64,000 nt of DNA from Oceaniovalibus sp. ACAM 378 (GTDB lineage Bacteria; Pseudomonadota; Alphaproteobacteria; Rhodobacterales; Rhodobacteraceae): assembly GCF_008085915.1 (NCBI RefSeq), contig NZ_VSJK01000020.1:1-64000 (forward strand). The letters run 5' to 3'. The notes under the pieces are model-generated. The model ran no database searches. It worked only from the letters and a program-made list of their open reading frames with translations, and was not told the origin of the DNA. Shown one piece after another: positions 1 to 64,000 of this stretch (its first letter is position 1; each line of letters opens with the position of its first letter). The position numbers and the translations under genes were made by a program.

Positions 1-214
1 TGTCCTCTGTCAATCGAGGCAAAATCACCTCGATCAACAGCACACACCCAACATCACAAAACGCGAAACAAATCCCAGCTCAGCACATAGGCAGAAACAA
101 GCGCCCTATCGCGGAGCGATTTAGTGCTCGAGCCCTCTTTACCGATTTTCTACGGTGCAACGAATGGCTGCTTTTGTTCGAGCGACCTGACTTCCTAAAA
201 ATCTTCGGCGAAAT

Positions 215-628
215 TTATGCTTCCAGCAGGGCATCGATAACCGCGCATTCTGGGGCGGCGTCGCCTGTGCATCGGGCGACGGTCTCCGACAGGACACGTT
301 CAATCCGCGTGAGATCGGCGATTTTCGCCTGCACATCTTCAAGATGCGCCTCGGCAACGGCCTGAACCTGAGCGCAGGTCTGGGATCGGTCATCGACCAA
401 CCCGAGCAGACCGCGAATTTCTTCCAGTGAGAAGCCAAGATCGCGGGACCGCATGACGAATTTCAACCGTCTGACATGAGCATCGTCATAGCTTCGATAT
501 CCTTTTGCGGTGCGGGGCGGGTCCGGCATGATGCCGACCGTCTCGTAGTAACGGATGGTTTCGAGATTGCAGCCCGTGGCGCGCGCCAGATCAACGCGCC
601 GGAGTGCTGTCACGCTTCTGTTATCCAT
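215..628 (-). CDS. merR: MerR mercury-responsive regulator
   Basis: This 137-residue protein is a MerR-family DNA-distorting activator/repressor. The N-terminal winged helix (about residues 10-50) has the family-typical segment NLETIRYYE, followed by a dimerisation helix. Three cysteines, C85, C120 and C128, match the pattern of Hg(II)-binding MerR proteins; the C-terminal pair is spaced Cx7C, one residue shorter than in Tn501 MerR. The ATG at 628 faces merT, and the mer promoter lies between them, the classic divergent arrangement. Hg(II) sensing is inferred from the context and cysteines; C85 argues against a CueR-type copper sensor. Confidence 0.93.
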   Translation of the reverse strand: MDNRSVTALRRVDLARATGCNLETIRYYETVGIMPDPPRTAKGYRSYDDAHVRRLKFVMRSRDLGFSLEEIRGLLGLVDDRSQTCAQVQAVAEAHLEDVQAKIADLTRIERVLSETVARCTGDAAPECAVIDALLEA

Positions 629-644
629 TTTTCGCAGAAATCCC

Positions 645-675
645 TTGAGCCTGTATCAACTACAGACCGTAGAGC
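645..675 (+). promoter_or_regulatory. mer promoter and MerR operator
   Basis: A -35 box TTGAGC (645-650) and a weak -10 TAGAGC (670-675) are separated by exactly 19 bp, the over-long spacer typical of MerR-activated promoters. Inside the spacer is a perfect dyad CTGTA-tcaac-TACAG (651-665), the expected MerR binding site. It lies between merR and merT and should drive merTPFA. Assignment is by pattern. Confidence 0.8.
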
Positions 676-704
676 TGTGGAAATATCTGAGCAAGGGCGA
701 TTCC

Positions 705-1112
705 ATGGAACAGAGCTTCACGGCACAGACGCCCGATCAAACACGCCAAGTCAGCGATGAAACGGCGAAAGGATGGGGCGCGACCGGCTTTGGTGTTCTA
801 GGTGCATTGGCAATGACTTCGTGCTGCATTCTGCCGCTCGTGCTGGTGAGCTTTGGCGTGACAGGCGTGTTCATCGCGCAGCTCGGCGCGCTCTACGCCT
901 ACAAATGGTATACTTTCACGCTGAGTGCCGCGTTCCTCGGATACGGGTTCTACAAGGCCTACAAGCCGGTGAGTCCGGGCGCTTGCGCCGATGGCACCTG
1001 TGCCCGTCCGATCAACCGCAAGGTCATGCGGGCGACGCTCTGGACCGCTACCGCAATTGTCGCTGTAGCGATGGTCTTTCCCTACATCACGCCGTTCATC
1101 CTGAAACTCTGA
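705..1112 (+). CDS. merT: MerT mercuric ion transport protein
   Basis: This 135-residue inner-membrane protein takes Hg(II) from periplasmic MerP and passes it to cytoplasmic MerA. It has three hydrophobic segments. A vicinal cysteine pair (C40, C41) lies in the first membrane helix, and a second pair C94/C99 (CADGTC) sits in the loop before the last helix, as in MerT. The open frame extends upstream to 555, but the ATG at 705 is chosen because it follows the mer promoter and gives the usual MerT length. The N-terminus is about 15 residues longer than Tn501 MerT. It is the first gene of the operon, 15 bp before merP. Confidence 0.93.
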   Translation: MEQSFTAQTPDQTRQVSDETAKGWGATGFGVLGALAMTSCCILPLVLVSFGVTGVFIAQLGALYAYKWYTFTLSAAFLGYGFYKAYKPVSPGACADGTCARPINRKVMRATLWTATAIVAVAMVFPYITPFILKL

Positions 1113-1127
1113 GCAAGGATCAAAACC

Positions 1128-1433
1128 ATGAAAAAGATACTGTTGTCTTCGGCGCTGGCCCTTGCCGCGCTATCCTCAGCGGCCCTCGCGGAAGAGCGTA
1201 GGGTCGAGATCGCGGTCAGTGAACTGACCTGTCCCTCCTGCTCCTTCATCGTTGCCAGTTCCATGCGCGGCGTCCCATCGGTTCAGATCGAAAGCTTCGC
1301 AGACGGCCACGAGTATGGGCAAGGCGTTTACAGCGTCACCTTCGACGATACCGAAACCAGCGTGGATGGCCTGATCGCCGCCGTGACCGCGAATGGCTAT
1401 CCCGCTCAGGTCTTGCCCAAAACCGGATCCTGA
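1128..1433 (+). CDS. merP: MerP periplasmic mercury-binding protein
   Basis: A 101-residue precursor with a clear Sec signal peptide (basic MKK, hydrophobic Ala/Leu core, cleavage near ALA-EE at about residue 21). The mature part is one heavy-metal-associated domain with the metal-binding motif LTCPSC (C35 and C38). MerP captures Hg(II) in the periplasm and hands it to MerT/MerF. It is the second gene of the operon. An 88-bp gap separates it from merF. Confidence 0.93.
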   Translation: MKKILLSSALALAALSSAALAEERRVEIAVSELTCPSCSFIVASSMRGVPSVQIESFADGHEYGQGVYSVTFDDTETSVDGLIAAVTANGYPAQVLPKTGS

Positions 1434-1521
1434 CTGTGGACGGGGCAAGAGGTGACGCGCTGTCGTCATCTCTCTCACGCCACTCAGACGCAGTTCCGAC
1501 TTCAAATAGAAAGTTTGCACG

Positions 1522-1908
1522 TTGACCCAAGATACCCAAGATCCCGACCTCTTGCTGAAATGGGGGCTGGGCGGCGCGCTGTTCGCAGCCCTGTGCTGCT
1601 TCACACCCCTTCTGGTCGTCGTCGTTGCTGGCGTTGGTCTGACGGCTTTGACCGGCTGGCTCGACTACGCGCTGTTCCCCCTGCTGTTCTTCAGCCTTGC
1701 CATCGTGGCGCAGGCGCTCTGGTTGCGCGCTGGACGGCAGGGGCCAAGTCCGAAAATCTGGGCGACAGCACTCGCGACTCTGATGTCGGCGTTCATCATT
1801 TGGATCGAGTTCCGCTTTGCCCTGCGCATCACGGTCGGCGCTTTCATGGCTATTGGCGTCTACGCCTTTGTCCTCAATCGAATAAAATCAAAAGGAGCAA
1901 CGCAATGA
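1522..1908 (+). CDS. merF: MerF-like mercury transporter, extended
   Basis: The first half matches MerF: the ALCCFTP segment with vicinal C25/C26 in helix 1, then a GLTALTGWLDY-type turn and helix 2. MerF is normally about 80 residues with two helices. This protein has 128 residues and about four hydrophobic segments, and it lacks the second cysteine pair that MerF carries after helix 2. The only in-frame start is TTG at 1522, with a poor ribosome site. The stop overlaps the next ATG as ATGA (1905-1908). Role: inner-membrane Hg(II) uptake feeding MerA. The function of the extra C-terminal helices is unknown. Confidence 0.8.
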   Translation: MTQDTQDPDLLLKWGLGGALFAALCCFTPLLVVVVAGVGLTALTGWLDYALFPLLFFSLAIVAQALWLRAGRQGPSPKIWATALATLMSAFIIWIEFRFALRITVGAFMAIGVYAFVLNRIKSKGATQ

Positions 1909-2042
1909 TGATGGGATCTTGCACAGGAGTCGGCATGTTCTTCGGAATGCTTGGCATGCTGATACCGCTCATAGCCATTGGTGCGGTCATCTATTTGATC
2001 GTGGCAAAACGAAAAAATTCTGATCTGCACGAGGCGCGCTGA
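1905..2042 (+). CDS. Small single-helix membrane protein in mer operon
   Basis: A 45-codon ORF with start ATG overlapping the merF stop (ATGA) and a good ribosome site AAAGGAG about 8 bases upstream; its stop lies 1 base before merA. It encodes a short Met/Gly-rich N-terminus with one cysteine (MMMGSC), one strongly hydrophobic helix (about residues 17-34) and a basic tail. The tight coupling on both sides supports real translation. I do not recognise a family. A mercury-related membrane role is inference from position only. It is too small to be MerE or MerC with their usual cysteine motifs. Confidence 0.65.
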   Translation: MMMGSCTGVGMFFGMLGMLIPLIAIGAVIYLIVAKRKNSDLHEAR

Positions 2043-2043
2043 A

Positions 2044-3474
2044 ATGAAAGACATCAACAAGAACGACGACGGAAACGGCGGCTATGACCTGATCGTCATC
2101 GGGGCCGGATCGGCGGGGTTCTCCGCTGCGATCACGGCTGCTGACGCGGGAAAACGTGTTGCACTTGTCGGGCATGGCACCATCGGCGGAACCTGCGTTA
2201 ACGTCGGCTGTGTGCCGTCCAAGGTGATGATACGTGCGGCAGAGGCAATCCATGGCGCACATGCGGCAAAGCGGTTTCCCGGTCTGTCCGGTCACGCCCA
2301 GGTCGACGACTGGCACACCTTGATCCAGTCCAAGGACGATCTGGTAGCAACCCTGCGGCAGAAGAAATACGCCGACTTGCTGCCGGAATATCCCGGGGTC
2401 GATTATATCGACGCCGGTCCCGCGCGGCTGATCGAGGGTGGCGTCATTGTCGGTGGGCGCACCCTGACCGCACCGAAGATGATCATCGCAACCGGAGGTC
2501 ATCCGGTCCTACCGACGATTGACGGCATCGAGGAGATCGGTGCACTCGACAGCACCAGTCTGCTGGAACTCGAAACCCTGCCGGAAAGCCTGATTTTCAT
2601 CGGGGCGGGCTACATCGGGGCGGAACTGGCCCAGATGATGAGCCGGATGGGTGTGAAGGTCACCCTGGTTGCACGATCACACCTGCTGCCCGGTGCCGAA
2701 CCGGAAGTGTCCGAGGCTTTGGCAGACGCGTTCATGGTCGAAGGGATCACCCTGTTGACCGGGCTGAGCTATGAGAGTGTCAGACGTGACGCGGCGGGCG
2801 TGACCTTGCGGGTCATGCAAGACGGCGAGCCGGTCGAGGTTACGGCGGATCATCTTGTTTCGACCTCAGGTCGGCGTGCCAATACCGACGGTATGGGTTT
2901 GGAGGAAGCCGGCATAGAGACCGACACGCGCGGGTCCATCGTCATCAGCGACGACATGCAGACGTCGGTGCCTGGCATCTTTGCGGCGGGCGACGTGACC
3001 GACCGAGACCAGTTCGTTTATATGGCAGCCTACGGGGCGAAACTGGCTGTGAAAAACGCCATTCTGGATGATGATCAGCGCTATGACAATTATGTCATGC
3101 CCTGGGTCGTGTTCTCCGATCCACAGGTCGCCGGGGTTGGCCTGAGCGAACAACAGGCGAGGGACGCAGGGTTCGACGTGAAGACTTCTGTCGTGCCGCT
3201 TGATCAGGTGCCCCGCGCTCTTGCCGCCCGTGACACGCGTGGATTGATCAAGCTTGTCGCGGACAAGACCACCGACAAACTGCTTGGTGGCCAGATCATC
3301 GCACCCGAAGGGTCCGACACAATCCAGACACTGGTCATGGCGCTGAAGTTTGGCATGACGACCAAAGCTTTGGGAGAAACGATCTTCCCCTACTTGACCA
3401 CTGTGGAGGGGCTGAAATTGGCCGCGCAGACTTTCGATATGGACGTGGCAAAGCTCAGCTGCTGCGCCGGATGA
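2044..3474 (+). CDS. merA: MerA mercuric(II) reductase
   Basis: This cytoplasmic flavoenzyme reduces Hg(II) to Hg(0) with NADPH. The 476-residue protein has an N-terminal FAD-binding motif (IGAGSAG), the redox-active disulfide GGTCVNVGCVPSK (C51/C56), an NAD(P)-binding GAGYIGAE segment near residue 190, the second FAD motif ending in AAGDVTD, and the MerA-specific C-terminus LSCCAG with C473/C474, which accepts Hg(II) from the transporter. The N-terminal HMA domain found in some MerA proteins is absent. The segment FPYLTTVEGLKL is typical of MerA rather than lipoamide dehydrogenase. Its stop TGA lies 24 bases before the chosen start of the next flavoenzyme. Confidence 0.97.
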   Translation: MKDINKNDDGNGGYDLIVIGAGSAGFSAAITAADAGKRVALVGHGTIGGTCVNVGCVPSKVMIRAAEAIHGAHAAKRFPGLSGHAQVDDWHTLIQSKDDLVATLRQKKYADLLPEYPGVDYIDAGPARLIEGGVIVGGRTLTAPKMIIATGGHPVLPTIDGIEEIGALDSTSLLELETLPESLIFIGAGYIGAELAQMMSRMGVKVTLVARSHLLPGAEPEVSEALADAFMVEGITLLTGLSYESVRRDAAGVTLRVMQDGEPVEVTADHLVSTSGRRANTDGMGLEEAGIETDTRGSIVISDDMQTSVPGIFAAGDVTDRDQFVYMAAYGAKLAVKNAILDDDQRYDNYVMPWVVFSDPQVAGVGLSEQQARDAGFDVKTSVVPLDQVPRALAARDTRGLIKLVADKTTDKLLGGQIIAPEGSDTIQTLVMALKFGMTTKALGETIFPYLTTVEGLKLAAQTFDMDVAKLSCCAG

Positions 3475-3497
3475 AGGCACAAACGAAGGACGAGAAT

Positions 3498-4850
3498 ATG
3501 AGTGAGACGTATGACCTGATCGTTATCGGGGCAGGTATGGCCGGGGTTGCGGCGGCGAACAAATGCGGCGCGGCGGGCTGGCGCGTGGCGATTGTCGATG
3601 CGCTGCCCTATGGCGGCACCTGCGCCCTGCGGGGGTGCGATCCGAAGAAGATCCTTCGGCGCGGCGCGGAAATCGTCGATGCCGCGCGGCTGATGGACGG
3701 CAAGGGGATCGACCCGGACGGACTGTCGATTAATTGGTCCGATCTGATGGCCCACAAGCGCGGCTTTACCGACCCGGTGCCAGACAAGATGGAAAAGGGT
3801 CTGACGGGGAATGGTGTCGAGACGCTGCATGGTACCGCGCAGTTCACCGGACCCAATACGCTCGAAGTTGACGGGAACGCCTACGAGTCGCGCCGCTTTC
3901 TCGTCGCTGCTGGAGCGATCCCGAGACCTGTCACCTTCGCCGGTGCCGATCTGATGATCGACAGCACGGATTTTCTCAATCTTGAGGCTTTGCCCAAGCG
4001 TATCCTGTTTGTCGGCGGCGGCTTCGTATCTTTCGAGTTCGCGCATATCGCGGCGCGGGCCGGTGCCGCGCCGGTCATCGTGGATCGCGGAGCCCGACCG
4101 TTGAACGCCTTTGATCCCGATCTGGTCGAGATGCTGATTGAGCGCAGCGCCGGTGTCGGTGTGGAACTGCGCCGCGAAACCGAGATCGTCTCGATCATGG
4201 AGACAGATGGCGTATTCATGGTCGAGGTGAAGTCGAGCGGCGAGACTAGAACCATCGAGACCGATCTGGTCGTGCATGGCGCTGGCCGCATCGCGGCCCT
4301 TGCCGATCTCAACCTTGAGGCAGCCGATGTCGCGTATGGCGATAAGGGCATCGCCGTGGCTCCGCATCTGCAAAGCACGACCAACAGCGCGGTTTTTGCC
4401 GCCGGGGACTCTGCTGATACCAAGGGTATGCCGCTGACGCCCGTTGCCGTGATCGAGGGCAAGGTTGCGGCCTCCAACATGCTCAAGGATGCCCAGACGG
4501 CCCCGGACTACGTTGGTATCCCAACGGCGGTGTTCACGGTTCCTGAACTGGCGCGCGTCGGGATGTTAGAGGCCGAGGCCAGGGAGGCCGGTCACGATGT
4601 TGATGTCCGTTTCACCGACACGGGCGGCTGGTATTCAAACTACCGGATCGGTGAAAAATCCGCCGCCGCGAAGGTGCTGGTGGACAAGTTAGATGACAAG
4701 ATACTTGGCGCGCACCTGTTCGGCCCTGAATACGGTGAGCTGATCAACTTTTTCGGGCTGGCGATCAAACTGGGGCTGACCGCAAAACAGCTCAAGTCGA
4801 TGACCGCCGTCTATCCAAGCGTTGGGTCGGATTTAGGGTCGCTGCTCTGA
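3498..4850 (+). CDS. FAD-dependent disulfide oxidoreductase following merA
   Basis: A second class-I pyridine nucleotide-disulfide oxidoreductase of about 450 residues. It has an N-terminal FAD motif (IGAGMAG), a redox pair in GGTCALRGCDPKK (Cx4C), an NAD(P) motif GGGFVSFE, the second FAD motif AAGDSAD and a C-terminal dimerisation domain. The catalytic HPTxxE of glutathione reductase/lipoamide dehydrogenase is replaced by YPSVGSD, and the terminal Cys pair of MerA is missing, so it is not a second MerA. The ATG at 3498 has a ribosome site (AAGGACGAG); an in-frame ATG at 3471 overlapping the merA stop is an alternative. Co-transcription suggests a role in thiol/redox repair under mercury stress, but the substrate is unknown. 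Confidence 0.85.
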   Translation: MSETYDLIVIGAGMAGVAAANKCGAAGWRVAIVDALPYGGTCALRGCDPKKILRRGAEIVDAARLMDGKGIDPDGLSINWSDLMAHKRGFTDPVPDKMEKGLTGNGVETLHGTAQFTGPNTLEVDGNAYESRRFLVAAGAIPRPVTFAGADLMIDSTDFLNLEALPKRILFVGGGFVSFEFAHIAARAGAAPVIVDRGARPLNAFDPDLVEMLIERSAGVGVELRRETEIVSIMETDGVFMVEVKSSGETRTIETDLVVHGAGRIAALADLNLEAADVAYGDKGIAVAPHLQSTTNSAVFAAGDSADTKGMPLTPVAVIEGKVAASNMLKDAQTAPDYVGIPTAVFTVPELARVGMLEAEAREAGHDVDVRFTDTGGWYSNYRIGEKSAAAKVLVDKLDDKILGAHLFGPEYGELINFFGLAIKLGLTAKQLKSMTAVYPSVGSDLGSLL

Positions 4851-4926
4851 ATTGGAAGTTGGCGTGACCTATCGAACGCAAGGTCAAATTCGTAAGACAG
4901 CTTGGCATCAAGAGCAGCGATTGACC

Positions 4927-5485
4927 CTCCGCCGGGATCGACCACGGCCGAACGACAAGTGGCACCTGGACGAAGTCGTGATCTCGGTCCGTGGCGAGAA
5001 GCACTGGCTCTGGCGCGCAATCGACGCAAATGGCAACGTCCTCGATATCCTCGTGCAAACACGCCGAAATGCTAAGGCAGCAAAGCGGTTTTTCAAAAGG
5101 CTGGTTGCAAAGTTTGGCCAAACGGGGGTCGTCATCACCGACAAACTACGCAGCTACATCAACCCGATTAAAACAGTAGCCCCGGACGCTGACCACCGTG
5201 CCCACAAGGGTCTAAACAACGCGATCAAAGTATCGCATCGGCCGACTCTAAAAAGAGAGGATACTTGGCCGATTCAAATCTTACCGGCAAGCTCAGAGGT
5301 TTCTGTCTGCACATGACCAGATCAACCTGATCTTCCGCCAGCACCGCTACCAACTTTCAGCAGCCTCATACCGCCACGCCCGCTCCGATGCCTTCAGCCT
5401 CTGGGCAGGTTACGCCGCCGAAAGGGCCGCATAATCCATCCTTTTCCAACCCTTCACAGTCCGGGGCAATCAACTTGGCAATACC
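4927..5485 (+). pseudogene. IS6-family transposase remnant (copy A)
   Basis: The DDE core of an IS6-type transposase is readable: WHLDEVV (first Asp), VITDKLRS (second Asp) and a region with the final acidic residue. The N-terminal third is missing; similarity to copy E (62.7-63.2 kb) begins at about 4927. A frameshift near 5255 puts the end of the protein (INLIFRQHRY...) in another frame, stopping at 5434. The right terminus CAACTTGGCAATACC (5471-5485) matches the end of copy D. The element joins directly behind the mer operon and is not functional. Confidence 0.85.
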
Positions 5486-5819
5486 CCGCCCGGCTCTACC
5501 AACCCAGCCCGTCTAGATCCAGCTACCTGGCCTTCACTTTGGCTGCCGTCAAGCTGGGGCCAAAGCGTGCAGCATTATATCGCGGATGCGGCGCGAATTG
5601 CCAGGATCAACTGACAACCGGGCCGGCGCGATAGACTCGGATGATGTGACCGCTCTACTTTGTGGATCGTTGCGGACCGGCCTTGGCACATCAATGCCGT
5701 CGGGGGGCACATCATCAGAGCCGTTTGCTGGGGTAATTCCATGGGGACTGTTGCATTAACTGCCGAGTGTTTGGGATTATGGTTGTGAAAGGACCTCTAA
5801 GAGGTTGTGTGAGAAGTCA
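5486..5819. other. Intergenic IS debris
   Basis: No convincing gene. The stretch contains GGGACTGTTGC at 5743-5753, a sequence that recurs in reverse at 39760-39770 and 63295-63305 and looks like an insertion-sequence terminus. The remainder is probably decayed IS DNA but cannot be assigned. Confidence 0.4.
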
Positions 5820-6171
5820 TCATGGCGCGATCCGGCGGACCATCAGGGCGCATGCGGCAATCCTGATGAGTGTTTCGGACGTCTGCACCCGATACTCGTA
5901 ATCCTTCGACATGCGGCGCTGCCGACCAAGCCAAGCGAAACTGCGTTCGACGATCCAGTTAAGCCCGGCGATCTTGAACGCTTGTTCCTTGCGCTTGACG
6001 ATCGTCAGCTTCCAGCCGTTTTGATCCTTCAGGTCTAGGAACAGTCCTTTGCTCTCGTAGCCAGCATCTGCGATCATAGTATGGATTGCCACAGCGGGGA
6101 CAGCCCGCCAGTCAGGAAACGGGCTGTCCGACACCGTCGGTGATATTCCCGCCATCTGGTCCACAAGTCCT
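5820..6171 (-). pseudogene. IS5-type transposase C-terminal fragment
   Basis: The minus-strand frame reads IADAGYESKG, then WIVERSFAWLGRQRRMSKDYE, then an Ala-rich end. This is the C-terminal DDE part of an IS5-superfamily transposase, with the catalytic Glu in the VERSFAWL helix. The N-terminal two thirds are absent. The fragment abuts the last codons of the LysR gene, so the breakpoint coincides with the 3' end of that gene. Confidence 0.75.
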
Positions 6172-7068
6172 TTAAGGGGCGCTCCCGGAAAAGAACGTTG
6201 CGATCCATGCGGCAAAGGCGGCAGCTTCGGGGCTGTCGTGGGCCCGCACCACCAACCAGTAGACATCGCGCGGCAACGGCGGGGTTTCCATCCGTACCAG
6301 CCGCCCATCGGCCAGGTAGGCGTCAACCAGCGGATTTCCGGCAAGCGCAACACCCTGACCCTCGATCGCGGCCTGAAGCATGGTGGTGTAGCTGTCGAAC
6401 TGGATGCCCTTTGCTGCGCCCGGAAAGGCCAGACCGCATTGGGTGAACCAGTGTTCCCAACGGGCCTGGGGGCGATACTTTCCGCTGAGTTGCAATAACC
6501 GCTCAGAGAGCAGATCCTCGGGCGCGCGCAGGGCAGTCTGCGCTTCGTAGGTCGTGCTCCAGACCGGGGCGATGAATTCCTGGGTCAGCCGCACCCCGCC
6601 GGGCGCTGCTTCGGGGCCATAGCGGATCGCGACGTCAATGCCGTCGTCGTCGAGGTCGAGATTGCGGTCGGACACGATCAGGTCGATTTCGATCGAAGGA
6701 TGGCCGGTGATGAAAGAGGCCAGCCGGGGCATCAGCCAGAGGTTCGCAAAGGCCGCCGTGGCCGTGACCTTTAGCCGGCGCACCGGGGCGGGTTCGCGCA
6801 TCCGGTCGAGCGCTTCGGTGATCGCCGCCAGTGCAGGGGTCACCACCGAGTCAAGCTCGGCGCCGGCATGGGTGGGGTGGACCTGACGGTGACCACGTTC
6901 AAATAGGCGGGTGTCGAGATGCGCCTCAAGCTCGCCGATCTGGCGGCTGACAGCGACCCGTGACACGCCTAGTTCTTCGGCGGCGCGGGTGAAATTTTCC
7001 GTCCGGCAGGCGGTCACGAAAACGACGAGATGCCTTAGCAGATGCGCGTGCTCTCGGGGTTTTGCCAT
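6172..7068 (-). CDS. LysR-family regulator (GcvA-like)
   Basis: A 298-residue LysR-type regulator. The N-terminal winged helix (about residues 11-70) includes NFTRAAEELGVSRVAVSRQIGELE. A LysR substrate-binding domain follows, with the GcvA-type phrases LMPRLASF and GIDVAIRYG. It is transcribed away from the proX-type gene at 7178 across a 109-bp gap containing GGTTAAC/GGTAACC motifs, the standard LysR divergent layout. It probably controls the choline sulfate/betaine operon; this is inferred from position. The 3' end is flanked by an IS5 fragment, but the domain appears complete. Confidence 0.88.
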   Translation of the reverse strand: MAKPREHAHLLRHLVVFVTACRTENFTRAAEELGVSRVAVSRQIGELEAHLDTRLFERGHRQVHPTHAGAELDSVVTPALAAITEALDRMREPAPVRRLKVTATAAFANLWLMPRLASFITGHPSIEIDLIVSDRNLDLDDDGIDVAIRYGPEAAPGGVRLTQEFIAPVWSTTYEAQTALRAPEDLLSERLLQLSGKYRPQARWEHWFTQCGLAFPGAAKGIQFDSYTTMLQAAIEGQGVALAGNPLVDAYLADGRLVRMETPPLPRDVYWLVVRAHDSPEAAAFAAWIATFFSGSAP

Positions 7069-7177
7069 AACGATATGGTTAACGAAGCGCTACGCAAATA
7101 GCAACTGGAAGCATCGTTTCGGTAACCCTATCTTTCCGACATCTGAAAAATTCTGAAACAAACAACGGTGGTTCCCT

Positions 7178-8176
7178 ATGTTCCGTCCGATCCTAAATGC
7201 TGGTGCGCTGACGGCCAGCCTTCTTCTTGCCACGACTGCAATCGCGCAGGACATGCCCGGTGATGGCGTGTCGGTGCAGGCCATCAAGGCTACACCGGTT
7301 AATGCTTGGCTGTGGAACCAAGTTGTCGCGCTGGGTCTCGAAGAACTTGGCTATGACGTGGCCGAAATCCGCGAGGCCGACTTTCCGGTCCTGCATCTGG
7401 CCGTCGGTCAGGGCGACGCCGATTTCACCGCCAACAACTGGAAGCCGCTGCATGATGCCTATTTTGACCGTGCCGGGGGCGACGATACAATGGTGCGTGT
7501 TGGTCCGATCACCACCGGAGCCGGACAAGGGTACTACATCGACAAGGCCACCGCCGATGAATACGGGATCACCAATCTTGGACAGTTGAAAGACCCCGAG
7601 ATCGCCGCGCTGTTTGACAGCAACGGTGATGGCAAGGCGAACCTGGCAGGCTGCAATCCCGGTTGGGGCTGTGAGGGTGTCATCGAGCATCAGTTGGACG
7701 AATTCGGCCTTCGCGATACTGTCCATCACGATCAGGGCAGCTATTACGCGATCATTGCCGATGTGCTGACCCGGCATGAAAATGGCGAGCCGATCCTGTA
7801 TTATACTTGGACCCCCAACTGGGTGGGTGACGTGCTGGTGCCGGGTGAAAACACCACGCCGCTGAATGTGCCCTATTCGTCGATGCCGGGTGATCCCGAT
7901 GTAGATACCGAAATGCCAGACGGTTCAAACCCCGGCTTTGTCATGAACGAAATCTATATTCTGGCCAACCGTGAGTTCTATGACGAGAACCCGGCTGCAG
8001 CGACATTCATGGAACAAGTGAGAATTCCGCTGTCCGACGTGAATGCCGTGCAGGTTCAAATTCGCGATGGTGCCGATAAAGCCGAGGATTTCCTGAACCA
8101 AGCGCAAACTTGGATCGATGACAATCGCGATACGGTTGACGGCTGGCTGGAAAAGGCGCGGGCGGCAGCAAAGTGA
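7178..8176 (+). CDS. proX: Glycine betaine/choline-type ABC substrate-binding protein
   Basis: A 332-residue periplasmic binding protein of the OpuAC/ProX family. The signal peptide covers about residues 1-23 (cleavage near AIA-QD). The mature part has the family features NAWLWNQVVALGLEELGYDV, a DFTANNWKPLH segment and YYTWTPNW with aromatic residues that form the quaternary-ammonium cage in this family. Two cysteines (AGCNPGWGCEG) lie mid-protein, as in ProX. Its stop overlaps the GTG start of the ATPase (GTGA). With choline sulfatase downstream, choline sulfate, choline or betaine is the likely ligand; the exact one is not determinable here. Confidence 0.92.
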   Translation: MFRPILNAGALTASLLLATTAIAQDMPGDGVSVQAIKATPVNAWLWNQVVALGLEELGYDVAEIREADFPVLHLAVGQGDADFTANNWKPLHDAYFDRAGGDDTMVRVGPITTGAGQGYYIDKATADEYGITNLGQLKDPEIAALFDSNGDGKANLAGCNPGWGCEGVIEHQLDEFGLRDTVHHDQGSYYAIIADVLTRHENGEPILYYTWTPNWVGDVLVPGENTTPLNVPYSSMPGDPDVDTEMPDGSNPGFVMNEIYILANREFYDENPAAATFMEQVRIPLSDVNAVQVQIRDGADKAEDFLNQAQTWIDDNRDTVDGWLEKARAAAK

Positions 8177-9237
8177 GCGAGTTGAACCAAGAAACAAATG
8201 CGGGCGAGCGGTCAAAGATCGCCCGCGTCGCTTGCAAAGGGGTTTGGAAACTTTTCGGTGACCGCGCTGACGAAGCATTGGAAGCTGCGCGCGCTGAAAA
8301 CCTGTCCAAGGACGAAATACGCGAGCGTTTTGACTGCGTGCTTGGTGTGCGTGATGCCAGCTTTGAGGTCTATGAGGGCGAGATTTTTTGCATCATGGGC
8401 CTCTCCGGCTCGGGCAAGTCAACGCTTGTCCGCCATATCAATCGTTTGATTGACCCCACAGCGGGTGAAATTCACGTTGCGGGCGACAGGGTGGATACTA
8501 TGGACGAAGCGTCGCTCAACGCGCTGCGCTCTGAAAAGATCGGCATGGTATTTCAGCACATGGCGCTTTGGCCCCATCGCACATTGGCCGAAACTGTCGC
8601 CTTCGGGTTGGAAGTACGCGGTGTGCCCAAGGCCGAACGCCGCAAGCGGGCAATTGCCGCGCTGAGTGACATGGAGCTTGGCGATTGGGTCGACAGCTAT
8701 CCTGACGAGCTTTCGGGAGGCATGCAGCAACGGGTCGGACTGGCGCGTGCGCTGGCCGCCGATCCTGACATTCTGCTTATGGACGAACCGTTTTCGGCCC
8801 TTGATCCGCTGATCCGGCGGCAATTGCAGGATCAGTTTCTGGATCTGTCGCGCAAGCTGGGCAAGACAACGATATTTATTACCCATGATCTGGATGAAGC
8901 GATCCGGATGGGCGACCGGATTGCCATCATGAAGGATGGCGTGATCGTGCAGACCGGAACAGCGGAAGAGATCGTCACCGCGCCTGCCAACGATTATGTG
9001 GCGGCTTTTGTCGAAAACGTCCCCAAGGGCGGCTTCGTCACGGCCAGCCAAATCATGGAACCCGTTGACGGCACGAAATTGGATCGCAGTATCGAACCCG
9101 GCATGCCACTGGACGATATCCTGGCGACATTCGCAGAGGATCAAACGCCACTTGCCGTCGAACAGGACGGTGACACCCTCGGTCGTGTGACTGTTGGTGA
9201 TGCGCTTCAGGCGCTTGGCGGGAAAGAGGGCTCCTGA
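8173..9237 (+). CDS. proV: ProV-type ABC transporter ATP-binding protein
   Basis: A 354-residue ATPase powering the adjacent permease. It has the ProV-specific N-terminal extension, Walker A GLSGSGKST (about residue 76), the Q-loop FQHMALWPHRT, signature LSGGMQQRV, Walker B ILLMDEPFSALDP and a switch His in FITHDLDEA. The C-terminal region (from about 285) is shorter than a full CBS pair but occupies that place. The start is GTG at 8173, overlapping the proX stop by 4 bases. The stop is immediately followed by the permease ATG at 9238. Confidence 0.94.
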   Translation: MSELNQETNAGERSKIARVACKGVWKLFGDRADEALEAARAENLSKDEIRERFDCVLGVRDASFEVYEGEIFCIMGLSGSGKSTLVRHINRLIDPTAGEIHVAGDRVDTMDEASLNALRSEKIGMVFQHMALWPHRTLAETVAFGLEVRGVPKAERRKRAIAALSDMELGDWVDSYPDELSGGMQQRVGLARALAADPDILLMDEPFSALDPLIRRQLQDQFLDLSRKLGKTTIFITHDLDEAIRMGDRIAIMKDGVIVQTGTAEEIVTAPANDYVAAFVENVPKGGFVTASQIMEPVDGTKLDRSIEPGMPLDDILATFAEDQTPLAVEQDGDTLGRVTVGDALQALGGKEGS

Positions 9238-10230
9238 ATGGATATCTGGAATATTTTCGACACCGAATGGGTGCCTGTGGGCACGTGGATAGATCAAGTG
9301 CTGAATTGGCTGGTGTCCGATTACCGCTTTGTCTTTCAGGCCATCAAAGTACCTTTCGACATCGTTCTTTCCGCGCTCGAGGACGGGCTGACCGGCGTGC
9401 CGGATCTTTTGATGCTTGTTATAATCACACTCATCGCATGGCAGGCGGGCGGGCGGCGAGTGGCAACGGTTGCCACGCTGTCGATGCTTTCCATCGGGCT
9501 GATGGGGGCGTGGGAAGAAAGCATGACGACGCTTTCTATCGTGCTGACCTGCGTGTTCTTCTGTGCGCTTGCGGGCCTTCCACTTGGGATTGCCTCGGCA
9601 AGGTCTGACCGGGTTTGGAACTGGGTCCGTCCTGCGCTGGATCTGATGCAGACCATTCCGTCGTTTGTCTATCTCGTGCCGGTGGTGATGCTATTTTCCA
9701 TCGGTAATGTTTCGGGCGTGATCGTTACGTTCATCTATGCCCTGCCGCCCCTTGTGCGGCTGACCAATCTGGGCATCCGTCAGGTGCGCCCCGACATGGT
9801 AGAGGCGGCGCGTGCGTTTGGCGCAACGAAACAACAAACCCTGTGGAAGATCGAACTGCCGTTGGCCATGCCGACGATCATGGCGGGTGTGAACCAGACC
9901 ATCATGATGGCGCTGTCCATGGTTGTTGTCGCCTCGATGATTTCGGTCACCGGGCTGGGGCAAATGGTGCTGCGCGGAATTGGTCGGCTCGACATGGGGT
10001 TGGCGTCAGTCGGGGGGCTGGGGATTGTCTTCCTTGCCATCATGATTGACCGGATCAGCCAAAGCCTGGGCCAGCCCTCGCGTGAGCGGGGCCACAAGCG
10101 CTGGTATCGGACTGGCCCTGTTGGGGTGGTTACCGGCCTTTTTGTTAGCCGCGCCTCACCTGCGACCTCCTATAAAAATACGGCGGATACCCCGCCAGAC
10201 TCTAAGAAAACCGGAAAGACACAGGCATGA
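9238..10230 (+). CDS. proW: ProW-type ABC transporter permease
   Basis: A 330-residue inner-membrane permease of the binding-protein-dependent family with about six or seven hydrophobic segments. The EAA loop that contacts the ATPase is visible as EAARAFGATKQQTLWKIELP (about residue 190). It is homologous to ProW/OpuAB for glycine betaine and proline betaine uptake. The gene starts directly after proV, and its last bases overlap the ATG of the sulfatase (10227-10230), so all four genes are translationally linked. Confidence 0.93.
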   Translation: MDIWNIFDTEWVPVGTWIDQVLNWLVSDYRFVFQAIKVPFDIVLSALEDGLTGVPDLLMLVIITLIAWQAGGRRVATVATLSMLSIGLMGAWEESMTTLSIVLTCVFFCALAGLPLGIASARSDRVWNWVRPALDLMQTIPSFVYLVPVVMLFSIGNVSGVIVTFIYALPPLVRLTNLGIRQVRPDMVEAARAFGATKQQTLWKIELPLAMPTIMAGVNQTIMMALSMVVVASMISVTGLGQMVLRGIGRLDMGLASVGGLGIVFLAIMIDRISQSLGQPSRERGHKRWYRTGPVGVVTGLFVSRASPATSYKNTADTPPDSKKTGKTQA

Positions 10231-11750
10231 CTGACAAACCGAATATCCTTTTTATCCAAGTAGATCAGTTAATGGCTGAGGCGTTGGGTGCATATGGCAA
10301 CACAGTTTGCCACGCCCCCAATCTCGACCGGCTTGCCGCGCGCGGCGCGGTGTTTGAGCGGGCCTATTGCAACTATCCGCTCTGTGCGCCCTCGCGCGCC
10401 TCAATGGCGGCTGGGCAGCTATGCTCAACGATCGGGGCCTACGACAATGCCGCCGAACTGCCCGCGTCAATTCCGACCTATGCCCACTATCTACGCGGCG
10501 CGGGCTATCGCACGGCCCTGTCGGGCAAGATGCACTTCATCGGACCGGATCAGTTTCATGGGTTTGAGCGGCGTTTGACGCCTGACGTTTATCCCGCCGA
10601 TTTTTCATGGGTGCCGCGGGAAACCGGCATGAAGAAAAGCGAAACCAACGACACCCGAGGCGTGACTGTATCAGGTCAGGCCGAACGCACGGTGCAGATG
10701 GATTTCGATGACCGCGCGACCTTTGAAGCGGTGCAGTATCTTTATGACGTGGCCCGCGACACGGAAGACACCCGGCCCTTCTTCCTTCAGGTGTCCTGGA
10801 CCCACCCCCACGATCCCTATTTGTGCAAACCGGAACACTGGGCGCTTTACGAAGACAAGGACATTCCGATGCCGCGCACCGGCGCGCTGTCCAAGGAGGA
10901 ACACGACGTTCACGCGGCGCGCCTGTTGGATAACTTTTCCATGTTGGGGGTGGAATTTACACCCGAAGAGATCATCCGCGCCCGTCGGGCCTATTATGGC
11001 TCGATAAGTTATGTGGACGAGATGGTGGGCAAGTTGATGGAAGTTCTGAAAGCGACCGGGCAGGCAGACAACACCGCCATCGTGTTCACCTCGGATCACG
11101 GCGAAATGCTGGGCGAGCGGGGCATGTGGTTCAAAAAGCACTTTTACGAACCTTCCCTGCGGGTGCCCCTGATCATTGCGGCGCCGGGCCGGGCGGCGAA
11201 ACGCGTGGCGGGGCTGGCCTCGCTCGTCGATCTGCTGCCGACCTTCATGGGTCTCGCCGAAGGACCGGGTTGGAGCAGTCCTGTCGAGACGCTCGCCGGA
11301 GACGATCTGACGCCCTATCTCGACGATAAGGAAATCCCCGAAGATCGCGCGGTCTATGCCGAATACCTGGCCGAGGCGACCCCGGCCCCGATCCTGATGA
11401 TCCGGCGTGGCCGGTTCAAATATGTCCACTCGGAGGTGGACCCGGTGCTCTTGTTCGATGTGGAATCTGACCCGGATGAACGTGAGAACCTTGCAGGCCA
11501 TCGCGAACACGCCGAAACTCTCGACCGCTTTGCCACCGAGGCGCGGCAGAAATGGGACAACGATGCCCTTTGGCAGCAGATCGGCGAGAGCCGACACCGC
11601 AGGTTGTTGATCCTCGAAGCGATGGAGCAGGGCGTTGGTCAGCGCTGGAACCATGACGAAATGCCGGGCGAGGTTGTGCCATGGTATCGGGGGCTTGAAG
11701 GGTACAACGAATGGGCATTCGAGCACATGCCGGCGCGCGCCGCCGAATAG
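10227..11750 (+). CDS. betC: Choline sulfatase
   Basis: A 507-residue type-I sulfatase. The formylglycine motif CAPSR (C53-R57) is the site modified to the catalytic aldehyde. Metal ligands include Asp in QVDQL near residue 13 and the TSDHGE segment near residue 290. The phrase SGKMHFIGPDQFHGFERR is characteristic of BetC. The enzyme converts choline-O-sulfate to choline and sulfate, supplying choline for glycine betaine synthesis and a sulfur source. No signal peptide is visible, so it is cytoplasmic. It is the last gene of the proXVW operon, which supports transporter specificity for choline sulfate. Confidence 0.93.
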   Translation: MTDKPNILFIQVDQLMAEALGAYGNTVCHAPNLDRLAARGAVFERAYCNYPLCAPSRASMAAGQLCSTIGAYDNAAELPASIPTYAHYLRGAGYRTALSGKMHFIGPDQFHGFERRLTPDVYPADFSWVPRETGMKKSETNDTRGVTVSGQAERTVQMDFDDRATFEAVQYLYDVARDTEDTRPFFLQVSWTHPHDPYLCKPEHWALYEDKDIPMPRTGALSKEEHDVHAARLLDNFSMLGVEFTPEEIIRARRAYYGSISYVDEMVGKLMEVLKATGQADNTAIVFTSDHGEMLGERGMWFKKHFYEPSLRVPLIIAAPGRAAKRVAGLASLVDLLPTFMGLAEGPGWSSPVETLAGDDLTPYLDDKEIPEDRAVYAEYLAEATPAPILMIRRGRFKYVHSEVDPVLLFDVESDPDERENLAGHREHAETLDRFATEARQKWDNDALWQQIGESRHRRLLILEAMEQGVGQRWNHDEMPGEVVPWYRGLEGYNEWAFEHMPARAAE

Positions 11751-12230
11751 CGGGCGGCACATGCTGTAGGGTGCTTTTGCCGGTTTTGAGACGCTGCAGA
11801 TCGCCGCTGGCTTGTTGTTTTCGACAATGTGGAAAGAACCTGCAGCGGGCACTGGCGGAACAGGGGCACTGGGCCAACTGTCGCGGTTGCAGAGCGATTC
11901 ACAATTGCGTCGCTTCATCTGGGCGCGTGGCCTTTTGACGTCAACTGCGCTCGCGCCTCCCTGCCTCCCTATGTTAGTCCGAGTTGAACACCGGCATCAG
12001 GCGGCCTGTCGGGCGTTCTGCCCTGCTCTGGTAGATGCTGTTGGCACGCGGATGAGCTGACAAAGGTTGATGATCAGCCAAAGTATGTGGCGCAAAAAGT
12101 CCCTCAGATGCCTGAGGGTCATGCGGATGTTGTGACCGTAACTGCAGGCGACAGCGAAGAGGGCATCCCCGGTGGTTTGAACCGCGCCGGGGATGCCGGA
12201 GGCTCCAACTTCTGAGTAGGATGGAGCATC
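11751..12230. other. IS-derived intergenic stretch with transposase tail
   Basis: On the minus strand from 12197 to 11997 a frame reads GDALFAVACSYGHNIRM followed by a Leu/Ile-rich helix and ends at 11997. This resembles the C-terminal tail of an IS5-type transposase. The rest (11751-11996) shows no gene I can support, only weak dyads after betC. The area is transposon debris leading into the IS3 fragment. Confidence 0.45.
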
Positions 12231-12655
12231 ATGAGCAAGACAACGAACAAGTTTTCCCCTGAAGTGCGCGAACGTGGCGTACGGTTGGTCCTCGACAATG
12301 AGGGTCAGCACGGATCGCGTTGGAATGCGGTCCTGTCGATTTCTGCGAAGATCGGCTGCGCACCACAGATTTTGAACGACTGGGTCAAGCAGGCCGAAGT
12401 CGATAGCGGCAAGCGTCCGGGCGTCTCCAGCGAGATGGCCGAACGCATGAAGGCCTTGGAACGCGAGAACCGTGAACTGGGCCAGGCGAACGAGATCCTT
12501 CGGAAGGCATCAGCGTATTTTGCGATGGTGGAGTCGACCGCCGCTCGAAGGGATGGTCAAGTTCATCGACGACCATCGGGGTGAACATGGGGTCGAACCG
12601 ATCTGCGACATGCTGCCAATCGCTCCTGCCACCTATTATGACCAGCTTGGCGGAC
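12231..12655 (+). pseudogene. IS3-family OrfA plus truncated OrfB
   Basis: OrfA (12231-12584) has the IS3-type N-terminal helix-turn-helix ([19 protein letters not shown], then an [10 protein letters not shown] segment) and a leucine-zipper-like [21 protein letters not shown]. OrfB starts in another frame near 12553 ([18 protein letters not shown], then LPIAPATYY) and is lost after about 12655. The two overlap as expected for programmed -1 frameshifting in intact IS3 elements. The integrase core is missing, so this is a dead fragment. Confidence 0.85.
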
Positions 12656-12755
12656 GCTACCCTTTGAAATTGATCAACTGTTCAATCCTGACTGGGTCTC
12701 GGGAACGTGCGGGGTCTGGCTCGACACGCCCGGCAACACAACTGAAATCCGAAAC

Positions 12756-13150
12756 TTTGCGACACTACCGGAGAGGCCGCGCAGGTAAAGCACAGGCAGC
12801 AGCGCATCAAGGCTGCGCGAGCGCCGGGCCCATTTTGGCAGGATGTTCGAGGTGAAGCGCACCCTGTCTTCATCCGTCGTATTCCCAGATCGGTCTCGCA
12901 CTTTTGGGCGCTGAATGTCGAGCGCACCGATCCCCGTCTGGATGGATCGCTCGGGGCCGTGTCGATGCCTGACCACTCGTCGGCGCCCGTCAGGCAACGT
13001 CTCGTCGGCGAAACTGGCGACGAAGGCATCGGCCTCCGCCTTCAGGGCCTCGGCCAACATGCGCCGCGCACCTTCCCGCGCGATCTCGGTCAGCGGGTCC
13101 GTGACCGAATCCGGCTGGTGAAACGGGAGGATCGTGGTATCGTCTTTCAT
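12756..13150 (-). pseudogene. IS256-family transposase N-terminal fragment
   Basis: The minus-strand frame starts at ATG 13150 and reads the Mutator-type N-terminus: a DPLTEIAREGARRMLAEAL helix, an ADAFVASFADE segment, then LDIQRPKVRDR and LDALLPVLYLRGLSG. Similarity stops near 12760, before the catalytic Asp, so the gene is truncated at its 3' end. The missing C-terminal portion of the same family is found at 35.7-36.3 kb, but whether they were one element cannot be told here. Confidence 0.8.
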
Positions 13151-13320
13151 GGCGTATCGCTCCTTTCCTGGAGGTTCTGGCAGACTCAACACCCGCCACG
13201 ATACGCCGCCCTTCCCAGGACGCCATCACCCAAATTCCGGCATAGCTCTACTACGCCGTCTTGGAGTTCAGCCAAATCGATAGAGCCCCCCCTTAGAAAC
13301 ACCACGCAACCTTCTTTTCG

Positions 13321-14298
13321 TCACGCAAGATGGCAAGCAACCATGTGCCCTTTGCCTGCGTCTCTGAACTCTGGAACGTCCGTCTTGCAGCGGCTTACCG
13401 CAACAGGGCATCGGGTGTGGAAACGACAGCCCGAGGGCGGGTTCACGGGGCTGGGCAGATCGCCTTCAAGCAAGGTTCTTTCGCCCCGTTCGCGGGTCGG
13501 ATCGGGCAGAGGAACGGCAGATAAAAGCGCCTGAGTGTAGGGATGTTTTGGGTTTGAATACAGCGACGCGCGATCGGCCAGCTCAACGATTTTCCCCAAA
13601 TACATAACGGCCACCCGGTGACTGATATGATAAACAATCGAAAGATCATGGGCGATAAAGACATAGGCGATGCCCAGTTCTTTTTGCAAATCCATCAAAA
13701 GGTTAACCACCTGTGCCTGGATAGATGCATCCAAGGCAGAAACCGGCTCGTCGCATATAATCACCGATGGATTAAGGGCAAGCGCGCGGGCAATCCCGAT
13801 CCTTTGGCGTTGCCCACCCGAGAACTCAGAAGGCAGCTTGCTGATGTCCGAAGCGCGCAAGCCAACACGACGAAACAAATCTTCGGTCCGCGCTTTACGT
13901 TCCTCGGGTGTGCCGATCTTGTGAATGATCAGCGGCTCTATCACAATCTCACCCGCGGTCATGCGCGGATTCAATGATGAGTAGGGGTCTTGGAAAATGA
14001 TTTGTACATCACGGCGCAGATTGTCCTCTTGGACATCGGCAACGTTTACACCACGCAGGCGAACCTCTCCTGCGGTGGGGTCCAAGAGCCGGGTTAACAT
14101 CCGGCCAACAGTGGATTTCCCACAGCCGCTTTCCCCCACGATGCCCAATGTCTCACCCGGGGCAACAGAAAGGGAAACACCATCTACCGCCTGAACCTGG
14201 CCTGTGACACGTTGGAAAAACCCTTTGCGAACCGCAAAATGCTTTTTCAAGTCGGTGGATTCCAGGATCGGTGCGCCTTTGATTTCGGTGCTTGTCAT
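13321..14298 (-). CDS. Peptide-type ABC transporter ATP-binding protein (DppF-like)
   Basis: A 325-residue ATPase of the oligopeptide/dipeptide/nickel class. Walker [10 protein letters not shown] (about residue 55), signature FSGGQRQRI, Walker [14 protein letters not shown], switch His in FIAHDLS, and the C-terminal oligopeptide-transporter domain with the cysteine cluster [15 protein letters not shown]. That C-terminal cluster marks the Dpp/Opp subfamily. The start codon overlaps the end of the other ATPase gene by 4 bases. It is the last gene of the leftward transporter operon. Confidence 0.93.
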
Positions 14299-15335
14299 TG
14301 ATTCAGCTCTCCCAGAGTGTCGGCGCGGATACAGGCCACAAATTGGCCGGGGGCAATTTCAACCAGGGGCGGGCGACCGGCGATGCAATCATCGGTGGCG
14401 TATTTGCACCGGGCGGCAAAGGCACATCCCTCGGGCAGATCCCAAAGCGCGGGAACGACGCCGGGAATTTCCTGCAGACGATCGGCGCCGTGCAAGGCCG
14501 CGAAATCAATCTTGGGTATCGCACCAATCAATCCGGCGGTATAAGGGTGCCGGGTTTTTTGAAACAAGTCCGTCACCGATGCGGTTTCGGCCACACGCCC
14601 GGCATATAAAACCAAAACGCGGTCGGCAGTTTCGGCCACCACGCCCATGTCATGGGTGATAAAAATCACCGCCATGCCCAGGCGTTTCTGCAAATCTTTC
14701 AACAGGTTCAGGATTTGCGCCTGAATGGTCACGTCCAGCGCCGTGGTTGGTTCATCCGCAATCAACAGTTGCGGATTACAGGCCAGAGCAATGGCGATCA
14801 TCACCCGCTGTTTCATCCCGCCTGACAGATTGTGGGGATACTCTTGCATCCGCTGCTTAGGCTCGGGAATACGGACAAGTTCTAACAACTCGATCACACG
14901 CGCCGTGCGTTGTTCCCGGTTCATATCGGTGTGCGTTTCCAGCACCTCGGCGATTTGATCTCCAATCCGCCGGATCGGGTGCAAAGACGACATCGGGTCC
15001 TGAAAAATCATCGCAATGCGATTGCCGCGAATACGCCGCCATTCATCGGCATCCAGGCTCAGAAGGTCGGTGTCACCGAACTGAATACGTTTCGCATATA
15101 TCTTTGCCGGTGGCTCGCTTAGCAGTCGGATCAGAGACATCGCCGTGACGCTCTTACCCGATCCTGACTCTCCGACGATGGCCAGCGTTTCACCCGGCAT
15201 CAAGGAAAACGACACATTGTCGACAGCCGTCACCGTGCGGGATTTCGATTTAAACTGCGTTGTCAGCCCTTCGACTTCCAGCACAGGCGTTTCTTTCGAC
15301 AGTGGGGTGGGGGGCACGTCTTGTGATACGCTCAT
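14295..15335 (-). CDS. Peptide-type ABC transporter ATP-binding protein (DppD-like)
   Basis: Partner ATPase of about 346 residues. Walker [11 protein letters not shown], signature LSGGMKQRV, Walker [14 protein letters not shown], switch FITHDMG, and a C-terminal cysteine-rich tail ([15 protein letters not shown]). The frame is open to 15380, but the ATG at 15335 (MSVSQDV) is chosen because it lies 1 base after the stop of the upstream permease gene and gives the usual length. It forms a heterodimer with the DppF-like protein in the cytoplasm. Confidence 0.92.
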
Positions 15336-15336
15336 G

Positions 15337-16239
15337 TCAGTGGTCCTTGGTATGCGGATTAAGCGAATCCTGCGTGCCATCCACCACGAGGTTCAGCCCG
15401 ATAATGGTGATAAAGATCGCGATGACCGGCAAAAGAGAGGGCCATGCGTTGATGTAGAGCGTCGAGAGCCCCTCGCGCACCATCAACCCCCAACTGGGCG
15501 TTGGTGGCTGCACACCCAGACCAAGGAAACTCAGGCTTGTTTCCGTCTTGATCGCGGTTGCCAACCACAGTGTTGAAATTGATGACATCTCGATCATCAC
15601 ATTGGGCAACAGATGCCGTATCACGATGCGTGACGGGCTGGCGCCAATGGCGCGCGCCGCCTCAACGAATTCGCTGGTGACCAGGGTCAATGCAACACCG
15701 CGCGACATGCGCACCATTCGCGGCAGGAAGGCGACGGCAATGGCGATGCCCACATTCAACGTGCCTTGGCCGAGGATTGCGACCACCACAACGCCCATGA
15801 TGACCATCGGAAAGGTCAACAGGATGTCCATGGTCCAGCAGATCAGTGAATCAACCCAGTTGCTGCGGTTATAGGCGGCAACAAGACCAATCAGAATGCC
15901 AAGCCCGGCAGACAGCAAAAGCGCGGAGGAGGTCAGCAGGATCGTGTGCCGGGTGCCCACAACCAGCCGACTGAACACATCGCGGCCAAAAGCATCGGTG
16001 CCAAACCAGTGTTCAGCCGAAAAACCTTTGTTGCGGTTGATTAGCGATTGCGAGACTGGATCATGGGGCACCAAAAGCGGCCCAATCAATGCTGTACCCA
16101 AAACAAATATCAGGATCAAAACGCCGATCTGGCCACTCATTGGCAGGCTGCGGACCCGTTTGTAAAATTTGATCGGAAGTGCCAGCAGCCCAGATTTTGG
16201 CGCAGGCACATCGTAATTAAGGTTTTGCGAGCTGATCAT
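15337..16239 (-). CDS. Peptide-type ABC transporter permease (DppC-like)
   Basis: A 300-residue membrane protein with a cytoplasmic N-terminus, one helix near residue 40, a periplasmic loop with the DppC-typical FGTDAFGRDVFSRL phrase, then about five helices. The EAA loop EAARAIGASPSRIVIRHLLPN lies near residue 195. It pairs with the DppB-like permease. Its start overlaps the end of that gene by 4 bases. Confidence 0.93.
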   Translation of the reverse strand: MISSQNLNYDVPAPKSGLLALPIKFYKRVRSLPMSGQIGVLILIFVLGTALIGPLLVPHDPVSQSLINRNKGFSAEHWFGTDAFGRDVFSRLVVGTRHTILLTSSALLLSAGLGILIGLVAAYNRSNWVDSLICWTMDILLTFPMVIMGVVVVAILGQGTLNVGIAIAVAFLPRMVRMSRGVALTLVTSEFVEAARAIGASPSRIVIRHLLPNVMIEMSSISTLWLATAIKTETSLSFLGLGVQPPTPSWGLMVREGLSTLYINAWPSLLPVIAIFITIIGLNLVVDGTQDSLNPHTKDH

Positions 16240-17177
16240 GTGTAACGGATCCTCGGATCAAGGAAGGTATATGTGACATCGACAATGATGTTCACGAGGC
16301 TCACAAATGCGGCGTAAAAGATGATCGCGCCTTGGAGCATTGTAAAATCACCCTGTGAAATTGCCCCAATGACAAGACGGCCCACACCGGGACGCCCGAA
16401 GACAAGCTCAATCGCAACCGAGCCGCCGACGCTCACGGCCGAATAAATGCCGATCAGGGTCACGATGCCGACCCACGACAGTTTCAGAACATGACGCGTC
16501 ATAACACGAAATTCGCTGACGCCCTTGGCACGGGCTGTGCGGATAAAATCCTTGGACAGGATCTCAAGGATCGAGGTGCGAGTCAGACGGGCGATATATG
16601 CCGCAACCGCCAGCCCAAGCGCCATAGCAGGCAGGAAGAGGTGGCTGGCGCGGCTTGACAGAATATCCATGTCGCCACCGCCGTTGACGGGGAACATGCT
16701 GAACGTAATCGCAAAAATGATCAGTAGCAGATAAGCGATAATAAAGGGCGGCATTGAAATGCTTGCCAACGTACCGACGCGGATCACCTGATCCCAGAAC
16801 GTGTTTCGCTTGATCGCCGAAGCAAAGCCAAGAGGCACGCCAACAACCACACCAATAATCATGCCCCAAAACGTGAGATCAAAGGTATTGGGCAGAACCA
16901 GTAAAATCTGTTCCAGCACCGGGCGCCCATTCTGAAGCGAAACGCCAAGATCGCCAGTCAGAACGCCGGTCATGTACATGACGTATTGTTGCCAAAGCGG
17001 CTCATCCAACCCCAGAGAGGCGCGCAAAAATGCGATACTTTCAGCGGTCGCATAACTGCCCTGAATGGCGATGGCCGGATCGGTGCCGCCAAGGCGGATG
17101 CCAAAAAACATTGCCGTCACAACGACAAACATCGCCATGAACATAAGCAGAAGACGGGTGAATATCATTCGCGCCAT
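16236..17177 (-). CDS. Peptide-type ABC transporter permease (DppB-like)
   Basis: A 313-residue permease with six predicted helices. The DppB-type ATPase-contact segment RTARAKGVSEFRVMTRHVLK lies near residue 205, and the C-terminal phrase VFGRPGVGRLVIGAISQGD is typical of this subfamily. It is encoded 74 bp downstream of the binding-protein gene. Together with the DppC-, DppD- and DppF-like genes it makes a complete importer. The ligand is unknown; peptides or modified amino acids would fit the peptidases encoded across the divergon. Confidence 0.92.
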   Translation of the reverse strand: MARMIFTRLLLMFMAMFVVVTAMFFGIRLGGTDPAIAIQGSYATAESIAFLRASLGLDEPLWQQYVMYMTGVLTGDLGVSLQNGRPVLEQILLVLPNTFDLTFWGMIIGVVVGVPLGFASAIKRNTFWDQVIRVGTLASISMPPFIIAYLLLIIFAITFSMFPVNGGGDMDILSSRASHLFLPAMALGLAVAAYIARLTRTSILEILSKDFIRTARAKGVSEFRVMTRHVLKLSWVGIVTLIGIYSAVSVGGSVAIELVFGRPGVGRLVIGAISQGDFTMLQGAIIFYAAFVSLVNIIVDVTYTFLDPRIRYT

Positions 17178-17251
17178 GAGCAGTTCATATCCCTAAAAAC
17201 GCAGACTGCGGATCCGACCGCTAGGCAAAGCCTGGCAGCCGGAAAACACGC

Positions 17252-18889
17252 TTAAACTGTGGTTGCTGGGGTGACGTGGTAAAGGTACGGCAGGCTGGTG
17301 ACATCTTCGCCATCAGCAATTTCATAACCCAAATCGACGTAATCCTGACGCAGGACAGGTGTCGACATTGCGCCCAGTGGAACCACCGGCAGATCGGTCA
17401 GTGCCGTGATCTGCGCTTTGGCAAAACCCGCAGCTCTGACTTCTGGATCAGCGCTGGCAATCGCCTCGGCATAGGCTTCGTCGAATTCCTCGTTGCAGTA
17501 TTCGGCGAAACCTTGAACGCCGCCTGGCTGACTGACACGAGCGCCACACAGGAAGAATTCGCGCATCAGATATTCGGCGCTGGGATAACGCGAACTGATG
17601 GACCAAACCAACGTCCCGCGCTTTTCCTTGATGATAGCAGCAACCCAAGACCCGTGGTCAAGGATATCCAGCTTCAGCGTAATTCCGACCCCGGCAAGGC
17701 GTTCCTGAACGATCTGCGCCAAGGCAAGGTAATCGCCACGTTCGCTGACAACAGTGCTGATCTCAAAACCATCGGGCAGACCGGCCTCGGCCAACAGGGC
17801 CCGTGATTTTTCAGGATCAAAGCTGTATTTCAGCTCTTCTGGGATGTCTTCGGTTTTGAGACCACCGAAATAGCTGGGCGGGATCGAAGAGTGGGTGCCT
17901 TTGAAAACAGGACCATAGTACTGTTCAAAGTCATCACGATTGATCGCATGGGCAATGGCCTGACGGACAAGAGGATTGCCCAAAGGCTCTTCTGTTGCCT
18001 TCATGTGCAGGTTGACCGAGCGCTCAGGCCCAAGCAGATCAACAGTTGGGTTGCCTGGGGTCGATTTAATCACCTCGGCCAGCCAATCCTGATTTGAGGC
18101 ACCTTGGATGATGTCCAATTCCTGTTGGACAAAGGCAAACCGGCGGCTGGTTTCGTCTGGCACATAGGAATAAACCACACGCTCAAGCTTAGGCGTTCCG
18201 CCATAGTAATCGGCATGTGCAGTAACGATCACATTGTCCTGTGGTGTATAGCTGTCAAACTGAAACGGGCCAGATCCGACAGGCTCTGTGCGGTAACGGT
18301 CGCCCATTTCATCGGACGCCTTTTTGCAGATCACAAAACCACCCTGCCAGTTGGCCATCGCGGTTACAAAGGTTGGATCAGCCTTTTTAAGATGGATAAC
18401 AACGGTATAGGCGTCCGGTGTTTCGACTGTGTCGATGTTTCCGTACAGTGGGCGGAACGTCGATTGCTCATTATCGCGCACATTGCTTAGGGAAAAGGCA
18501 ACATCGGCTGATGTGACTTCGCCATAACCCTTCTGCCACTGCGCGCCTTTGCGCAGATAGAAGGTGTGGGTCATGAAGTCGTCCGACATTTCCCACTTTT
18601 CAGCAAGATCGGGCTGGATCGCAGTTATATTAACGCGTGTTGGTTCATAGCGGACCAAGCCACTGAAGACGGATGCGATAATCGACACATCTGCACCGCC
18701 GGTCGCCACATGGGGATGAAGAACGCCCATATCGCGGGCATTCAACCCGATGCGCAGCGTTCCCGCCAGTTGTGCCGTCGCTTTCGAGCCCAGCGACAAT
18801 CCAGCAGTCGCGATCAGGCCCGCAATACCATAGCCAAGAACATCGCGGCGGTTGTGACCGGTTCTTTTATTATCTGTTGTTTTATTCAT
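17252..18889 (-). CDS. Periplasmic family-5 solute-binding protein
   Basis: A 545-residue binding protein of the SBP_bac_5 (DppA/OppA/NikA) family. The N-terminus NRRDVLGYGIAGLIATAGLS is a twin-arginine-like export signal, cleaved near TAQLA. The mature part has the family pattern around DLAEKWEMSDDFMTHTFYLRKGAQW and DVAFSLSNVRDN (about residues 85-130). It is separated by 70 bp from the MmgE/PrpD gene upstream and 74 bp from the permease gene downstream. It delivers the ligand to the DppBCDF-like importer. Confidence 0.92.
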   Translation of the reverse strand: MNKTTDNKRTGHNRRDVLGYGIAGLIATAGLSLGSKATAQLAGTLRIGLNARDMGVLHPHVATGGADVSIIASVFSGLVRYEPTRVNITAIQPDLAEKWEMSDDFMTHTFYLRKGAQWQKGYGEVTSADVAFSLSNVRDNEQSTFRPLYGNIDTVETPDAYTVVIHLKKADPTFVTAMANWQGGFVICKKASDEMGDRYRTEPVGSGPFQFDSYTPQDNVIVTAHADYYGGTPKLERVVYSYVPDETSRRFAFVQQELDIIQGASNQDWLAEVIKSTPGNPTVDLLGPERSVNLHMKATEEPLGNPLVRQAIAHAINRDDFEQYYGPVFKGTHSSIPPSYFGGLKTEDIPEELKYSFDPEKSRALLAEAGLPDGFEISTVVSERGDYLALAQIVQERLAGVGITLKLDILDHGSWVAAIIKEKRGTLVWSISSRYPSAEYLMREFFLCGARVSQPGGVQGFAEYCNEEFDEAYAEAIASADPEVRAAGFAKAQITALTDLPVVPLGAMSTPVLRQDYVDLGYEIADGEDVTSLPYLYHVTPATTV

Positions 18890-18959
18890 CGTGATTTCCC
18901 TGTTTGGTTTTCGGTTTGTTGGGCGATTTCACCCCTATTAATCTTTATTTTACCCGGTC

Positions 18960-20348
18960 TTAGGCCGACCGTAGGCCCGCCATCACTTCTTGAGTTTTGG
19001 TGGCATGGGGCAGTGAGTTGAGGAGATCACCCCAAAGGGCCGCCACTTTCGCGTCGCATCCGGCATGGACGCAGCAATCCACAAATTTCTCAAAAACCTC
19101 GTCCGAGGTCAGCGGGCGCTCTGTGCTGCCCCGTGTATGTACAACGGTGGTTTCGATCAGCGCGCCCGAGGTCAGTGTCATTCTGGTGCGCACAGGAACG
19201 CCCATGGGATCATCGCCATTTTCCAGGCCGTACATTTTTACTTTTGACAGGTTTTCCGGTGTGGCGAACTGGGCCAGGGCAGGGGCGGTAAAATCACTCA
19301 GTTTTAGCCCGCCAGTATCCAAAATACGGGTCGCGCAATAGGCCATGCTAAACCGCGCCTCGATGATGTTTTTGGGATGGTGATAGCGAAGGTTCGCGGC
19401 AAGATCTGCTGGCACCCAGGTTTCGATCAACGCGACCGATGCAGGATCGACGCCTTGATCGCCAAGCAACTCCATCACCCCATCCAGGGATTTGTGCGTT
19501 GCAGCGCAGCAGGGGAACCGCTTCATCTGAAGAACGCCTTCGCGCAGCGCATTTCCCATGCGCAAATCGACCATCACTTGCGCGACCCGCTTTGCGTCCG
19601 GATTGGCGTTGAATTGGCGCAACATGCCCCAATCCCCGGCAAGCGGTTCCTCATCCCCCGAAATGCCGGCACGGGCCAACAACGCCGCCTCAACGCCAGC
19701 GCGGGCAGCCAATCCGGCGTGAATGGGTTTCATCTCGCTGCCGATTTGTTTTTTGCTGCCCCCCGCCATGCTGAAGCAATTACTGATCGCCGCCAAAATA
19801 CCGTCAGCCCCAAGGCCCAGAAGATGGGCGCATCCCGCGGCGGCGCCAATCGCACAAAGGGTCGATGTCGAATGCCACCCAGCAGCATAGTGTTCGGGGT
19901 TGAACAGACGCCCAAGCCGATCTTGCACTTCGACGCCAACAATAAAGGCATCAACCAAAGCGGCCCCAGACAGATCCTCTGCTTCGGCCACGGCGATAAG
20001 GGCCGGGACCAGAACTGCTGAGGTATGGCCAAGCGCCGTCGTGCAGGCATCGTCGAAATCCAGCGCATGCGCCGCCGTTCCGTTGATCAGCGCGGCATCC
20101 GGTGCCGAGCGCAACCATTCCTGCCCGAAAACCGTGCATTTTCCACCCCCAGCGTGGGTAAGGGCGGCCACTCCGACAGTGGCCTCATCGCTGGCCCCGG
20201 CAATCATGCATCCAACCGTGTCCAAAACCGCCAACCGCGCCGATTGGATCAAGGCAGAGTCGGCCGGCGTCTGATAATGCGCCGCCGCTTCTGCAAGTTT
20301 GCGCGCCACACCGGCGGCCACATCCCCATCATGCAGGTGTACCAACAT
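18960..20348 (-). CDS. MmgE/PrpD-family protein
   Basis: A 462-residue member of the MmgE/PrpD family, which contains 2-methylcitrate dehydratase and iminodisuccinate epimerase (related folds). Recognisable parts are LDTVGCMIAGASDEA near residue 45, the ALDFDDA segment near 95, GWHSTSTLCAIGAAAGCA near 160 and KRFPCCAATHKSLDG near 280. The protein is cytoplasmic. The start codon shares one base with the SDR stop, indicating coupling. The reaction here is not known; in this context it is probably a dehydratase or epimerase step in catabolism of the imported compound. Confidence 0.88.
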   Translation of the reverse strand: MLVHLHDGDVAAGVARKLAEAAAHYQTPADSALIQSARLAVLDTVGCMIAGASDEATVGVAALTHAGGGKCTVFGQEWLRSAPDAALINGTAAHALDFDDACTTALGHTSAVLVPALIAVAEAEDLSGAALVDAFIVGVEVQDRLGRLFNPEHYAAGWHSTSTLCAIGAAAGCAHLLGLGADGILAAISNCFSMAGGSKKQIGSEMKPIHAGLAARAGVEAALLARAGISGDEEPLAGDWGMLRQFNANPDAKRVAQVMVDLRMGNALREGVLQMKRFPCCAATHKSLDGVMELLGDQGVDPASVALIETWVPADLAANLRYHHPKNIIEARFSMAYCATRILDTGGLKLSDFTAPALAQFATPENLSKVKMYGLENGDDPMGVPVRTRMTLTSGALIETTVVHTRGSTERPLTSDEVFEKFVDCCVHAGCDAKVAALWGDLLNSLPHATKTQEVMAGLRSA

Positions 20349-21124
20349 CAGAAAGCCCCCCCATTCACGGGCAATATCTGACCTGTGATGTAGCCTGCCG
20401 GACCCATCCCCAAAAACGCCACCGCCTCGGCCACGTCATCGGCAGTTCCAAGGCTGCGCATTGGGATATTCTCGATGATCGCGTGCTGTTTTTCGGGGCT
20501 ATAGCTGTCCCATTGGCTGCGCGTGCCGGGCGAAACCGGCTGCAGGCCTGGTGCAACGGCGTTTACTGTAATGCCAAAGGGGCCAAGTTCGCCTGCCAAC
20601 TGGCGGGTCAGCCCATGAAGGGCATGTTTCGCTGTGGTATAGGCCTGAACCCCCGTGCGCGACGCACGAAATCCAGCCCCAGAGGTGATATTGATAATCC
20701 GGCCATGGTGCGCGGCCTTCATTGAAGGGGTGACAAGGCGGCTCATCATTAATGCGCTGCCCAAATTGGCGGCCATGACGGCATCCCAATCATCAAGATC
20801 AAGATCCTCAATCGCTGCCGCTTTGCGGCCAACGACACCACCGGCATTGTTCACAAGACATTCAACAGAACCCAGTTTCGCGATCATCTGCGGTATTGTT
20901 GCAGCAACAGCCGCACGATCTGTCAGATCAAGGGTACAGAGAAGAGTTTGATCAGTTGGGAAGCACGCAGCGGCAAGACCAACGGCATCACGATCCACGG
21001 CGCAGACCTGCACACCCTTTTTCAGAAAAGTTTCTACAATAGCTTTTCCAAATCCGGTCGCTGCCCCGGTCACCATCGCGGTGCGATGATGTGGCGATGG
21101 GTGATTTTCTTGCAGCTCTAGCAT
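20348..21124 (-). CDS. Short-chain dehydrogenase/reductase
   Basis: A classical SDR of about 258 residues: cofactor motif TGAATGFG (near residue 20), NNAG near 95, and the catalytic Ser plus YTTAK near 160. The C-terminus ends in an ITGQILPVNGGAF-type family tail. The frame is open to 21319, but the ATG at 21124 is chosen because it overlaps the gntR stop (TAATG) and gives the standard length. Oxidation of a hydroxyl group in the same pathway as the MmgE/PrpD protein is inferred. Confidence 0.9.
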   Translation of the reverse strand: MLELQENHPSPHHRTAMVTGAATGFGKAIVETFLKKGVQVCAVDRDAVGLAAACFPTDQTLLCTLDLTDRAAVAATIPQMIAKLGSVECLVNNAGGVVGRKAAAIEDLDLDDWDAVMAANLGSALMMSRLVTPSMKAAHHGRIINITSGAGFRASRTGVQAYTTAKHALHGLTRQLAGELGPFGITVNAVAPGLQPVSPGTRSQWDSYSPEKQHAIIENIPMRSLGTADDVAEAVAFLGMGPAGYITGQILPVNGGAF

Positions 21125-21873
21125 TATGACCGGCCTCCGGCAGAGCCGCGCGATCCGCCTGTTGCGCGAGCATGTTCGGCAATGATCAGCAGGGCCATTT
21201 CGCCTGCGCGTTCCACATGGATACGGGCCGCTGTTGCTGCGGCGTCTTGATCGCGTGCTTTTACGGCTTCTCCGATCTCGCAAAGCTCGGCCATGCTGCG
21301 TTCCGCACGCCCCGGCCAACGCGTTGAAGAAAACCGAAACAGCGCCATGCGATTGCGGAGGGTTTCAAGCGCCTTGTTGATCGCGCCATTGTCTGCGCCT
21401 TCGGCCAGAATGTCATAATACCGGCTCGAGGCTTCGATGACGCCGACCATGTTACGCTCTTCATGGCCGCGCCCGATGTCCTGAATCGAGGCATCTAGGG
21501 CTGCGACCTGTTCATCCGAAGCGCGCTGCACGAACAGGGATGCACAATGCCCTTCAAGAACCGCGCGCATGTCATAAAGATCGCGCACTTCCTTTTCGGT
21601 CAGTTGCGTCACGATCGGCCCGCGATAGCGCACAACCGTGATCAAACCTTCCGACGCGAGTGTCTGTATAGCTTCGCGCACAGCGGTACGGCTGACGCCC
21701 GTCACTTCACACAATTCGCGTTCGCTAAGATGTTCACCGGGGCGAAACTCGCCCGCAACAATCCCCTGTCGGATGCGTGCGGCGGCCAACTCGCTGGCAC
21801 CGGGTTCACGCGCTGAATCGGGGTGATCCAGGGCGGTTTCCTGGGGCTCGGTCTGGTTCGATGCGTATTTCAT
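21124..21873 (-). CDS. GntR/FCD-family transcriptional regulator
   Basis: A 249-residue regulator. The N-terminal winged helix (about residues 28-95) includes HLSERELCEVTGVSRTAVREAIQTLASEGL. The C-terminal FCD ligand domain follows (about 105-230), with metal-binding His expected in this subfamily. It is the first gene of the leftward operon and is divergent from the PanE-like gene. A perfect palindrome at 21915-21928 in the shared promoter region is the probable operator, so autoregulation and control of both arms are likely. Confidence 0.92.
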   Translation of the reverse strand: MKYASNQTEPQETALDHPDSAREPGASELAAARIRQGIVAGEFRPGEHLSERELCEVTGVSRTAVREAIQTLASEGLITVVRYRGPIVTQLTEKEVRDLYDMRAVLEGHCASLFVQRASDEQVAALDASIQDIGRGHEERNMVGVIEASSRYYDILAEGADNGAINKALETLRNRMALFRFSSTRWPGRAERSMAELCEIGEAVKARDQDAAATAARIHVERAGEMALLIIAEHARATGGSRGSAGGRS

Positions 21874-21914
21874 ATGTCAAAATGTGAAAGATCGTCAGAC
21901 AATTGTCAAACCAA

Positions 21915-21928
21915 TTATCATACGATAA
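21915..21928. promoter_or_regulatory. Candidate GntR operator in divergent promoter
   Basis: TTATCATACGATAA is a perfect 14-bp palindrome except for its central ATAC (arms TTATC/GATAA). It lies 42 bp upstream of the gntR start and 86 bp upstream of the panE-like start. FCD-type GntR proteins commonly bind such short A/T-rich palindromes. The core ATACGATA also occurs in the sites near the second GntR gene. Confidence 0.55.
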
Positions 21929-22013
21929 CGTAGAAATTGTACGCTGACATGGTGACGCTGTGCTTTGTCAGGGCGCGGCGAGGCCGCAAAATGATTGATT
22001 TGGGGGTTTGGAA

Positions 22014-23069
22014 ATGGTCGAACAGAGTCTTCAACGCGGGCAGGATGACAGCGGCGCAACACCGGTTGTGATCTGGGGCAGCGGCGCCATCGGCGGCACG
22101 ATAGGTGCCGCATTGGTGCGCGCGGGGCGGGACGTTCTGTTCGTTGACGTCAGCAAGGATCACGTGGAACGGATGCGATCAGACGGGCTGTGTATTGAAG
22201 GGCCGATCGATAACTTCTCCTGCCAGACTAATGCCTTGACCCCAGACGAGATGACGGGCCAGTGGCCCTTGATCTTATTGGCCGTAAAGGCGCACCACAC
22301 CGAAGCCGCAACACGACAGTTGTTACCATTTCTGCGCAGCGATGGCGCGGTTGTGTCCTGTCAGAACGGAATGAACGAACCCGTGATTTCCGATATTGTC
22401 GGGCCTGACCGGGTGATTGGTGCCTTTGTCAATTTTCTGGCCGACTACATCGAACCGGGCAAAATCCTCTATGGTGGCCGCGGCGCCGTGGTCGTCGGTG
22501 AAATCGACGGAACACAATCGAAACGGGTCAGTGAAATTTACGAAACGCTCAAGCTGTTCGAACCTGACGCGGTGCTGACCGACGATATTTTCGGCTATCT
22601 TTGGGGCAAAGCGGCCTATGGCACCTTACTTAAAACCTCTGCAATCGCGGATGCCTCAATCGTTGATTATATCACCGGCGAAACCTATCGCAGTGTGCTG
22701 TTGGGGATGATCCAAGAAGTTTTGACCGCCGCACAGGCCGAGTGCGTGTTGCCAAAGTCCTTCAACGGGTTTGAGCCCGCAGTGTTCCTGGCCAATGACA
22801 CGACGGGCATTGCCAAATCGCTAGAGGCCTTGCGGGCCTATAACGCGCTCTCGACCAAGACCCATAGCGGGGTATGGCGCGATCTGGTGAAACGCAAACG
22901 TCAGACGGATGTGGTCGCCCAGTTGAATCCGATCCGCATGATTGCGGCGCGCCATGGGATTGCCACGCCCCTTATGGATCGTTTGATCGAACTTGTTGAA
23001 GATGTCGAAGCAGGCCGCCGCGAGGTAGGTGCCACAACATTTGCAGCCCTAAGCGATGTAACATCATGA
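22014..23069 (+). CDS. Ketopantoate reductase-family oxidoreductase (PanE/ApbA)
   Basis: About 351 residues with an N-terminal Rossmann motif IWGSGAIGGTIGAALVRAG and the ApbA C-terminal helical domain (catalytic Lys expected in the GKAAYGTLLKTS segment). ATG 22014 is preferred over the in-frame TTG at 22008. Although the family includes 2-dehydropantoate 2-reductase, its position at the head of a catabolic operon points to reduction or oxidation of another 2-keto/2-hydroxy acid. Its stop overlaps the start of the M28-like gene by 4 bases. Confidence 0.85.
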   Translation: MVEQSLQRGQDDSGATPVVIWGSGAIGGTIGAALVRAGRDVLFVDVSKDHVERMRSDGLCIEGPIDNFSCQTNALTPDEMTGQWPLILLAVKAHHTEAATRQLLPFLRSDGAVVSCQNGMNEPVISDIVGPDRVIGAFVNFLADYIEPGKILYGGRGAVVVGEIDGTQSKRVSEIYETLKLFEPDAVLTDDIFGYLWGKAAYGTLLKTSAIADASIVDYITGETYRSVLLGMIQEVLTAAQAECVLPKSFNGFEPAVFLANDTTGIAKSLEALRAYNALSTKTHSGVWRDLVKRKRQTDVVAQLNPIRMIAARHGIATPLMDRLIELVEDVEAGRREVGATTFAALSDVTS

Positions 23070-24772
23070 ATATAAAAACAGATTTCCTTTCGCGCTTGGC
23101 ATCCGATATCGCGGTCGAGCCGATGATGAAGCACCTGACCGAGTTTTCGCGCTGGCAGAAACTGGCAGGAACCGTAGAGGAAGCGACCAGTCTTGAATAT
23201 GTTCGTCAGCAACTTGATGAATACGGTTTGAAAACAACGCTTCTGCATCACGACGCCTTCATCAGCCTGCCCGAAAAGGCCAGCCTCGACTTTAATGGAA
23301 AACGGATCACCGCGATCACCCATTCCATGGCCATACCATCGCCAGAGGCGGGATTAACTCGCACGATCATCGATCTTGGCAAGGCAACACAGGCGGATTT
23401 TGATGCCGTAGACCTGCGTGATAAAATCGCTTTGATCAACGGGATGGCCACGCCGGAAATGGCCAAACGGTGCCGCCTTGCGGGTGCAGCCGGACAAATC
23501 CACATCAGCACGAACCACAACCTTCACGAAATGTGCCTGTCACCGGTTTGGGGCAATCCAGACGTTGAAACCACGCAGGAACTTCCGACGACATGCGCCA
23601 TAACCGTGTCAAACGAAGATGGACAGGCAATCCGTGCGCAGCTGTCCAAACAACCCGAACTTGAGGCGACTATTCATGCCAAGGTTGATACGGGATGGCG
23701 AAAAACCCCCATACTGGTTGCTGACCTAAGGGCAGAGAATGCAGCCAAAGACGCGCCATTTGTTATGTTTTCCGGGCATCACGACACTTGGTATGAAGGC
23801 GTAATGGACAACGGCAGCGCCAATGCGACCATGCTTGAAATCGCGCGTTGCCTTATCCCACATCTCAGCGAAATGCAGCGGCATCTTCGTCTGTGTTTCT
23901 GGTCGGGCCATTCCCAAGGGCGGTATTCCGGCTCTGCCTGGTTTGCCGATCACCACTGGCATGAATTGGAGCGCGATTGTGCGGTTCATGTCAACGTGGA
24001 TTCCACTGGCGGCAAAGGCAACACCCTGCTCAGCTTGGCCCCGGCTGCAACAGAACTCTGCGCACTCGCGGGCGAGGCGATTTCAGTGCATTCTGGTCAA
24101 GAACACCATGGTGCCCGCTCTGCACGGAACTCTGATCAGTCCTTTTGGGGTATCGGAATTCCATCTATATTCGGGATATTAAGCTGCCAACCCGTTGAAA
24201 CCCCCGGTGTGCGCAATGCCCTGGGATGGTGGTGGCACACACCACACGATAAGATCGAACATATCGATCCCGAATTATTACTGCGTGATACCAGGGTGTA
24301 TTCCCACATTCTGGGCCGGTTGCTCTTTGAAGATCTCCTTCCGCTTGATGTGTCCGCCCAGGTTGGGGATTTGGTCACGCAACTGAATGAAATCACACTG
24401 CCATCAGAAAGCACTGTTCCCCTCAAAGCCCTGATTGCAGAGGCTGAAACCTTGAAAGCAGCTCTGTCGGTGTTTCAGGGTAAGACGCCACAAGATGCGC
24501 ATGCCCGCGTGCGCCGCGACAGAACCTTGATGTGCGTGTCACGCTATTTAGTGCCACTCGACTATACCAAAGGGGATCGGCACCGCCACGATCAGGCATT
24601 GCCACTGCCCAAATGGCCAAGCCTGGAACCCCTGCGCTGTCTTTCAACCCCACCGCAAAATCCAACCGCGTTTCATCTTCACAATGGTATGGCCATACGC
24701 TGTGCAAACCGGATTTTGTCCGACCTGAGACAGGCAAACAGCCTTCTTCACAGCGAAGGATTGGATGAATGA
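23066..24772 (+). CDS. M28-like metallopeptidase homologue
   Basis: A 568-residue protein with an N-terminal domain, a PA-like insert (about 100-200), then a zinc-peptidase core: FSGHHDTW (His/Asp ligands) near 235, DNGSAN near 247, NVDSTGG near 312, and WWHTPHDKIEHID near 395. The place where classical M28 enzymes have a glutamate pair instead reads WSGHSQGRYSGS, so the general base is not obvious. No signal peptide is seen, which suggests cytoplasmic action on an imported amide or peptide. Coupled by 4-base overlaps to the genes on both sides. Confidence 0.8.
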   Translation: MNIKTDFLSRLASDIAVEPMMKHLTEFSRWQKLAGTVEEATSLEYVRQQLDEYGLKTTLLHHDAFISLPEKASLDFNGKRITAITHSMAIPSPEAGLTRTIIDLGKATQADFDAVDLRDKIALINGMATPEMAKRCRLAGAAGQIHISTNHNLHEMCLSPVWGNPDVETTQELPTTCAITVSNEDGQAIRAQLSKQPELEATIHAKVDTGWRKTPILVADLRAENAAKDAPFVMFSGHHDTWYEGVMDNGSANATMLEIARCLIPHLSEMQRHLRLCFWSGHSQGRYSGSAWFADHHWHELERDCAVHVNVDSTGGKGNTLLSLAPAATELCALAGEAISVHSGQEHHGARSARNSDQSFWGIGIPSIFGILSCQPVETPGVRNALGWWWHTPHDKIEHIDPELLLRDTRVYSHILGRLLFEDLLPLDVSAQVGDLVTQLNEITLPSESTVPLKALIAEAETLKAALSVFQGKTPQDAHARVRRDRTLMCVSRYLVPLDYTKGDRHRHDQALPLPKWPSLEPLRCLSTPPQNPTAFHLHNGMAIRCANRILSDLRQANSLLHSEGLDE

Positions 24773-25935
24773 GCGATAGCAGCCCCTTGCCAATCACTGC
24801 CCAAGATCTGGATCTTCCCGCGTTTTTGAACGAACTGCGCAAATGGGTGGATATCGAAAGCCCCACCGCCGATGCCGATGCCGTGAACCGCATGGTTGAC
24901 CACGTAGAGACCCTGGCAAAAACCGCAGGCTTTGCCGTTTCGCGTGCTCCTGGAACATTAGGGCGGGGGGATATCCTTACCGTGCGCCATGGCCCATCGC
25001 CCAACCCAGATCAAAAAGGCATTCTGATTTTGGCGCATCTGGATACGGTTCATCCCATTGGGACCCTAACCGGGCCGTTGCCTTGGAAGGAAGAAGGCAG
25101 CCGAATTTACGGGCCTGGTATCTATGACATGAAATCCGGTGCGTTGATGGCTCTAGAGGCTCTTAAACTGGCGCGGGGCTGTGGCGACGGCCCGAAATGC
25201 CCCGTTACGATCCTGTTTGTTGCAGATGAAGAAACCGGCAGTCGGGCATCGCGCGCAACGACCGAGGCAGAAGCAAAGAATGCGTTTTGCGTTTTGGTTG
25301 TGGAACCGGCACGCGATGGCGGAAAAGTTGTGACTGCGCGTCGCGGCTCCGCGATTTATGAGATTGCGGTCAAGGGCCGCGCGGCCCATGCGGGAACAAA
25401 TTCGCAAAAGGGGCGCAGTGCCATACGCGCAGCATCCAAGCTTGTGCTGCAATTAGAAGATATGAACGATTTGGCTAACGGGATCGGAGTCTCCGTCGGA
25501 ACGATAACTGGCGGCACAACGCGCAATACGATTCCAGCGGAATGCCGATTTCAACTGGATGTTCGATTGCCAGACGCCGCCGCAACCGAATGGGTCATCC
25601 CTCAGATCGAAGCCTTGCAATCAACTGAGCCGGATATTGAGGTTCAGATCGAAGGCGGATTGACCCGCCCAGCATTTGCGAGGTCTGAGGCAGGAGATCA
25701 GCTGTTTTCCTATGCCGCAGATATGGCCCAATCATTGGGATATTCATTAATCGGAATGTCGAGCGGTGGCGGTTCTGACGGTAACTTTACAGGTGCACTG
25801 GGTATTCCCACGCTTGATGGGTTAGGACCAGATGGAGAGGGTGCGCATACTCACGTGGAATGCATTTACCCTCAAAGCGTTGCACAGCGAACCGCGCTTT
25901 TGGCCAACTTGATGTTGGCATCCCCTAGCAACTGA
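24769..25935 (+). CDS. M20-family peptidase (carboxypeptidase G2-like)
   Basis: A 388-residue M20 metallohydrolase. Ligand and catalytic segments appear in order: LAHLDTVHP (His/Asp) near 87, YGPGIYDMKSG (bridging Asp) near 120, VADEETGS (catalytic and metal Glu) near 150, VEPARDGG near 185, a dimerisation domain with RAAHAGTN, and GEGAHTHVE (last His) near 360. Members cleave N-terminal amides, acyl-amino acids or glutamate conjugates. Last intact gene of the rightward arm; the next gene is convergent and broken by IS6. Confidence 0.9.
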   Translation: MSDSSPLPITAQDLDLPAFLNELRKWVDIESPTADADAVNRMVDHVETLAKTAGFAVSRAPGTLGRGDILTVRHGPSPNPDQKGILILAHLDTVHPIGTLTGPLPWKEEGSRIYGPGIYDMKSGALMALEALKLARGCGDGPKCPVTILFVADEETGSRASRATTEAEAKNAFCVLVVEPARDGGKVVTARRGSAIYEIAVKGRAAHAGTNSQKGRSAIRAASKLVLQLEDMNDLANGIGVSVGTITGGTTRNTIPAECRFQLDVRLPDAAATEWVIPQIEALQSTEPDIEVQIEGGLTRPAFARSEAGDQLFSYAADMAQSLGYSLIGMSSGGGSDGNFTGALGIPTLDGLGPDGEGAHTHVECIYPQSVAQRTALLANLMLASPSN

Positions 25936-25955
25936 TGATGTAACCGCCACCCGGT

Positions 25956-26111
25956 TCAACGAAGCGGATCGCGATTCCAGTCCTTATATATCAAATATCG
26001 TGCGTTCCCGCGGCCGAGCGCGCCGAACAATTTTGGGCAACAGGGCGCCATCCAGATCGCATCTCCCGCGCAAACCGGATACCATTGTTCTCCTAACCGA
26101 TAGATCCCGCC
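25956..26111 (-). pseudogene. Ureidoglycine aminohydrolase-like cupin, C-terminal fragment
   Basis: The minus-strand frame ending at 25956 reads GGIYRLGEQWYPVCAGDAIW and continues to a GRGNARYLIYKDWNRDPLR end. This matches the last 50 or so residues of the AllE-type bicupin that converts ureidoglycine to ureidoglycolate. The gene is cut exactly at the left terminus of an IS6 element (26112), and the N-terminal part is not in the window. Its original position beside an M20 amidase suggests a ureide or amide catabolic locus. Confidence 0.7.
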
Positions 26112-26728
26112 GGCATCGTCAAGTTGCGGGGGGACGCACGTGGCGGTCGGTTTTCTTATGACCACCCAAGCAACCTGGTGCCTTCTTAGGCCATCGTTTC
26201 CCACCTGAGATTATCGCATACGCTGTCTGGGCCTATCACCGATTCCCCATGAGCTTGCGCGATGTCGAGGACCTGTTGGCCGCGCGCGGAATTGTGGTCA
26301 GCTACGAGTCAATCCGCTCTTGAGTTGCGAAATTCGGGCTGAAATATGCCCAAGTAATCCGCCGGGGTCGTCCGGCAGCGGCGGACAAATGGCACTTGGA
26401 CGAAGTCGTTATTCCGATAAACGGCAAGAAATATTGGCTCTGGCGCGCCGTCGATAGCCGTGCCGATGTGCTCGACATCCTCGTGCAGCCTCGGCGCAAC
26501 AAACGCGCCGCAAGTCGCTTTTTCCGCAGGTTATTCAAGGCATTTGGTGCGCCGCGGGTGATCGTCACAGATAAACTCCGAAGCTACGGGGCTGCCTTGA
26601 AAGAGCGTCCTGCGGGAACAGAGCATCGTAGCCACAAAGGTCTCAACAATCGATGCGAAGGGACACACAGGCCGACACGGCGGCGAGAAAAGATCATCGG
26701 TCGTTTCAAATCACTCCGCCAGGCACTA
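26112..26728 (+). pseudogene. IS6-family element, 3'-truncated (copy B)
   Basis: The left terminus GGCATCGTCAAGTTGCGGG begins at 26112. The transposase is readable from FPPEIIAYAVWAYHRF (about 26200), but a TGA replaces a Trp codon near 26322 (SIRS-stop-VAKFG) and the start region is frameshifted. The catalytic parts WHLDEVV, VIVTDKLRS and RRREK are intact in the rest. Similarity to copy C stops near 26728, before the right end. Nearly identical in sequence to copy C at 38.8-39.6 kb. Confidence 0.85.
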
Positions 26729-26834
26729 CTAGCCATAACCACCCCTGTCGGGCTGTTATGACTATACGGCCAAGGGGTTAAAATCGCGGCAAAGCCCGAT
26801 CCCCCCTTTGGCGCCCCCCTCTCCCAGTGTCCGA

Positions 26835-27434
26835 ATGACTCGCGACTATGAAGTACGCCGCGCTGTCGCTCTTGAGGTGCCGGTGGATGTTCGGCAAGGT
26901 GCGCGGCGTGACGCGATCATTTTCTGCGTCGGGGCAAACGCTTCGCAGGGCCTGCGCCGGACGAATGCCGACAAGCGGCGCGCTGTCATGGTGCTGCTGA
27001 ATGACCCGAAGTGGTCCGCGTGGTCTAATCGTGAGATCGCGCGGCATGGTGCGGTTGATGATAAAACGGTAGCCAAGTGGCGAAACGAAGGGACTACGGA
27101 TATCCGCAGTGAGGAACCCCGTACCCATACCACCAAGCACGGCACCACGGCGACCATGAACACCGCCAATATCGGGGCTGGATCAAAACCCGATCAAGAG
27201 GCACCCGCCGCCGATCCGCACCGCAAGGGCATCTCCACACTGACCCGTGAAGGGCTTGAGGATGGGGTTACCGGGATGCGCGCGGCGCTGGCTGACGAAG
27301 CCCGGCAAGGTCCCGATCGGGTGGAACAGGGCGAGGAAAACACCATTGGCGGATGGCTGGCCTATGGTAACGCGCTGTCACAACTTGATACAGCGGACAG
27401 GATGGACCGCGCACACCTCATCTTCGGGATCTGA
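26835..27434 (+). pseudogene. 5'-truncated ParB-like protein gene
   Basis: The frame encodes VPVDVRQGARRDAIIFCVGAN, then GLRRTNADKRRAVMVLL and WSAWSNREIARHGAVDDKTVAKW. This is the end of a ParB-nuclease domain followed by a helix-turn-helix, as in plasmid- and accessory-region ParB-like proteins. The N-terminal half of the ParB domain is missing; similarity begins near 26835, shortly after the IS6 breakpoint. The C-terminal 100 residues are poorly conserved. An ATG at 26835 could in principle produce a shortened protein. Confidence 0.65.
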
Positions 27435-27538
27435 CGGTTGCGACTGGACTGGCGAGAGCGGTTTGGAGAGCGCGGCAATCACAAAAGTCGCTAATCCGTT
27501 CTCAAGTTGAAAGAGCGTGCTCCCGGATCGCGGCGAGG

Positions 27539-27931
27539 TCACCCCGCTTGGATCAGCGCCCGGAAAACGCTCTCGCGATGCAAAATTCCGATCAACCGGT
27601 CCTTTTCCACGACTGGAAAGCTCCGGTATGGATGCTCCAGAAATGCTTCGGCTGCCGATACCAGATCGGTGCCTAGGTCCAGGGTGACCGGATTCGTGCT
27701 CATGAAATCGCCCACGCAGCCGTTCCATTCGCCATAATAGCTGGCAAGCAGAACAGGCCGGAAGCAATCCTTCTGTGTCAGCACTCCCAACAGTATCCCG
27801 CTGTCGTCGGTGATCGGCGCGGCCGCGGTGCCTGTGTCTGCCAATTGTGCTGCGCCGCGACGGATCGGCGTGTCGGGCCGCAGGATCAGGGGATCAGTCG
27901 CGACCAGCAGGTCGATGCGCCCGACGGTCAC
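27539..27931 (-). CDS. Two-CBS-domain protein of the nqr operon
   Basis: About 130 residues with two CBS motifs: residues about 12-60 (ATDPLILRPDTPIRRGAAQL, then GVLTQKDCFR) and about 75-128 (MSTNPVTLDLGTDLVSAAEAF, then IGILHRESVFRAL). GTG at 27931 is chosen because it overlaps the nqrM stop (GTGA); a longer frame would overlap nqrM fully. CBS pairs bind adenine nucleotides, so sensing cellular energy state for the NQR-like complex is a reasonable inference. Last gene of the leftward operon. Confidence 0.75.
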   Translation of the reverse strand: MTVGRIDLLVATDPLILRPDTPIRRGAAQLADTGTAAAPITDDSGILLGVLTQKDCFRPVLLASYYGEWNGCVGDFMSTNPVTLDLGTDLVSAAEAFLEHPYRSFPVVEKDRLIGILHRESVFRALIQAG

Positions 27932-28095
27932 GACCGGGGCTCGGGGGCGCGGCGCGGGCAACCTTCGCAGGCAATGTCCTTCATGCAGGACATGCCACCG
28001 CACGATCCGCGCAGCGGCCCCCGCCCCAGCACCAATCCCAGTGCAAGACCGCCGACCGCCAGAAGGAAAATCACCAGAACCAGAAGTATTTCCAT
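27928..28095 (-). CDS. nqrM: NqrM, NQR maturation protein
   Basis: A 55-residue protein with one N-terminal membrane helix (MEILLVLVIFLLAVGGLALG) and a cysteine-rich tail GSCGGMSCMKDIACEGCPRR with four cysteines. This is the pattern of NqrM (former DUF539), needed for iron insertion between NqrD and NqrE in Na+-NQR. ATG 28095 is chosen over an upstream in-frame ATG. Its presence implies that the Fe-S centre of this complex is assembled. Confidence 0.88.
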   Translation of the reverse strand: MEILLVLVIFLLAVGGLALGLVLGRGPLRGSCGGMSCMKDIACEGCPRRAPEPRS

Positions 28096-28105
28096 CGCGT
28101 GCCTC

Positions 28106-29080
28106 CTAGAGCATGTGCCGGTCAAAATCGGCTGTCATCACCCGCCGAAGCCCATCCGCCTTGGCGAAGAGGAACAACGCAGAAATGCCTTTGCGTCGCG
28201 CGAGGTCAGGACCGGTATCCCCGGCTGCCATCAATGCTGTGGCCCAACCATCGGCGATCATGGCGCTGTCTGACAGGACGGAAACTGACGCCAGCGTTCC
28301 GAGGGCGGGGCGCGCGCGGTGCGGATCAATTATGTGGCCTTGGCGGTGCCCACCATGGTCAAAACCCTGCGCACGGTTGCCCGAAGTTGCCACCGCCAGG
28401 TCGCCAAGCTGCATCACTGCCGACCCACTGACCACATCCGGGCGCGGATCTTCGATCGCGATCTGCCAGCCGCGGCCAGACGGGTGATGACCATACGCAG
28501 CCAGTTCGCCGCCAAGGTCGATCAGGAAATGCCGGCAACCGGCGGCGATCAACGCATCGCGCATCAGATCCAGCGCGTGTCCCTTGGCAATACCGCAAGG
28601 GTCCATCGTCAATCTGGCGTCATCTTTAGACAGGTGATTGTCTTGCATGTGCAGGCCTGTCCAACGTCCGTTGGCCCCCTCAATGGGTCCAAATCCCAGT
28701 TTCCGGACCTGAGGGCCGACGGTGGGATCAAACCAGCCATCGCTCGCCTGCGCAATGTCCAGCGCCGCAGCGACGACACGCGTCGTTTCGCCCGACAGGG
28801 CGGTGGGCCCCGAGGCTCGGTTGAAGGCGGAGATTTCGCTATCACCGCGCCAGGGCGACATCAGGCGGTCGATGTCAGCCAGAAGCTTTGCCAGTGCGGG
28901 GCGCAGAGTTTCGGTGCCGGTCAGATCGGGCAGGGTGACGCGCCACGTGCTGCCAAAGGCGGCCCCGTTGATATGCTGGACCGCCGGCGCGCCATGCAGG
29001 ACGGCGGGGGCACAGATCAGCGTGGCACCGGTCATCGCCAGAAGGCAGCGGCGGGTCAGATTGGGGGAAGATCTGCTCAT
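28106..29080 (-). CDS. apbE: ApbE FAD:protein FMN transferase
   Basis: A 324-residue ApbE. The N-terminus LTRRCLLAMTGATLICAP is a twin-arginine-like export signal, which places the enzyme in the periplasm, where NqrC's flavinylation site lies. Typical segments are GSTWRV near 43, SPWRGDSEISAFNR near 95, DPCGIAKGHALDL near 160, LIDLGGELAAYG near 185 and HIIDPHRARPA near 250. The enzyme covalently attaches FMN to Thr in D-x2-(S/T)GAT motifs. In this operon only NqrC shows such a motif. Confidence 0.92.
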   Translation of the reverse strand: MSRSSPNLTRRCLLAMTGATLICAPAVLHGAPAVQHINGAAFGSTWRVTLPDLTGTETLRPALAKLLADIDRLMSPWRGDSEISAFNRASGPTALSGETTRVVAAALDIAQASDGWFDPTVGPQVRKLGFGPIEGANGRWTGLHMQDNHLSKDDARLTMDPCGIAKGHALDLMRDALIAAGCRHFLIDLGGELAAYGHHPSGRGWQIAIEDPRPDVVSGSAVMQLGDLAVATSGNRAQGFDHGGHRQGHIIDPHRARPALGTLASVSVLSDSAMIADGWATALMAAGDTGPDLARRKGISALFLFAKADGLRRVMTADFDRHML

Positions 29081-29084
29081 CGAG

Positions 29085-30305
29085 TCACACTCCGAAATCG
29101 TCGTTGAAAATGGATTGCGGCTCGACTCCCAGCCGCGCCAGCATGGCCAGAACGGCCGAGATCATCACCGGCGGGCCGCACAAATAGTATTCGCAATCCT
29201 CGGGGGTCGGGTGGCCGCTCAGAGCGGTACGCACGGTCTCGTGGATGAATCCGGTTGCCCCGGTCCAACGGTCGCCGGGGGCGGGGTCGGACAGGGCGGG
29301 GGTCCAGCTGAAATTGCTATGGGCGGCGGCGATCGCGTCGAACTCCTGCGTATAGAACAGATCGGCGGCGGTGCGCGCACCATAGAAATAGCGCATCCTG
29401 CGCGCCGTACCCTGACCAATCTGTTCGTGGATCATCGCCCGCAGGGGCGCCATACCGACGCCGCCACCGATAAAGATCATTTCGCGGTCCGTGGGCTGAA
29501 CGTGGAAATCACCGAAGGGGCCGGAGGTCTCGACCGATGCGCCGGGTTGCAGCGCGAACAGCCAACTGGAAACGACGCCGGGCGGAATTTCACGTTCTTG
29601 TCCCGCCGGCGGCACCGCAAGGCGGATGTTGAACACTGCGCGCCGCCCATCCTCGGGGCGGCTGGCGATGGAATAGGCGCGGGTGACTGGCGCGTCGGAA
29701 GATGCGACCATGTCCTGCCAACCGGCATTGCGCCAGGCGTCGCGAAACGGCGCGTCCACCTCGATATCGCGAAACGCCAGACCATACGCCGGCGCAGTCA
29801 GCTGCATGAACCCCCCGGCGCGGAACTCGAACGGCTGACCCTCGGGCAATTCCAGCACCAGTTCACGGATCAGCGGCGCAAGCTGGCGGTTCGAAACGAC
29901 GGTGCAGGCAAAACCTGAGGCGTCCATGAAATCCTGCGGCACGGTGACCGCGCAGGGACCGCGCAGCACGGTCTGGCAGGCCAGCCGCAGATTCGCCTTG
30001 CGCTCGGCCGCCGAGAGCACGCCCTTTTCGGTGGCCTGCGCCTGACCCGCGCCTTCCCCTTCGACCGTGACGCGGCACAACCCGCAGGTGCCCGACCCGC
30101 CGCAGGCCGCCGGAATGCCGATTCCGGCACCCTGCAATACCTCAAGCAGGCGGTCGCCGCGCGACGCCTCGATCATCGTGGTGTCGTTGACCGTGACCAT
30201 CAGCGCCTCGGCCGGGATCAACCGCCGCCGCGTGGCCAACAGCGCCAACGTCAGCGCAAGGATCAACAGGATCATCAGGACAGTGCCGATCGCGATTTCG
30301 GTCAT
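29085..30305 (-). CDS. nqrF: NqrF, NADH-oxidising subunit
   Basis: A 406-residue NADH dehydrogenase subunit. An N-terminal anchor helix (about 8-26) is followed by a 2Fe-2S ferredoxin domain with C68, C74, C77 and C110 (ACGGSGTCGLC, then RLAC), an FAD domain with RAYSIAS near 235, and an NAD domain with GGGVGMAPLR near 285 and YLCGPPVM near 375. All cofactor sites for NADH to FAD to 2Fe-2S transfer are present. Start overlaps nqrE by 4 bases. Confidence 0.95.
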   Translation of the reverse strand: MTEIAIGTVLMILLILALTLALLATRRRLIPAEALMVTVNDTTMIEASRGDRLLEVLQGAGIGIPAACGGSGTCGLCRVTVEGEGAGQAQATEKGVLSAAERKANLRLACQTVLRGPCAVTVPQDFMDASGFACTVVSNRQLAPLIRELVLELPEGQPFEFRAGGFMQLTAPAYGLAFRDIEVDAPFRDAWRNAGWQDMVASSDAPVTRAYSIASRPEDGRRAVFNIRLAVPPAGQEREIPPGVVSSWLFALQPGASVETSGPFGDFHVQPTDREMIFIGGGVGMAPLRAMIHEQIGQGTARRMRYFYGARTAADLFYTQEFDAIAAAHSNFSWTPALSDPAPGDRWTGATGFIHETVRTALSGHPTPEDCEYYLCGPPVMISAVLAMLARLGVEPQSIFNDDFGV

Positions 30306-30913
30306 GACGCTACCATCTGCGCGAAGGCCGAAAACCCAAGCGACATCATCCCGGCAATGACAAAGGTGATGCCAAGCCCGCGCAACCCGTCCGGCAGATC
30401 GGCGTATGCCAACCGCGCGCGGATCGCGCCCAGCATGATCACCGCGACGGCAAACCCGGTGCCTGCGCCCAGCCCGAAGACGGCAGACTCGGCCAGATCA
30501 TACCTGCGTTCGACCATGAACAGGCTGCCGCCAAGGATCGCGCATTGCACCGTGAGCAGCGGCAGGAACACCCCGAAGGCGGTGTAGATCGCCGGAAAGA
30601 ACCGATCCAACACCATTTCCAGCAATTGCACCACGGCAGCGATCACTCCGATGAAGGCGATCAGCGACAAATAGGACAGATCCAGCGCGGGCATCCCGGC
30701 CCAGCCCAACGCGCCGGGCGCAAGCAGGGCCGCATAGATCAGATGGTTCAACGGCACCGTTACGCCCAGAACTGCAATCATCGCCACGCCCAGCCCCACT
30801 GCCGAGGCGGGCCGCCGCGACAGCGCAATGAAGGTACATAGCCCCAAAAAGAACGTCAGCGGCATGTTCTCGACAAAGGCGGCGTGCAGGAACAGGGTGG
30901 CCAGATCACTCAT
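30302..30913 (-). CDS. nqrE: NqrE membrane subunit
   Basis: A 203-residue six-helix subunit of the NqrD/E/RnfA/E family. Cysteines C26 (FFLGLC) and C124 (LLTVQC) correspond to those that, with the NqrD pair, hold the intramembrane 2Fe-2S centre. That centre carries electrons from cytoplasmic NqrF towards periplasmic NqrC. Overlaps nqrD and nqrF by 4 bases each. Confidence 0.94.
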   Translation of the reverse strand: MSDLATLFLHAAFVENMPLTFFLGLCTFIALSRRPASAVGLGVAMIAVLGVTVPLNHLIYAALLAPGALGWAGMPALDLSYLSLIAFIGVIAAVVQLLEMVLDRFFPAIYTAFGVFLPLLTVQCAILGGSLFMVERRYDLAESAVFGLGAGTGFAVAVIMLGAIRARLAYADLPDGLRGLGITFVIAGMMSLGFSAFAQMVAS

Positions 30914-31572
30914 GTCCGCTCACCTGCGCTGTCGGGCGGCGTGTGCTCGGGCGCTTCGACCTGTGCGGGCAGTACGCTGCGCACGGCCCAGACCAGACCG
31001 CCCAACAGGAAAAACGCACTGGGGGCCAGCAGCATCAGGTTCAGCGGCGTGAACCAGCCACCTTGATCCACCGTCGGAAGGATCTGATAGCCCAGCAGCG
31101 AACCGGCGCCGAACAATTCGCGGATCGAGCCGATCACGATCAGCACTAGCGAATAGCCCAACCCGTTGCCAAGCGCGTCGACCATCGCCGGAACCGGCGG
31201 GTTCAGGCGCGCGAAACTTTCGCTGCGCCCCAGAACAAGACAGTTGGTGGTGATCAGGCTGACGAACACCGAGAGCTTGCGACTGATCTCGGGCAGAAAG
31301 GCCTGAAGGACTTGATCGATCACGATGACCAGCGAAGCGATGATCACGATCTGGATGATCAGCCGGATCGCGCTCGGAATGTGGTGCCGGATCAAGCTGA
31401 TGAGACCGGCCCCCATGACCACGACCGCGGTCAGCGCCGCCGACATGGTCAGCGCCGTCGCCACCGATGTCGTCACCGCCAGTGCCGAACAGATGCCGAG
31501 GATCTGCAGCGTCACCGGATTCTGGCGGACCAGCGGATCGGTCAGAACGGACCAGAGGGCAGGGCGAGCCAT
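30910..31572 (-). CDS. nqrD: NqrD membrane subunit
   Basis: A 220-residue paralogue of NqrE with six helices. C28 (LGIC) and C111 (TTNC) are the expected Fe-S ligands. The phrase VFVSLITTNCLVLGR is typical of the family. The C-terminal tail after residue 200 is hydrophilic and longer than usual. Three bases separate it from the nqrC stop. Confidence 0.94.
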   Translation of the reverse strand: MARPALWSVLTDPLVRQNPVTLQILGICSALAVTTSVATALTMSAALTAVVVMGAGLISLIRHHIPSAIRLIIQIVIIASLVIVIDQVLQAFLPEISRKLSVFVSLITTNCLVLGRSESFARLNPPVPAMVDALGNGLGYSLVLIVIGSIRELFGAGSLLGYQILPTVDQGGWFTPLNLMLLAPSAFFLLGGLVWAVRSVLPAQVEAPEHTPPDSAGERT

Positions 31573-31575
31573 CCC

Positions 31576-32376
31576 CTAGAACTCACCGCGCTGGATGGCG
31601 GCAATCAACGGGCCATAGCCCTGCGGCCCCAGCCAGAACCGCACCATCCGCGTGATCGCGTTGCTGGTGCGGGTCGCCCCGGTGATGCCGTCCACCTCAT
31701 ATTCGTTGCCCGACATCCCGCGCGCCACGGCAAAGCGGATGTCGCCCGAGGCATCGGAGACTTTGGTGCCGCGAAATTGCGACAGCCATGCGGGTTCCTC
31801 GATCCGTGCGCCCAGACCGGGGGTTTCGGATTGTTCGGTGATGGCAAGGCCCGCGATGGTGGTCATGTCGTCCTCCAGTGCGAGGATGGCGTCGATCGGC
31901 CCGTTGTATCCCGACCCGCTGATTGGCAGAATCGCCAGCGAAACATCGCCGCTGTCGTCGCGCAGCAGATAGATCTGCGCATAGTTCGGGCGACTGCCCA
32001 ACCCGGCCAGATCGGTGGACGGCTCCAGCCCGGTCCAACTCGCCGTATCATCCAAAGCGCCCGGCAGGGTTTCGGGCGTGACATCGACGGCGGCGGCCCC
32101 GCGCGCCAGATCAATAACAACAGTGCCAAGGCTGCCGCCTGACTGTTCCAGCAGCGTCGACATGCCGGGGATTCCCGCCACCAGCGCTTCAAGCCGGGCC
32201 TGCTGTTCTGCGGCGCGGTTCGCGGTCTGGATCGGCCGCAAAAGTACGGTCGCACCACTGACCATCAGCGCGCAGATCCCCGAGACAAGAAAGGCCATCG
32301 CCACCGTCTTTGTGCGGCTTTCGTTGGGCAAGGCCAGAAGGCGGCGCCATAGGTTGATCGGATTCAAATCAACCAT
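31576..32376 (-). CDS. nqrC: NqrC, covalent FMN subunit
   Basis: About 266 residues with an N-terminal membrane anchor (about 25-48) and a periplasmic FMN domain. The flavinylation site is DGITGATRTS near residue 240, matching the ApbE target pattern D-x2-(S/T)GAT, so Thr should carry FMN. The start at 32376 (MVDLNPIN) is chosen over 32424 because the latter would bury most of the N-terminal segment inside nqrB. It overlaps the nqrB end by 8 bases. Confidence 0.93.
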   Translation of the reverse strand: MVDLNPINLWRRLLALPNESRTKTVAMAFLVSGICALMVSGATVLLRPIQTANRAAEQQARLEALVAGIPGMSTLLEQSGGSLGTVVIDLARGAAAVDVTPETLPGALDDTASWTGLEPSTDLAGLGSRPNYAQIYLLRDDSGDVSLAILPISGSGYNGPIDAILALEDDMTTIAGLAITEQSETPGLGARIEEPAWLSQFRGTKVSDASGDIRFAVARGMSGNEYEVDGITGATRTSNAITRMVRFWLGPQGYGPLIAAIQRGEF

Positions 32377-33145
32377 GCCGTCGTTTCCTTCGTGCAAGCC
32401 ATGTTGCAATGGCGATTTCGTCAAGCAGAGGGGCCACCAACGATATTAGAAGCGCTGCGGACACAGCCATCTGCAGGGGCGCGGCGAGTTGCCACTGCAC
32501 CGCGAACAGGACCATCAGCGCGCCGTAAAGCACCCCGTTCAGCCAGCCGCCCAAGCGGGTCGACGCGCTGGCCACTGGATCGGCGACCAGCAGCACCAGC
32601 ACAATGCCTGCGGCTGGCAGCACTGGCCCCACCGGCAGCCCGGCCCAGTGCGCCAGCCCCCCGACCAGCGTCGCAGCCAGCACCGTGCGCGCAGGGATCA
32701 CCCCGGCCACCATGGCGATCAACGCCGCCGGAATCGCCGCCCATGCCACCGGTAGCGGCAGGTCGGCCCAAGGGGCGGCAGGAAAGCCAAAGCCGAGAAA
32801 CGCAAGCGTCACCGTCGCCGGGTTCAGGACATTGCGACCCCAACCTCCCATCACCAGTTCCGCCATGACCGAGCCGAAACTGATCCCCAGAACGAGCTGG
32901 AACAGGCTCAGGTCCGGAGGCGCCAGCATTGCCACCGCCAACGCGGTCAGCGCCCCGGCGAAGGAGGGCGGTTGGGCGCGGACCAGCATGAAAACCAGAT
33001 GCCAGAACCCCGACAACAGAAGTGTCAGAAGCAACCGGACCAAAGCCGCGCTGCCACCATACCAAAGCCACGCCAGTGCCATGGGCATTACCGCCGCCAG
33101 CAACACCAATGCGACCATCTCGCGATCCCACAATCCCCGGGTCAC
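32369..33145 (-). CDS. nqrB: Short NqrB membrane subunit lacking the FMN motif
   Basis: A 258-residue polytopic protein of the NqrB/RnfD family. Homology markers are WGRNVLNPATVTLAFLGFGFP near residue 105 and LVADPVASASTRLGGW near 187, which align with NPALxxRxFLFF and FMATDPVSASFT of typical NqrB. The usual NqrB has about 400 residues and a D-G-Y-SGAT flavinylation motif between these markers. Here that segment is absent and no (S/T)GAT occurs anywhere. The N-terminal helices are also reduced. The start overlaps the nqrA stop, which excludes a longer N-terminus. Confidence 0.88.
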   Translation of the reverse strand: MTRGLWDREMVALVLLAAVMPMALAWLWYGGSAALVRLLLTLLLSGFWHLVFMLVRAQPPSFAGALTALAVAMLAPPDLSLFQLVLGISFGSVMAELVMGGWGRNVLNPATVTLAFLGFGFPAAPWADLPLPVAWAAIPAALIAMVAGVIPARTVLAATLVGGLAHWAGLPVGPVLPAAGIVLVLLVADPVASASTRLGGWLNGVLYGALMVLFAVQWQLAAPLQMAVSAALLISLVAPLLDEIAIATWLARRKRRHG

Positions 33146-34398
33146 GGAGCGGCCTCTTCGGTGGCGATGAGGTCCAGTACTGTGCGCAGTTGTCCAGAGA
33201 CGCGTGGGACGGCCCCGGTGACGTAATCGGCCAGCGCAAGATCCTCCTCCAGCAGCGACAGCGCGCCAAGACGGATCGCGCTTTCGGGATCGCCCGAACC
33301 CAGTGCGCGGATTAGGGCGTGGGCGGGAATGTCACCGCCCAAGGCCTGTTCCAGCGCCGCAGTGGGAATGACCGGCATCGGTCGGGCAGCGCGGCGTAAT
33401 GCGGCTCCAAACCAATGGCGATGATCGGCACCAGTTGCACCGGGCAGGACCGTCACTTGCCGGTCGCGGGGGGCCAACCAATGAGCCTGCTGGCCATCCA
33501 GCGCCGCGCCGCTAAGCAATCGGTGCGGACCGGGGCGCAGGACACCATGGACCAGACCGCGCAGATCTGCCCCTGGCTGACAGCGCAGCAGACGCGGCTC
33601 GCGCAGTCCCGCCCCGGTGACGCTGACCAGACGCGTGTCGGGGACAAGCCCGGTGGCCAAAAAGGAACCGAGACCGGCCACGTCTTCGGCATGGATATCC
33701 CAAACGGGGGCGTCTATGCGAGCCGGGTGATGGCGGTGGATCTGGATTCCGGGCAGGCCTTGGGGATGCAACGCGCCGCAAAGAATCCGGCGAACGCCAA
33801 CCGGGACCGGCAGATCGCTCACCTTGCCCTCGCAAAGCCAGATCTGACCTGCCGTGAGCTTTTGCAACGCTTCAAGACCGGCGGCGAAATCATCCTCTCC
33901 CCCTGTCAGAGCCAACTGCGGATCGGGCGCGCCCGGGCGCGTATCGGTGGCCATCACGAAGATTGCGGCGGGACGTTCACCGCTGGCAGGCATCCGCCCG
34001 AACGGACGGCTGCGCAGGTTTCGCCATAGACCCGCACCCTGCATCAAAGCACGCAGCGCGGTTTCGTCCAGCGGTGCGTGCGCATACTCATGGCGGTCGT
34101 CGCCTTCGCGAAACAACACCAGCCGCAGAAGACGGCGTCCGGGCGCCAGTTCGATCCGCGCCACACGACCCGCCATCGGTGAAACCAGTGCGATTGTCGG
34201 ATCGGCACGCAACCGCAGCAGCGGCTGGCCCTGGGCGACCAGAGCTTCCTCGTCTACCAAAGGTTCGACCCTCAGTTCTTCGTTGCGATCTGCCGTGATC
34301 GCGGCCTCTTCAGTCAACACCACCGGGCATTTCCCGGGCGCAGCCATTGCGACAGCGGGCAGCCGAAGACCTGCGGAAAAGAAGCGATCGAACATCAT
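33142..34398 (-). CDS. nqrA: NqrA subunit
   Basis: About 418 residues, a soluble cytoplasmic-side subunit that binds quinone in Na+-NQR. Segments include RVEPLVDEEALVAQGQPLLR, ALVSPMAGRVARIELAPGRR near 70, RPFGRMP near 130 and a SVTGAGLREPRLLRCQPGADL core near 270. First gene of the leftward operon. Candidate starts cluster at 34410-34395; ATG 34398/34395 follow a GGAG, and 34428 is the longest frame. Divergent from the pentaheme cytochrome gene across about 115 bp. Confidence 0.9.
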   Translation of the reverse strand: MMFDRFFSAGLRLPAVAMAAPGKCPVVLTEEAAITADRNEELRVEPLVDEEALVAQGQPLLRLRADPTIALVSPMAGRVARIELAPGRRLLRLVLFREGDDRHEYAHAPLDETALRALMQGAGLWRNLRSRPFGRMPASGERPAAIFVMATDTRPGAPDPQLALTGGEDDFAAGLEALQKLTAGQIWLCEGKVSDLPVPVGVRRILCGALHPQGLPGIQIHRHHPARIDAPVWDIHAEDVAGLGSFLATGLVPDTRLVSVTGAGLREPRLLRCQPGADLRGLVHGVLRPGPHRLLSGAALDGQQAHWLAPRDRQVTVLPGATGADHRHWFGAALRRAARPMPVIPTAALEQALGGDIPAHALIRALGSGDPESAIRLGALSLLEEDLALADYVTGAVPRVSGQLRTVLDLIATEEAAP

Positions 34399-34513
34399 GC
34401 TCCGATCCATTCCTGGCCTGTTACCCAATCAGCGGCTTGGCCGGAACGATTAATGTTGTTAGCATCGTGTCAAATGCGGGCAGTCTAGAACGAATTGATC
34501 GAGGCGAGAACCC

Positions 34514-35713
34514 ATGTCTTTCAAAAGCAAACATTATCCGGTGCTTGCGCTTGCGCTTTGCGCCACTCTGACCGCATTTTCGGCCCCGAGCGTCTGGGCG
34601 CAGCAGGCAGAGTCCACCACGCCGGAAAAGAACGAGATTGAACAGCTCGAAGAGGCGCTGAAACCCTATGTCATGCCAAGGTCTGGGCCGTTCCGTCCTG
34701 ATCAGATTGCCATCGGGCAGGCAGCGGCCATCTCAGCTTGGGCAGGATCGGCCCATGCCAATGCGTCATCGGAATCCTTTTCACACTGGAACGATGAAGG
34801 CGAGATCCCGCCGGTCTGCGCGACTTGCCATGCCGGAGCTGGCTTTCGTACGTTTTATGGCTTGGACGGTAGCGCGCCCGGGCTGGCCGAACATCCCGTC
34901 CCGACGGGTGGGGTCGTCGATTGCGAAACTTGCCACAATCCGGGCCTGTTGGAAGTCAAGGAAGTGCGCTTTCCCAGCGGTTTGATGCACCCCGTCGAAC
35001 CCGGAGAGGCATCGTGCCTGACCTGCCATCAAGGCCGTGCAGCCGGGACCACGGTGGAGAAGGCGGTGGCCGAGATGGCCGACGATACGCCGAACCCGGA
35101 GCTGGGTTTCATCAACCCGCACTATGCGGTCGCCGCGGCGACATGGCTGGGCGGTTACGGCGGGTCGGGGTATCATTATCCCGGCAAGGCGTATTCAGGC
35201 CGCTTTTTCCACGCCCGCCCCGTCGCCAGCTGCGCGTCCTGCCACGAGCCTCATACACTGAAGGTGGTCGAGCAATCCTGCATGACCTGTCACGAGGAAC
35301 CGGCGGCGAAGGATATCCGACTATCACGGCTCAGCTATGACGGCAGCGGAGATCTGACGAAAGGGATCAGCGCCGATATCGCTGCCAATGCGGGTGTGTT
35401 GAAACAGATGCTGGCGGACTACGCGACCAAAGTTGTCGGTATTTCGATGGTTTATGACGGACACCGCTATCCGTATTTCTTTGCCGATGTGAACGGCGAT
35501 GGCCGTGCCGACATGTCCGGCGACAACCCGACCGCCTACAGGGCGTGGACACCGCGCCTGTTGAAGGCCACCTATAACTGGAAATTCGTGACGGCAGATC
35601 CCGGTGCCTATGCGCATAATCCGCATTACGCATTGGAATTGCTGTACGATTCTATCGAGGATCTTGCAGGGACGCTGGATCGCGACATGTCTACCCTAGG
35701 CATTCAACGGTAA
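34514..35713 (+). CDS. Periplasmic pentaheme cytochrome c
   Basis: A 399-residue secreted protein with a signal peptide cleaved near VWA-QQ (about residue 29). Five CxxCH heme sites are visible: CATCH 102, CETCH 137, CLTCH 168, CASCH 240 and CMTCH 256. The C-terminal 140 residues lack heme sites and include DVNGDGRADMSGDN, a loop rich in Asp/Asn that resembles a calcium-binding motif. A function in electron transfer is certain in kind but unknown in partner. The divergent position next to an NQR-like operon suggests it accepts or donates electrons for that complex. Confidence 0.88.
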   Translation: MSFKSKHYPVLALALCATLTAFSAPSVWAQQAESTTPEKNEIEQLEEALKPYVMPRSGPFRPDQIAIGQAAAISAWAGSAHANASSESFSHWNDEGEIPPVCATCHAGAGFRTFYGLDGSAPGLAEHPVPTGGVVDCETCHNPGLLEVKEVRFPSGLMHPVEPGEASCLTCHQGRAAGTTVEKAVAEMADDTPNPELGFINPHYAVAAATWLGGYGGSGYHYPGKAYSGRFFHARPVASCASCHEPHTLKVVEQSCMTCHEEPAAKDIRLSRLSYDGSGDLTKGISADIAANAGVLKQMLADYATKVVGISMVYDGHRYPYFFADVNGDGRADMSGDNPTAYRAWTPRLLKATYNWKFVTADPGAYAHNPHYALELLYDSIEDLAGTLDRDMSTLGIQR

Positions 35714-35729
35714 GCTGACCCGAGCGGGA

Positions 35730-36313
35730 CTGGAACCCTGTTACCCGGTAGTGTTGATGGACGCGATCCGGGTCAATATCCGCAGCAACGGGGCGGTCTG
35801 CAACAAGGCGGTCTTCGTGGCCCTGGCGATCCTGCCGGACCGCACGCGTGACGTCCTGGGCCTGTGGTTTCAGGCCAACGAGGGCGCCAAGTTTTGGGCA
35901 AAGGTGCTAAACGATCTCCGCAATCGCGGTGTCCAAGGCATCCTCATTGCTGTGGTCGACGGCCTCAAGGGCTTTCCCCAGGCCATTGAGGCGGCCTTTC
36001 CAAAAACTCAGGTCCAGACGTACATCGTCCATCTGCTGCGCCACTCCATGAGCTTTGCCAGCTACAAGGATCGCAAGGCCGTGGCGACAGCGCTGAAGGC
36101 GGTCTACACGGCCTTGGACGCCGGAGCGGCAGAGGCCGCGCTGGCCGAGTTCTTCGCACTCGAGGCCACTCCCCAATCGATGAGGCGGCAGCGAAATTGA
36201 TTTATCTGGCGCTCAATGCTACATCCAATAAGTGTAGGCGCTCCGTGCGAGAATGGCACGCTGTCAAAAGCCAGTTCGCCATCACGTTCGAAGAACTCTT
36301 CCCAATGGCGTAA
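35730..36313 (+). pseudogene. IS256-family transposase C-terminal fragment
   Basis: The frame from about 35730 reads YPVVLMDAIRV (first catalytic Asp), NKAVFVALAILPDRTRDVLG, an IAVVDGLKGFPQAIEAAFP segment (second Asp) and VHLLRHSMSFASYKDRK. A frameshift near 36175 moves the end (KLIYLALNATSN, then FAITFEELFPMA) to another frame, stopping at 36313. The N-terminal 170 or so residues are missing. It lies directly downstream of the cytochrome gene. Confidence 0.85.
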
Positions 36314-36488
36314 TAAAACGCGTCAGGGCGGCGCTGTTGCGCAAATCGGGCAAAGGCCGCAATGCCCCTTTCGCCGGAGACACTTATCCTACGGCCATTG
36401 TGACGGGTATGCCGAGTGCCGTGAAACGGTTCAGCACCGCAGCGCGGATCTGAACCTCGGCAACTTGGCGGTCAAAGTCACGCGCCAT

Positions 36489-36525
36489 GCATTGCCCGGC
36501 AGTCGCGCTTGCAGCGATGAGAGGG
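36489..36525 (+). repeat. Hairpin mini-element copy 4
   Basis: TGCCCGGCAG (36493-36502), hairpin TCGCGC-TT-GCAGCGA with one bulged base, then TGAGAGGG ending at 36525. It interrupts GQRL/MARDFDRQ of the transposase. The insertion appears to be 36 bp, so the frame is kept and 12 extra residues would be translated. Confidence 0.72.
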
Positions 36526-36731
36526 AGGCGCTGACCAAGCCCCTTCACACAGTTCATCTTCGTCTCAACTCGACTTCGTGGGTGATACTCGGTCCAACGC
36601 CGCCACAGTGATCGGCCGAGATATGTTGAGGCCCAGAGCGCCTCGTTGCGGGCCCTGGCTCCGGCAGTGGTCGGCTTCCACGGCATGTCGTTCCGGCGTG
36701 GCGGGATGATTGCGGCCGCACCGTGGTCGGA

Positions 36732-36768
36732 CCCTCTCGTGCATGTAAACATGCACTGCCTGGCAGTG
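36732..36768 (-). repeat. Hairpin mini-element copy 3 (inverted)
   Basis: On the minus strand it reads TGCCAGGCAG, perfect hairpin GTGCATG-TTTA-CATGCAC, then GAGAGGG. The orientation is opposite to copies 1, 2 and 4. It interrupts the transposase block CHNAI/DHGAAAIIPP and shifts the frame. Confidence 0.72.
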
Positions 36769-36977
36769 GATGGCATTGTGGCACTTCAGCGTATCAAAGG
36801 CGCCATCGGCGGTGACGGTTGCGATCTCTTGCTCCGGGTCAATCTGGTCGAGCAATTCTGGCAGCATCGGTGCATCTCCGACATTGCTGGTGGTGACCTC
36901 CACCGCCCGGATATCTCCAGTGTTTCCTCGTCGATCCCGAGGTGGATTTTGCGCCAAACCCGCCGCTTCGGGCCGCC

Positions 36978-37015
36978 CATTGCCCGGCAGTCGAAACGAA
37001 GTTTCGATGAGAGGG
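36978..37015 (+). repeat. Hairpin mini-element copy 2
   Basis: TGCCCGGCAG (36981-36990), perfect hairpin TCGAAAC-GAA-GTTTCGA (36991-37007), then TGAGAGGG ending at 37015. Inserted between the His and Gly-Gly codons of the transposase block ARKH/GGPKRR; AT stands on both sides. About 38 bp. Confidence 0.75.
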
Positions 37016-37066
37016 ATGCTTGCGCGCGTGCCACTCACCTTCAACCTTGATGCCGGTGCTGTCCAC

Positions 37067-37103
37067 TGCCCGGCAGTCGCTGCTTGCAGCGACGCGAGGG
37101 GGT
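37067..37103 (+). repeat. Hairpin mini-element copy 1
   Basis: Core TGCCCGGCAG at its left end, perfect hairpin TCGCTGC-TT-GCAGCGA (37077-37092), right part GCGAGGG. It is a 37-bp insertion between the Leu-Leu and Val-Asp-Ser codons of the IS5-type transposase, as judged from the intact flanking frames (L codon ends at 37104, V codon begins at 37066). Confidence 0.75.
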
Positions 37104-37581
37104 CAAGAGGTGCAATGGCCCCTTCGATCCGCGATACGGGACAGCCACGTTCAAGGTCTTTTGCCGGCGGCCCAGCGTGCTGAAAATTGGCACGGACCCG
37201 TCGAACCCGGCGAGCTTCAGCAGGCTCGCGACAAACCCAGTCGTTTGCCGAAGCGCCATGCCGAAGAGGACCTTGAGCGTAAGGCAGGCCTGAATGGCCG
37301 CATCCGTATAGATCGGTTGGCGGCCGCGTTTGCCCGTCGGTGCAGCCTCCCACACCATATCCGGATCGAACCAGACGCTCAGCGATCCACGCTGTTTCAG
37401 CGCGAGGTTGTAGTCATGCCAGTTCGTGGTCTTGTAGACTGTCTTTGCAGATATCCTCATGCCGCTAAGCTACCACATTGGATTCCTGTGGTGAATCCCA
37501 AGCAGGCTTTGCGCAACAAGGCCGCATCAGCTTCAAAAAGAGCCACAAAATAGAAACTTAACTGGGAAAGCAGGGAAAGAC

Positions 37582-38633
37582 TTGAAAACCAAACGCAGGG
37601 ATATTGGCCTACCGCCTTGGCAATCGCATTGTTGGGCACGCAATCCTATGCGCAGGAAAAAAATCCTGCGTTTCGTGCATGACAGCAATGGTAACATATA
37701 CGACAATCCAAACCATGCCTGCGCATCGGTCTTTGCCGGTATTGTGAACACCGGAAGCAACGTGCACTGAAGGTTGAGATTTATCCCGGCGGTCAACTTG
37801 GCACAATCGGCGAAGCAGTCCAGATGGTGCACGATGGTGTGATCGAAGTGACCAATGCCTCGATAGGAGCCCTCGCGCCTTATTATCCACGCATCGACGT
37901 TCTGAACCTGCCCTTTGCCTTCGCCAGCAATGGCGCAGCCGATATGACTTTTAATGGCCCGTTCGGTAATGCGCTGGCAAAAGATATCGAGGCAAGCTTG
38001 GGCGATGTCTTGGTTGTGGGCTATCCGGATACTGGCGGCTTGTTCGTGATTTCGAACTCGAAAAGGGAAATCTCCACGCTCGAAGAAATGAAGGGAATTC
38101 GCATGGGTACCATGACGCTGCCGTCACATCAGGCGATCATGAAGTCCCTCGGCATGGAGGCTTATCCGCTAGCCTTCTCCGAAGTCTATTAGGGGCTTCA
38201 AACCGGCGTAATCGATGGGCAGATGAATCTGATCCCGATCTTGGTTTCCGCCAAGCTTGATGAAGTGCAGAGCTATCTCACGTTGACCAACCACCTTTAA
38301 TTGCCATTCACGATGCTCTTTAACAAGACATTCTATGAAGATTTGACCGAGGATCAAAGGGATTTTATCCAAACCGCAGCGCAATCCTGCGAAGCAGCGG
38401 CCTACGGCATTTCCCATATCATTGAAGCCTCGGATCGTGGTCTGGCCGGACTGGCGGACAAGATTACAATCACAGCAAAGTCACCTAAAGATCGTACTGA
38501 GATGCGTGAAGTAACGGGCGCGGCGTTTGACAAGTTTATGCTCGAAACCCACGGCGAGGATGCGATCGCGCTGGTAGACTTCCTCAAGGCCGAAAGCGAA
38601 AAAGCAAATAATACGCGCTACTTCGGAGAATAA
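37582..38633 (+). pseudogene. dctP: TRAP solute-binding protein (DctP) pseudogene
   Basis: Remnant of a DctP gene. A signal-peptide-like segment (LAIALLGTQSYAQEKNPAF, about 37615-37670) is followed after frame damage by VEIYPGGQLGTIGEAVQMV (37770 on), LNLPFAFASN, TLEEMKGIRMG and, after an in-frame TAG (38190) and TAA (38298), LPFTMLFNKTFYEDL to the stop at 38633. At least one frameshift and two stops make it non-functional. No intact dctQ/dctM follows; the neighbouring DNA is IS6 copy C. Confidence 0.85.
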
Positions 38634-38821
38634 ACTCCACGACAAATCATCTTGGGGGCAGGGTATGACTTGCCCCCAAAATCCGCGCGCCGCGTCGTTA
38701 TCGGCCGGGCCCGAATCCTGACTCTCAATGCCAACGAAAGAAAATTTTATGCGATCGACCCTTGGGGAAACCAGATCGAGCGTTCAGCGCACGCACGCCC
38801 TGATTTGCAATGACAGTCACG

Positions 38822-39631
38822 GGGATAGTCAAGTTATCGGCGATCTTGGCAGCGAAAGTCGGGACGCCGGATCTCAAACAGCGTTTAGCTCACGAGTGAT
38901 GTCGTCCCAGATCCAATGGGCGTCGGCTCTGGATTGTCTGTAAGTAGCGGCTGAAAGGGTGTGTCGGCGCGGCCGGAAGATGTTTTGGACCTGATCATGG
39001 ACGGACAAGAACCGCTGGGCTTGGCGGGGAGATTTGAAACGACCGATGATCTTTTCTCGCCGCCGTGTCGGCCTGTGTGACCCTTCGCATCGATTGTTGA
39101 GACCTTTGTGGCTGCGATGCTCTATTCCCGCAGGAGGCTTTTTCAAGGCAGCCCCGTAGCTTCGGAGTTTATCAGTGACGATCACCCGGGGCGCACCAAA
39201 TGCTTTGAATAGCCTGCGGAAAAAGCGACTTGCCGCCCGTTTGTTGCGCCGAGGCTGCACGAGGATGTCGAGCACATCGCCACGGCTATCGACGGCGCGC
39301 CAGAGCCAATATTTCTTGCTGTTTATCGGAATAACGACTTCGTCTAAGTGCCATTTGTCCGCCGTTGCGGGACGATCCCGGCGGATTGCTTGCGCATATT
39401 TCAGCCCGAATTTCGCAACCCACGAGCGGATTGACTCGTAGCTGACCACAATTCTGCGCGCGGCCAACAGGTCCTCGGCATCGCGCAAGCTCATGGGGAA
39501 TCGGTGATAGGCCCAGACAGGGTATGCGATAATCTCTGGTGGGAAACCGTGGCCTAAGAAGGCACCAGGTTGCTTGGGTGGTCATAAGAAAACCGACCGC
39601 CACGTGCGTCCGCCCGCAACTTGACGATGCC
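38822..39631 (-). mobile_element. IS6-family element, full length with decayed start (copy C)
   Basis: The termini are imperfect inverted repeats: GGCATCGTCAAGTTGCGGG read from 39631 and GGGATAGTCAAGTTATCGG from 38822, giving about 810 bp. The transposase frame on the minus strand (38874-39494 from an internal Met) covers SIRSWVAKFGLKYAQ, WHLDEVV, VIVTDKLRS, RRREKIIGRFKS and the end RELNAV. The upstream part (FPPEIIAYPVWAYHRF) is in frame but has no good start because the first codons (MTTQATW) are frameshifted. I see no matching 8-bp target duplication. Confidence 0.85.
38874..39494 (-). CDS. IS6-family transposase (copy C)
   Basis: A 206-codon frame holding the complete DDE catalytic domain: Asp in DKWHLDEVV, Asp in VIVTDKLRS, Glu in RRREK. 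The ATG used is internal (MSLRDAEDLL); the normal N-terminal helix is encoded just upstream without a start. Activity is doubtful. IS6 transposases cut and join ends replicatively to make cointegrates. Confidence 0.7.
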   Translation of the reverse strand: MSLRDAEDLLAARRIVVSYESIRSWVAKFGLKYAQAIRRDRPATADKWHLDEVVIPINSKKYWLWRAVDSRGDVLDILVQPRRNKRAASRFFRRLFKAFGAPRVIVTDKLRSYGAALKKPPAGIEHRSHKGLNNRCEGSHRPTRRREKIIGRFKSPRQAQRFLSVHDQVQNIFRPRRHTLSAATYRQSRADAHWIWDDITRELNAV

Positions 39632-39747
39632 GTTGCTCAATGACCTGACCATCAGCATTGTTGCGGTTGCGGCTGCGCGCCTCCGTGCACTGCAGAAAAG
39701 TCGAAGGAAGGGGTGAGTGAGGCCGAGCCGCGCGATGCGATGGGCCG

Positions 39748-39770
39748 AGACCCGACAACGCAACAGTCCC
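39748..39770. repeat. 23-bp repeat, likely IS terminus
   Basis: This 23-bp stretch, which ends CAACGCAACAGTCCC, is identical to 63283-63305, and its last 11 bases are the reverse complement of 5743-5753. It probably marks the right end of an IS family with terminus GGGACTGTTGC; the internal parts of the element have been lost here. Confidence 0.55.
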
Positions 39771-39907
39771 ACTACCAGAGCCTACAGAGCCTCACGCCAG
39801 CTGACGCCTACTCCGAGCGCGGCCAGATCATTCTGAAACAACGGGAAAGGATCAAACAAAAGACCACCGAAACCCGGCGCTTGCTTCACCGAAAATCCGC
39901 CGCATAA
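39771..39907 (+). pseudogene. IS3-family integrase C-terminal fragment
   Basis: The frame reads LQSLTPADAYSERGQIILKQRERIKQKTTETRRLLHRKSAA and stops at 39907. This is the C-terminal tail typical of IS3 OrfB. Everything upstream has been replaced by the 23-bp IS end. No catalytic residue remains. Confidence 0.75.
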
Positions 39908-39984
39908 TCGCATGGACTAGATGAGCCAGAGCCTCCCTTAAATCAGGCAGCCAAATGGCCCAAAATCCCTGACGAAGGAAAATG

Positions 39985-40214
39985 CCGCCGGAATGCTACG
40001 ATGATCGCCTCCTCATCGAGCGTCAGCACCGTGGATTTCGCGTCCTTCGGCCCGGTCGGCAGATCGGCAACCGACGTCCGCTTGCACTACTTGGCCACGC
40101 CTTCTGATTGATCCCGTAGCGCGCCGAAAGCGCCCTCAGGCTCTCTTCACTATTTTGTATTGCTCGACGGATTGCCTCAGTCGTCGTGGCGCTGCCGTGA
40201 AAAATCTGGCCCAT
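39985..40214 (-). pseudogene. IS481-family transposase N-terminal fragment
   Basis: From ATG 40214 the frame reads MGQIFHGSATTTEAIRRAIQ, then ESLRALSARYGINQK, the helix-turn-helix of IS481-type transposases. After a frameshift near 40095 the reading continues as PKDAKSTVLTLDEEAIIVAF to about 39985. The DDE domain is absent. Confidence 0.8.
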
Positions 40215-40274
40215 AGTGCCTCCTTCCAGTCCAACGAAAAGATTGCACCATCAAAGTCCGGGATCAAACACCTA

Positions 40275-41768
40275 ACCGGCTCACTTCTGCGTGGACATCT
40301 ATACCTTCGGGGCTATCTGGATCGCGCTCGCGCTGCCGAGATGGGATGGCCACCGCCAGATGATTTTGTCCGACACCGACCTCGACCGACTGATCTATCC
40401 GCGGACAGCGCGGGACGTTTCGAACCGTGCGACCCAGCCTGACTGGGCGTATATCCACCGTGAGCTGCGCCGCAAGGGCGTGACGTGGTCCCTGCTGTGG
40501 GAGGAATATCGCGCCAATTACCCTCAGAGCTATGGCTACTCCCGGTTCTGCGACCTTTACACGCGGTGGGAAGGCAAGCTGTCGCCGGTGATGCGTCAGC
40601 GCCATCTGTTACCCGGCAGGTGAATGCTTGCATTCACCGAGAGGGCGGCCGGCGAGTGGCTGTTTGTCGATCACGCGGGGCACACGATCGATGTGATTGA
40701 TCCCCAGACCGGCGAGGTGCGCCCTGCACAGCTGTTCGTCGCGGCGCTCGGGGCCTCAAGCTACATCTTTGCGGAGGCGGCCTGGACGCAATCCCTGCCA
40801 GATTGGATCGCGAGCCATGTGCGCGCCTTTGGCTTCCTCGGAGGTGTATGGCCCAGATTGTGTCCGGCAATCTGAAGGTCGGGGTCACAAAGGCCTGCTT
40901 CTATGACCCTGCAATCAACCGGACCTATGCGGATATGGCTACCCATTACGGCACGGCCGTGGTGCCTGCGCGGCCGCACAAACCCAAGGATAAAGCAAAG
41001 GTCGAGGCCGCGGTTTTATTGGTTGAGCGCTGGATCCTGGCGCGGCTGCGTAATCAATAATTCTTCAGCTTTGGGGACGTGAACGCTGCCATTCGCCCGC
41101 TGCTGGACCGGCTCAACGACAAGGTCTCACGCCATCTCGGGGCCAGCCGCAGGCAGCTGTTCGAGCGGTTGGACAAGCCCGTCCTGAAGCCACTGCCGGT
41201 GGCGCCTTATGTCTACGCCGAATGGAAGAAGTGCCGCGCCGGGCTCGATTACCACATCGCGATCGACAGGCATTATTATTCGGTGCCCTATCAGTTGCTG
41301 AAGAAAGAGCTGTGGGCGCGTATCACCGCCCGGACGGTCGAAGTCTTCCATATCGGCAGACGCGTGGCCTCGCATGTGCGCACTTCCGGCAACGGGCAGC
41401 ATTCCACGCAGCGCGACCACATGCCGGCACACCACAGGTTCCGCGAAGATTGGACGCCGCAGCGCCTCCAGGCCTGGGCCGCCCGTGTCGGGCCGAACGT
41501 CGCGATCTTCGCAGAGGTCGTTATGCGCGACCGCAAGCACTGTGAACAAGGCTATCGCACCTGTCTGGGCGTGATCCGGCTGGCTGACAGGTTCGGTCGA
41601 GACCGCCTCGCTGCTGCCTGCCGAAGGGCGCTTGAGATCAATGCCAGGTCCTACTCATCGGTCCAGTCCATTCTGAAGAATGGGCGGGAAAGCAAACCTC
41701 GTAACCGCGCCACGGAGGAGCCTGCCATCACCCACACCAACATCCGTGGCGCCGAATACTTCCATTGA
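40275..41768 (+). pseudogene. istA: IS21 istA transposase, disrupted
   Basis: IstA segments in order: a short piece in another frame (GYLDRARAAEMGWPPPDD), then DWAYIHRELRRKGVTW, YGYSRFCDLYTRWEGKLSPVMRQRH, the hairpin mini-element with an in-frame [26 protein letters not shown] (catalytic Asp), a frameshift near 40847, [17 protein letters not shown], a TAA at 41058, then FFSFGDVNAAIRPLL to ARSYSSVQSILKNGR and the stop at 41768. The N-terminal 100 or so residues are missing. At least four lesions, so not functional. Confidence 0.85.
40609..40645 (+). repeat. Hairpin mini-element copy 5, in istA
   Basis: Left part TTACCCGGCAG, perfect 8-bp hairpin GTGAATGC-TT-GCATTCAC (40620-40637), right part CGAGAGGG (40638-40645). 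It separates MRQRH from AGEWLFVD, which are contiguous in related IstA proteins. The insertion keeps the frame but brings a TGA at 40621. Confidence 0.75.
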
Positions 41769-42541
41769 AAGGACCCGACAAGCTCCCTCATCCAACCCTC
41801 GATCACCTGAAGGCAATGCGACTGGACCGCATGGCCGAAGCCTTAGCGGACCTTCAGGCCCAAGATGGTGCCGCCGATCTCAGCCACGCCGAATGGCTTG
41901 GTCTGCTGGTCGATCGCGAAGTCGCAAGCCGAGAAACCAAGCGCTTTGAAGCCCGGATGCGCTCCGCCAGGTTGCGCCATGTGGGTGCTTGCCCAGAAGA
42001 TGTCGATTGCCGCGCGCGGCGCGGCCTCGACAAGGCGCTGTTCCAAAGTCTACTCACCGGCAAATGGATCACCGACAAGCGCGGTCTGATCCTCACCGAC
42101 CCCTGTGGGGTCGGCAAAACCTGGCTCGGCTGCGCCCTGGCACAAGCAGCCTGTCGCGACGGTGTCACCGTGGTCTACCAGCGAATGCTGCGCCTCTTCG
42201 AAGATCTGGAACTGGCCCATGGAGACGGTCGCTTCCCCCGGTTGTTTCGCAGCATCACGAAAACCCAGCTGATGATCCTCGATGATTGGGGGCCGGACCG
42301 GCTTACCGCCACGCAGCGCCGCAATCTGATGGAGATCGTCGAGGAGCGATACGGTCGCAGCTCAATCATGATCACCAGCCAGTTGCCCATCAAAGCGTGG
42401 CATGACGTCATCGGCGAGCCGACATTTGCCGACGCCATTCTCGATCGCATCGTTCACAACGCCTACCGCATCGAGCTGGAGCGGCAATCTATGCAGAAAA
42501 CCATCGCCAAAATGGATGACGGCGAAACGCCCCAAACCTGA
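41765..42541 (+). CDS. istB: IS21 IstB helper ATPase
   Basis: A 258-residue AAA+ ATPase that assists IstA in target selection. N-terminal helical region HPTLDHLKAMRLDRMAEALADL; P-loop near residue 112; Walker B LMILDDWG near 175; sensor motif ITSQLPIKAWHDVIGEPTFADAILDRI, all typical of IstB. The P-loop reads TDPCGVGKTW, with Asp where the family has Gly, which may impair nucleotide binding. Starts 4 bases before the end of istA. Confidence 0.9.
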   Translation: MKGPDKLPHPTLDHLKAMRLDRMAEALADLQAQDGAADLSHAEWLGLLVDREVASRETKRFEARMRSARLRHVGACPEDVDCRARRGLDKALFQSLLTGKWITDKRGLILTDPCGVGKTWLGCALAQAACRDGVTVVYQRMLRLFEDLELAHGDGRFPRLFRSITKTQLMILDDWGPDRLTATQRRNLMEIVEERYGRSSIMITSQLPIKAWHDVIGEPTFADAILDRIVHNAYRIELERQSMQKTIAKMDDGETPQT

Positions 42542-42575
42542 TACCTGAAATCCGCTGCCTCAGGGCAACGCGGCA

Positions 42576-42644
42576 CAGGTGGGCGAATATCCCGGAACAG
42601 GTGGGCGCGTGTTGTCGGAATGGGTGGGCGAATGCTCCGGAATA
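42576..42644 (+). repeat. IS21 right-end multiple terminal repeats
   Basis: Three tandem sites share GGTGGGCG followed by 8-9 bases and CGGAA: at about 42576-42598, 42598-42620 and 42621-42644. IS21-family elements carry such multiple transposase-binding repeats at their ends, so the right end of the element is retained here. Confidence 0.65.
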
Positions 42645-42866
42645 CGCATGGGCAGTCTGGGAAGTTGAGGCTAGGGGTTTACGCATCCTTGTCCGGCTTT
42701 GGGTCGTCATGGGTAAGAAAGATCAACGTACAGCATTGCAGCTATCTGAACGATTTCGGGGCGGTTCCGAGGCGTCTGAAGATGCGCTTGCTCATCCTCA
42801 GACGCTTCAAGACCGCTCCTTCCGGCCTGGGCCGGTTTGTTCTGACAGCGTCACTGTCCAGCTTTT

Positions 42867-42902
42867 GGTGCCTGCCATCCCGTCGAATTGATGGCAGGCA
42901 CC
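42867..42902. terminator. Perfect 12-bp inverted repeat after cyclase operon
   Basis: GGTGCCTGCCAT and ATGGCAGGCACC flank a 12-base loop. It lies 31 bp beyond the stop of the leftward TRAP operon, where a terminator would be expected, but neither strand shows a U-tract directly after the stem. It could also be an element terminus. Confidence 0.4.
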
Positions 42903-42932
42903 GCAATAAAACCCAGTTCGGTTTTACGAGGC

Positions 42933-43616
42933 TCAGAGTGGGCTCTCGGGGGTCAACCCTTCGATTGCATAGACACGCGTAGGTGAGCCGTCTGCGCGTG
43001 GCAGTTTCAGCGGTGCCGCACTGAGGAAGCAGTGCGATCCTGACAGGCTTGACGTGTTCACGACATATTCGATCAGCGTGATTCCGGCCCGCAGACAGAC
43101 GTCGTGGGTCACATGCTCTTCTGTCGGAGCCATGACACCATCCAGCAACAGGCGGATGGCATAGTCCTGCGGAAAATCGACAGCAATTGCCGTCGGTTTG
43201 CGCGCAGCAAGCCATTCTGCAGCGTCGCGGGTCAGATAGGGTGCATCGGTCCAGAACGTGCGATCGCGATAGTCCCGTTGAAGATCCCAACCGGACGACA
43301 GCAAAAGGATCTCACCCTCTGCTCCGCCCGGATCAGCGCGTTCAAGCCTTTCGGCGTCGATTGCCTCGTTCGGTTTGACGTCACGCAGGTTCAGAATCCG
43401 ACAACGGCCAACGACATGTGCAAGCGGTGTCGCCTCTATCGTTGGCGCACCTGCGATAAAGTGGGCCTGCGCATCGACATGCGTGAACCCGTGACAGGTG
43501 GTAGCCAGGCGGGAGACCCTGAATTCGTCCCCCGCCGCGATATCGCCTTTGACTTCCAGATCGACCGGCCAGCGCAAATGCGGCTCGATCATCATGCTAA
43601 GATCAACGATCCGCAT
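42933..43616 (-). CDS. Cyclase/kynurenine formamidase-family hydrolase
   Basis: A 227-residue member of the metal-dependent cyclase family (PF04199 type). The metal motif appears as HGFTHVDAQAHF near residue 42, a variant of HxGTHxDxPxHF. Other family features are DFPQD near 148 and a C-terminal LPRADGSPTRVYAI segment. Known relatives hydrolyse N-formylkynurenine, isatin or cyclic amides/lactones. The start overlaps the dctP stop (TAATG). Last gene of the leftward TRAP operon; it probably acts on the imported acid or its lactone. Confidence 0.88.
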   Translation of the reverse strand: MRIVDLSMMIEPHLRWPVDLEVKGDIAAGDEFRVSRLATTCHGFTHVDAQAHFIAGAPTIEATPLAHVVGRCRILNLRDVKPNEAIDAERLERADPGGAEGEILLLSSGWDLQRDYRDRTFWTDAPYLTRDAAEWLAARKPTAIAVDFPQDYAIRLLLDGVMAPTEEHVTHDVCLRAGITLIEYVVNTSSLSGSHCFLSAAPLKLPRADGSPTRVYAIEGLTPESPL

Positions 43617-44611
43617 TAGCTGGCGGCTCCTTTGATCTGATCCAACAGATCGGTGCCAAAGGTTGCCACAAAGTCTTGTTCAACCGCTTCGGTCACAATT
43701 TCTGCGAAAGCTGCGCGATCAGGTTCTTCCACAACTTCCATGCCTGCTGTTTTCAGCTCAGCAAGGCTTGTTGCTTCGGCGTCTTCGTTCATCTGCCTTT
43801 GCGTCACTGCCATGTCACGCGCAGCACCGAGCAGAACGTCTTGCAAGGCCGCGGGATAGGCCGCGAACTTGTCGTTGTTCATGCAAAGAGGGGCGGTGGT
43901 AAAGGCGTGCCGGGTCAGTGAAAGGTGCTTTTGCACTTCGTAGAAACGGGCATTCAAGATAAGTGTGACGGGGTTTTCCTGCCCATCGACCGTTCCAGTT
44001 TCCAAAGCGGTGAACAACTCGGTGAATGCCATCGGTGTCGGAGACGCGCCAAGAAGTTGGAAAGCCTTGATATGCGCGGGGTTCGGAGTGGTTCTCAGCT
44101 TTAGGCCGCGAATGTCGTCGGGAGTTGCGACGGCGCGCCGATCGTTGGTCAGGTTCCGCCAGCCAATATCCCAAGTGGACAGGGCTTTGATGTTGGATCC
44201 TTCAAGCTCTGACCGCATTCCGTCGCCGATCGGGCCATCCATGACAGCGGCCACATGATTGCGGCTTTGGAACAGAAACGGCAAATCAAGTACGTTCAGG
44301 ACAGGTGCAAGACCGGTAAAGTATGGGTTGCCGGTGATGCAAAAGTCGATGGATCCCCCACGAACGGCACCGATGATCTGCTGATCCGATCCAAGTCCGC
44401 CATTGGGGAACACCTGGACTTCGTATTCGCCGTCTGTGTCGGTCTTGATGCGATCGGCAAATTGCAGCGCGGCGGCCTGCCAGCTGTCCGAAGTCGGGTG
44501 CGGGTGTGCAAAGCGCATCCGAGTTGCTTTGGCTGCGGCGGGGCTGCCAATAGAGAACAGTGCGACACCGGCGGCAGCGCTGGTAAGGGCGGTTCTGCGA
44601 GTAAGCTTCAT
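43616..44611 (-). CDS. dctP: TRAP solute-binding protein (DctP family)
   Basis: A 331-residue DctP. The N-terminus LTRRTALTSAAAGVALFSIG resembles a Tat signal, with cleavage near AAAKA. Family features: FPNGGLGSDQQIIGAVRGG near 68, LDLPFLFQSRNHV near 103, the carboxylate-binding Arg in GLKLRTTPNP near 165 and VDGQENPVTLI near 205. It binds an organic acid in the periplasm for the adjacent DctQM pair. It lies 34 bp after dctM. Confidence 0.94.
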   Translation of the reverse strand: MKLTRRTALTSAAAGVALFSIGSPAAAKATRMRFAHPHPTSDSWQAAALQFADRIKTDTDGEYEVQVFPNGGLGSDQQIIGAVRGGSIDFCITGNPYFTGLAPVLNVLDLPFLFQSRNHVAAVMDGPIGDGMRSELEGSNIKALSTWDIGWRNLTNDRRAVATPDDIRGLKLRTTPNPAHIKAFQLLGASPTPMAFTELFTALETGTVDGQENPVTLILNARFYEVQKHLSLTRHAFTTAPLCMNNDKFAAYPAALQDVLLGAARDMAVTQRQMNEDAEATSLAELKTAGMEVVEEPDRAAFAEIVTEAVEQDFVATFGTDLLDQIKGAAS

Positions 44612-44645
44612 AGTTTTCTCCCGAGTTTAAAAGTTTGCAGAAAGA

Positions 44646-45926
44646 TCAGCGACCCATGAACCAAGCCGTCGGAACGGTTATCAATTCAGGAACAAGGATC
44701 AGCAGAATTAGGACAAGAACCTGCGACAGCAGGAAGGGCAGGACATTGCGGATGACCTGTTCCATGGGCGTTTTACTAACGGCGCAGGTCACGTTGATAA
44801 CGGTCCCGACCGGAGGCGTCAGCAGCCCGATTGCGGTGGCCATGATGAAAAGCACACCGAAATATACCGGGTTAATGCCTGCCTGTTTGACAAGTGGCAT
44901 GAACACCGGCGTGAGGATCAGGATGGTCGGAATGAAATCCAGAACCATCCCGATCAGCAGGACCAAAAGCACCATGACAAGCAGAAGCAAGGTCTTGTTG
45001 TCCATGACCGGCCCAAGAAGCCGGGCCACTTCGCCCGGAACGTCGGCAATCGTGATAAGCCATGCCGAAACCATGGCCGCAGCAACCAGAAACATGACCG
45101 CAGCCGAGGTTTTCAGCGCAGAAAGCATGAGTTCCCGCATCTCTGACAGCTTAAGCTCGCGATAGATAAAGCCTCCGACAAAGGCGGCATAGACGGCTGC
45201 AACCACGGCGGCTTCGGTTGGCGTGAACACGCCCATCCGCATCCCACCAACAATCAGCAGGGGCATTCCCAAGGCCCAAAGGCTGTCCACCAAGGCTTTG
45301 CGCACTTCGCGGCGATCAGCCTTGCCTTCACGGGCCACTGGTTCGTCACCGGCGATCAGCCACCAAGTGAAGGTCAGTGAAAGGGCCATAAGAATGCCCG
45401 GTACAATGCCAGCCATGAAAAGCTGCGTGATCGAAACACCGGCGGCGACGCCGAAGACGACAAATCCGATAGACGGTGGAATGATCGGCGCGATGATCCC
45501 GCCCGCAGCAATCAACCCTGCGGCGCGTGGGACATTATATCCGACCTTGCGCATCATCGGGATAAGGATCGACGCCAGTGCCGCAGTGTCTGCAACGGCA
45601 GATCCCGAAATGCTGGCCATGATAAGGGCGGCGACGATGGTCACATAGCCAAGCCCGCCGCGCTTGTGGCCCACAAAGGCCACCGCAAGATTGATGATAC
45701 GGCGCGACAAGCCGCCCGCATTCATAAGCTCACCGGCAAGCATGAAAAATGGTACGGCCATCAATGGAAAGCTGTCCGCACCACCGATGAGATTCTGTGC
45801 GAGAATCTGGGCATCGAACATGTCCAGATGCAACATCAGTGCAACACCGCAGATGAGCAAAGCGATAGCTACAGGTGCGCCAAGGGCCATCGAGCCAAGA
45901 AGCGAACCGAGAAAAACGAATAACAT
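44646..45926 (-). CDS. dctM: TRAP large permease (DctM family)
   Basis: A 426-residue membrane protein with about twelve helices: N-terminal LFVFLGSLLGSMALGAPVAIAL, then FPLMAVPFFMLAGELMNAGG, GSAVADTAALASILIPMM, IIPPSIGFVVFG and a C-terminal LLTPPVGTVINV segment, all typical of DctM. It provides the ion-coupled transport path. It shares its start base with the end of dctQ. Confidence 0.94.
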   Translation of the reverse strand: MLFVFLGSLLGSMALGAPVAIALLICGVALMLHLDMFDAQILAQNLIGGADSFPLMAVPFFMLAGELMNAGGLSRRIINLAVAFVGHKRGGLGYVTIVAALIMASISGSAVADTAALASILIPMMRKVGYNVPRAAGLIAAGGIIAPIIPPSIGFVVFGVAAGVSITQLFMAGIVPGILMALSLTFTWWLIAGDEPVAREGKADRREVRKALVDSLWALGMPLLIVGGMRMGVFTPTEAAVVAAVYAAFVGGFIYRELKLSEMRELMLSALKTSAAVMFLVAAAMVSAWLITIADVPGEVARLLGPVMDNKTLLLLVMVLLVLLIGMVLDFIPTILILTPVFMPLVKQAGINPVYFGVLFIMATAIGLLTPPVGTVINVTCAVSKTPMEQVIRNVLPFLLSQVLVLILLILVPELITVPTAWFMGR

Positions 45927-46483
45927 TAAGAACGCGGCTCCTTGTTCGAAGCACTCTGCGCAAGCAATTCATCGACTGCCATCGGTAGCGGTTCGATGAA
46001 CCGCCCGGTCAACAGGCGGAGCAGCTTTTGCAAGTTCAGTCCGGCAATGCTCAGACCGCAGGCGATTCCGGCAACATAGGTCACGCCCAGAGGTATCCCC
46101 GAGACCGGGGAATAGTTGGTCATGTTGATCTTCGCCTGCGCCCAGCAACCAATTACCAGCAAGGACATGCAGAACAGGCTGGCCAGTTCGACACTGATCC
46201 GTGACATCAATCGCGCCTTTGGGTGCATCATGTTGACCACGGCCGACATCCCAAGATGCCCGTCCTCACGTGCCACCAGAAACGCGCCGCCGAAGGTCAG
46301 CCAGACAAAAATCATCCGCGAGACTTCTTCAGAAATCGTGATGCCGGAATTGAATCCATAGCGCAGCACGACATTTCCGAAGACCATTGCGATCATCACG
46401 ACGAAGCCTGCAATCAACAGGTTTTCGACCGCTGCAAGCAACCAAGCTCGCAGGGTCATTCCATATATGTTTTGTGTTGTCAT
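45926..46483 (-). CDS. dctQ: TRAP small permease (DctQ family)
   Basis: A 185-residue four-helix subunit. The family segment EEVSRMIFVWLTFGGAFLVAREDGHLGM (helix 2 and following loop, about residues 52-80) is clear. It pairs with the DctM protein encoded immediately downstream. It lies 3 bp after the SDR gene. Confidence 0.92.
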   Translation of the reverse strand: MTTQNIYGMTLRAWLLAAVENLLIAGFVVMIAMVFGNVVLRYGFNSGITISEEVSRMIFVWLTFGGAFLVAREDGHLGMSAVVNMMHPKARLMSRISVELASLFCMSLLVIGCWAQAKINMTNYSPVSGIPLGVTYVAGIACGLSIAGLNLQKLLRLLTGRFIEPLPMAVDELLAQSASNKEPRS

Positions 46484-46486
46484 GGG

Positions 46487-47260
46487 CTAGAGTACGAACC
46501 GCCCGCCATCAACCATCAGGACTGATGCGGTGACATAAGAGGCTTCATCAGAGGCCAACCAAAGAACGGGATAGGCAACTTCCATTGGATCAGCCCAACG
46601 GCCCATCAGGCAACCGCCCTGCGCCTCAAGATCAATGTCTGCCTGCGAACGTCCTGCTTCTTCTGCCCGCCGACGGTGGAACGGCGTAAAGGTCAGGCCC
46701 GGGCAAACGCTGTTAACGCGAATTCCGTGCTTTGCCTCTTCAAAGGCAAGCGTTTTGGTCATCGACACGATCCCGGCTTTGGTGACGTCATATTGCCCCA
46801 TTCCTGCGCGTGGATTGACCGCATGGGTCGACGAGATATTGACGACACTGCCGCGCCCGGATGCGCGCAGATCACCGATGACTTCCTGCGTCAGCCAAGC
46901 ATAGCTCAGCAGGTTGACGGCGAAGATTTTATCCCATGTTTTGGTGCGGGCTTCGGCCAATGCTTCGTAGGACCGCATGCCAGCACAGTTGACCAGAGTG
47001 TCGACCGGCCCAAAATCGGCCCGGGCCTGATCCGCTATGTGTTTGGCACTGGCTTCTTCGCCGACATCGGCGACCAGCGTTGAAAGTTTGATGTCTTTCT
47101 GTTCCGCGCGAAGTGTCGTTTCGACTTCGGCCAGCGCGGCCTTGTCTGAATCGACCAGCAGCACCGATGCGCCTTCACCGCACAGCAATTTACCGATTGC
47201 CGAACCGATGCCCCCGGCTCCGCCGGTCACAATCGCGACTCTGCCTTCTGTACGTCCCAT
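46487..47260 (-). CDS. Short-chain dehydrogenase/reductase between two TRAP sets
   Basis: A classical SDR of about 257 residues: TGGAGGIGSAIG cofactor motif near 12, NCAG near 90, catalytic Ser and YDVTK near 155, and the family end ASVLMVDGGRFVL. ATG 47260 with a GGAG site is preferred over 47272. It sits at the centre of a mirror-image arrangement P-M-Q-SDR-Q-M-P. Probably oxidises a hydroxy acid brought in by the TRAP systems. Confidence 0.9.
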   Translation of the reverse strand: MGRTEGRVAIVTGGAGGIGSAIGKLLCGEGASVLLVDSDKAALAEVETTLRAEQKDIKLSTLVADVGEEASAKHIADQARADFGPVDTLVNCAGMRSYEALAEARTKTWDKIFAVNLLSYAWLTQEVIGDLRASGRGSVVNISSTHAVNPRAGMGQYDVTKAGIVSMTKTLAFEEAKHGIRVNSVCPGLTFTPFHRRRAEEAGRSQADIDLEAQGGCLMGRWADPMEVAYPVLWLASDEASYVTASVLMVDGGRFVL

Positions 47261-47281
47261 CGTTTTCTCCATTTGTATAAC

Positions 47282-47788
47282 TTAGCTAAGCAGGGTGATT
47301 TCCTGGGAAGGATCTTGGCGCAGCCAGATGATGCGAAAGAGCCAGACCAGGCTGTAAATGGCCATCAGGAACCCACCCGCCGGGATCGCCGCGTACCAGT
47401 ATGTTTTGTCCAGACGCAGGAACGGCGTCGTCTCGCCAGAAGCTGCGGCGAAAAGCCAGCCGTAATAGGTCAGCATCATAGCGAAACCGAACATCAGCAG
47501 ATTGATGCAAACCGCGAGAGCAAACTTCGCGCGGGGCGGCAACATGCCTTCCACGATTGCGACGCGATAAAGCAGACCATCGCGCCAAAGCGTTACCGTC
47601 GCCAAGATCACGATCCAGATGAACAAGAGCTCGACGATCTCGTCATAGCCACTGATTGTGAACAGCGGCACGAGCCTTAGGATGATGGACATGCCAAGTA
47701 GCAGGAACAGCGCCGCGAGCATGATGATGCAGGTGATTTTGCAGAAACCGGCAACTGCATTATCCATTTTTTGCAAGAAATCCATCAT
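47282..47788 (-). CDS. dctQ: TRAP small permease (DctQ family), second set
   Basis: 168 residues with four helices and the family phrase YDEIVELLFIWIVILATVTLWRDGLLYRVAIVEG near residue 48. The upstream open frame to 48271 overlaps dctM and is rejected. ATG 47788 overlaps the dctM stop (TGATG), showing coupling. It works with the DctM protein encoded immediately upstream. Confidence 0.9.
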   Translation of the reverse strand: MMDFLQKMDNAVAGFCKITCIIMLAALFLLLGMSIILRLVPLFTISGYDEIVELLFIWIVILATVTLWRDGLLYRVAIVEGMLPPRAKFALAVCINLLMFGFAMMLTYYGWLFAAASGETTPFLRLDKTYWYAAIPAGGFLMAIYSLVWLFRIIWLRQDPSQEITLLS

Positions 47789-49080
47789 CAAAACCCGTAG
47801 CCAAAGTAGTGTGGCAGCCAAAGTGAGATCGCCGGAATATAGGTGACCAGCAAAAGGCTGACGATAAGGCCGATGAAATACGGCCATATTTCCCGCACGA
47901 TTTCTGGGATCGGTACGCGTGCGACACCTGACACCACATAGAGACAAAGACCGACGGGGGGCGTTACAAGACCGATCATCAGGTTCAGCACCAAGACAAC
48001 GCCGAAATGGATCGGGTCGACCCCTATGCTTTGCACCACGGGCATCAGCACGGGGAAGGCGATGATCATCAGGGCAATGCCCTCGATGAACATGCCAAGA
48101 ACCAAAAGCGCGATGGTGATGATCAGCATGATCACCCAGGGTTCGCTGGACAGGCCAAGCAGTGCCTGAAGAATGGCGTTGGGGATCTGCTGCTGGATCA
48201 AAACCCAGCCGAATGGTGCTGCGAGGGCAATGATGAACATGACCTGCGCGGTCTGACGCGCGCTTTCCCACAGGACGTCATAGACTTGAGTATATGTAAG
48301 CTCTCGATAGACCCACCGGCCAAGTCCGAACGCAAAGGCCGAGGCCACAACGGCCGCCTCTGTCGGTGTAGCGATGCCGGTGAGAATGACCGTCAGAATG
48401 GCTGGCGGCAGCATCAGGGCAGGGAAGGCGGCCAACAGGGTTCGCACTGCCTGTCGGAACGGCGGAAAACCGGCACCCCGTGGCAGGTTAAGATAACTGG
48501 CTGAAATTGCGATGGCCGTCATCAGGCATACGGCCATAAGCAATCCGGGCAGGATGCCCGCAAGAAACAATGCTCCGACCGATACGTTTGCGAGACTGCC
48601 ATAAATGACGAAGGGAATGCTGGGCGGAATGATCGGCCCGATGGTCGAAGAAACGGCAGTGATCGTTGCGGCATAGCTGGGCCGGTAACCTGCGGCGGTC
48701 ATCGCCTTTTGCTGGATGACACCCATACCGGCGGCATCTGCGACGGCCGAGCCCGACATTCCTGCAAAGATCACGCTGGCCAACGTGTTAACATGGGCAA
48801 GCCCACCGCGAATTCGGCCCACCAAAAGCTGCGCCACGGCAAAAATTCGTTCTGTCGTGCCGCCGACATTCATCAGGTTTCCGGCCAGGACAAAAAATGG
48901 AATGGCCAGCAGCGGAAACGAGGTCGTTCCAGCATAGACCCGCTGCACGAAGATAAAGAGCAGATCCGGCCCGACAGTAAGCACCATTGTTGCAGCCGCG
49001 ATCAGGCCAAGGGCAATCGCAATGGGAACCCCTCCCATTATTACGATGCATATGGCGACGATTAGCGTGATGGTGAGCAT
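47788..49080 (-). CDS. dctM: TRAP large permease (DctM family), second set
   Basis: A 430-residue DctM with about twelve helices. Typical segments: SFPLLAIPFFVLAGNLMNVGG, GMSGSAVADAAGMGVIQQKAM, IIPPSIPFVIYGS, TPTEAAVVASAFAFG and LVTPPVGLCLYVVSG. The order P-M-Q in this set differs from the common P-Q-M. It lies 84 bp after the dctP gene. Confidence 0.94.
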   Translation of the reverse strand: MLTITLIVAICIVIMGGVPIAIALGLIAAATMVLTVGPDLLFIFVQRVYAGTTSFPLLAIPFFVLAGNLMNVGGTTERIFAVAQLLVGRIRGGLAHVNTLASVIFAGMSGSAVADAAGMGVIQQKAMTAAGYRPSYAATITAVSSTIGPIIPPSIPFVIYGSLANVSVGALFLAGILPGLLMAVCLMTAIAISASYLNLPRGAGFPPFRQAVRTLLAAFPALMLPPAILTVILTGIATPTEAAVVASAFAFGLGRWVYRELTYTQVYDVLWESARQTAQVMFIIALAAPFGWVLIQQQIPNAILQALLGLSSEPWVIMLIITIALLVLGMFIEGIALMIIAFPVLMPVVQSIGVDPIHFGVVLVLNLMIGLVTPPVGLCLYVVSGVARVPIPEIVREIWPYFIGLIVSLLLVTYIPAISLWLPHYFGYGF

Positions 49081-49164
49081 TGCCGCAGGCTCCGGAATTG
49101 TGTTGCGGGACGGAGACGGGAACGGAGTGTTGCCTCCGTTCCCGTTAATGGATCTGTGGTGAGT

Positions 49165-50175
49165 TTAGGACCGTGCGGCTTGCACCAGGCTTTCCCATTC
49201 TGTCCAGGTTTGGTCACCAAGTGCTGCACGCAGCTGATCGTAGGCCGGACCCATTTTGGCGCGGAAAGGCTCTACTGCTGGCCGTGTAACTGCAATGCCG
49301 AGACCTTCCATCGTTGCGATGGCAGCCTCTTCGCCGCTTTGCACTGCCTTACGTGCCTCATTGCCTGCCTTGATGGATTCTTCGGAAATGATCGCACGCT
49401 GTTCTTCAGTCAGCCGGTCGTTCCAGACCCGCGGATTGGCGCAAAGCATGATGGTTGCGTAGATATGCTTGGTCAGTGCCAAGTGGTTCTGCGCTTCAAA
49501 GAACTTGGCAGCAAAGGTTGTCGAGACGGGGTTGTCCTGTCCGTCGACCATCTTGTTCGCCAGTGCCAGATAGACTTCCTGGAAGGCGACAGTCTGTGTC
49601 GAGGCGCCAAGCGCTTCGAATGCTGCTTTGATGGCCAGTTCTGGCGGAACGCGGATCTTCAAGCCTTCGACGTCTTCTGGTGTGTTCACTGGGCGGCGGC
49701 TGTTGGACAGTGCTCTAAAGCCCCATTCAAAGTTGGCAATCCAAGAAAAGCCGGCTGTCGCAAGCTGGGCTTCGATCCAGTCACGCGCGGTCACGTCCAG
49801 CACCTTGTGGGCATGGTCGTAGTCGTCAAACTGATAGGGGATGTTGATGGCGCCAATGGTGGTCGAAAGCGCTTCGATATTGGCCGGGTTCATCAGAATA
49901 AGGTCAATCGCACCAAGTCTGGTCTGCTGCGCCGTATCGGTCGGCGAACCAAGCGCGTTGTTTGCGAAGATCGTGATGCCGATCTCTCCGCCGGTGCGCT
50001 CTCCGATGCGGGCGACCATCGCCTCGGCCGCAATATGCACCGGGTGACTTGTGTCCGCCGGGTGTGTCAGTCGCAACTGGGTCGCTGCGGATGCGAAGGG
50101 TGCGCGCAGCACCAGTGGAGCAGCCAAGCCCCCGGCCAGAACAAAACGGCGGTTAAGTTTAATGGATCGTGACAT
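49165..50175 (-). CDS. dctP: TRAP solute-binding protein (DctP family), second set
   Basis: About 336 residues. ATG 50175 is chosen because of the strong ribosome site AGGGAGG; the upstream GTG at 50196 is less likely. The N-terminus LNRRFVLAGGLAAPLVLRAP is Tat-like, with cleavage near ASAAT. Family features include EVYLALANKMVDGQDNPVSTTFAAKFFE near 195 and the Arg in EGLKIRVPPE near 165. First gene of the leftward operon, with a candidate operator about 235 bp upstream. Confidence 0.93.
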   Translation of the reverse strand: MSRSIKLNRRFVLAGGLAAPLVLRAPFASAATQLRLTHPADTSHPVHIAAEAMVARIGERTGGEIGITIFANNALGSPTDTAQQTRLGAIDLILMNPANIEALSTTIGAINIPYQFDDYDHAHKVLDVTARDWIEAQLATAGFSWIANFEWGFRALSNSRRPVNTPEDVEGLKIRVPPELAIKAAFEALGASTQTVAFQEVYLALANKMVDGQDNPVSTTFAAKFFEAQNHLALTKHIYATIMLCANPRVWNDRLTEEQRAIISEESIKAGNEARKAVQSGEEAAIATMEGLGIAVTRPAVEPFRAKMGPAYDQLRAALGDQTWTEWESLVQAARS

Positions 50176-50590
50176 ATTGCCTCCCTGCAAATTCACTTTG
50201 GTTCGTTCGTCTAGATAGCTTTCTTGATCCTATTCAGGGCTCGCTTAACCACCCTGCCTCCCGGGCATTTGGCTATCGTGACTGCCGACGGTCTGTATCG
50301 GACTGCCGTTTCGAAAAACTTTCTGCGCCCCGGTGTCGTTAGAATTGCCGAGTGACTGAGGTCTGGAATTCGCCTTTGAAAGAGCTGTGACGACGGCTGT
50401 GCACATTCTATATCGTATAGGATATACATTACTGATCAAGAGATTCCCCTTTTCCATCGTCCGCGGTTCACTCCCCCAACCCCACTAGAGTTGATCGCGC
50501 ACCGCAGTCCTGCTTTCGACTCTTTGGGGTTTATCATCCGGAAAATCCTGTTGTGTGTTTCAAGTCGGCCTGTTGGCACAGCCCGCCCAG
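50176..50590. promoter_or_regulatory. Promoter region of leftward TRAP operon with GntR-type operator
   Basis: No gene is supported here. At 50409-50426 the palindrome TATATCGTATAGGATATA (arms TATATC/GATATA) shares 15 identical bases, on the opposite strand, with 53421-53435 upstream of the caiB-like gene. The GntR regulator encoded between the two sites is the natural candidate to bind both. The remaining sequence shows no other structure I trust. Confidence 0.55.
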
Positions 50591-51976
50591 TCAGCGATCT
50601 GCCAGCATTTCATCATCCATTTCTTTGCGCATTGACCAAAGTTTTGACTCTTGCGGCGCTTCGACCATGTCCATCGTAATCACGGTTCCTGCTGGAACAT
50701 CGCAATTCAGTCGGTGGTGGCACATCATGTGAAACGGGATGGGCGCGCCGGGTCGGGCAGCACGGGCCGGGACGAGAAGCCCGTCTATGCCTTCCACCTC
50801 ATGATGGCGCCCCTTCGGCTCAAGCAAGGTTCCCTTGCTCAGTGGTCGGTTTGTGCGTCCCACCAGATCAAACCCGGCTTCTACACGTCCGGAACCAGAA
50901 GACCTCTTTTCGAGACCTGCAAGCAGAATGGTTGTCGCGGATTGCACCCCAAGCAAGTGGACCGGGTTTACAATGGTTGCAGACTTGCCATCGCGGCTGA
51001 CCAAATGGCCCTTTTCGCGCAGGAATTCCCAAGTATAGCTGTCCTCGCAGGCGACAGTTACAAAGACGCCACCCGCAAGGCTGAATTCATCCGGGCGCCG
51101 CAAAAGATTGACAACATCGACCACTCCGCCGCACGATAGCATACCGCCCGGAACAAGCAGATCAGGTATTTCCTGCACCCGTGCGACAGGGGCGTGAAAA
51201 TCTGCTCTGTCGACCCCCAGCCCAAGGGCATTGGCGACAAGTCCCATTTCTGTAAGATCGGCCACCGTTCGTTGTGGGATTTCCGTCAGTTGCGCGGCGC
51301 GTGCCGCGATGACCTCGGCAGGATCTCGTTCTGCGAAATTCCATAAGTCGCCAAAGCCGGGGACCGAAACCGTTTGGGAGACACAGGTTACGGTTTCTCT
51401 CGCCGGGTCGAATACAAAGTCATACTCGCTGGATTTTGCAGCACTCAGAACCTCAAGCCCAACGACCTGCGCCCAAAGAACAAGTTGCATCAACAGGCTG
51501 GGCTGATCGCCATCGACAGGTGTATAGACCACTCCGGCTGAGGTTGCGCGCTTGGCAAGAAGCGGGCCGATAACGGAGTCGGCCTCTTTAGACACCATGA
51601 CCAAGTGACGGCCCTCGGAAATCGCCAGTGCAGCATGGGTTGCGGCGGCTTCGGGATGCCCGGTTGCTTCTACGACAACATCGACAGTCATGCGCGGAAC
51701 GAGTGTTCCATCGTCAGTCAGCACGATTGAGCCTGCTTCAATGGCAGCAGTTGCCTGAACAAGTGAATTCGTCTGCACGACGCGGTCTTCGGAAATGCCC
51801 GCTGCCTTGATGGCAATCAATGCGCGGTCAGCATCGGTGTCACAGATTGCGACGATGTCCAGCCCGGCAGCTTTGCGGGCCTGAAACAGCAGCGAACGTC
51901 CGTAGTCGCCAAGCCCGATAAGCCCGACCCGCAGTTTATGTTGCTTGGCTTTTTCAAGCAGGGAACCGTAGTGCAA
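50591..51976 (-). CDS. Homoserine dehydrogenase-like oxidoreductase with SAF domain
   Basis: About 461 residues. An N-terminal Rossmann motif RVGLIGLGDYGRSLL is followed by VDVVVEATGHPEAAATHAALAISEGRHLVMVSKE, the pattern of homoserine-dehydrogenase-like NAD(P) enzymes. The C-terminal part has an SAF-like region (HRLNCDVPAGTVITMDMV). TTG at 51976 is chosen because GGAGGAGAAGG lies just upstream; a longer TTG frame starts at 52003. Such proteins are encoded with organic-acid and sugar-acid catabolic genes; the reaction is not known. Divergent from the GntR gene. Confidence 0.8.
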   Translation of the reverse strand: MHYGSLLEKAKQHKLRVGLIGLGDYGRSLLFQARKAAGLDIVAICDTDADRALIAIKAAGISEDRVVQTNSLVQATAAIEAGSIVLTDDGTLVPRMTVDVVVEATGHPEAAATHAALAISEGRHLVMVSKEADSVIGPLLAKRATSAGVVYTPVDGDQPSLLMQLVLWAQVVGLEVLSAAKSSEYDFVFDPARETVTCVSQTVSVPGFGDLWNFAERDPAEVIAARAAQLTEIPQRTVADLTEMGLVANALGLGVDRADFHAPVARVQEIPDLLVPGGMLSCGGVVDVVNLLRRPDEFSLAGGVFVTVACEDSYTWEFLREKGHLVSRDGKSATIVNPVHLLGVQSATTILLAGLEKRSSGSGRVEAGFDLVGRTNRPLSKGTLLEPKGRHHEVEGIDGLLVPARAARPGAPIPFHMMCHHRLNCDVPAGTVITMDMVEAPQESKLWSMRKEMDDEMLADR

Positions 51977-52305
51977 GCGCCTTCTCCTCCAGAAGCAGGG
52001 CAAAATTCAATATGTCGACGGCCGCAGCCTCAAGTGTAGGTTTCGCCTGGCCGGTTCGGCCGGGTGAACTCCAAGTGACACCTTGACGGTGATGTTTTCG
52101 TGATCCTTCCCCGGGTGGAAAACGCTTGCACCAATAGACAGTTAGGCCCTCTAAAACCTAAAATGCATGCAAAGAGACGGATTCGTCAACAAATTATTCT
52201 GGAATGTACGAATATTCGAGTAGGTTGCGTGCAATCTATCCTGTTTCCCGTTTGCGGATATGGCACCATCTTTAAAATGGGCTCTGAAAACACGAGGCTG
52301 GCCAA

Positions 52306-53028
52306 ATGACAGAACACATAGATTCGACTGCTCCTTTACCCGATTTCGCCGACGAGAACGGCCAGACACAGCATGTGCGTGTAACCGACTGGTTGCGGGA
52401 TCGCGTCATTGAAGGGGAGTTTGGGCCGGGCGACCGAATACCAGAGGTCAGGACATGCCAGCGCTTGCGAATCTCTCGTACGCCGCTGCGCGAGGCGATC
52501 AAGGTTCTTGCCGCAGAACGGATTCTGACCTTAAAGCCCAATCGCGGGGCCATTGTCACACAGACCAATCCGCAAGATGTGGATCACGCCATGACAGTGA
52601 TCGCATCGCTGGAAGGGCTTGCCGGAGAGTTGATGTGCCAACGTGTGACGCCCGAAGAGATCGAGCGTCTGACCGTCCTGACCGCGGAGTTGACGGATCG
52701 GTTTCTCGACAGTGACCTTCTTGGTTACTTTAAGGTCAATCAGGAGATCCACCGTCTGATCGTTGAAGGCTCTCGCAATCCGACGTTAATGGAGACGATG
52801 ATTCAGCTTAACAACCGCTTTGCCCGTTACAGATATGACAGCAACAAGTCGCCCGAACGGTGGAAGCGTGCGATTCAGGAACATGAGCAGATCCTGATTG
52901 CCATTTCCGAGCGTAACGTCGCGCTTCTTGGTGCATTGCTGCGCTCCCATGTTTCTCGCGGATGGGGTGTCGCCAAGGAAGAGACGTTGGCAGAGCAGAA
53001 ATCAGGGAGGGCGGGCCTTCCTGATTGA
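52306..53028 (+). CDS. GntR/FCD-family transcriptional regulator of TRAP divergon
   Basis: A 240-residue regulator with an N-terminal winged helix (about 20-85; GPGDRIPEVRTCQRLRISRTPLREAIKVLAAERIL) and an FCD domain (about 95-220) containing NQEIHRLIVEGSRNPTL and an EHEQILIAI segment, which supplies conserved metal-binding residues in this family. It lies between two operons that share a palindromic motif. Control of both TRAP clusters in response to the pathway substrate is inferred. Confidence 0.92.
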   Translation: MTEHIDSTAPLPDFADENGQTQHVRVTDWLRDRVIEGEFGPGDRIPEVRTCQRLRISRTPLREAIKVLAAERILTLKPNRGAIVTQTNPQDVDHAMTVIASLEGLAGELMCQRVTPEEIERLTVLTAELTDRFLDSDLLGYFKVNQEIHRLIVEGSRNPTLMETMIQLNNRFARYRYDSNKSPERWKRAIQEHEQILIAISERNVALLGALLRSHVSRGWGVAKEETLAEQKSGRAGLPD

Positions 53029-53553
53029 CCATCTGAACCCCAGTTTAATGCCATCGTGCAAGTGTCATCATCTTGTCGCTGCGGCCAGCGGGAACGGTTT
53101 CCTTTCCGAAGCGGTTCGGGGCTTGCACGTTCACCTTAATATCTTTCGGCATCTCTATAAAATCAATGCGTCGGTGTCGGCCTTAAGTCCGTAACATATC
53201 GCGATTTCGTCAATCAGCGAGTCTGAAGGCCGCTGCTGGTCGCAAAAGCCACCTCCTGCACACCCAAGCAACGCCGCGAACAGATCCGATCCGCGCCTCA
53301 AGCCACAATGACGAACTCTTCCGTATCGACATATGGTTCAACCGGACCAAAAAGGGGTGAGCTTTGCAATGGAAATTGACGTTCGTCAGTCGCCGCAACA
53401 GTGATCTCAGTTGCCAACTAATCCTATACGATATACAAGATTTTGGATACGTATTGCGTTAATGCTGGCTTTCCATTATTGAATGCAATTTCAAAGGTGG
53501 TGAAGCAGGCCGTTACTCCTTTGAATAAAATAGACTTTTGGGGAGGAAAAGTT
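53029..53553. promoter_or_regulatory. Intergenic region with operator upstream of caiB-like gene
   Basis: No gene is supported. At 53421-53436 ATCCTATACGATATAC repeats, in opposite orientation, the operator-like palindrome found at 50409-50426; it lies 118 bp upstream of the CoA-transferase start and next to a TTGCCA/TATACA pair that could be a promoter. The remainder (53029-53400) has no recognisable feature. Confidence 0.5.
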
Positions 53554-54735
53554 ATGGCGTTGCCGCTGGCGGGAATCCGAGTTCTCGATATTTCTCAGGT
53601 CATGGCAGGGCCGTTCTGTTGCATGCTGCTCGCTGATATGGGCGCGGATGTTATCAAGATTGAACCGCCGGAAACTGGCGATTCGACGCGCCAGTCCATG
53701 GGCTTTCGTCTGAAGGGTTCTGACAGCCCCGGCTTTCTGGCTCTCAATCGCAACAAACGCAGTATCACTCTCAACCTGAAAACCGATGCGGACCGCCAAA
53801 AGCTGTATGCGCTGGTCAAGACCGCTGATGTGCTTGTCGAAAATGCCCGGCCCGGCGTGGCCGGTCGGTTGGGCATGGATTATGACACGCTGCGCGCGAT
53901 CAACCCGCGTCTTATCTACGCCAGTATTTCCGGTTTCGGACAGACCGGCCCTTGGTCGCAGCGTCCGGGGTTCGATCTGATCGCACAGGCGGTGTCGGGC
54001 GTTCTCAGTTCCAACGGCTTCGAAGGAATGGAGCCTGCCAAGAATTCGATACCTGTTGCCGACTTGGGGGCAGGGTTGTTCACATCTTATGCCATTCTCA
54101 GCGCCGTTATCGGGCGGCAGGTTTCCGGCGAGGGTCAGTTCATCGACTCCTCGCTGTTCGAGGCCGCTTTGTCCCTATCAGTCTGGGAAACCACTGAGCT
54201 TTGGGGAACGGGAAAATCCCCCGTTCCGATTGGATCGGCAAACCGCATGTCCGCACCTTATCAAGCGGTTGAAGCATCTGATGGCTGGTTTGTCATCGGT
54301 GCTGCCAACCAGGGGCTTTGGCTCAAGTTGCTTGAGGTGATGGGAATAGAAGAGCTGCAACAAGATGAGCGGTTTGCCACCAATGCTGCGCGAGTGGCCA
54401 ACCGGATCGTTCTGATCGAAACATTGGCCCCGACGTTCAGCAGCAAAAGCCGCGAAGAGTGGATTACAGCATTGCAAGAAGCAGGTATTCCGGCGGCTCC
54501 GATCCTTGATTACGGCGAGGCGGTTGAATCGGAACAGGCCGTCGCACGCGAGATGGTGCAGATGGTGCCACATCCGGTCGAAGGCGAATTCCGCGCACTC
54601 GGGTTTCCCGTCAAGCTTAGTGGGACACCGCAACAAATCCGTCGGCACCCACCATTGCTGAATGAACACGAAGACGAGATCTTGGCCGAACTTGTGGAAA
54701 AGGGACTTTTGAGCCGTGATAGGGGTGCCGTCTGA
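53554..54735 (+). CDS. CaiB/BaiF-family (type III) CoA-transferase
   Basis: About 393 residues. N-terminal ALPLAGIRVLDISQVMAGPFC, then LADMGADVIKIEPPETGDSTR and LNRNKRSITLNLKT are typical of family III CoA-transferases. The catalytic Asp is expected in PGFDLIAQAVSG near residue 145. ATG 53554 follows GGGGAGG; a longer frame begins at 53443 but overlaps the operator region. Moves CoA onto a carboxylic acid for the following hydratase. Its stop overlaps the next ATG by one base. Confidence 0.92.
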   Translation: MALPLAGIRVLDISQVMAGPFCCMLLADMGADVIKIEPPETGDSTRQSMGFRLKGSDSPGFLALNRNKRSITLNLKTDADRQKLYALVKTADVLVENARPGVAGRLGMDYDTLRAINPRLIYASISGFGQTGPWSQRPGFDLIAQAVSGVLSSNGFEGMEPAKNSIPVADLGAGLFTSYAILSAVIGRQVSGEGQFIDSSLFEAALSLSVWETTELWGTGKSPVPIGSANRMSAPYQAVEASDGWFVIGAANQGLWLKLLEVMGIEELQQDERFATNAARVANRIVLIETLAPTFSSKSREEWITALQEAGIPAAPILDYGEAVESEQAVAREMVQMVPHPVEGEFRALGFPVKLSGTPQQIRRHPPLLNEHEDEILAELVEKGLLSRDRGAV

Positions 54736-55517
54736 TGCCCGCGCCTCAGATCATTCTTGAAAAATCCGGCTCCGTCGCGCGGATAACCTTTGACAACCCC
54801 AGCGCATTTAACGCGCTGACCTCTGGCATGTGGCAGGACTTGGCAGATGCCGCGCGCGATGTGACTGCGGATTCCAACATCCGCGTTGTTGTGTTTCGAG
54901 GTGTCGGCGGCAAAGCATTTGTTTCCGGCACCGACATTTCCGGTTTTGCAAAGTTCACGTCGGGATCGGATGGGGTCGACTATGAGACCCGCATTGATGC
55001 CTGCATGCGGGCGCTGGACGAGATTTCCGCAACGACGATTGCAGTCGTGGACGGATGGTGTGTTGGGGGTGGACTTAACATCGCCTCGGCCTGCGATTTC
55101 CGCATTGCGACGCCAGAGGCGCGGTTCGGCTCGCCGATTGGGCGGACCTTGGGTAATTGCCTGTCCGCGCTAAGCGTTGCGCGGATTGGGGCGGCAATTG
55201 GTGTCTCAGTGGCAAAGCGCATGCTTTTGCTCGGCGAAATCATCCCAGCGAAAGAGATGATGACCAATGGCTTCCTACTCGAAGTGGTCGAGCGGGACGA
55301 AATTGATGGGTGCGTCGATGATCTATGCAAACGGGCGGCGGAAAACGCGCCGCTGACAACAGCAGCCTGCAAGGAAGTGCTGCGTCGCATGACGCTTGAG
55401 AACCTGCCAGATGCAGATGACGTGATCAGCCAAGTCTACGGAAGCGAAGATTTCCGGCGCGGCGTAGAGATCTTTCTTGGTAAAACAAAAACCCTTCCAG
55501 AATGGACGGGCCGATAG
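54735..55517 (+). CDS. Enoyl-CoA hydratase/isomerase-family protein
   Basis: A 260-residue crotonase-fold protein. The oxyanion-hole segments are GKAFVSGTDISGF near residue 60 and GWCVGGGLNIASACDFRIAT near 110; FGSPIGRTLGNCLSA near 135 is the region that usually supplies catalytic acids. The reaction may be hydration, isomerisation or C-C cleavage of the CoA ester made by the CaiB-like enzyme. Start shares one base with the caiB-like stop. Confidence 0.9.
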   Translation: MPAPQIILEKSGSVARITFDNPSAFNALTSGMWQDLADAARDVTADSNIRVVVFRGVGGKAFVSGTDISGFAKFTSGSDGVDYETRIDACMRALDEISATTIAVVDGWCVGGGLNIASACDFRIATPEARFGSPIGRTLGNCLSALSVARIGAAIGVSVAKRMLLLGEIIPAKEMMTNGFLLEVVERDEIDGCVDDLCKRAAENAPLTTAACKEVLRRMTLENLPDADDVISQVYGSEDFRRGVEIFLGKTKTLPEWTGR

Positions 55518-55606
55518 GGACTGACACGGCAGCGCGTCCAATTTGCAGACCGAAGCGGGGGCGGCACGGCAGGTGTCTGGAAGAACTGTAATTAGGGAGG
55601 AATGAC

Positions 55607-56518
55607 ATGACGCAAGCAGCTAAGCTGAAACTCGGGTTCATCGGCGTCGGCTTGATGGGAGAGGCGATGGTGCGCCACCTTCTTGATCTGGGCCACACCG
55701 TTACCGTTTGGAACCTTGAGCCAGAACGCCTTGAAACAGTTGTTCCGCACGGAGCCATTGCCGCGCAATCCCCGGCGGAAGTGGCGGCTGCCAGCGATAT
55801 CGTCATGATGTGCGTTCTGAACATGGCTGCGGTCGAACGCTGCATCTTTGCCGAAGACGGCGTTGCCGCCAATGGTGCTGGACCTGCCGTTGTGGTGGAT
55901 TTCTCTACTGCTGATCCCGAAGGCACCCGCAACGCGGCCGAGCGTCTGCGCAAGATGACTGGCGCTGGCTGGGTGGACGCGCCTGTATCAGGTGGCCCGC
56001 AGCTTGCACGCAACGGCGGCATGACGGTGATGGCCGGCGGCTCTGCCGAGGATTTCGAAAAGGTCCGCCCTGTGCTTGATCAGATGGCAGGCAACCTGAC
56101 GCTTATGGGGCCGGTAGGCGCTGGCCAGACCACAAAGATCTTGAATCAGGCCATTGTTGGCACGGGTTATGTGGTGATGGCCGAGGCTTTGATGCTGGCC
56201 GAAGCTGCGGGAATTGATGCCGCCGCTTTGCCCGCCTGTCTTGCCGGGGGTCATGCCGACAGCACCCTTTTGCAACGGCTTTATCCCATCATGCAGCAAC
56301 GCGCGTTTGAGCCACCCACCAGCTTTGCACGCCAGCTTTTGAAGGATCTCAAGGCGGTTTCAGCCTTTTCGCAGGGGCTTGGGGTTGATCTTCCGGTCAT
56401 CGAAAAAGGCGTGTCGCGGTTTAACGAATATGTCGCGCTTGGCCATGAGATGACTGAATCCGCCGGAGTGGTGAAGCTTTACGAACACGAAGCGGAAGAG
56501 AGGAAGAAATCCAAGTGA
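55607..56518 (+). CDS. 3-Hydroxyisobutyrate dehydrogenase-family enzyme
   Basis: A 303-residue beta-hydroxyacid dehydrogenase. N-terminal GFIGVGLMGEAMVRHL binds NAD(P). APVSGGPQLARNGGMTVMAGG near 125 is the substrate-binding signature, and VGAGQTTKILNQ near 170 contains the catalytic Lys. A ribosome site GGGAGG precedes ATG 55607. Members oxidise 3-hydroxyisobutyrate, tartronate semialdehyde, L-threonate and similar acids; the specific substrate is undetermined. An 89-bp gap separates it from the hydratase gene. Confidence 0.92.
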   Translation: MTQAAKLKLGFIGVGLMGEAMVRHLLDLGHTVTVWNLEPERLETVVPHGAIAAQSPAEVAAASDIVMMCVLNMAAVERCIFAEDGVAANGAGPAVVVDFSTADPEGTRNAAERLRKMTGAGWVDAPVSGGPQLARNGGMTVMAGGSAEDFEKVRPVLDQMAGNLTLMGPVGAGQTTKILNQAIVGTGYVVMAEALMLAEAAGIDAAALPACLAGGHADSTLLQRLYPIMQQRAFEPPTSFARQLLKDLKAVSAFSQGLGVDLPVIEKGVSRFNEYVALGHEMTESAGVVKLYEHEAEERKKSK

Positions 56519-56576
56519 AGATGTACAGTGGACGCTGATACCATCTGATCAAGATCTAAGGTTGGAGAAATACTAG

Positions 56577-57500
56577 ATGAGCGAGCTTCCCAAGCGTCCA
56601 AAGGCCGTCATCGACGCGCATCATCACATATGGGATCTGCGAAACGATCTTCCGTGGCTCAAGGAAGAGCGGATCCCCTTTCGCTATGGTGATTATTCTT
56701 CGATCTGCCGCAACTATATGCCTGACGATTATCGCTTTGATACAGCCGGTTGGCCAATTGTCGGCTCGGTCTATATCGAGGCCGAATGGAACCGCAAAAA
56801 GGCAGCCGAGGAAAGCCGCTGGGTTGCAGAAATCGCAGCCAGCAGCGGCGTTCCTTCGGTTATGGTCGGGTGGTGCGATCTTGCCGATCCGGGTGCAGAA
56901 GAACTCCTCTCAACGCTTGCTGAAGTGTCGATTTTGCGTGGCATTCGTCACAAGCCCGCTTCGGCGGCCACCGCACCAGAGGCAAGGCGTGGTGAGGCTG
57001 GATCGATGGATGATCCGGTCTGGCGTGATGGTTACCGGCTTCTTGAGCAGCATGGGTTTTCCTATGACCTTCAGACCCCGTGGTGGCATCTGGATGCAGC
57101 TGCGGAACTGGCGCGGGATGTTCCCCAAACGCCGCTTATCGTGAACCATACTGGCCTGCCCGCCGACCGAAGCCCCGAGGCGCTGCAAGACTGGCGCAAG
57201 GCGCTAGAGACTGTGGCCGCTCAGCCCAATGTCTTTATCAAAATTTCTGGCATTGGCCGTCCGGGTCTTCCTTGGACGGTCGAGGCCAACGGGCCAATCA
57301 TCCGCGATGTTATTTCGATCTTTGGTATCGAACGGGCGATGTTTGCCAGCAACTTTCCGGTCGATCGGCTCGCAGGTGATTTCGATACGATTTTTTCCGG
57401 CTTTCTCGCTGCAACAGCCGATTTCCCTGAGGAGGGGAGGAACCGGCTGTTCCACGACAACGCAGCGCGCGCCTACAGATTGCGAGACGTGAAAGTTTAA
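56577..57500 (+). CDS. Amidohydrolase-2 family (TIM-barrel lactonase-like)
   Basis: A 307-residue protein of the amidohydrolase_2 family. Metal motif DAHHHIWDL near residue 13, HTGLPADRSPEALQDW near 190 and MFASNFPVDRL near 262 correspond to the pattern of 2-pyrone-4,6-dicarboxylate lactonase and sugar lactonases. Probably hydrolyses a lactone in the path of the imported acid. It lies 58 bp after the dehydrogenase gene and 32 bp before dctP. Confidence 0.88.
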   Translation: MSELPKRPKAVIDAHHHIWDLRNDLPWLKEERIPFRYGDYSSICRNYMPDDYRFDTAGWPIVGSVYIEAEWNRKKAAEESRWVAEIAASSGVPSVMVGWCDLADPGAEELLSTLAEVSILRGIRHKPASAATAPEARRGEAGSMDDPVWRDGYRLLEQHGFSYDLQTPWWHLDAAAELARDVPQTPLIVNHTGLPADRSPEALQDWRKALETVAAQPNVFIKISGIGRPGLPWTVEANGPIIRDVISIFGIERAMFASNFPVDRLAGDFDTIFSGFLAATADFPEEGRNRLFHDNAARAYRLRDVKV

Positions 57501-57532
57501 AAAGTGCAGTCAAAACAAGGAGGAGAATAAAA

Positions 57533-58531
57533 ATGAATAAACGTCAAATGTTGAAGCTCATGGGGGCCACCACAGCGCTTGCGATGAGCGGGATGTCTGC
57601 ACAGGCAGATACCGTAACGATCCGTTACGCCCACGTCGGCTCGGAAGGTGACATCCAGTATTGGTATGCGGAAGAGTTCGCCAAACGCGTTGAAGCGGCC
57701 ACCGAAGGCCGTGTCGAAGTGCAGGTGTTCCCGAACTCCCAGCTTGGCGGCGCGCAGGAAACCGTAGACGGCGTGCGTAGCGGTGCGATTCCGTTGGCGC
57801 ATCACGAATTTGCCTCGCTCGCGCGACTGCTGCCCGACATCTCGGCTTTCGCGGCCCCCTTTGCCTATCGTGATGGTCGCCATGCGATGGCGGCGACAGA
57901 TCCGAAAAGTTCAGAAGTCATGCAGGACTTGGCACAGCAACTGATCGAAGCCGCCGATATTCGCATTATCGGCCGGCTGTATCGCGGCGCACGCCAGATG
58001 ACGGCAAACATGCCAGTCTATTCCCCGGCTGATCTTGAAGGCAAGCGTTTCCGGGGTGTGCCACTGCAGCTTTGGACCACGATGGTCACCGGTATGGGCG
58101 CGATCCCGACACCAGTAGAAGTCGCGGAACTGCCGACTGCGCTGATGACCGGTATGGTGATCGGGCAGGAAAACCCGCTGACGATGATCAACGCGAACAA
58201 GCTGTACGAGGTGCAAACCCACGTTATGCTGACGGGACACATGCAGAACGTGCTGCCGGTGTTCATCAATGAAACCGTGTGGCAATCGATCCCGGAAGCC
58301 GACCGCGAAATCATTTCCAAAGTCGCGGAAGAAATCGGCGCCGAGACTCTGGAGCGTGGACTTACGGCAGAGGTCGAGCTGATTGACGAGCTGAAAAGCA
58401 AGGGCATGACCTTTATCACCGAGGCCGACGGGCTGAAGGTTGATGAGTTCCGTGAATCGGTCGGCATCGAAGTGGCGAAAGACTTTCCAACCTGGGCTCC
58501 GCTGATCGAGCGTATGCGCGCGATTCAGTAA
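57533..58531 (+). CDS. dctP: TRAP solute-binding protein (DctP family), third set
   Basis: A 332-residue DctP with a signal peptide cleaved near AQA-DT (about residue 23). Features: VFPNSQLGGAQETVDGVRSGAI near 65, the Arg in GKRFRGVPLQLW near 160, MVIGQENPLTMINANKLYEVQ near 205. A strong ribosome site (AGGAGGAG) precedes the ATG. It is the first gene of the third TRAP set and is followed 75 bp later by dctQ. Confidence 0.94.
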   Translation: MNKRQMLKLMGATTALAMSGMSAQADTVTIRYAHVGSEGDIQYWYAEEFAKRVEAATEGRVEVQVFPNSQLGGAQETVDGVRSGAIPLAHHEFASLARLLPDISAFAAPFAYRDGRHAMAATDPKSSEVMQDLAQQLIEAADIRIIGRLYRGARQMTANMPVYSPADLEGKRFRGVPLQLWTTMVTGMGAIPTPVEVAELPTALMTGMVIGQENPLTMINANKLYEVQTHVMLTGHMQNVLPVFINETVWQSIPEADREIISKVAEEIGAETLERGLTAEVELIDELKSKGMTFITEADGLKVDEFRESVGIEVAKDFPTWAPLIERMRAIQ

Positions 58532-58606
58532 GCGTTGAATAAGGGCGGCGTGGGATGACCTGCGCCGCCTGCTTTGTTCAGAGTACCGCAGTGGAGGAGG
58601 TCTTTC

Positions 58607-59221
58607 GTGGATAGCAATAATTCCGGCCCGGAAGTGCCGAAAGCCGTGGCCGCCACGGATGGCCGGGCCTACGCGATAGACCGCATGATCGAACCTGTTC
58701 GCTGGGTCTTTCGGCTTAGCAGTCTGTTTGTTTTGATCGCACTGATTTCTTTGCCCTTCATTCAGGTCATCATGCGCGAAGTATTTTCCAGCCCGATCGT
58801 CGGCGCGGAAGAGTTGACCCGCTTTATGTTGATCAGCTCCGTGTTCCTCGCTTTTCCCTATGTCGTGTCGTCTGGGGCCAGCATCAGAATGGAAGAAATA
58901 GTGGCGTTCCTGCCGCGCAGGGTCATCACTGGGATAAGATTTGCCGGGTCGGTTATTGCCATTCTGGCCTTTGCCATCTTGGCCTTCGCAAGCCTGACCG
59001 CAATCAGCCGCAACCTTGGAAACGCGACACCGACCTTGGGAATTCCCTATTGGATCTTCTTTGGCGCTGCCTTTTGCGGCTTTACGATGACCTGTCTCGA
59101 ATGTCTGATCCAGCTTGCTAAGGCGCTTCATAATCGGCCCCTCTACATCACCTTTAGGCAGGAACAAGAACCTCCGCAGGATTTCGACATCGTTCTGGAA
59201 CCCCAGCGGAAGGAAGACTAA
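58607..59221 (+). CDS. dctQ: TRAP small permease (DctQ family), third set
   Basis: About 204 residues with four helices and the family segment EELTRFMLISSVFLAFPYVVSSGASIRMEE near 65. GTG 58607 is chosen because GGAGGAGG lies directly upstream; the frame opens at 58574. The C-terminal tail (about 30 residues) is hydrophilic. It lies 5 bp before dctM. Confidence 0.9.
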   Translation: MDSNNSGPEVPKAVAATDGRAYAIDRMIEPVRWVFRLSSLFVLIALISLPFIQVIMREVFSSPIVGAEELTRFMLISSVFLAFPYVVSSGASIRMEEIVAFLPRRVITGIRFAGSVIAILAFAILAFASLTAISRNLGNATPTLGIPYWIFFGAAFCGFTMTCLECLIQLAKALHNRPLYITFRQEQEPPQDFDIVLEPQRKED

Positions 59222-59226
59222 GCACC

Positions 59227-60501
59227 ATGGCCATCCTGATAATTCTGGCCTTTGTTGGCTTCTTTATCCTCGGCTTTCCCGTGGTCGTTGCGCTTGCTGT
59301 TCCTGCGATGGTCTATCTTCTCGTGTCGGGCTTTCCGATCGAGCTGATGGCGCAGCGCATGACGTATGCACTTGATTCATTCCCCTTGGTTGCCGTTCCG
59401 GTCTTTATTTTTGTCGGCAGTCTGATGAACCAGGCCGGAATCACCGGCCATATCTATCGTTTCGCGCAAATTTTAGGCGGGCGGGTTCCCGGCGGATTGG
59501 CGCAGGTCAATGTGATTGGATCGCTGGTCTTTTCAGGAACATCGGGCGCGGCTCTTGCCGATATCAGCGGGTTGGGACGAATTCAGGTCAGGGCGATGGT
59601 TAGGGCCGGATTTACACCCGAATACTCTGCTGCGGTCACCGGCGCTTCGGCGTTGGTGGGGCCAATCTTTCCGCCGTCTATCCCGCTTGTGATCTATGGC
59701 TCGGTCACAAGCGTTTCCATCGTGCAACTTCTGGTCGCGGGTATTTTGCCCGCCATAATGTTCATTGCGATGTTGATGGTGATGGTTGGTTGGCTGGCAA
59801 TCCGGCACAATCATCCGCGCTCGTCTCGCTGGCCCACCATTGCAGAAGCGTGGGAGTCTTTCTTGCCCGCGTTACCGGCAATTCTGGCGCCGGTGCTTCT
59901 TGTCGGCGGTATGTTGAACGGCTTTTTCACGCCGACCGAAGCGGCGTCTGTGACGGTTGCCTATATCTTGATCATCGCCGTCTTCTATTACCGTGACTTA
60001 ACGTGGGAGCGTTTTGTTTTTGCACTGTTTGAAACGGTAAAGACCACATCGGCGGTTCTGATCATTGTTTCTGCGGCCGCTTTGTTTGGCTGGGTGATGG
60101 CGGTTGAACAGTTGCCGCAGATGGTCACACGTAGCCTGCTGACCATTTCAACCGAGCCTTTGATGCTGTTGTTCATGGCCAATGTTCTGCTTTTGATTGT
60201 TGGCATGTTTCTGGACAGCACCACCGCGACGCTGTTGGTTGCGCCGCTGATTGCTGCACCACTGGTCATGGCGGGCGTCGATCCTGTTCATCTTGGCATC
60301 GTATTTGTGTTCAACCTGATGATCGGGTTGCTGACGCCGCCGCTTGGACTGGCGCTGTTCATGTTATCGGACATTGCCAAAGTGTCGATGTGGGCGGTTC
60401 TGCGTGCAGTGGTCCCATTCTATATACCGCTATTCTTGATGCTTTTCGTAATTACGATTTGGCCGGATCTGGTACTTTGGTTGCCGAAAATGTTGCGCTA
60501 A
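59227..60501 (+). CDS. dctM: TRAP large permease (DctM family), third set
   Basis: A 424-residue DctM with about twelve helices; FPLVAVPVFIFVGSLMNQAG, SGTSGAALADISGLGRIQV, IFPPSIPLVIYGS, FFTPTEAASVTVAY and LLTPPLGLALFMLSD are the family markers. It completes the third TRAP transporter (P-Q-M order) of the rightward operon. The following gene is convergent. Confidence 0.94.
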   Translation: MAILIILAFVGFFILGFPVVVALAVPAMVYLLVSGFPIELMAQRMTYALDSFPLVAVPVFIFVGSLMNQAGITGHIYRFAQILGGRVPGGLAQVNVIGSLVFSGTSGAALADISGLGRIQVRAMVRAGFTPEYSAAVTGASALVGPIFPPSIPLVIYGSVTSVSIVQLLVAGILPAIMFIAMLMVMVGWLAIRHNHPRSSRWPTIAEAWESFLPALPAILAPVLLVGGMLNGFFTPTEAASVTVAYILIIAVFYYRDLTWERFVFALFETVKTTSAVLIIVSAAALFGWVMAVEQLPQMVTRSLLTISTEPLMLLFMANVLLLIVGMFLDSTTATLLVAPLIAAPLVMAGVDPVHLGIVFVFNLMIGLLTPPLGLALFMLSDIAKVSMWAVLRAVVPFYIPLFLMLFVITIWPDLVLWLPKMLR

Positions 60502-60739
60502 GGAAATTGGCGTAAGTTCTGAAAAATAAATCGCAGTTCAATCCAAGGGCTGCGGCGCAATCATTTTCCGAGCGGCCGCGTGAGAATTCTGAACCTGACA
60601 CTTTTACCGATGCTATGGGGCGCAGGCCTCGCTCAGGATCGGTGTGGCAGGGGGCTGGGTGTCAGAATGGTGTTCGCAACCACAACCTGATGATCGGCCT
60701 TCTGCACAAACCGTTCTGAGGCCTATTCAAAGCAAGCAG

Positions 60740-60784
60740 CCCCGTAATTCTTACCAGCGCTGAACACCGGTCAGAACTACGGGG
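60740..60784. terminator. Hairpin between convergent dctM and pdxA-like genes
   Basis: CCCCGTAATTCTTACC (60740-60755) pairs with GGTCAGAACTACGGGG (60769-60784) with two mismatches, around a 13-base loop. It sits just beyond the stop of the convergent pdxA-like pseudogene and could be a bidirectional terminator, though no U-tract follows. The rest of 60502-60791 shows no gene. Confidence 0.4.
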
Positions 60785-60791
60785 CAGAGTG

Positions 60792-61866
60792 TCAGCCCCA
60801 AACGGTTTCGGGGTCGAGCGCCTTTTTGAAATGGCCAAGCAGGTCAGCAGAGCTTTCGCTCGTGTCTTTGCGCGGCAGGCGATGGGCTAGATTGCGCCCC
60901 AACTCTACTGCGTTTTTGGTCGCGCCAGTGTCTGCAATGCCTTGCCCCGCGATGTCATAGGCGGTGCCATGGGCAGGGGTCACAATAGGAAATGGATATC
61001 CGACAATCAGCGTCACGCCACGATCAAAGCCAAGCAGCTTCATAGCGATCTGCCCTTGGTCGTGAAACATGGTCAGAACGGCGTCGAATTCGCCCTTGAT
61101 GGCGCGCACAAATACGGTGTCTGACGGGACCGGCCCGGTGACTCCATCTGCTCGGCTTTCGCACGCTCTACAGCGGGGGCGATAATATCGTCATCCTCGG
61201 TGCCGAAGTTGCGCCCGTCACCAGCATGGGGGTTCAATGCGGCGACACCGATGTGTGGTCGGTCAAACCCGGCGCCCTGCATGATCTCGGTGGTCAGTTT
61301 GAAACTTTGAAAGATTTTATCTTCAGTCAAAGCATCGGCCACTTCGCGCAACGGAATGTGCGAGGTGACGCGGGCGTTCCACACTTCGTCATGCACGTTG
61401 AATTCTCGCCCGGGCGGGGTTGCGCCGATGGTGGCGTTGATGAACCCAATTTCATCCCCGTAATCGGATTGGGCCATGAGCATGGCATGTTTGTTGAAGG
61501 GGGTGAAAAACACCACATCCGTTAGTCCGGCATGGGCCGCCAGCAGGGCCCAGCGAAAGTTCTGTACTGCCGAACATCCGCCTTCGACGCTCCACGTGCC
61601 TTGGGGGACGGTTTCGGGATCGCAGTTACCCAGATCGATCATGAACGTGTCATCCGGCAGGGCCCCTGCCATATCCGCCATGGGCAGGACAGGCAGATCC
61701 AGTGTCACGCCTGCATCCATTTCGCCACGTGCGAGCAACCGACGATCACCGATTACGATCATGTCATTCTTGTAGGTATCGGTATCAGCAAGGATTTTGT
61801 GGCAAGTTCCGGGCTGATGCCCCCCGCGTCGCCAATTGCAAAGGCGACTCTGATCGGATGGGTCAT
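60792..61866 (-). pseudogene. PdxA-family dehydrogenase, frameshifted
   Basis: The full length of a PdxA-type (4-hydroxythreonine-4-phosphate dehydrogenase family) protein is present in three frames. The N-terminus MTHPIRVAFAIGDAGGISPELATK starts at 61866, one base is lost near 61800, the middle (MIVIGDRRLLARGE to IIAPAVERAKAE) lies in 61762-61145, and a second frameshift near 61140 precedes VFVRAIKGEFDAVLTMFHDQGQIAMKLLGFDRG to 60792. PdxA2-type enzymes act in four-carbon sugar-acid catabolism, which fits the neighbouring TRAP and dehydrogenase genes. Confidence 0.85.
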
Positions 61867-61927
61867 GTTATTCCTCATTTTGCATTTATTATTCAAAATG
61901 GAATTAATTTGCTTTGCAAGCGATAAT

Positions 61928-62734
61928 GGTATTGGCAAATCGTTCCTTTTGCCTGTTCAGACTATGGCCCGCCATGAGAATTCCAACCGATATGCCGCGC
62001 CTGAAAGGCTTTCGATATCCACGTGAGATCATTGCTTATGCTGTTTGGGCCTACCATCGCTTCGCACTGAGCACGGCCGACGTTGAAGACCTGGTGGCGG
62101 AGCGGGGTGTGCTTGTCAGCCGGGAAGCGATTCGGCTTTGGGTCAATCGCTTCGGGCGGCACTTCGCGGATAGCATCCGGTGTGACGGACCAAGACCGCA
62201 CGACAAGTGGCCCCTTGACGAGGTAGTACTCACGATCCGTGGCCAGAAACGTTGGCTGTGGCGCGCAATCGACGCTGACGGAGATGTGCTTGATATTCTC
62301 GTGCAAACGCGCCGGAATGCAAAAGCAGCAAAACGGTTCTTCAAAAGATTGGTCACAAGGTTCGGCGAGCCGCGCGTTGTAATCACGGACAAGTTGCGCA
62401 GCGACATCAAGCCAATCAAGACGTTAGCCCCGTGTGCGGATCACCGGGCCCACAAGGGTCTAAACAACGCGATCGAAGTATCGCACCGGCCGACCCGAAA
62501 ACGAGAGAAGATCTTCGGCAAGTTCAAATCCCGCCAGCAAGGTCAGAGGTTTCTGTGCACGTATGATCAAATCAACCTGATCTTCCGCCCGCACCGCTAG
62601 CAACTTTCAGCAGCCTCATACCGCCACGCCCGCTCAGATGCCTTCAGCCTCTTGGCCGACTACACCGCAGAAGTGGTGACATGATCCTGTCTTTTCCAAG
62701 ATTCACAAGCTGACGCCAACAACCTGGCAATACC
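61928..62734 (+). mobile_element. IS6-family element with both ends (copy D)
   Basis: Left terminus GGTATTGGCAAATCG at 61928; right terminus reads GGTATTGCCAGGTTGTTGG from 62734 on the minus strand. Length is about 807 bp, normal for IS6. The right end sits directly in the middle of copy E, so copy D appears to have inserted into or recombined with copy E. The flanking 8-mers differ, so no target duplication is visible. Confidence 0.82.
61974..62600 (+). CDS. IS6-family transposase (copy D), prematurely stopped
   Basis: 208 codons: the N-terminus MRIPTDMPRLKGFRYPREIIAYAVWAYHRF aligns with copy E, followed by WPLDEVV (Asp), VVITDKLRS (Asp) and RKREKIFGKFKS (Glu). At 62598 a TAG replaces the Tyr codon found in copy A (HRYQLSAASYRHARSD), so about 27 C-terminal residues are lost. 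The catalytic triad is complete. ATG 61974 is preferred to the frame opening at 61914. Confidence 0.85.
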   Translation: MRIPTDMPRLKGFRYPREIIAYAVWAYHRFALSTADVEDLVAERGVLVSREAIRLWVNRFGRHFADSIRCDGPRPHDKWPLDEVVLTIRGQKRWLWRAIDADGDVLDILVQTRRNAKAAKRFFKRLVTRFGEPRVVITDKLRSDIKPIKTLAPCADHRAHKGLNNAIEVSHRPTRKREKIFGKFKSRQQGQRFLCTYDQINLIFRPHR

Positions 62735-63248
62735 TCCGGGGCTACTGTTTTAATCGGGTTGATGTGGCTGCGTAGTTTGTCGGTGATGACGCCCCTCGGT
62801 TGGCCAAACTTTGCAACCAGCCTTTTGAAAAACCGCTTTGCTGCCTTAGCGTTTCGGCGTGTTTGCACGAGGATATCGAGGACGTTGCCATTTGGGTTGA
62901 TTGCGCGCCAGAGCCAGTGCTTCTTGCCACGGATCATGCGGACTACCTCGTCAAAGTGCCACTTGTCGTTCGGTCGTGGTCGATCCCGGCGGATGCAATA
63001 AGCGAAATACCGACCAAAGCGATTGACCCAAAGCCGGATCGCTTCCCGGCAGACTATCACTCCCCGCGCAGCCAACAGGTCTTCAACGTCGGCCGTGTTC
63101 AGGGCTAAGCGATGGTAGGCCCAGACAGCGTACGCAATGATCTCACGAGGATAACGGAAGCCCAACAGACGCGGCATGTGGGTTGGGATGTTCATCAGCT
63201 CTCCATACCCAGATCAGATGCGTCCAACTACTTGGCAAACCCCTCCAT
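62735..63248 (-). pseudogene. IS6-family element, 3'-truncated (copy E)
   Basis: The left terminus GGTTTGCCAAGTAGTTGGAC is read leftward from about 63248. The transposase starts at 63195 (MNIPTHMPRLLGFRYPREII) and contains the first two catalytic Asp (WHFDEVV, VITDKLRSH). It breaks at 62735 after INPIKTVAP, where the end of copy D begins. The missing part is present in the near-identical copy A at 5.2-5.4 kb. Confidence 0.85.
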
Positions 63249-63282
63249 GTGCTACATTGAACCGGCACACCATCGCCTCGCC

Positions 63283-63305
63283 AGACCCGACAACGCAACA
63301 GTCCC
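63283..63305. repeat. 23-bp repeat, likely IS terminus (second copy)
   Basis: Identical over 23 bases to 39748-39770. It stands between IS6 copy E and the MFS gene with no transposase attached, so it is an orphan end. Confidence 0.5.
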
Positions 63306-63429
63306 TTCGGGAGAGTTCCAGGGGGACTGATCAAGAAGGTTTGGCTGAATGGTGGCCGAGCAAATGAAGGTTGTTGCAAAAGGCTGCCTTGATCTCGAGG
63401 CTGACAGGAAACAGTGAGAACTTCGTCGG

Positions 63430-64000
63430 TCACTCCTCAGGTGCCGGCCCGTGGCGCAACGTGGCGAGCGTCAAGCCGAAGGCGATGACCCCGCAAAGTG
63501 AGATGACCGCGACCATCGGTGTTACCGTGCCGTCAAAGAACGGACTGGCAGCGATGATCATCCCGCCACCTGTCAGCATCTGCAACGTGCCGCCAAGCGA
63601 AGAGGCGAGTCCCGCGATGTCGCCGTGATCATCGAGCGCCATGACCATCGTTGTCGGGATCACCAACCCAAGACCTGCATTGCCGCAAAAGAGCAGCCCG
63701 ACCACGATTGGCAAGCTGGCGTGGCTGGAAAGCGCAATTGTCAGAAGAACAAGTGTAAAGCCGGCAAACATGCCGGTGCCAAACCGGATGGTCCGCGCCA
63801 GACCAATCCGTTCGGCCAGCGGCCCAGCCAGCTGTGAAGCCGCAAAGAATCCGATGGCATTCACGGCGAAAGCTATCGAGAAGCCGGTGGGCGATAGGCC
63901 GAACTCGTCCATGTAGACGAAGGAGGCAGAGGCAAGAAACACGAAGAAACTTGCCATGCCAAAGGCGCCGATGAATGTCAGGCCCAGGAAACCGCGATCA
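63430..64000 (-). CDS. Bcr/CflA-type MFS efflux transporter, 5' end outside window
   Basis: The C-terminal 190 or so residues of a major facilitator superfamily drug transporter. Six hydrophobic segments are visible, with SFVYMDEFGLSPTGFSIAFAVNA near the 5' part, LAERIGLARTIRFG (cytoplasmic loop) and GDIAGLASSLGGTLQMLTGG, which is typical of the Bcr/CflA group. The frame stays open to base 64000, so the start lies outside. The stop at 63430 is near IS debris but the C-terminus looks complete. Confidence 0.85.
   Translation of the reverse strand, partial: DRGFLGLTFIGAFGMASFFVFLASASFVYMDEFGLSPTGFSIAFAVNAIGFFAASQLAGPLAERIGLARTIRFGTGMFAGFTLVLLTIALSSHASLPIVVGLLFCGNAGLGLVIPTTMVMALDDHGDIAGLASSLGGTLQMLTGGGMIIAASPFFDGTVTPMVAVISLCGVIAFGLTLATLRHGPAPEE

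Follow-up and report, generated by a model that had tools for sequence, protein, structure and literature searches.

The locus raises the question of how so small an element, about 40 bp long, finds transposase genes or is kept solely in them. Any answer would be of general interest, be it a new single-strand transposition system, a form of IS control or a bacterial intron-like element. The window, by which we mean the whole analysed stretch of 64,000 nucleotides, holds five copies of the hairpin element, four in one IS5 transposase pseudogene and one in an IS21 istA, and all five had been claimed in an initial annotation of the DNA. Copy limits were set by alignment against element-free relatives and differ by at most three bases from those first proposed (Table 1). 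Set against ISSpo9 of Ruegeria pomeroyi, which lacks the four elements of the IS5 gene, and against an annotated istA from Sulfitobacter sp. OXR-159, which lacks element 5, all five copies are clean insertions with no target duplication, and the proposed interruption of both genes is borne out by these junctions.

Table 1. Hairpin elements and their host genes in the window.
Feature	Position	Strand	Description
Element 1	36490..36525	+	36 bp, CATTGCCCGGCAG..TGAGAGGG; antisense to IS5 transposase; not in ISSpo9; clean junction
Element 2	36732..36768	-	37 bp, CACTGCCAGGCAG-TGCATG TTTA CATGCA-CGAGAGGG; sense to IS5 transposase; alignment
Element 3	36978..37015	+	38 bp, CATTGCCCGGCAG-TCGAAACG..-TGAGAGGG; antisense to IS5 transposase; alignment
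Element 4	37064..37100	+	37 bp, CACTGCCCGGCAG-TCGCTGC..-CGCGAGGG; antisense to IS5 transposase; alignment
Element 5	40607..40645	+	39 bp, TGTTACCCGGCAG-GTGAATG..-CGAGAGGG; sense, within IS21 istA; alignment
Host IS5-family transposase pseudogene (ISSpo9-like)	36400..37460	-	four elements; limits approximate
Host IS21-family istA pseudogene	40291..41768	+	one element; limits approximate
istB of same IS21 element	41765..42541	+	no hairpin element; NF038214, 4.5e-69

The IS5 host matched NF033579 on two pieces, as fragments under the whole-protein cut-off, and carries further lesions: compared with ISSpo9, it has 2 bp inserted and a gap of 6 bp. The istA host matched NF033546, likewise under the cut-off. 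Three of the IS5 copies are antisense and one is sense to the gene; the istA copy is sense. Three copies match the exact pattern CCGGCAG-N10-24-GAGAGGG, for which shuffled versions of the window predict 0.01 matches, and the remaining two copies bear substitutions (CCAGGCAG; GCGAGGG). Element 1 has a stem one base short of its relatives, element 2 occupies the site of TGCATG elements in other IS5 genes, and element 4 sits immediately 5' of the D codon of the DSTG motif. Our searches agree with the statement that no copy lies outside transposase genes in the window, although strongly decayed copies would escape them. An Rfam search of positions 35500-41500 gave 0 matches up to E 5.

The elements follow the consensus CAYTGCCCGGCAG-hairpin-YGAGAGGG and in most cases measure 37-43 bp; CAYTGCCCGGCAG is the 5' foot and GAGAGGG the 3' foot, and insertion is at a site of the approximate consensus YYRTC|G. 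The stem varies in sequence, the feet are fixed and pairing is maintained. Folding was assessed on 53 distinct inner sequences picked by the left foot and GAGAGGG only, free of any pairing test, and 51 of them form a hairpin. Their inner pairs comprise 343 Watson-Crick, 15 G.T, 2 A.C and 8 other pairs; because G.T exceeds A.C by 15 to 2, one strand of the element seems to be read in the folded state. In the same 53, the base 5' of GAGAGGG is T 29 times and C 24 times, and it pairs with the G of GCAG on the element strand. A larger set of 207 distinct elements was selected for pairing; here this foot pair was G-C in 137, G.T in 68 and G.A in 2, and an extra T stood at one position of the 3' arm in 57. 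Lengths in the larger set were 37 bp (46 elements), 38 (19), 39 (29), 40 (24), 41 (66), 43 (16) and others (7). Insertions occur in all reading phases and in both orientations, also within one gene, and the lengths do not preserve the frame, whereas RPE insertions keep it. The excess of phase 0 equals what the target motif, itself built from the same sites, predicts, and selection for codon boundaries was therefore dropped as an explanation. A codon-usage model proved too weak for frame assignment.

Beyond the window, the genome from which it derives (G000) gave 30 exact matches to the element pattern and none to the reversed-pattern control. The genome search proposed in the initial annotation thus finds the motif above chance, and it does so at empty-site junctions; the possibility raised there that the sequences are native in IS5/IS21 relatives did not come true, since element-free relatives exist. 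That the motif arises by chance or is a native part of transposases is hardly conceivable in view of these counts and empty sites, the isolated matches in other families that would speak for it being devoid of a hairpin. In a set of 94 elements from five genomes collected by motif only, 24 of which are repeats of one IS, 85 span or abut transposase homology, six more lie within 400 bp of it and three are more than 400 bp away; with six identical copies from genome G018 counted once, the first figure becomes 65 of 74. Among all 290 fetched elements, repeats included, 189 span transposase homology, 30 abut it, 36 are found within 400 bp and 35 have none. Nine out of nine elements in 342 contiguous kb stand at transposase homology, with a P of ~3e-7 that is overstated because several of these regions were fetched for their own element. 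The host families include IS3, IS5, IS481, IS66, IS256, IS21, IS30, IS91 and IS1182, and the preference is seen across many genera. This supports the earlier view, in which the element is very small, mobile or mobilised, and either prefers IS genes or is tolerated only there, two options which these counts do not separate. Tolerance alone is insufficient, because intergenic DNA should tolerate copies too, yet only the three of 94 lie more than 400 bp off.

Filled and empty sites were compared as the initial annotation had suggested, and the IS3 and IS481 cases gave clean insertions just as the window copies did. One IS3 has four such insertions (38, 38, 38 and 40 bp), the filled form measuring 1385 bp against 1231 bp for the empty one, and the IS481 of L040 differs from that of Phaeobacter inhibens 2.10 by a 37-bp insertion. 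At the sequence level it is clear that IS copies with up to four elements have multiplied: G018 has six IS copies with the same four elements, G084 four with the same two, G104 four related element-bearing copies and G000 four copies of an element-bearing IS at contig ends. When 394 genomes were searched strictly for further copies at site 211 of the IS5 group, two gave a match: the genome of the window itself and G096, apparently the same record as L098. Co-conversion around shared sites was considered and rejected, as flank identity is raised evenly with no rise near the element. In the IS3 with four elements, the intact reading frame of 308 aa would be just as well accounted for were filled genes still functional.

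No mobilising enzyme was found in the genomes searched. The Y1 transposase (Y1_Tnp, PF01797; RAYT) was present in two of 16 genomes searched (G012, G034) and absent from the element-rich G000 and G018, and the stretch around the G012 gene lacks CCGGCAG and contains GAGAGGG only once; it was rejected as a resident mover, and a Y1 transposase from a past or plasmid source may have acted. The IS91-type Y2_Tnp occurred in three of 13 genomes, neither G000 nor G018 among them, and was rejected as well. So was reverse transcriptase, encoded in G000, G012 and G018, not in the element-bearing G007, G003, G010 and G036, and present in G034, where no match to the element pattern was found. From the YTGCCCGGCAG matches listed for G000 and G018, 20 more were inspected together with the surrounding sequence. 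None belonged to a longer relative sharing the left end of the element, and apart from a decayed copy (L237) nothing element-like was seen by eye in these stretches.

Sequence comparison demonstrates clean insertion, kept pairing, a structurally favoured strand, use of either orientation, multiplication with IS copies and a strong concentration in genes for transposases and recombinases. We consider it somewhat more likely than not that they reflect a non-autonomous, REP-like family of hairpin elements for which IS genes are haven and vehicle, with a single-strand mover acting in trans. The element would move as a folded single strand, either ssDNA or an RNA copied to DNA, and a putative enzyme would act in trans on the folded form. 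IS genes would be a haven, since an insertion there is free of cost to the cell, and at the same time a vehicle by which the element is copied and transferred; serving as both would explain its near-exclusive persistence in them. Homologous transposases would receive related elements anew at the same sites. A view of IS genes as haven only leaves the near absence of copies from intergenic DNA unexplained.

A REP family proper, moved by the RAYT of other strains or by one since lost, is an unlikely alternative. The GCAG immediately 5' of the stem agrees with the REP tag in its GYAG form, and GTAG REPs, as described in PMC3733652, are likewise single hairpins of 20-40 bp with stems of 6-9 bp, complementary stem changes, G.T pairs, short loops and G(Y)AG at the 5' foot; clean insertion fits too. 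GTAG REPs lie mostly between genes, whereas the copies here are intragenic, mostly inside transposase genes. Moreover, the tag here is internal and not the terminus, as fixed extensions of 9 bases on the 5' side and 7 on the 3' side continue the element. A RAYT gene is flanked by its repeats in GTAG REP systems, and the distribution of PF01797 given above, with no RAYT in two element-rich genomes and no left foot near the one in G012, speaks against this origin. It is unlikely, too, that a host or plasmid system puts the hairpins into transposase genes and switches off many IS families. Such control would be consistent with the strong clustering in transposase genes of unrelated families, with several elements per IS and with the most used site in the IS5 group, filled 12 times with at least eight different hairpins directly 5' of a D codon that we take to be that of the first catalytic D. 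However, many sites lie in other parts of the genes, IS copies that carry elements have themselves multiplied, the short target motif has no specificity for transposases, and neither an enzyme nor a recognition mechanism was found.

Quite unlikely in our judgement is that filled transposase genes stay functional, the element being lost from the message, bypassed during translation, or cut out of the DNA precisely and often enough; slightly less credible again is the fuller claim that Roseobacter transposase genes of several IS families, with 1-5 mostly out-of-frame elements, still work through an undescribed, structure-reading, orientation-independent removal or skipping. The G018 IS3 transposase with four elements would suit it, having an otherwise perfect 308-aa frame in six copies, no full-length element-free copy in that genome, and 36 synonymous against 12 nonsynonymous changes on its branch, but changes within the frame among the six copies are mostly nonsynonymous. 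Similarly, an IS5 clade (support 1.0) has a TGCATG hairpin at one common site in five members, and its stop-free members L027 and L163, from different genomes, show pS 0.42-0.45 and dN/dS ~0.13. A sixth member, L282 (beside L098, support 0.96), is nevertheless empty at this site 211, and the genome of Puniceibacterium antarcticum alone supplies three of the five filled members, so that common descent of the insertion is doubtful and the intron-like reading is weakened. The share of the same hairpin at a common filled site in cross-genome pairs drops with host divergence (6/10, 6/24, 5/24 and 3/27; random 3.2%), but 13 of the 20 same-hairpin pairs fall at that single IS5 site. Both orientations within one gene also argue against it. 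Near-full-length hosts free of stops and frameshifts amount to only 13 of 69, a count that also scores natural orfA/orfB shifts and wrongly calls the G018 records broken. In G104, the conserved C-terminal part carries the same frameshift in three of the four copies, and a deletion of ~131 bp is common to two; therefore copies without a working transposase also moved.

Several known systems resemble the haven-and-vehicle family that we favour. Bacterial group II introns often lie inside other mobile elements and insert cleanly, but ~40 bp are too few for ribozyme domains or a reverse transcriptase, and the orientation here is not fixed. The byp elements of Magnusiomyces mitochondria are short mobile hairpins within coding sequence with matching take-off and landing triplets and one orientation; no such triplets are found here, and both orientations occur. 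MITEs are short, non-autonomous and multi-copy, with target duplication and the terminal inverted repeats of an autonomous IS, whereas the empty/filled junctions here have no duplication. Terminal inverted repeats of an IS were not recognised either, and the 20 stretches covered held no longer relative of the element. Integron attC sites are recognised as a folded strand, with an extra-helical base and a variable stem; our elements resemble them in the extra base and the variable stem, seem to be read folded too, and lack the GTTRRRY/RYYYAAC boxes. The CGTC-tagged REPs and the Rickettsia RPE-4/RPE-6, by their description in PMC3733652, are also short alphaproteobacterial palindromes, some intragenic, with no known transposase, but the elements here have neither CGTC tag nor CCA tail, and their hosts are transposases. 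The initial annotation knew of no described family, and the open literature searched is likewise without a description of a ~40-bp mobile element nearly confined to transposase genes of many unrelated families; in anatomy REP-type palindromes come nearest. With their variable stems and fixed feet, the elements form a natural series for studying folded-strand recognition.

All five copies of the hairpin mini-element described in the initial annotation, four in an IS5 transposase pseudogene and one in an IS21 istA, were present in the window sequence. The exact pattern CCGGCAG-N10-24-GAGAGGG matched three times, against 0.01 in shuffles, and the remaining two copies were substituted versions of it. 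Alignment with ISSpo9, an annotated IS5-like element from Ruegeria pomeroyi that served as the element-free reference, showed the four IS5 copies to be clean insertions, and the fifth was one too against an annotated istA of Sulfitobacter sp. OXR-159; no target duplication was seen at the window copies in either alignment. Comparisons of filled and empty sites placed the limits of the element at CAYTGCCCGGCAG-hairpin-YGAGAGGG, with alternative starts (TGTTAC, TATTAC or CGYTGM) in some copies. The target was approximately YYRTC|G at 145 distinct sites, kept from at most 189 aligned junctions after removal of repeats and weak alignments.

Lengths of 207 distinct elements were chiefly 41 bp (66), 37 bp (46), 39 bp (29), 40 bp (24), 38 bp (19) and 43 bp (16). 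In this set, chosen with a pairing test that accepts G.T as a pair, the foot pair was G-C in 137, G.T in 68 and G.A in 2, and inner pairs of distinct hairpins above the fold score were Watson-Crick in 1153 of 1221 cases (G.T 35, A.C 12, other 21). Since such a test favours G.T, pairs were recounted on 53 distinct inner sequences picked with no criterion beyond the left foot and GAGAGGG. Fifty-one of them folded, GAGAGGG was preceded by T in 29 sequences and by C in the other 24, and inner pairs were Watson-Crick in 343 cases, G.T in 15, A.C in 2 and other in 8. The hairpin is constrained and has a strand preference, and its stem can vary freely in sequence; judging by the G.T excess, the strand as written would be the one folded and recognised. 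An extra T stood at one fixed place of the 3' arm in 57 hairpins of the pairing-selected set. No Rfam family matched the window region.

The elements lie mostly in transposase genes. Element-flanking frames (134 and 112 tested, up to several per element, many wrong-frame and unmatched) matched transposase families of Pfam almost exclusively (rve, DDE_Tnp_1, IS66, Mutator/IS256, IstB and others); a few non-transposase families had one match each. Twenty element-free proteins aligning across junctions comprised sixteen with matches to transposase or IstB families, one matching a tyrosine recombinase and three unmatched. By a reference set of 76 junction-aligning element-free proteins and ten annotated ones, labelled partly through similarity to tested ones, 189 of 290 elements, repeats counted, were spanned, 30 abutted, 36 lay within 400 bp and 35 were unplaced. 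Several unplaced ones were at contig ends, several, including those of stretches L108 and L204, were transposase-like by eye, that of L149 was large-serine-recombinase-like, and those of L015 and L147 are probably chance matches. Retrieval by the motif alone from five genomes covered some of the matches (20 stretches for 39 matches in genome G012, six for ten in G007). Of the 94 elements so obtained, 85 were spanned by transposase homology or abutted it, another 6 had it within 400 bp, and 3 had no such context; 24 of the 94 belonged to six copies of one IS in genome G018, and collapsing these to one copy left 65 of 74. Across 342 kb of contiguous sequence 9/9 elements lay in transposase homology, which holds 18.8% of RTCG sites (P about 3e-7, an overstatement because several of the regions had been retrieved for their own element). 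Stretch L143 has a junction that aligned to a tyrosine recombinase, the reference for which is in L148. With the large-serine-recombinase-like case of L149, this suggests that recombinases in general may be among the hosts.

The elements are carried by the IS that they interrupt. In G018 (two contigs) a 1385-bp IS3-family element was present six times at about 99% identity. All six copies contain the same four elements, whose orientations alternate, and three have perfect 3-bp target duplications; no full-length element-free copy was among the G018 matches. Less 154 bases, this IS3 measures 1231 bp, the length of an intact Pseudosulfitobacter homologue, and removal of the elements restores an uninterrupted 308-aa frame. 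In genome G084 (one contig) an IS was present four times, at 98.9-99.7% identity and with two elements common to all four; no complete element-free copy of that IS was found there. In the window's genome one IS5 start recurred at four contig ends, 97-100% identical over 141 bp and filled in all. Four IS copies in genome G104 had common elements, three in three copies and two in a truncated one; by a reading of the translations, three copies have in common a frameshift close to the conserved C-terminus, and two a deletion of about 131 bp. Copies unable to make transposase therefore also moved, presumably in trans. The IS5 relic of stretch L282 shows elements in stages of decay.

Features observed in the window and in retrieved stretches (coordinates local to each)
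Sequence	Position	Strand	Feature
Window	35751-36200	+	Fragment resembling an IS256/Mutator-type transposase
Window	37780-38633	+	Broken reading frames between IS relics, resembling a TRAP-type solute-binding protein pseudogene
Window	38874-39494	-	IS6-family transposase (NF033587, 6.9e-56); no element seen in it
L027 (window's genome)	2356		Fifth, variant element (CCGGCGG foot) in a four-element IS5
L282 (Pseudorhodobacter turbinis)	2050-2880		IS5 relic; one element looks intact and several are decayed, in positions also filled in other IS5 genes
L296 vs L299 (G104)	1990-2160 vs 2000-2060		Deletion of ~131 bp between GTCACC repeats, taking out one variant element
L149	1757-1795		Element adjoining large-serine-recombinase-like gene

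Filled transposase genes might remain functional, with evidence on both sides; rechecking of the IS5 clade described below lowered the likelihood. Against function, only 13 of 69 near-full-length hosts were free of stops and frameshifts, although the method behind this count also registers the natural orfA/orfB shifts and treats the G018 records as broken when their frame is open. On the G018 branch synonymous changes numbered 36 and nonsynonymous ones 12 (Pseudorhodobacter branch: 40 and 36), as function would predict, but the insertions may have come late on the G018 branch, and the G018 copies differ mainly by nonsynonymous changes. Moreover, copies with a dead transposase multiply, and one gene can hold both orientations. 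Function is favoured by an IS5 clade (support 1.0) of which five members carry the TGCATG hairpin at a single site, and where two stop-free filled members from separate genomes gave pS of 0.42-0.45 and dN/dS of about 0.13; against this, three of the five filled members are in a single genome, and L282, a sixth member placed beside L098, is empty at the TGCATG site.

Two IS5 genes that do not belong to the clade, those of the window and stretch L101, also had the TGCATG hairpin at this site. Among cross-genome pairs with a common filled site, the hairpin was the same in 20 of 85, against 3.2% of random pairs (33/100 in a first count with within-genome pairs included); by host identity the shares were 6/10, 6/24, 5/24 and 3/27, and 13 of the 20 came from the TGCATG site of the IS5 genes. 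Related elements thus tend to be found at the same site, which may reflect inheritance, re-entry or loss.

Relative to the host gene, 89 of the 145 sites were antisense and 56 sense. Phases were 36/13/7 in sense (expected fractions.62/.23/.14) and 47/17/25 in antisense (.53/.17/.30), which is a consistency check only, because the motif behind the expectation derives from the same sites; protein-level selection of the insertion position need not be invoked.

The element would move in single-stranded, folded form, with the work done in trans. No mobilising enzyme was found in the genomes searched, and the stretches read showed no longer relative that shares its left end. Of the kinds described so far, REP palindromes come closest; they are characterised by short hairpins, a GTAG (sometimes GYAG) tag, complementary stem changes and G.T pairs (PMC3733652). 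The GCAG beside the stem fits the GYAG tag given there; unlike in REP, however, the tag is not at the terminus, no RAYT was found in the window's genome or in G018, and placement is not mainly extragenic. Because of these three departures from defining features the element is REP-like, not REP. No description of the family was found in the open literature, most subscription journals being outside coverage.

Matches to the element pattern in a first sample of 61 related genomes (reversed-pattern control in brackets) numbered 30 (0) in the window's genome, 39 (1) in G012, 15 (0) in G018 and 10 (2) in G007. At least one match occurred in 37 of the 61, many single-match genomes probably representing chance matches. 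In other families of the class seven of 24 genomes had one or two matches, and none of the six sequences inspected, out of eight, had a clear hairpin by eye. In a further sample, taken at the level of the order and with every genome listed under the same family, 31 of 61 had a match. With a stricter pattern, at least 115 stretches were recovered from the named genome collection. Among the matches listed nearly all titles were Rhodobacterales, the others being Vreelandella (two stretches, one contig), Enemella, Labrenzia, Robiginitomaculum, two Hyphomicrobiales bins, one unplaced alphaproteobacterial bin and Synechococcaceae, the last without a clean hairpin. The Vreelandella neptunia record (contig 24, L085 and L114), gammaproteobacterial with Roseobacter-type IS and elements, may reflect plasmid transfer or a mixed assembly. 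That of Enemella evansiae (L158) is probably the same assembly as G007 (L053, contig 7), a genome of the window's own family, and its label looks wrong.
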